NCBI GenBank assembly: GCA_019236485.1
Contig: JAFAIY010000549.1
Span: forward strand, 1 to 12,585
Reading direction: 5' to 3'
Source of the DNA: Comamonas sp.
GTDB lineage: Bacteria > Pseudomonadota > Gammaproteobacteria > Burkholderiales > Burkholderiaceae_C
Length of the DNA: 12,585 nucleotides
Below the pieces are notes generated by a model. The model was not told the DNA's origin. It searched no databases and was given only the letters and a program-made list of their open reading frames with translations. Made by a program: the position numbers and the translations under genes. Shown here in pieces: positions 1-12,585 of this stretch. Within the stretch, counting starts at the first letter, position 1. Every line of letters begins with the position of its first letter.

Positions 1-1317
1 GGGGGCTGCGGGCGGCTGGCCCTGGACCAAGCCCGAGCGCCCCTGCGGCACGGCCGTCAGAGGGCTGGGGGGCGGGTGCTGTCCCTGTCGCGGTCCCTGG
101 TTCAAGGCGTGGCTGCCGGCGACCAGCGCCGCTGCACCCACGGCGGCTCCGGCCGCACCTGCGGCCAGGCTGCCGGCCTGCGGGCCATGCGGCGGAGCGA
201 AAGCCCCTGCGGCCTGGGGCTGCATGGGGGGCGCCGCATGCGATGGCGGGCCGCCGTTTTCATAGATATTGCTCACGTTGTCCGTGCGGCGGATGTTCTG
301 CACCACGGTGCGCGACTGCGAGACATAGGTGGTGTTGTTGTAGACCACGGCCGGGCGGGCCTGCGGTGGCGGGGGGCGGTCGCCGTGGTGCCAGCGCCTG
401 TCGGGATCGCCCCAGTGCATATTCCATGAATTCCAGCCCCAGGACGGATGCCGCTCCATGGACTCGGCCAGCACGATGCCGGCGCCAAAGCCCAGCAGGC
501 CCGCGACCACGGGCACGCCGGCCACGGCAACCGGGGGCGGCACTTCCACATACTGGTAGCCGTCGTACACGGGCAGCGGTTCACCATAGACCACGCCGGG
601 GTCGTACTGGGGAACATAGACGGTGTCCACCTGGGAGGGCGCAATCTCTATGTATTGCTCGGGGGACTCGATGACGGGCTCGGGCAGCGGCGTGACCATG
701 GCGCCCGGCGTATAGGCCATGGCGCTGGGCGTGGCGGCCACGTTCACGCGGAGCTGCTTGGAGGTCTTGAGCGTGCCAGCCTTGTAGGCGCGGTTGCGCA
801 TGACCTGTATGGCATTCATCACGTCCGACGGGTCGTTGTAATAGGCCTTGCCCAGGGCCGTGGTCCAGGGCAGGTTGGACGCCATCTGCTCCAGCACATT
901 GGGAAACTGGGTCAGCGATTTGACGGAAGGATCCCAGTTCTGGGCGTTGACGGCATTGGTCAGCGCCGTCTTCTGCAGACCGGGGTTCTGTGCCAGCCAG
1001 GTTTCGGCGGCGCCGATCTGGTCGGGATAGGTGGCGCCGGCCAGGATCTGGGCCACCAGCTTGTCGGGGTAGAGCGCAATGGGCGCGACCATCTGGTAGA
1101 GCACCTCGGCCGAAGGCGGGGTGTAGGCCGCGGGCTGCATCGCCGTGCTGCCCGCGGGACTCACCGGGGCCGCGGAGGGCGCGGCGCTCGTGGCCGGAGT
1201 GTCCTTGTCGTTGCAGGCGCTCAGCAGCAAAAGCGCGGCGCAGGTGGTGGCGGCAAGTTGCCAGGGCATGCCGGCCTGGCGACCAAGGCCTTGCCGGCTT
1301 GCGGGGGAATGCGACAT
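1..1317 (-). CDS. DUF3300 family lipoprotein, 3' end outside the window
   Basis: The minus-strand frame is open from the ATG at 1317 to the left edge: 439 codons without a stop, so the C-terminus is missing. The start is supported by AAGGAGAG five bases upstream. Residues 20-35 form a hydrophobic signal ending in the lipobox L-S-A-C (Cys35), followed by Asn-Asp, which predicts a lipidated envelope protein, probably outer membrane. Residues of about 65-230 carry the DUF3300 pattern: VAPIALYPDKLVAQIL, then YPDQI, a run of NWDPSVKSL and the YVPQYDPGVVYG motif near 250. A glycine/alanine-rich hydrophobic stretch and a Trp/His-rich segment (SWGWNSWNMHWGD) follow, then a low-complexity Pro/Ala tail. 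E. coli YacH belongs to the same family; its molecular function is unknown. Family assignment is confident, role is not. Confidence 0.88.
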   Translation of the reverse strand, partial: MSHSPASRQGLGRQAGMPWQLAATTCAALLLLSACNDKDTPATSAAPSAAPVSPAGSTAMQPAAYTPPSAEVLYQMVAPIALYPDKLVAQILAGATYPDQIGAAETWLAQNPGLQKTALTNAVNAQNWDPSVKSLTQFPNVLEQMASNLPWTTALGKAYYNDPSDVMNAIQVMRNRAYKAGTLKTSKQLRVNVAATPSAMAYTPGAMVTPLPEPVIESPEQYIEIAPSQVDTVYVPQYDPGVVYGEPLPVYDGYQYVEVPPPVAVAGVPVVAGLLGFGAGIVLAESMERHPSWGWNSWNMHWGDPDRRWHHGDRPPPPQARPAVVYNNTTYVSQSRTVVQNIRRTDNVSNIYENGGPPSHAAPPMQPQAAGAFAPPHGPQAGSLAAGAAGAAVGAAALVAGSHALNQGPRQGQHPPPSPLTAVPQGRSGLVQGQPPAAP

Positions 1318-1426
1318 CTGACTCTCCTTGGGCTTGGGCCCTCTGCTATCTCAACGTCATCATGGACTTGCCGTTGACAGCTGCTTGTAAGCAAAAGAAG
1401 AAAGCTGAACCCGCAGCGTTGACAGC

Positions 1427-1451
1427 AAAAAGCCCAGGCCATGCCTGGGCT
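1427..1451 (-). terminator. Intrinsic terminator after the ydgA-like gene
   Basis: On the minus strand a perfect 9-bp stem (arms 1443-1451 and 1431-1439) closes a 3-nt loop and runs directly into five T residues (A-run 1427-1431 on the plus strand). It lies 50 bases past the ydgA-like stop and before the DUF3300 start, so it separates the two transcription units. The plus-strand side has no T-run, so it is not bidirectional. Confidence 0.88.
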
Positions 1452-1500
1452 TGGAGCGCGGAGTCTCGGCGATGTCAGCGCATGGCCGGTCGGCCGGGGC

Positions 1501-2919
1501 TTATTCCAGCGCCTCTCCCATCAGGGTTGCCGAGCCCAGTTGGTCCAGCGGCTTGCCGTTGACCTGGAATTCGCCGTTGGCATAGACGATCAAGGTGCTG
1601 AGCATGCCGCCCTTGTCCTCGAAAACGCCTTGCGCCTTCAGATTGTCCAGGCTGGACTGGGCCTGGGCTTTTGCGGCGGCCTCGATCTCCTCGGCCGGGT
1701 AGTCGTTTTCGTCATCGAGAGTGGCGATCAGACTGCGGCGCTTGCGCGACAGCATGAAGCTGTCCAGCACGGGCTGGGGCAACTGGGCCTTGAGGCTGAG
1801 CTTGACGTCCTTGAGCAGGCGGCTCATGTTCTGGCCATCGCCCAGGTATTCCACGGCAGCGCCGAATTCGCTCACGCCTTCGGGCGTGCGCATGGACAGG
1901 CGCGTGATCTCGATGGCAGGTTTGCGCGCCAGGGCCTGGGCCACGGTCTTGGTCAGCTGGCCGCGCAGGTCGTGGCCGGCGGCGCCGTCATCGCCATCCT
2001 CGGCGTCATCGCCGTCCTTGGCGGCGTTCAGCGGGCTCTGGCGCTTGGCCATTTCCATGACCTGATTGATCCAGCCCGCATCCACATTGCGGAAAGCCAT
2101 GTCCAGTGCCAGATCGTCGGCTTTTTTGTCGTCGAGCTTGGCGCTCTTGATGCCGCTTTTGAAAATCATCTCCACCACATCGCCCTTGAGGACCGTGTCG
2201 GAATCCATGCTGATGCCTTCGAAGCTGGAGGTCGAGGCTTTATCTTCCTCCTGTTTGCGGGTCTCAAGCTTGGCAATCGTCAGCGCAAACGGGCCGGTCC
2301 AGAACTGCTGGCCTTCGGGCTGTTTCACGTCAAAGCGCATATTGGCCTTGTCCATGCTGAAACTGCCTTCCTCATCCTTGAACTGCAGGGCCGCAAAATT
2401 GGCCGTGCCCTTGGCGGCCTTCATATCGGCCGGCATATTCCAATCGATTTTCATGCCGCCCCATTGCATATCGCTGTCACTGACCTTGGCGCTAATCGCG
2501 GGCGAAGTCATGACGTTGGAGCTGCTGCGGTTCCAGCCGAGTTTGGTTTCCACTTCCAGCGGCGAGCGGCCATTGAGCGCGGTCTTGACTGCGGCGTCGG
2601 TATCGTCGGGCAGATTGAAGCGGGTGTGGATCTCGGCCGCATGACCCAGGGGCAGGGGACCGTGGCTGATCTGGTGTTCGGCGGTGAACTGCAGAGGCTC
2701 GTCGCCGCGCTCCAGCGTCCACACCGTCTTGGCCGTGGAGGAGAACGCGCCGCGCTCATAGCTGGTGATCTGCACCTTCAGTCCGTCCTGGCTCCATTTG
2801 GCCGCGCCCTCGGTAAAGCCCTGCTGCAGTTTGCCGCCCATGTAATAGCTGGTGCCCAGAGCGCCTGCCACCACGATCGCGGCCGCCGCCGCAATACCTA
2901 TGCCCACTTTCTTGTTCAT
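1501..2919 (-). CDS. YdgA-like DUF945 family protein, membrane anchored
   Basis: The product has 472 residues from the ATG at 2919, preceded by AGGGA at a four-base spacing. The frame stays open upstream to 3168, but that part is AT-rich and contains a terminator-like hairpin, so it is not taken as coding. Residues 1-25 (MNKK followed by an Ala/Val/Gly-rich hydrophobic run) form an uncleaved signal anchor or signal peptide; the rest should be periplasmic. The layout matches the YdgA/DUF945 family: YYMGGKLQQGF after the anchor, then a long beta-rich body, and the conserved C-terminal pattern around YANGEFQVNGKP. E. coli YdgA is of similar length and is an inner-membrane protein of poorly defined function. 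An unusually acidic cluster (about residues 302-311, seven Asp/Glu of ten) interrupts the body. The gene is monocistronic, with its own terminator. Confidence 0.88.
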   Translation of the reverse strand: MNKKVGIGIAAAAAIVVAGALGTSYYMGGKLQQGFTEGAAKWSQDGLKVQITSYERGAFSSTAKTVWTLERGDEPLQFTAEHQISHGPLPLGHAAEIHTRFNLPDDTDAAVKTALNGRSPLEVETKLGWNRSSSNVMTSPAISAKVSDSDMQWGGMKIDWNMPADMKAAKGTANFAALQFKDEEGSFSMDKANMRFDVKQPEGQQFWTGPFALTIAKLETRKQEEDKASTSSFEGISMDSDTVLKGDVVEMIFKSGIKSAKLDDKKADDLALDMAFRNVDAGWINQVMEMAKRQSPLNAAKDGDDAEDGDDGAAGHDLRGQLTKTVAQALARKPAIEITRLSMRTPEGVSEFGAAVEYLGDGQNMSRLLKDVKLSLKAQLPQPVLDSFMLSRKRRSLIATLDDENDYPAEEIEAAAKAQAQSSLDNLKAQGVFEDKGGMLSTLIVYANGEFQVNGKPLDQLGSATLMGEALE

Positions 2920-3001
2920 TGTTTCCCTAGATGATTGATAAAAATATTTGGAACCGCTGCTTATTGCTGTCCGATAGCGGATTGGGTGAGCGGGATTGTA
3001 G

Positions 3002-3031
3002 AAAAAAAAGCCGGAGATTATCGATCCCGGC
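3002..3031 (-). terminator. Orphan terminator-like hairpin in the ydgA-like leader
   Basis: On the minus strand, GCCGG-GAT (3031-3024) pairs with ATC-CCGGC (3018-3010) with one bulged base (3015) and a 5-nt loop, followed by eight uninterrupted T residues (3009-3002). It lies about 150 bases beyond the glnS terminator and about 80 bases before the ydgA-like start. It could be a back-up terminator for glnS, an attenuator in the ydgA-like leader, or the 3' end of a small RNA. The sequence alone does not decide. Confidence 0.6.
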
Positions 3032-3182
3032 GGAAATATATGGGAATCTTCAGGGAGTATCTGGTTTCTCAACCCGGGGAATTGAAAGCCGATACTCGAT
3101 TTAAATATATCAATTTGTATATTGATGCTATCTTTCCGAGCCGGATTCGATTTATGACCCGTGCGCAAGGTTTGCAGGCAAT

Positions 3183-3212
3183 AAAAAAGCTGCCAATGTT
3201 TCCATTGGCAGC
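3183..3212 (-). terminator. Intrinsic terminator of glnS
   Basis: A perfect 10-bp stem (arms 3203-3212 and 3189-3198) with a 4-nt loop is followed on the minus strand by six T residues (plus-strand A-run 3183-3188). It begins 25 bases after the glnS stop codon. It is a textbook Rho-independent terminator on the minus strand. Confidence 0.93.
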
Positions 3213-3236
3213 CTGGGCTAAATGCGGATGGCGGGC

Positions 3237-5054
3237 TTATTTACCCCACGAATCCTTGAGGCCGGTGATTTTGTTGAACACGGGCCTGTCGCTCGCATGG
3301 TCCTGGCGATCGGCCACGAAATAGCCAAAGCGCTCGAACTGGTATTTGTCATCGGGCTTGGCGGCCTTCAGTGACGGCTCCACATAGGCCGTCACGACCT
3401 TCAGGCTGTCGGGGTTCAGCAGGGTCAGGAAGTCCTTGCCGCCGGCATCGGGCTGGGCATCGGTGAACAGGCGGTCATAGAGGCGCACCTCGGCCTGCAG
3501 GCCGTCGGCCACGCCCACCCAGGTGATGGCGGCCTTGACCTTGACGCTGTCGGCACCCGGCGTGCCGCTCTTGGTGTCGGGCACCACGGTGGCCAGCACC
3601 TTGGTGATATGGCCGTCGGCATCCTTCTCGCAGCCCGTGCACTCGATCACATAGCCGCCCTTGAGGCGCACCTTGTTGCCGGGGAACAGGCGCTTGTAGC
3701 CCTTGGGCGGCACTTCGGCAAAGTCCTCGCGCTCGATCCAGACCTCGCGGCCCAGCGTGAAGTGGCGCTCGGGCACGGCCTCGCCTTCGGCATGGTGGGG
3801 CAGGGCCGGCAGAGAGCAGGCTTCCAGATGGTCGGCATTACCAAACACCTGGGCCCAGTTGGTCAGCTCCAGCTTCACGGGATCCAGCACCACCATGGCG
3901 CGGTGGGCCTGGTTTTCCAGGTCTTCGCGCAGGCAGCCGTCCAGCGTGCCGTAGTCGATCCAGGCGTAATCCTTGGTCACGCCTATGCGCTCGCAGAAAT
4001 TGCGGATCGAGGCCGGCGTGTAGCCGCGGCGGCGCAGGCCGACCACGGTGGGCATGCGCGGGTCGTCCCAGCCACTGACAAATTGGTTGTCCACCAAATG
4101 CTTGAGCTTGCGCTTGCTGGTGATCACATAGGTCAGGTTCAGGCGCGAGAATTCATACTGGCGCGGCTGGGGCGCGTCGATCAGGCCGCCGGCGCGCAGG
4201 TGGTCGAGCAGCCAGTCGTAGAACGGGCGCTGGTCCTCGAACTCCAGCGTGCAGATGGAGTGGGTGATGTGCTCGTAGGCATCCTCGATGGGGTGCGCAA
4301 AGGTGTACATCGGGTAGATGCACCACCGGTTGCCGGTGTTGTGGTGCTCGGCATGGCGCACGCGGTAAATGGCCGGATCGCGCAGATTGATATTGGGCGC
4401 GCTCATGTCGATCTTGGCGCGCAGCACGGCGGCGCCGTCGGCCAGCTTGCCATCCTTCATGTCGGCAAAGCGCTGCAGGTTCTCGGCCACCGAGCGGTCG
4501 CGGAACGGGCTGTTCACGCCGGGACGGGTGAAGTCGCCGCGGTTGGCCTTCATCTCGTCGGCCGATTGCTCGTCCACATAGGCCAGGCCCTGTTCGATCA
4601 GGTAGACCGCGCAGCGGTGCATGAAATCGAAGTAATTGCTGGCGAAGTACAGGTTCTCGTGCCCGTCGGCATCCTTCCAGTCAAAGCCCAGCCATTTGAC
4701 GGCATCGATGATGCTGTCCACATATTCCTGGTCTTCCTTCTCGGGGTTGGTGTCGTCGAAGCGCAGATGGCAGACGCCGCCGAAATCGCGCGCCAGACCA
4801 AAGTTCAGGCAGATGGACTTGGCGTGGCCCACGTGCAGATAGCCGTTGGGCTCGGGCGGGAAGCGGGTGCGGATCTTGGCCTCGTCCACCTGGCCCTGCT
4901 GGTGGTGCTGGGCGTCGCCGGGGTTGCCGCCCCAGTGGCGCTGGGCGTAAGTGCCCTTGTCCAGATCCGATTCGATGATCTGGCGCAGGAAATTGGTGGG
5001 CTTGACCGCTTCGGCAGCGGCGTTGGAGTGTTGGGATGCGTCAGCAGAACTCAT
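3237..5054 (-). CDS. glnS: Glutaminyl-tRNA synthetase
   Basis: This cytoplasmic class I aminoacyl-tRNA synthetase charges tRNA-Gln with glutamine using ATP. The 605 residues match GlnRS throughout: NFLRQIIESDL at 21-31, RFPPEPNGYLHVGHAKS with the HIGH-type signature at residues 74-77, the Rossmann fold, YVITSKRKL carrying the KMSKS-like loop (SKRK at 313-316, Thr in the place where E. coli has Met), and a C-terminal anticodon-binding beta-barrel ending with ERFGYFVADRQ and PVFNKITGLKDSWGK. It is about 50 residues longer than the 554-residue E. coli enzyme. Part of the excess is an insertion at about residues 38-60 between the N-terminal helix and the catalytic core. The ATG at 5054 has no strong Shine-Dalgarno sequence; it is chosen because the conserved N-terminal helix begins soon after. 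The gene is monocistronic and ends at the terminator at 3183-3212. Confidence 0.97.
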   Translation of the reverse strand: MSSADASQHSNAAAEAVKPTNFLRQIIESDLDKGTYAQRHWGGNPGDAQHHQQGQVDEAKIRTRFPPEPNGYLHVGHAKSICLNFGLARDFGGVCHLRFDDTNPEKEDQEYVDSIIDAVKWLGFDWKDADGHENLYFASNYFDFMHRCAVYLIEQGLAYVDEQSADEMKANRGDFTRPGVNSPFRDRSVAENLQRFADMKDGKLADGAAVLRAKIDMSAPNINLRDPAIYRVRHAEHHNTGNRWCIYPMYTFAHPIEDAYEHITHSICTLEFEDQRPFYDWLLDHLRAGGLIDAPQPRQYEFSRLNLTYVITSKRKLKHLVDNQFVSGWDDPRMPTVVGLRRRGYTPASIRNFCERIGVTKDYAWIDYGTLDGCLREDLENQAHRAMVVLDPVKLELTNWAQVFGNADHLEACSLPALPHHAEGEAVPERHFTLGREVWIEREDFAEVPPKGYKRLFPGNKVRLKGGYVIECTGCEKDADGHITKVLATVVPDTKSGTPGADSVKVKAAITWVGVADGLQAEVRLYDRLFTDAQPDAGGKDFLTLLNPDSLKVVTAYVEPSLKAAKPDDKYQFERFGYFVADRQDHASDRPVFNKITGLKDSWGK

Positions 5055-5187
5055 GGCGCCATTTTAGGCGTGCTGCCGTGACTTCATGCAGCCGGTACAC
5101 AGTGCCGCAGGCCCGGGTGTGCATTTGGACACAATGTTTTCGGGGAACCATGCCATCCTATGTGGTGTCTCAGGCGTTATAACCTTA

Positions 5188-5206
5188 GGGCCGATAGCTC
5201 AGCTGG
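5188..5206 (+). other. tRNA 5'-end-like fragment
   Basis: The 19 bases GGGCCGATAGCTCAGCTGG resemble the first quarter of a tRNA-Ala or tRNA-Ile gene: a 7-nt acceptor strand, TA, then the D-arm consensus GCTCAGCTGG. The match stops there. The 3' D-stem strand, anticodon arm, T-arm and complementary acceptor strand are absent, so this is not a functional tRNA. It sits in the leader of the PXPV gene, about 50 bases before its start. It may be a tRNA relic, an adapted leader element, or chance. Confidence 0.4.
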
Positions 5207-5254
5207 ATCTGACAGCTCTGCCCGTGATGACTCAGAAACAGAGGAGAGATTGTG

Positions 5255-5605
5255 ATGTTCAAGTCAACTTCGCCCCGTATTGCAAAGCTGCTGGCGACCG
5301 GTGCCGTGGTCGCGGCCGGCCTGATGGGTGCCGTGGCCGCCCAGGCCCATGGCGGCGTCAGCCTGTCCGTGGGCATCGGCGTGCCGGGTGTGGCCGTAGG
5401 CGTGGGAGCTCCCGTGTATGCCGCCCCGTATTACGCCCCCGCTCCGGTCTATGTGGCGCCGCCCCGTCCCGTGTATTACGCCCCGGCTCCCGTGTATTAC
5501 GCTCCGCCGGTCTACCGTCCGGCTCCCGTGATGGTGGTTCCGGGCCCGGTCTACTACCGCGGCGGTCCGCGCTGGCACCATCACCATGGCTATGGCCGCT
5601 GGTAA
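5255..5605 (+). CDS. Small secreted PXPV-repeat protein
   Basis: The ATG at 5255 is preceded by GAGGAGA at a seven-base spacing; an in-frame GTG directly before it (5252) is less well placed. The product has 116 residues. Residues 1-31 form a classical Sec signal peptide (basic start, Ala/Val/Gly/Leu core, predicted cleavage after AQA, Ala31). The mature part is low complexity: a GVxVGVG segment, then repeated YYAPAPVY / PAPV units rich in Pro, Tyr, Ala and Val, as in PXPV-repeat proteins. It ends in a basic, His-rich tail (RWHHHHGYGRW) that could bind metal. Such proteins are envelope-associated or secreted with unknown function. It is a monocistronic unit with its own terminator immediately downstream. 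Confidence 0.85.
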   Translation: MFKSTSPRIAKLLATGAVVAAGLMGAVAAQAHGGVSLSVGIGVPGVAVGVGAPVYAAPYYAPAPVYVAPPRPVYYAPAPVYYAPPVYRPAPVMVVPGPVYYRGGPRWHHHHGYGRW

Positions 5606-5622
5606 TCCGCGCACAATCCAGC

Positions 5623-5649
5623 AACGGCTGCCTAGGCAGCCGTTTTTTT
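5623..5649 (+). terminator. Intrinsic terminator of the PXPV gene
   Basis: A 22-base perfect palindrome (5623-5644, arms AACGGCTGCC / GGCAGCCGTT) is followed by a T-run covering 5643-5649. It starts 18 bases after the stop codon. It is a strong plus-strand terminator that isolates the PXPV gene from aroQ. Confidence 0.93.
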
Positions 5650-5684
5650 ATGGCCGGATTCCGCTTTTGCGGCTCGCATAATCC

Positions 5685-5694
5685 GGGGTACCCC
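5685..5694. repeat. Palindrome upstream of the aroQ ribosome binding site
   Basis: GGGGTACCCC is a perfect 10-bp palindrome seven bases before the aroQ Shine-Dalgarno sequence. Just upstream are an inverted repeat GGATT (5656-5660) / AATCC (5680-5684) with a small CCGC-TTTT-GCGG hairpin inside it, and a CATAAT hexamer (5677-5682) that could be a -10 box. No good -35 box is visible. Whether this is promoter, operator or leader structure is unclear. Confidence 0.3.
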
Positions 5695-5715
5695 TAGAAC
5701 CAGGAGATCCCGTCC

Positions 5716-6159
5716 GTGAAAACCGTCTACGTCCTCAATGGCCCCAATCTCAATCTGCTGGGCATGCGCGAACCCGCCATCTACGGCTCGGCGACCCTGG
5801 AAGATGTGAGAAAACTGTGCGAGGCGGCCTGCGCCAGGCATGGTCTGGCGCTGGAGTTTCGCCAAAGCAACCACGAGGGCGAGCTGGTGGACTGGATACA
5901 TGAGGCCGGCCGCAGGCATGCCCAGGGCGAACTGGCCGCCCTGATCCTCAACGCCGCCGCCTATACCCATACCAGCGTGGCCATTCTGGATGCGGTCAAG
6001 GGCACGGCCGTGCCGCTGGTGGAACTGCATATCAGCAATGTCCATGCGCGCGAGAGCTTCCGCCACCACTCCTATCTGTCGGCGGCCGCGCGTGCCGTGA
6101 TGTGCGGCTTTGGCGTGGCCGGCTATGGCCTGGCCATTGATGCGGTGGCACAGTGGTGA
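5716..6159 (+). CDS. aroQ: Type II 3-dehydroquinate dehydratase
   Basis: This enzyme dehydrates 3-dehydroquinate to 3-dehydroshikimate, the third step of the shikimate pathway to aromatic amino acids; type II enzymes form cytoplasmic dodecamers. The 147 residues have the family's usual length and motifs: [19 protein letters not shown] at the N-terminus with catalytic Tyr23 and the active-site lid Arg18, [13 protein letters not shown] (50-62), the substrate-binding loop [10 protein letters not shown] (78-87), and [11 protein letters not shown] with catalytic His105, then RHHSY. The loop reads NAAAYTH where many family members have NPGAYTH. Translation starts at GTG 5716, nine bases after CAGGAGA. 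The 3' end overlaps the next gene by seven bases. In many betaproteobacteria aroQ precedes accB-accC; here it does not, so it may be a second copy. Confidence 0.96.
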
Positions 6160-7091
6160 TTGCCGGTGATGCGCCGACGCTGTCTCTGAGGCATACGGCC
6201 GGGGAGCTGGGCCTGGCTTTGCCGGACTCCATGGCCGGGCTGCTGGGCCGTGCCCAGCGGGTGCAGACCCGTCTCGGCCCCGATGTGGATGGCGGCTCCA
6301 TGGTCTGGCATGGCTGGCAGCCGCCTGCCGGCACAGCGCGGCGGGACCTGCCGCTGGTGTTGCTGCATGGCGGCAGCGGCAGCTGGACGCATTGGTTGCG
6401 CGTGATCGAGCCCCTGACCAGCGCCGGCTTCAGCCTGTGGCTGGCCGATCTGCCGGGCTTTGGCGAGTCCGCCGCCGTGCCCGGCGGCGCGGATGTGGAC
6501 ACCATGCTCGAGCCTCTGGCCTATGGCATGGAGCAGTTGCTGGGCAGCGCCGCGGCCGGGCCGGTATGCGATCTGGTGGGCTTTTCCTTTGGCGGCATGA
6601 CGGCGGGCCTGCTGGCCGCCGCCCATCCGGAACTGGCGCGCCGCCTGCTGCTGGTCGGCGCCCCGGGCATGGGCATGACCGCGGGGCGCGCGGTGCGCCT
6701 CAAGGGCTGGCGCCATCTGCCCGGGCTTGAGGCGCAAATGCAGGCCCATCGCTACAACCTCGCGGCCCTCATGCTGCACGACCCTAAGCTGATTGACGAG
6801 GAGACGCTGGCGCTGCACGCCCTCAATGTGGCGCGCGACCGCCTGCCGCGCCGGCGGCTGTCGCAGACCGATATCCTGGCCCAGGCTCTGACCCGGGTGA
6901 AGGCGCCGGTGGCCGCGATCTATGGCGCCCATGATCCGCTCTACACCGGCCGGCTGGCCGAGCTGCAGGCGCTGCTGCAGCGCCAATGCCATGGTCGTCT
7001 GCACTGGCAGGCGATAGAGGGCGCGGGCCACTGGGTGCAGCATGAGGACCCGGACGCATTCTGCGCTGCGCTGCAGCAGGCCTGGCCATGA
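6153..7091 (+). CDS. Alpha/beta hydrolase
   Basis: The 312-residue product has the alpha/beta-hydrolase fold with a complete catalytic triad: nucleophile Ser145 in GFSFGG, Asp261 in YGAHDPLY, and His293 in [17 protein letters not shown] (72-78) provides the oxyanion hole and DLPGFGES (99-106) is the typical strand-4 motif. The region of about 175-240 is the lid. There is no signal peptide, so it should be cytoplasmic. Best resemblance is to the broad meta-cleavage-product hydrolase/esterase group, but the substrate cannot be read from sequence. It begins at one of the tandem GTG codons at 6153/6156, overlapping the aroQ stop, and its TGA overlaps the arfB ATG as ATGA. This implies translational coupling within one operon. 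Confidence 0.88.
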
Positions 7092-7492
7092 CGACGGCGC
7101 TCGAATTGACCGAGGCCGATGTGCAATGGACGGCGGTGCGTTCCCAGGGCCCGGGCGGCCAGAATGTGAACAAGGTGGCCAGCGCCGTGCATCTGCGCTT
7201 CGATATCCGGGCCTCGCGTCTGCCCGAGGAGGTGCAGCAGCGTCTGCTGGCGCTGGGCGATTCGCGCATCACCGCGGACGGCGTGGTGGTCATCAAGGCC
7301 CAGAAGTACCGCACGCAGGAGCACAACCTCTGGGATGGCTTGCAGCGCCTCAACGCTCTGGTCGCCACCGTGGCCCGGCCGCCGCGCCCGCGCAAGGCCA
7401 CCAAGCCCACCTGGGGCTCCCAGCAAAGGCGCTTGAAGGGCAAGAGCGTGCGCTCCGATGTCAAGGCCTTGCGCGCCAGGGTCAGGGACTGA
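7088..7492 (+). CDS. arfB: Alternative ribosome-rescue factor / peptidyl-tRNA hydrolase ArfB (YaeJ)
   Basis: ArfB releases nascent chains from ribosomes stalled on truncated mRNA by hydrolysing peptidyl-tRNA in the absence of a stop codon. The 134-residue product, close to the 140 of E. coli YaeJ, has the release-factor domain 3 with SQGPGGQNVNK (GGQ at residues 23-25), followed by the conserved QKYRTQEHN segment near 70-78. Its C-terminal tail from about residue 95 is densely basic (many Arg/Lys, ending KALRARVRD), as expected for the part that enters the empty mRNA channel. It lacks the codon-recognition domains of RF1/RF2. The ATG overlaps the upstream hydrolase stop by four bases (ATGA), and there is no separate strong Shine-Dalgarno, which points to coupled translation. 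Confidence 0.95.
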   Translation: MTTALELTEADVQWTAVRSQGPGGQNVNKVASAVHLRFDIRASRLPEEVQQRLLALGDSRITADGVVVIKAQKYRTQEHNLWDGLQRLNALVATVARPPRPRKATKPTWGSQQRRLKGKSVRSDVKALRARVRD

Positions 7493-7514
7493 GACCGTGC
7501 TCGCGCCCTAATGG

Positions 7515-7560
7515 AATTGATAGCGTCAAGCGCTTGAAGCAAAAGCGTTCTAGACTGGAA
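7515..7560. repeat. Degenerate TTGATAGC-type intergenic repeat
   Basis: The short gap between arfB and the esterase contains AATTGATAGCG followed by CAAGCGCTTGAAGC, with imperfect dyad symmetry around AAGCGCTT. Similar TTTGATAGC / GCTATCAAA words occur at 10099-10107 and 10250-10258. From memory, motifs of this style recur between genes in Comamonadaceae; this was not checked. Confidence 0.3.
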
Positions 7561-7598
7561 GCATCGAGATTCCGCGGATTCAGCATTCGGAGTGTTTC

Positions 7599-8282
7599 AT
7601 GACCTCTCTGCCTTTGACTTTTCTTGCGCGTCCCGCCCGGCCCGCAGCCGGCCAGGAGGCCTGGCTGCTGGTGTTGATGCATGGCGTGGGCAGCAATGAA
7701 CAGGACCTGTTCGGCCTGGCGCCCCATGTGCCGCCGCAGTTCCATGTGCTGAGCCTGCGCGCGCCCTTCACCATGGGCCAGGGCGCCTATGCCTGGTTCC
7801 AGTTCTCGGTGGGGGCGGACGGCACACGCCATATCAACGTGCCCCAGGAGGAGCAGGCGCGTGCCCTGGTCCAGCAGAGCGTGGCCAGCGCCGCGCGGCA
7901 GCTGGGCATTCCGGCCGAGCGCGTGGTGCTAGGTGGCTTCAGCCAGGGCGGCATCATGAGCCTGAGCCAGCTGCTGACCCAGCCGCAGAGCCTGCGCGCG
8001 GCACTGGTCTGGCACAGCCGCCTGCTGCCCGAAATCGCTGCCCTCCATGCTCCTGCATCGGCTTTTGCGGGCAAAGCTGCCTGGGTCAGCCACGGCACTT
8101 ACGACAATGTGATTCCGCTGACCAGCGCCCATGCGGTGCGTGACCGGCTGCGCGCTCTGCCGCTGCAACTGAGCTATCACGAGTACCCGGGTGCGCACGA
8201 GATCCGGCCCGAGGAGCTGCGCGCCAGCATGCGCTGGCTGCAGGACTTGACGCTGCCGGCCGCGGACGCGGCCTTTCAGTGA
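7599..8282 (+). CDS. YpfH-like carboxylesterase/phospholipase family hydrolase
   Basis: The 227-residue product belongs to the phospholipase/carboxylesterase branch of the alpha/beta hydrolases (relatives: E. coli YpfH and acyl-protein thioesterase-like esterases). The pattern is LVLMHGVGSNEQDLFGLA (25-42) for the oxyanion region, LRAPFTMGQGAYAWFQ (53-68), the nucleophile Ser115 in GGFSQGG, Asp169 in HGTYDNVIP and His200 in PGAHEI, giving a complete triad. No signal peptide is present, so it is a cytoplasmic esterase; the natural substrate is unknown. The ATG at 7599 follows CGGAG at a six-base spacing. It lies 106 bases after arfB, so it may have its own promoter, and it overlaps the opposite-strand SMR gene by seven bases at the 3' end. 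Confidence 0.9.
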   Translation: MTSLPLTFLARPARPAAGQEAWLLVLMHGVGSNEQDLFGLAPHVPPQFHVLSLRAPFTMGQGAYAWFQFSVGADGTRHINVPQEEQARALVQQSVASAARQLGIPAERVVLGGFSQGGIMSLSQLLTQPQSLRAALVWHSRLLPEIAALHAPASAFAGKAAWVSHGTYDNVIPLTSAHAVRDRLRALPLQLSYHEYPGAHEIRPEELRASMRWLQDLTLPAADAAFQ

Positions 8283-8608
8283 CCTGCGGTCTTCGAGAAC
8301 AGATTGATCACCAGCACGCCCGCAATGATCAGCCCCATGCCGATGACGGCGGCCCAGTCCAGCTTCTGGCCCTGCCAGAAATAGGCCACCGCGGAGACCA
8401 GCACGATGCCCACACCGGACCAGATGGCATAGGCCACGCCCGTGGGAATGGTGCGCAGCGTGAGCGACAGAAAGTAAAACGCCACCGTATAGCCGGCAAT
8501 GGCGACTGCCGTGGGCGCGAGCCGCGTAAAGCCCGCGGCCTTGGCGAGAAAGGAAGTGGCGATGACCTCGGCCACGATGGCCAGGCCCAGATATACAAAG
8601 TTCGTCAT
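8276..8608 (-). CDS. EmrE-type small multidrug resistance (SMR) transporter
   Basis: The 110-residue product has the length of E. coli EmrE, four predicted membrane helices (about 4-21, 32-52, 58-76, 84-104) and the key residues at the same positions: the proton- and drug-binding Glu14 (AEVIATS), Tyr40, Tyr60 and Trp63 in AYAIWSGVGIV. It should act as a dual-topology homodimer in the inner membrane, exchanging protons for quaternary ammonium or other lipophilic cations. IWSGVGIV favours the drug-exporting EmrE subtype over the guanidinium-exporting SugE/Gdx subtype. The frame is open further upstream, but the homologous N-terminus begins at the ATG at 8608; no strong Shine-Dalgarno sequence precedes it. 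It is convergent with the esterase gene, with stop codons overlapping and no terminator between them. Confidence 0.93.
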   Translation of the reverse strand: MTNFVYLGLAIVAEVIATSFLAKAAGFTRLAPTAVAIAGYTVAFYFLSLTLRTIPTGVAYAIWSGVGIVLVSAVAYFWQGQKLDWAAVIGMGLIIAGVLVINLFSKTAGH

Positions 8609-8749
8609 GGCAGGCAAATGTAGTGGTCGCGGCGCAGCAGGTCTGCTCAGGCCTCGCAAACCCTTGCAATGCCCAGGCCTGCCACTTGCCAAGGCCGTAG
8701 CGGCTGGCGCACATTGGAGCTGGGTTCCGCTTCCATGGAGGACGCTTCG

Positions 8750-8863
8750 ATGCCGCAGTTGAATGCACGGCCGCCCGGTGTTCCCGAGCCCGTGGATGAG
8801 CCGCAGGATGTGCCACCGGGCGAGGTTCCGCCCCAGCCCCAGGATATGCCGCCGAATATTTAG
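8750..8863 (+). CDS. Proline-rich 37-residue hypothetical protein
   Basis: ATG 8750 is preceded by a strong Shine-Dalgarno sequence, GGAGGA (8737-8742), at a seven-base spacing. The 37-codon frame ends with TAG at 8861-8863. About a third of the residues are proline, arranged in acidic PxP-type units (VPEPVDEPQDVPPGEVPP). There is no signal peptide, no membrane segment and no cysteine, so it is probably a small disordered acidic protein. The function is unknown. The stop codon lies in the loop of the hairpin at 8847-8871. Support for coding comes from the ribosome binding site and the coherent repetitive composition only. It has no obvious operon partner: the gene downstream is on the other strand. 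Confidence 0.6.
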   Translation: MPQLNARPPGVPEPVDEPQDVPPGEVPPQPQDMPPNI

Positions 8864-8871
8864 CGGCGGCA
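8847..8871. repeat. Hairpin over the stop codon of the proline-rich ORF
   Basis: TGCCGCCG (8847-8854) and CGGCGGCA (8864-8871) form a perfect 8-bp stem around a 9-base AT-rich loop that contains the TAG stop. No T-run follows on either strand. It lies between the convergent proline-rich ORF and map, so it may protect 3' ends or act as a weak shared transcript end. Confidence 0.55.
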
Positions 8872-8890
8872 CCAGGCCGTTTGAGCGGGC

Positions 8891-9697
8891 CTAGATGGCC
8901 GGGTACTCGCCCGTGCCTTCGGGCCAGGGCGTCAGCACCTCGAAGCCGGTTTCGGTCACCAGCACCATATGCTCCCATTGGGCGGAGAGCGACTTGTCGT
9001 TGGTGATCACGGTCCAGCCATCGGGCAGCTCGCGCGTGGCGGCCTTGCCCGCATTGAGCATGGGCTCGATGGTGAAGATCATGCCGGGCTGCAGCAGCAG
9101 GCCCTGGCCGGGCGTGCCGTAGTGCAGCACCTGGGGCTCGTCGTGGTAGACCTTGCCTATGCCGTGGCCGCAGTATTCGCGCACCACGGAAAAGCGCTCG
9201 CGCTGGGCCACGCTCTGGATCGCATGGCCCACATCGCCCAAGGTGGCGCCGGGCTTCACGGCGCGGATGCCCGCGACCATGGCCTCATAGGTGGTGTTGG
9301 TCAGGCGCTTGGCCAGATTGCTGGGCTGGCCCACGTAGTACATGCGGCTGGTGTCGCCTATCCAGCCTTCGGGCGTGGTCACGGCCACGTCCACGTTGAC
9401 GATGTCGCCGTCCTTGAGGGTCTGCTTGGCATCGGGGATGCCGTGGCAGACAACATGGTTGATGGAGGTGCACACGGTCTTGGGAAAACCGTAGTAGCCC
9501 ACATTGGTCGGGGTGCAGCGCAGCTCGTCGACGATGTAATCGTGGCACAGCTTGTCCAGATGCTCGGTGCTCACGCCGGGCTGGACATGAGGGGTGAGCA
9601 TGGCCAGAACCTTGGCCGCCAGGCCGCCGGCCTTGCGTGAGAGAAAGATGTCGCTGGCGTCGTGTATGGGCACGGCCTTCTGCTTGCCGCGCTTCAT
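8891..9697 (-). CDS. map: Type I methionine aminopeptidase
   Basis: This metalloenzyme removes the initiator Met from nascent proteins whose second residue is small. The 268-residue product has the pita-bread fold signatures: GYYGFPKTVCTSINHVVCHGIP (67-88) with catalytic His85, NVDVAV with metal ligand Asp103, GDTSRM with Asp115, EYCGHGIG with His178, TIEPM with Glu211 and QWEHM with Glu242, so all five metal ligands are present. Relative to E. coli there is one extra residue between the two Asp ligands and a short C-terminal extension. The ATG at 9697 has a near-perfect Shine-Dalgarno (AGGAGGT, 9703-9709, five-base spacing) inside the end of the upstream ParD-like gene, which it overlaps by four bases. 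The context is not the usual rpsB-tsf neighbourhood of the housekeeping copy, so this may be an additional map gene. Confidence 0.95.
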   Translation of the reverse strand: MKRGKQKAVPIHDASDIFLSRKAGGLAAKVLAMLTPHVQPGVSTEHLDKLCHDYIVDELRCTPTNVGYYGFPKTVCTSINHVVCHGIPDAKQTLKDGDIVNVDVAVTTPEGWIGDTSRMYYVGQPSNLAKRLTNTTYEAMVAGIRAVKPGATLGDVGHAIQSVAQRERFSVVREYCGHGIGKVYHDEPQVLHYGTPGQGLLLQPGMIFTIEPMLNAGKAATRELPDGWTVITNDKSLSAQWEHMVLVTETGFEVLTPWPEGTGEYPAI

Positions 9698-9954
9698 TGC
9701 AGACCTCCTACCAGGCGTACGGGGCGTGGGCGGCGCAAGGCCTCGGCCTCCTGGCTGGCCGTGGGCTGCAACTCGCGCTCGGCCTCCTTGAGCAGCAAGG
9801 CGCAGATGTCTGCGTAATTGAGCTGCGGGTGGTGTTCGGCGATCTGGCCCACGCGCAGCCAGTGCTCGGCCTGGGCGTTGATGGAGCGGCCCAGGGCCGC
9901 GCTGGAGAGCCGGATCTGGTCATGCAGCCGGTCTGAAATTTTGACGATTCCCAT
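9694..9954 (-). CDS. ParD-like ribbon-helix-helix protein
   Basis: The 86-residue product begins MGIVKISDRLHDQIR and continues RSINAQAEHWLRVGQIAE, the pattern of the ParD-like antitoxin family. Residues 3-7 should form the DNA-contacting beta strand, 10-22 helix 1 and 24-40 helix 2 of a dimeric ribbon-helix-helix. The region of about 45-60 is a further helix (NYADICALLLKEAE), and the tail from about residue 62 is Arg/Pro-rich and likely disordered. It most likely binds DNA and represses its own operon; the palindrome at 9974-9990 is the obvious candidate site. No ParE or other toxin is adjacent. Instead its TGA overlaps the map ATG by four bases. No Shine-Dalgarno precedes ATG 9954; the leader may be very short. 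Confidence 0.88.
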   Translation of the reverse strand: MGIVKISDRLHDQIRLSSAALGRSINAQAEHWLRVGQIAEHHPQLNYADICALLLKEAERELQPTASQEAEALRRPRPVRLVGGLQ

Positions 9955-9972
9955 GGGCGCGCATCATACTGC

Positions 9973-10003
9973 TATATACGTTTCGTATATTGACAAACGC
10001 CAA
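9973..10003 (-). promoter_or_regulatory. Tentative promoter of the parD-like/map operon
   Basis: On the minus strand TTGGCG (10003-9998) and TATATA (9978-9973) are separated by 19 bases, slightly more than ideal for a housekeeping sigma-70 promoter. Initiation would fall about 12 bases before the ParD-like ATG, in keeping with its missing Shine-Dalgarno. The -10 hexamer overlaps one arm of the 9974-9990 palindrome. TTGTCA (9996-9991) is an alternative -35 box but has no -10 at a suitable distance. Confidence 0.3.
9974..9990. promoter_or_regulatory. Operator-like palindrome before the ParD-like gene
   Basis: ATATACG-TTT-CGTATAT is a perfect inverted repeat with 7-bp arms and a 3-base centre, placed 20 bases upstream of the ParD-like start codon and over the likely promoter. 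Ribbon-helix-helix antitoxins usually repress their own operons by binding such sites. Assignment to this particular protein is inferred from position. Confidence 0.6.
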
Positions 10004-10043
10004 TTGCAATATTTATGGCGCGGATTTTGCCGGGGCTGACAGA

Positions 10044-10058
10044 TGACCGCGGCGGTCA
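10044..10058. repeat. GC-rich palindrome TGACCGC-G-GCGGTCA
   Basis: Perfect 7-bp arms around a single central base lie in the middle of the divergent region, about 90 bases from the ParD-like start and 275 or more from ndh. It could be a regulator site or a small structured element. No T-run follows it. Confidence 0.4.
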
Positions 10059-10400
10059 GCGCCGATTTTGGGGCGGCGATCTGCAGGCTGCTAGTGAATT
10101 TGATAGCGCAATGCGCGTGCTGTCCAATGGCTTGGGCCGGATGGGAGCATAACCGGCGAAGCGGCCCGTCGCGCAGCGGGTGGCAAGCCTCTCAAGTCTT
10201 ATAAAAGATATATATCAGGTGTTTTGCCTATGTCCCTATTGAGTTTCTTGCTATCAAAGTTGAAAAACAATGGGTGGCCGGGCGGCGATGGGTCGCGCTG
10301 GCGTTGAATCAAGGCAGATACAGGGGTGTGCATGGAAAACGCAGGCAATCGGACGGAGCAGGGCAGGGAGCTGGTGCAGAACACGGAGGGTGCAAAGCCC

Positions 10401-11705
10401 ATGCTCAAGCCTCAAAAGGGACAAGCGGCGCGCATCGTGGTGGTGGGCGGCGGCGTGGCCGGGCTGGAGGTGGCCACGGCCCTGGGCAAGCTCAAGAGCG
10501 ACTGCATAGACACCGTGACGCTGGTGGACAGCGACTCGGCCCATGTCTGGAAGCCCATGTTGCACACGATTGCGGCCGGCACGCGCGATCTGGCCCAGCA
10601 GCAGACCACCTACCTGGCCCAGGCCACGGATGCCGACTTTGCCTACCAGCCCGGCGAGATGTGCGGCCTGGACCGCGAGGCGCGCGAGATACTGCTGGCC
10701 CCCATCCACGCCCCCGATGGCCGCGAGCTGGTCGCGGGCCGCCGTCTGCCCTATGACAAGCTGGTCATCGCCGTGGGCAGCGGAGCCAACGACTTCGGCA
10801 CCCCCGGCGTGCATGAGCACTGCTTCATGATCGACTCGCGGCGCAAGGCCGATGCCTTCAACCAGGAAATCCGCCTGAGCATGGTGCGCTGCATGACCAG
10901 CGGCGAGCAGCTGCAGGTCGCCATCGTGGGCGGCGGAGCCACGGGCGTGGAGCTGGCGGCCGAGCTGGTGCAGCTTGCCGAAAGTGCCCACGCCTATGGC
11001 GCACTGGGCGAGGCCGCCAAGTTCCGCATCGTGCTGATCGAGGCCGGGCCGCGCCTGCTGCCCAGCTTTCCCGAGGAAATCTCGGAGGCCACCAGGGTGC
11101 GGCTGCAGGCGCTGGGCGTGTCGGTCATCGTGGGCGGGCGCGTCAGCCGCGCCACCGAGCAAGGCTTCGAGCTGGCCAATGGCGAGCTGATTCCCGCCAG
11201 CCTGCGCGTCTGGGCTGCCGGAGTGCAGGCGCCGGGGTTTCTGACGCAGCTGGGTCTGCAGACCACGCGCAACAACCAGCTGCTGGTCAATGACGAGCTG
11301 CAGACCAGCGACCCCGACATCTATGCGCTGGGCGACTGCGCCAGCTATACCCTGCCGGGCCAGGATGCGCCCCTGCCGCCCACGGCCCAGGTTGCCCACC
11401 AGCAGGCGCGCTATCTGATCGAGACCCTGCCCGCTGTGCTGGAGCGGCCCGGCACCAAGTCCGTGGGTTTCGCCTACCGCGACTTCGGCGCTCTGGTGTC
11501 CCTGGCCCACTATGACGCCTATGGCTCGCTGGGCAAGTTCGGCCTGTTCAACGGCGGCCTGATCCGCGGTCGCATGGCCATGCTCAGCCACATCATGCTG
11601 TACCGCTCGCACCAGGCGCGGCTCTACGGCTTCTGGCGCGGCGGGCTGCTGTGGCTGATCGATCTGATGAATGCGCGGCTGCGGCCTTCCATCCGTCTGG
11701 ATTGA
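10401..11705 (+). CDS. ndh: Type II NADH dehydrogenase (NDH-2), NAD(P)/FAD-dependent oxidoreductase
   Basis: NDH-2 is a single-subunit, non-proton-pumping flavoprotein on the inner face of the cytoplasmic membrane that transfers electrons from NADH to quinone. From ATG 10401 the product has 434 residues, the length of E. coli Ndh. It shows the FAD-binding motif RIVVVGGGVAGLE (11-23), the NAD-binding motif VAIVGGGATGVELAAEL (173-189), VWAAGVQAP (about 273), the second FAD motif YALGDCA (308-314) and TAQVAHQQ shortly after. The C-terminal FWRGGLLWLIDLMNARLR segment is amphipathic and probably holds the protein on the membrane. Start choice: GGAGGG lies ten bases before 10401. An in-frame ATG at 10332, five bases after AGGGG, would add 23 polar residues and cannot be excluded. 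It converges on the PLD gene with only three bases between the stops. Confidence 0.92.
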   Translation: MLKPQKGQAARIVVVGGGVAGLEVATALGKLKSDCIDTVTLVDSDSAHVWKPMLHTIAAGTRDLAQQQTTYLAQATDADFAYQPGEMCGLDREAREILLAPIHAPDGRELVAGRRLPYDKLVIAVGSGANDFGTPGVHEHCFMIDSRRKADAFNQEIRLSMVRCMTSGEQLQVAIVGGGATGVELAAELVQLAESAHAYGALGEAAKFRIVLIEAGPRLLPSFPEEISEATRVRLQALGVSVIVGGRVSRATEQGFELANGELIPASLRVWAAGVQAPGFLTQLGLQTTRNNQLLVNDELQTSDPDIYALGDCASYTLPGQDAPLPPTAQVAHQQARYLIETLPAVLERPGTKSVGFAYRDFGALVSLAHYDAYGSLGKFGLFNGGLIRGRMAMLSHIMLYRSHQARLYGFWRGGLLWLIDLMNARLRPSIRLD

Positions 11706-11708
11706 GGC

Positions 11709-12585
11709 CTAGAGCAGGCCTTCTATGGGCAGCCAGCTCAGAATCCTTACCAGGGCGCGCTTGATCCAGCCGGTGCCGGGGTCGGCGTCAAAGCTCTGCG
11801 GCTGGCCGGGCTGCTCGGGGTCATGGCCCGTCCAGCGCAGCCGGCCGTCCGCATCCAGTTCCACCTGGTAGGCCATCGCGGGCAGATAGCGGTCCAGCGA
11901 CCCGGAGACCTGCTGCGCGAGGCCTGGGTGCTCGATGATCAGGCCCTGCTCGGTATTGAGTCTGGCCGAGCGTGGGTCGAAATTAAAGGAGCCGACGAAC
12001 AGCCGCTGTCTGTCCACGGCAAAGGTCTTGGCGTGCAGGCTGGCGCCGGAGCTGCCCGCCGCGCCTTTGCTGGCCCTCAGGGCCGCGGGCGAGGGCGGCT
12101 CGGCTGGCGGCTGGGGTCGCAGATCGACCTGGCGGCGCATCTCGTAGAGCTCTACCCCCATTTCCAGCAAGGGCCGGCGATATTTCTCGTAGCCCGCATG
12201 CACGGCGGCCACGTCCGTGGCTTCCAGGCTGTTGGTCAGGACGCGGACCCGCACGCCCCGGGCGCGCAGGCGGCCGAAGTCGTCCACGCCGGCCTGGGTG
12301 GGCACGAAATACGGCGATATCAGGTCCAGGGACAGCGCGGGCTCGCCGATAACGGACGGCAGCTGCGACACCAGCAGATCCTCTTTGGCGGCCTTGTCCA
12401 GAACCTTGGCCGGATCGTCGCTGACCAGGGGGGTCGGCGCCCATTCCAGGGGTAGATGACCCGAGAGCAGATCCTGGCCGAAGCGGCTTTGCTGCAGGGC
12501 CTGGATATAGGCCTGGGCCTCGGGGCGCAGCGCATCGTCCTGCAGGCCCGCGTAGATCTTGCGCAGCGCCTGCTCGGGCATCGCG
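11709..12585 (-). CDS. Phospholipase D family / cardiolipin synthase-like protein, N-terminal part outside the window
   Basis: The frame is open to the right edge, so the true start lies outside; at least 290 residues are visible, counted from the Met codon at 12581. The second HKD catalytic motif is present: HAKTFAVD (His183, Lys185, Asp190 in visible numbering), followed by FVGSFNFDPRS and LNTEQGLII. LPLEWAPTPLVSDDPAK (43-59) and LISPYFVPTQAGV (87-99) match the linker and second-domain entry of ClsC/YmdC-type cardiolipin synthases. The first HKD motif, usually in the N-terminal half, must lie beyond the edge. Probable role: phosphatidyl transfer to make cardiolipin at the inner membrane, or another phosphodiesterase reaction. 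A Pro/Ala/Ser-rich stretch (about 156-180) directly precedes the HKD motif. Confidence 0.88.
   Translation of the reverse strand, partial: AMPEQALRKIYAGLQDDALRPEAQAYIQALQQSRFGQDLLSGHLPLEWAPTPLVSDDPAKVLDKAAKEDLLVSQLPSVIGEPALSLDLISPYFVPTQAGVDDFGRLRARGVRVRVLTNSLEATDVAAVHAGYEKYRRPLLEMGVELYEMRRQVDLRPQPPAEPPSPAALRASKGAAGSSGASLHAKTFAVDRQRLFVGSFNFDPRSARLNTEQGLIIEHPGLAQQVSGSLDRYLPAMAYQVELDADGRLRWTGHDPEQPGQPQSFDADPGTGWIKRALVRILSWLPIEGLL

What the first reader, a model, noticed from the sequence alone, without database searches (positions are those of the whole stretch)
8891..9954. ParD-like ribbon-helix-helix gene fused in operon with a methionine aminopeptidase
A ParD-like gene overlaps map by four bases (ATGA), and map has a strong Shine-Dalgarno inside the end of the parD-like frame. 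In parDE loci the antitoxin gene comes first and the toxin second; here map takes the toxin position. Both frames and all MAP metal ligands are intact. Inference: a self-regulated module that adjusts N-terminal methionine excision, or an antitoxin-like protein that binds or regulates this MAP paralogue. The map copy is not beside rpsB, suggesting a second, conditionally expressed enzyme.
Basis: partly seen in the sequence, partly recalled or inferred. Interest (0 to 1): 0.72.

Follow-up and report, generated by a model that had tools for sequence, protein, structure and literature searches.

The report
Antitoxin-like repressor with spare methionine-trimming enzyme
A small protein related to bacterial antitoxins sits with a second copy of the enzyme that trims the first amino acid from new proteins, in many bacteria, and probably switches that spare enzyme on and off.

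Summary
A PF11903 (ParD_like) gene overlaps an intact type I map gene by ATGA on the minus strand of a Comamonas-like draft genome. In 80 genomes carrying PF11903, 46 of 87 ParD_like genes directly precede a MAP, and all 46 genomes have a further MAP. Of 10 unpaired relatives' partners tested, 8 are ParE-like toxins: MAP really occupies the toxin slot of an antitoxin-derived module.

The new element is the promoter. TATAYR-N3-YRTATA half-sites, often tandem at 11 bp, precede 53 of 63 MAP-paired genes (shuffles 0.09), and none of 26 unpaired ParD_like, 20 unpaired map or 9 map genes of genomes without ParD_like. In the window's draft genome the site occurs once, here. Best reading: a dedicated autorepressor of a second, active MAP. 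A MAP-neutralising antitoxin is unlikely: the tail common in unpaired relatives is absent, and three same-genus species keep this map without ParD_like.

All 63 paired proteins begin Met-Gly at one fixed distance from the core, so the repressor may itself be a MAP substrate and report MAP activity. That is untested. Ten searches of an open-access library listed no paper on this pair.

The parts
9694..9954 (-). ParD_like (PF11903) gene, 86 aa, MAP-paired subfamily starting MGIVKIS; predicted ribbon-helix-helix autorepressor
   Evidence: Pfam 3.9e-30; the 63 MAP-paired and 26 unpaired proteins examined lie on two sides of a branch with 100/100 support
8891..9697 (-). map2, second type I methionine aminopeptidase, 268 aa, catalytic residues intact
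   Evidence: TIGR00500 298.5 bits; ligands D103, D115, H178, E211, E242 and H85, H185
9694..9697 (-). four-base overlap ATGA of the parD-like stop and the map2 start
   Evidence: sequence; the same -4 overlap in 30 of the 63 paired loci
9703..9709 (-). Shine-Dalgarno AGGAGGT of map2, inside the parD-like frame
   Evidence: sequence
9974..9990 (.). predicted operator ATATACG-AAA-CGTATAT, perfect inverted repeat
   Evidence: unique in the window and, in its 15-base form, in the draft genome; strict motif in 53 of 63 paired upstreams
9963..9968 (-). -10-like box TATGAT ending 8 nt before the parD-like ATG, no Shine-Dalgarno: transcript predicted leaderless
   Evidence: such a box in 20 of 143 upstreams, all 20 without a Shine-Dalgarno-like word; the consensus promoter scan found no minus-strand promoter here
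9937..9954 (-). codons of MGIVKI: invariant Met-Gly start of MAP-paired ParD_like
   Evidence: Met-Gly in 63 of 63 paired and 80 of 80 named relatives, 77 of them shown paired

Best explanation
This is a two-gene operon in which an antitoxin-derived, probably ribbon-helix-helix protein represses its own promoter and thereby controls a second, catalytically competent methionine aminopeptidase. The ParD-like dimer binds TATAYR half-sites (inverted, 3-bp spacer, often repeated every 11 bp) just upstream of the -10 box, shutting off parD-like and map2 together. When repression is lifted, map2 is translated from its own Shine-Dalgarno and adds to or replaces the housekeeping MAP. Shown by computation: the pair, its conservation, the second-copy status, the operator and its link with this subfamily alone among the groups compared, and intact active-site residues. 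Inferred: fold, DNA binding, repression, MAP activity, and the inducing condition, which is unknown.
For: Pair in 46 of 87 PF11903 genes in 80 genomes, each with a further MAP. 77 of 80 named loci paired; of the other three one has map interrupted by an assembly gap, one meets a contig end, one truly lacks map. Public annotation shows 'ParD-like family protein' followed by 'map' in the four plasmid regions opened. Operator: 53 of 63 paired upstreams against 0.09 in shuffles, 0 of 26 unpaired ParD_like, 0 of 20 unpaired maps of paired genomes, 0 of 9 maps of genomes without PF11903; 55 of 80 in the later named set; 56 of 80 in a set thinned to under 60% identity, shuffles 0.015; two sites 11 bp apart in 62 of 68 pairs. 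One site in the draft genome. Map2 of three same-genus species without PF11903 has no operator either. Of 10 partners of unpaired relatives tested, 8 are ParE-like toxins.
Against: No binding or expression data. The monomer model found no ribbon-helix-helix match in the PDB, nor did sequence or profile searches; the fold rests on Pfam ParD_like and weak FitA-like_RHH hits (best 0.0035, 9 of 29 members). 10 of 63 upstreams lack the strict site, 7 also the loose one; in the named set 25 of 80 lack the strict and 23 the loose one. The motif was defined after seeing the first loci. No consensus promoter was found on this strand.
Confidence: 0.8

Rival explanations
1. The repressor is also a sensor of MAP activity. 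Its initiator Met sits where the first DNA-contacting residue of the strand would be, and Gly-2 makes it a MAP substrate. Trimmed protein represses; when total MAP activity falls, untrimmed protein cannot bind and map2 is switched on.
For: Met-Gly in 63 of 63 paired proteins, in 80 of 80 named relatives and 8 of 8 plasmid and viral loci. The core Ile (Leu or Val in three) is residue 6 in all 63; in 26 unpaired relatives it is residue 7 (14), 8 (9), 10 (1) or, with uncertain starts, 5 (2), and residue 2 varies (A 13, S 8, P 4, G 1).
Against: Invariance may come only from DNA contact or folding; ten other positions are invariant too. All 26 unpaired proteins also have small second residues, so trimming is general. 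One of the two scan patterns behind the named set contained MGI. The placing of Met-1 at a contact position is by eye against CopG recalled from memory; no structure supports it.
Confidence: 0.18
2. A true toxin-antitoxin pair or protein complex: the ParD-like protein binds MAP, inhibits it or uses it as co-repressor, as RelE does for RelB.
For: Gene order, short overlap and family membership are those of a type II module. Within the Comamonas-like group the C-terminus is alike: 11 of 63 paired proteins share RRPR.
Against: The ExYxF tail of 12 of 26 unpaired relatives is in 0 of 63 paired ones, whose lengths run from 66 to 91 residues (alignments). Map2 persists without the partner in three same-genus species. 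In the best tree the paired MAPs lie in two lineages, although one clade including the nested partnerless maps is not rejected (p 0.075).
Confidence: 0.1
3. Accidental or selfish linkage: map was captured by a mobile antitoxin cassette and the pair spreads without a regulatory role.
For: 159 of 72,556 plasmid records have a ParD-like match, one of four opened plasmids is conjugative with IS26 nearby, and four viral contigs carry it.
Against: Operator, N-terminus and MAP active site are conserved across divergent loci, no record of 50,697 phages matches, and regulator and operator are missing together.
Confidence: 0.05

Closest known systems
ParD_like/ParE-like type II toxin-antitoxin modules (PF11903 with PF15781)
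   Same: Same antitoxin family, first-gene position, short overlap with the next gene.
   Different: Toxin replaced by MAP; ExYxF tail absent; the operator of the MAP-paired genes not found upstream of 26 unpaired ones; N-terminus fixed at Met-Gly.
Bacillus subtilis map and yflG (PMC1266368: abstract and Discussion read)
   Same: Two active type I MAPs, one essential, one dispensable and weakly expressed, with a possible weak repressor (YvoA).
   Different: YvoA is linked there to N-acetylglucosamine metabolism and is not described as a partner gene in the same operon in the parts read.
PF11903 proteins beside zeta/PezT-like toxins (PMC5728571, PMC6362051: passages read)
   Same: Same Pfam domain upstream of a second gene.
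   Different: Partner is a zeta-type toxin; [quoted passage not shown]
Small ribbon-helix-helix autorepressors such as CopG, Arc, MetJ (recalled)
   Same: Short protein, inverted half-sites about one helical turn apart.
   Different: Controls an N-terminal-processing enzyme; fold not confirmed here by structure.

Membership tests
PF11903 ParD_like | Pfam profile match over the cut-off | tested here: met
   104.1 bits against 23
Ribbon-helix-helix fold | Strand-helix-helix dimer fold | tested here: inconclusive
   AlphaFold monomer pLDDT 86 with helices only, no PDB match with E under 0.001; weak FitA-like_RHH profile hits
Type II toxin-antitoxin | Downstream gene is a toxin | tested here: not met
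   It is a type I MAP; no PADLOC defence match for either protein. That this MAP is not toxic was not tested
Type II toxin-antitoxin | C-terminal tail of the unpaired, largely toxin-linked relatives (its toxin-binding role is inferred) | tested here: not met
   ExYxF in 12 of 26 unpaired, 0 of 63 paired; F nearly invariant in the 16-member alignment A2, no shared tail in A1
Type II toxin-antitoxin | Second gene not kept without the first | tested here: not met
   Partnerless map2 nested in the window's clade in three same-genus species
Type II toxin-antitoxin | Promoter with palindromic operator | tested here: met
   By sequence only
Type II toxin-antitoxin | Toxicity neutralised by direct binding | not testable with these tools
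   bench test needed
Type I methionine aminopeptidase | TIGR00500 over cut-off and five metal ligands | tested here: met
   298.5 bits; ligands in 63 of 63 paired MAPs

The most novel reading that the evidence does not exclude
A self-reporting control loop for N-terminal methionine excision: the repressor's own start, Met-Gly-Ile, is both its DNA-contacting end and a MAP substrate, so loss of MAP activity (metal shortage, a natural MAP inhibitor) leaves Met in place, releases the operator and switches on a spare MAP. It would be an enzyme's activity read directly by its repressor, built from an antitoxin.
Probability: 0.17. Interest if true: 0.87.

Novelty: new variant of a known kind. Interest (0 to 1): 0.63.

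Why it matters
Methionine aminopeptidase is usually treated as constant housekeeping. A conserved, dedicated switch for a second copy would mean that many Pseudomonadota adjust N-terminal processing, and would matter for reading genetic and inhibitor studies of MAP. It also shows an antitoxin family turned into an ordinary gene regulator with an enzyme in the toxin's place. Annotation as 'ParD-like antitoxin' would be misleading for this whole clade.

Tried and rejected
Fold search with the monomer model found nothing useful; sequence and profile searches of the PDB found no relative of the ParD-like protein. Rfam found nothing in the window at gathering thresholds. The consensus promoter scan gave no minus-strand promoter here: a TTGTCA upstream of the operator looked like a -35 box, but it is 22 nt from the TATGAT box, too far, so I dropped it.

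Paper searches, ten in all, listed no paper on this pair; most hits I saw only as listings, and one search listed 15 of 17. Passages were read in PMC5728571, PMC7354421, PMC6362051, PMC3948609, PMC11980606 and PMC6504116. The single hit for MAP plus ribbon-helix-helix (PMC3948609) has the two genes in unrelated parts of a fosmid. I hoped that PMC11481867 (passages and section 10 read) would tie map dispensability to a second copy. It lists map among genes 'not ancestrally essential' in Enterobacteriaceae and gives no reason in the parts read. The pair is present in Klebsiella records, and no place in 5426 E. coli genomes covers 80% of the Klebsiella-type pair. That is only suggestive.

I considered that the operator base choice might follow residue 5 (Lys or Asn) of the regulator. 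It does not: both groups (129 and 14 rows) mostly use TATACG and TATATG. I considered two separate origins of the pairing. The best tree has two MAP lineages, and one clade for the 63 is rejected (p 0.0017), but not with the three nested partnerless maps added (p 0.075, run without the two distant rows L120 and L121), so it stays open.

Full report
What is in the sequence. On the minus strand, a ParD_like gene (9694-9954, 86 aa, PF11903 E 3.9e-30) is followed by a type I map gene (8891-9697, 268 aa, TIGR00500 298.5 bits). They share ATGA, and AGGAGGT precedes the map start from inside the first gene. The five metal ligands and two histidines of the MAP site are present. The genome is a draft of 672 contigs, 87% complete; its nearest named loci are Comamonas and Delftia. 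It holds one further MAP over the cut-off, on contig C243, next to a glnD gene, and no further PF11903 gene was found.

The pair is conserved and comes with a second map. A phylum-wide sample of 398 genomes gave 109 with PF11903 (which scored at most 14 candidates per genome). I searched MAP in 80 of these 109; of the 29 left out, two (G002, G006) have loci that show the pair (L019, L006) and 27 were not tested. Joining the two tables, 46 of 87 PF11903 genes lie less than 400 bp before a MAP on the same strand, in 46 genomes. All 46 have another MAP over the cut-off: 45 have two, one (G357) has three. Of the 34 genomes with unpaired PF11903 only, 32 have one MAP over the cut-off and two have none (G121, 93% complete; G266, 78%). 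In 80 genomes without a PF11903 match, taken, mostly in handle order, 8 have two MAPs over the cut-off, 71 one, 1 none. The Fisher value ignores relatedness and is only descriptive. Of the other three, L127 has map interrupted by an assembly gap, L163 ends 172 bases after the gene, and L193 has neither map nor operator. The named loci include Pseudomonas, Burkholderia, Massilia, Pandoraea and Achromobacter. Annotation on plasmids of Polaromonas, Klebsiella (two) and Pantoea shows 'ParD-like family protein' directly followed by 'map'.

What the rest of the family does. I examined 26 unpaired PF11903 loci (six, twenty taken). In most the next gene is about 90 aa long and overlaps by 1-8 bases. 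Of 10 such partners tested, 8 are ParE-like toxins (PF15781), one is zeta-like, one has no match. In a tree of 89 ParD_like proteins the 26 unpaired and 63 MAP-paired fall on two sides of a branch with 100/100 support (few columns, and the program warns of long branches such as L074 and L025). The MAP-paired group thus looks like one clade of an antitoxin family with MAP in the toxin's position. An ExYxF tail occurs in 12 of 26 unpaired and 0 of 63 paired proteins (alignments). In 11 of 63 paired proteins, all of the window's kind, the tail is alike (RRPR), which is against a total lack of constraint.

The operator. Upstream of the window's parD-like gene lies ATATACG-AAA-CGTATAT (9974-9990), found once in the window (0 in 200 shuffles) and, as TATACGNNNCGTATA with up to one mismatch, once in the whole draft genome (the reversed control pattern occurs 5 times per strand). 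The pattern TATAYR-N3-YRTATA occurs in the 80 nt before 53 of 63 paired genes (dinucleotide shuffles mean 0.09, maximum 1), in 0 of 26 unpaired ParD_like genes, 0 of 20 unpaired maps taken from 19 paired genomes (300 nt), and 0 of 9 maps from 8 two-map genomes without PF11903 (300 nt). It was chosen after seeing the first loci and fixed there; in the later named set it occurs in 55 of 80, and in 6 of 8 plasmid and viral loci. Over all 143 upstreams 108 have it, and in 80 upstreams under 60% identical 56 have it (shuffles 0.015). Two sites in one upstream are exactly 11 bp apart in 62 of 68 cases, 31 of 35 in the thinned set. This is the layout expected of cooperating ribbon-helix-helix dimers (recalled). 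In L019 both arms carry matching changes.

Natural experiments. Three same-genus species (G004, G009, G010) without a PF11903 match have a map that nests in the window's map2 clade; their upstream regions have no operator. L193 has a ParD-like gene but neither map nor operator. In viral contig L207 the map reads away from the ParD-like gene, with half-sites next to the latter. So regulator and site travel together, and map2 is kept alone, which speaks against a toxin role.

MAP lineages. In the tree of 92 MAPs (63 paired, 20 unpaired from paired genomes, 9 from genomes without PF11903) the paired ones form two groups of 33 and 30 rows, the second nested among unpaired MAPs. One clade for the 63 is rejected (p 0.0017), but not when the three nested partnerless maps are included (p 0.075). 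Partner exchange or two recruitments are possible but not proven.

Translation. In 20 of 143 upstreams, among them Comamonas, Delftia and Acidovorax and the window, a TATRAT box ends 6-9 nt before the start codon, and none of the 20 has a Shine-Dalgarno-like word; 59 of the other 123 have one (patterns chosen after seeing the window). The parD-like transcript may be leaderless there, while the window's map2 has a strong Shine-Dalgarno.

The N-terminus. All 63 paired proteins begin Met-Gly, with the core Ile, Leu or Val at residue 6 in all 63; two use TTG or GTG before the Gly codon. All 80 named loci also begin Met-Gly (one of the two scan patterns contained MGI, so part of this set was selected for it, but 15 are MGLVKI). 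The 143 rows hold 139 distinct proteins, and the 8 plasmid and viral loci agree. In the 26 unpaired proteins the core residue is number 7 (14), 8 (9), 10 (1) or 5 (2, L072 and L073, where an upstream start is possible), and residue 2 is A 13, S 8, P 4, G 1. Aligned by eye with CopG as recalled, Met-1 of the paired proteins would stand at the first DNA-contacting position. Gly-2 makes the protein a standard MAP substrate (established rule of small second residues). This suggests, but does not show, that MAP trims the repressor that controls it.

How it most likely works. The ParD-like protein represses its own promoter; map2 is co-repressed. On induction map2 supplies extra or substitute MAP. 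Shown: gene anatomy, conservation, second-copy status, operator linkage. Inferred: fold, binding, repression, activity, inducer. The B. subtilis case, in which a second MAP (YflG) is active but barely expressed and weakly repressed by YvoA (PMC1266368, abstract and Discussion), is the nearest functional parallel I found.

Novelty. No paper on this pair was listed in ten full-text searches of an open-access library (given in Tried and rejected); most subscription papers are not covered. The parts are known kinds; the combination and its operator appear new.

Noticed in passing
window 9955-9968: TATGAT box 8 nt before the parD-like ATG without Shine-Dalgarno: probable leaderless mRNA; such a box in 20 of 143 upstreams.
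   Followed up: partly
L207:700-1180: Divergent arrangement: map reads away from the ParD-like gene, with TATAYR half-sites next to the ParD-like start.
   Followed up: partly
L022, L023, L026, L027, L057, L059 upstream regions: These unpaired PF11903 genes carry another palindrome-like sequence around CTACAATTGTGG or CTACAAATGTAG, so the two branches may have different operators (seen by eye).
   Followed up: no
G357 (L086, L110, L111): A genome with three type I MAPs, one of them ParD_like-paired.
   Followed up: no
L203: Pair on a conjugative IncFII Klebsiella plasmid near IS26; 159 plasmid records have a ParD-like match, 95 of them Pantoea.
   Followed up: no
window 8276-8872 minus: Small multidrug resistance (SMR) transporter gene next to the operon, on the same strand; its listed frame has an N-terminal extension before the SMR domain.
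   Followed up: no
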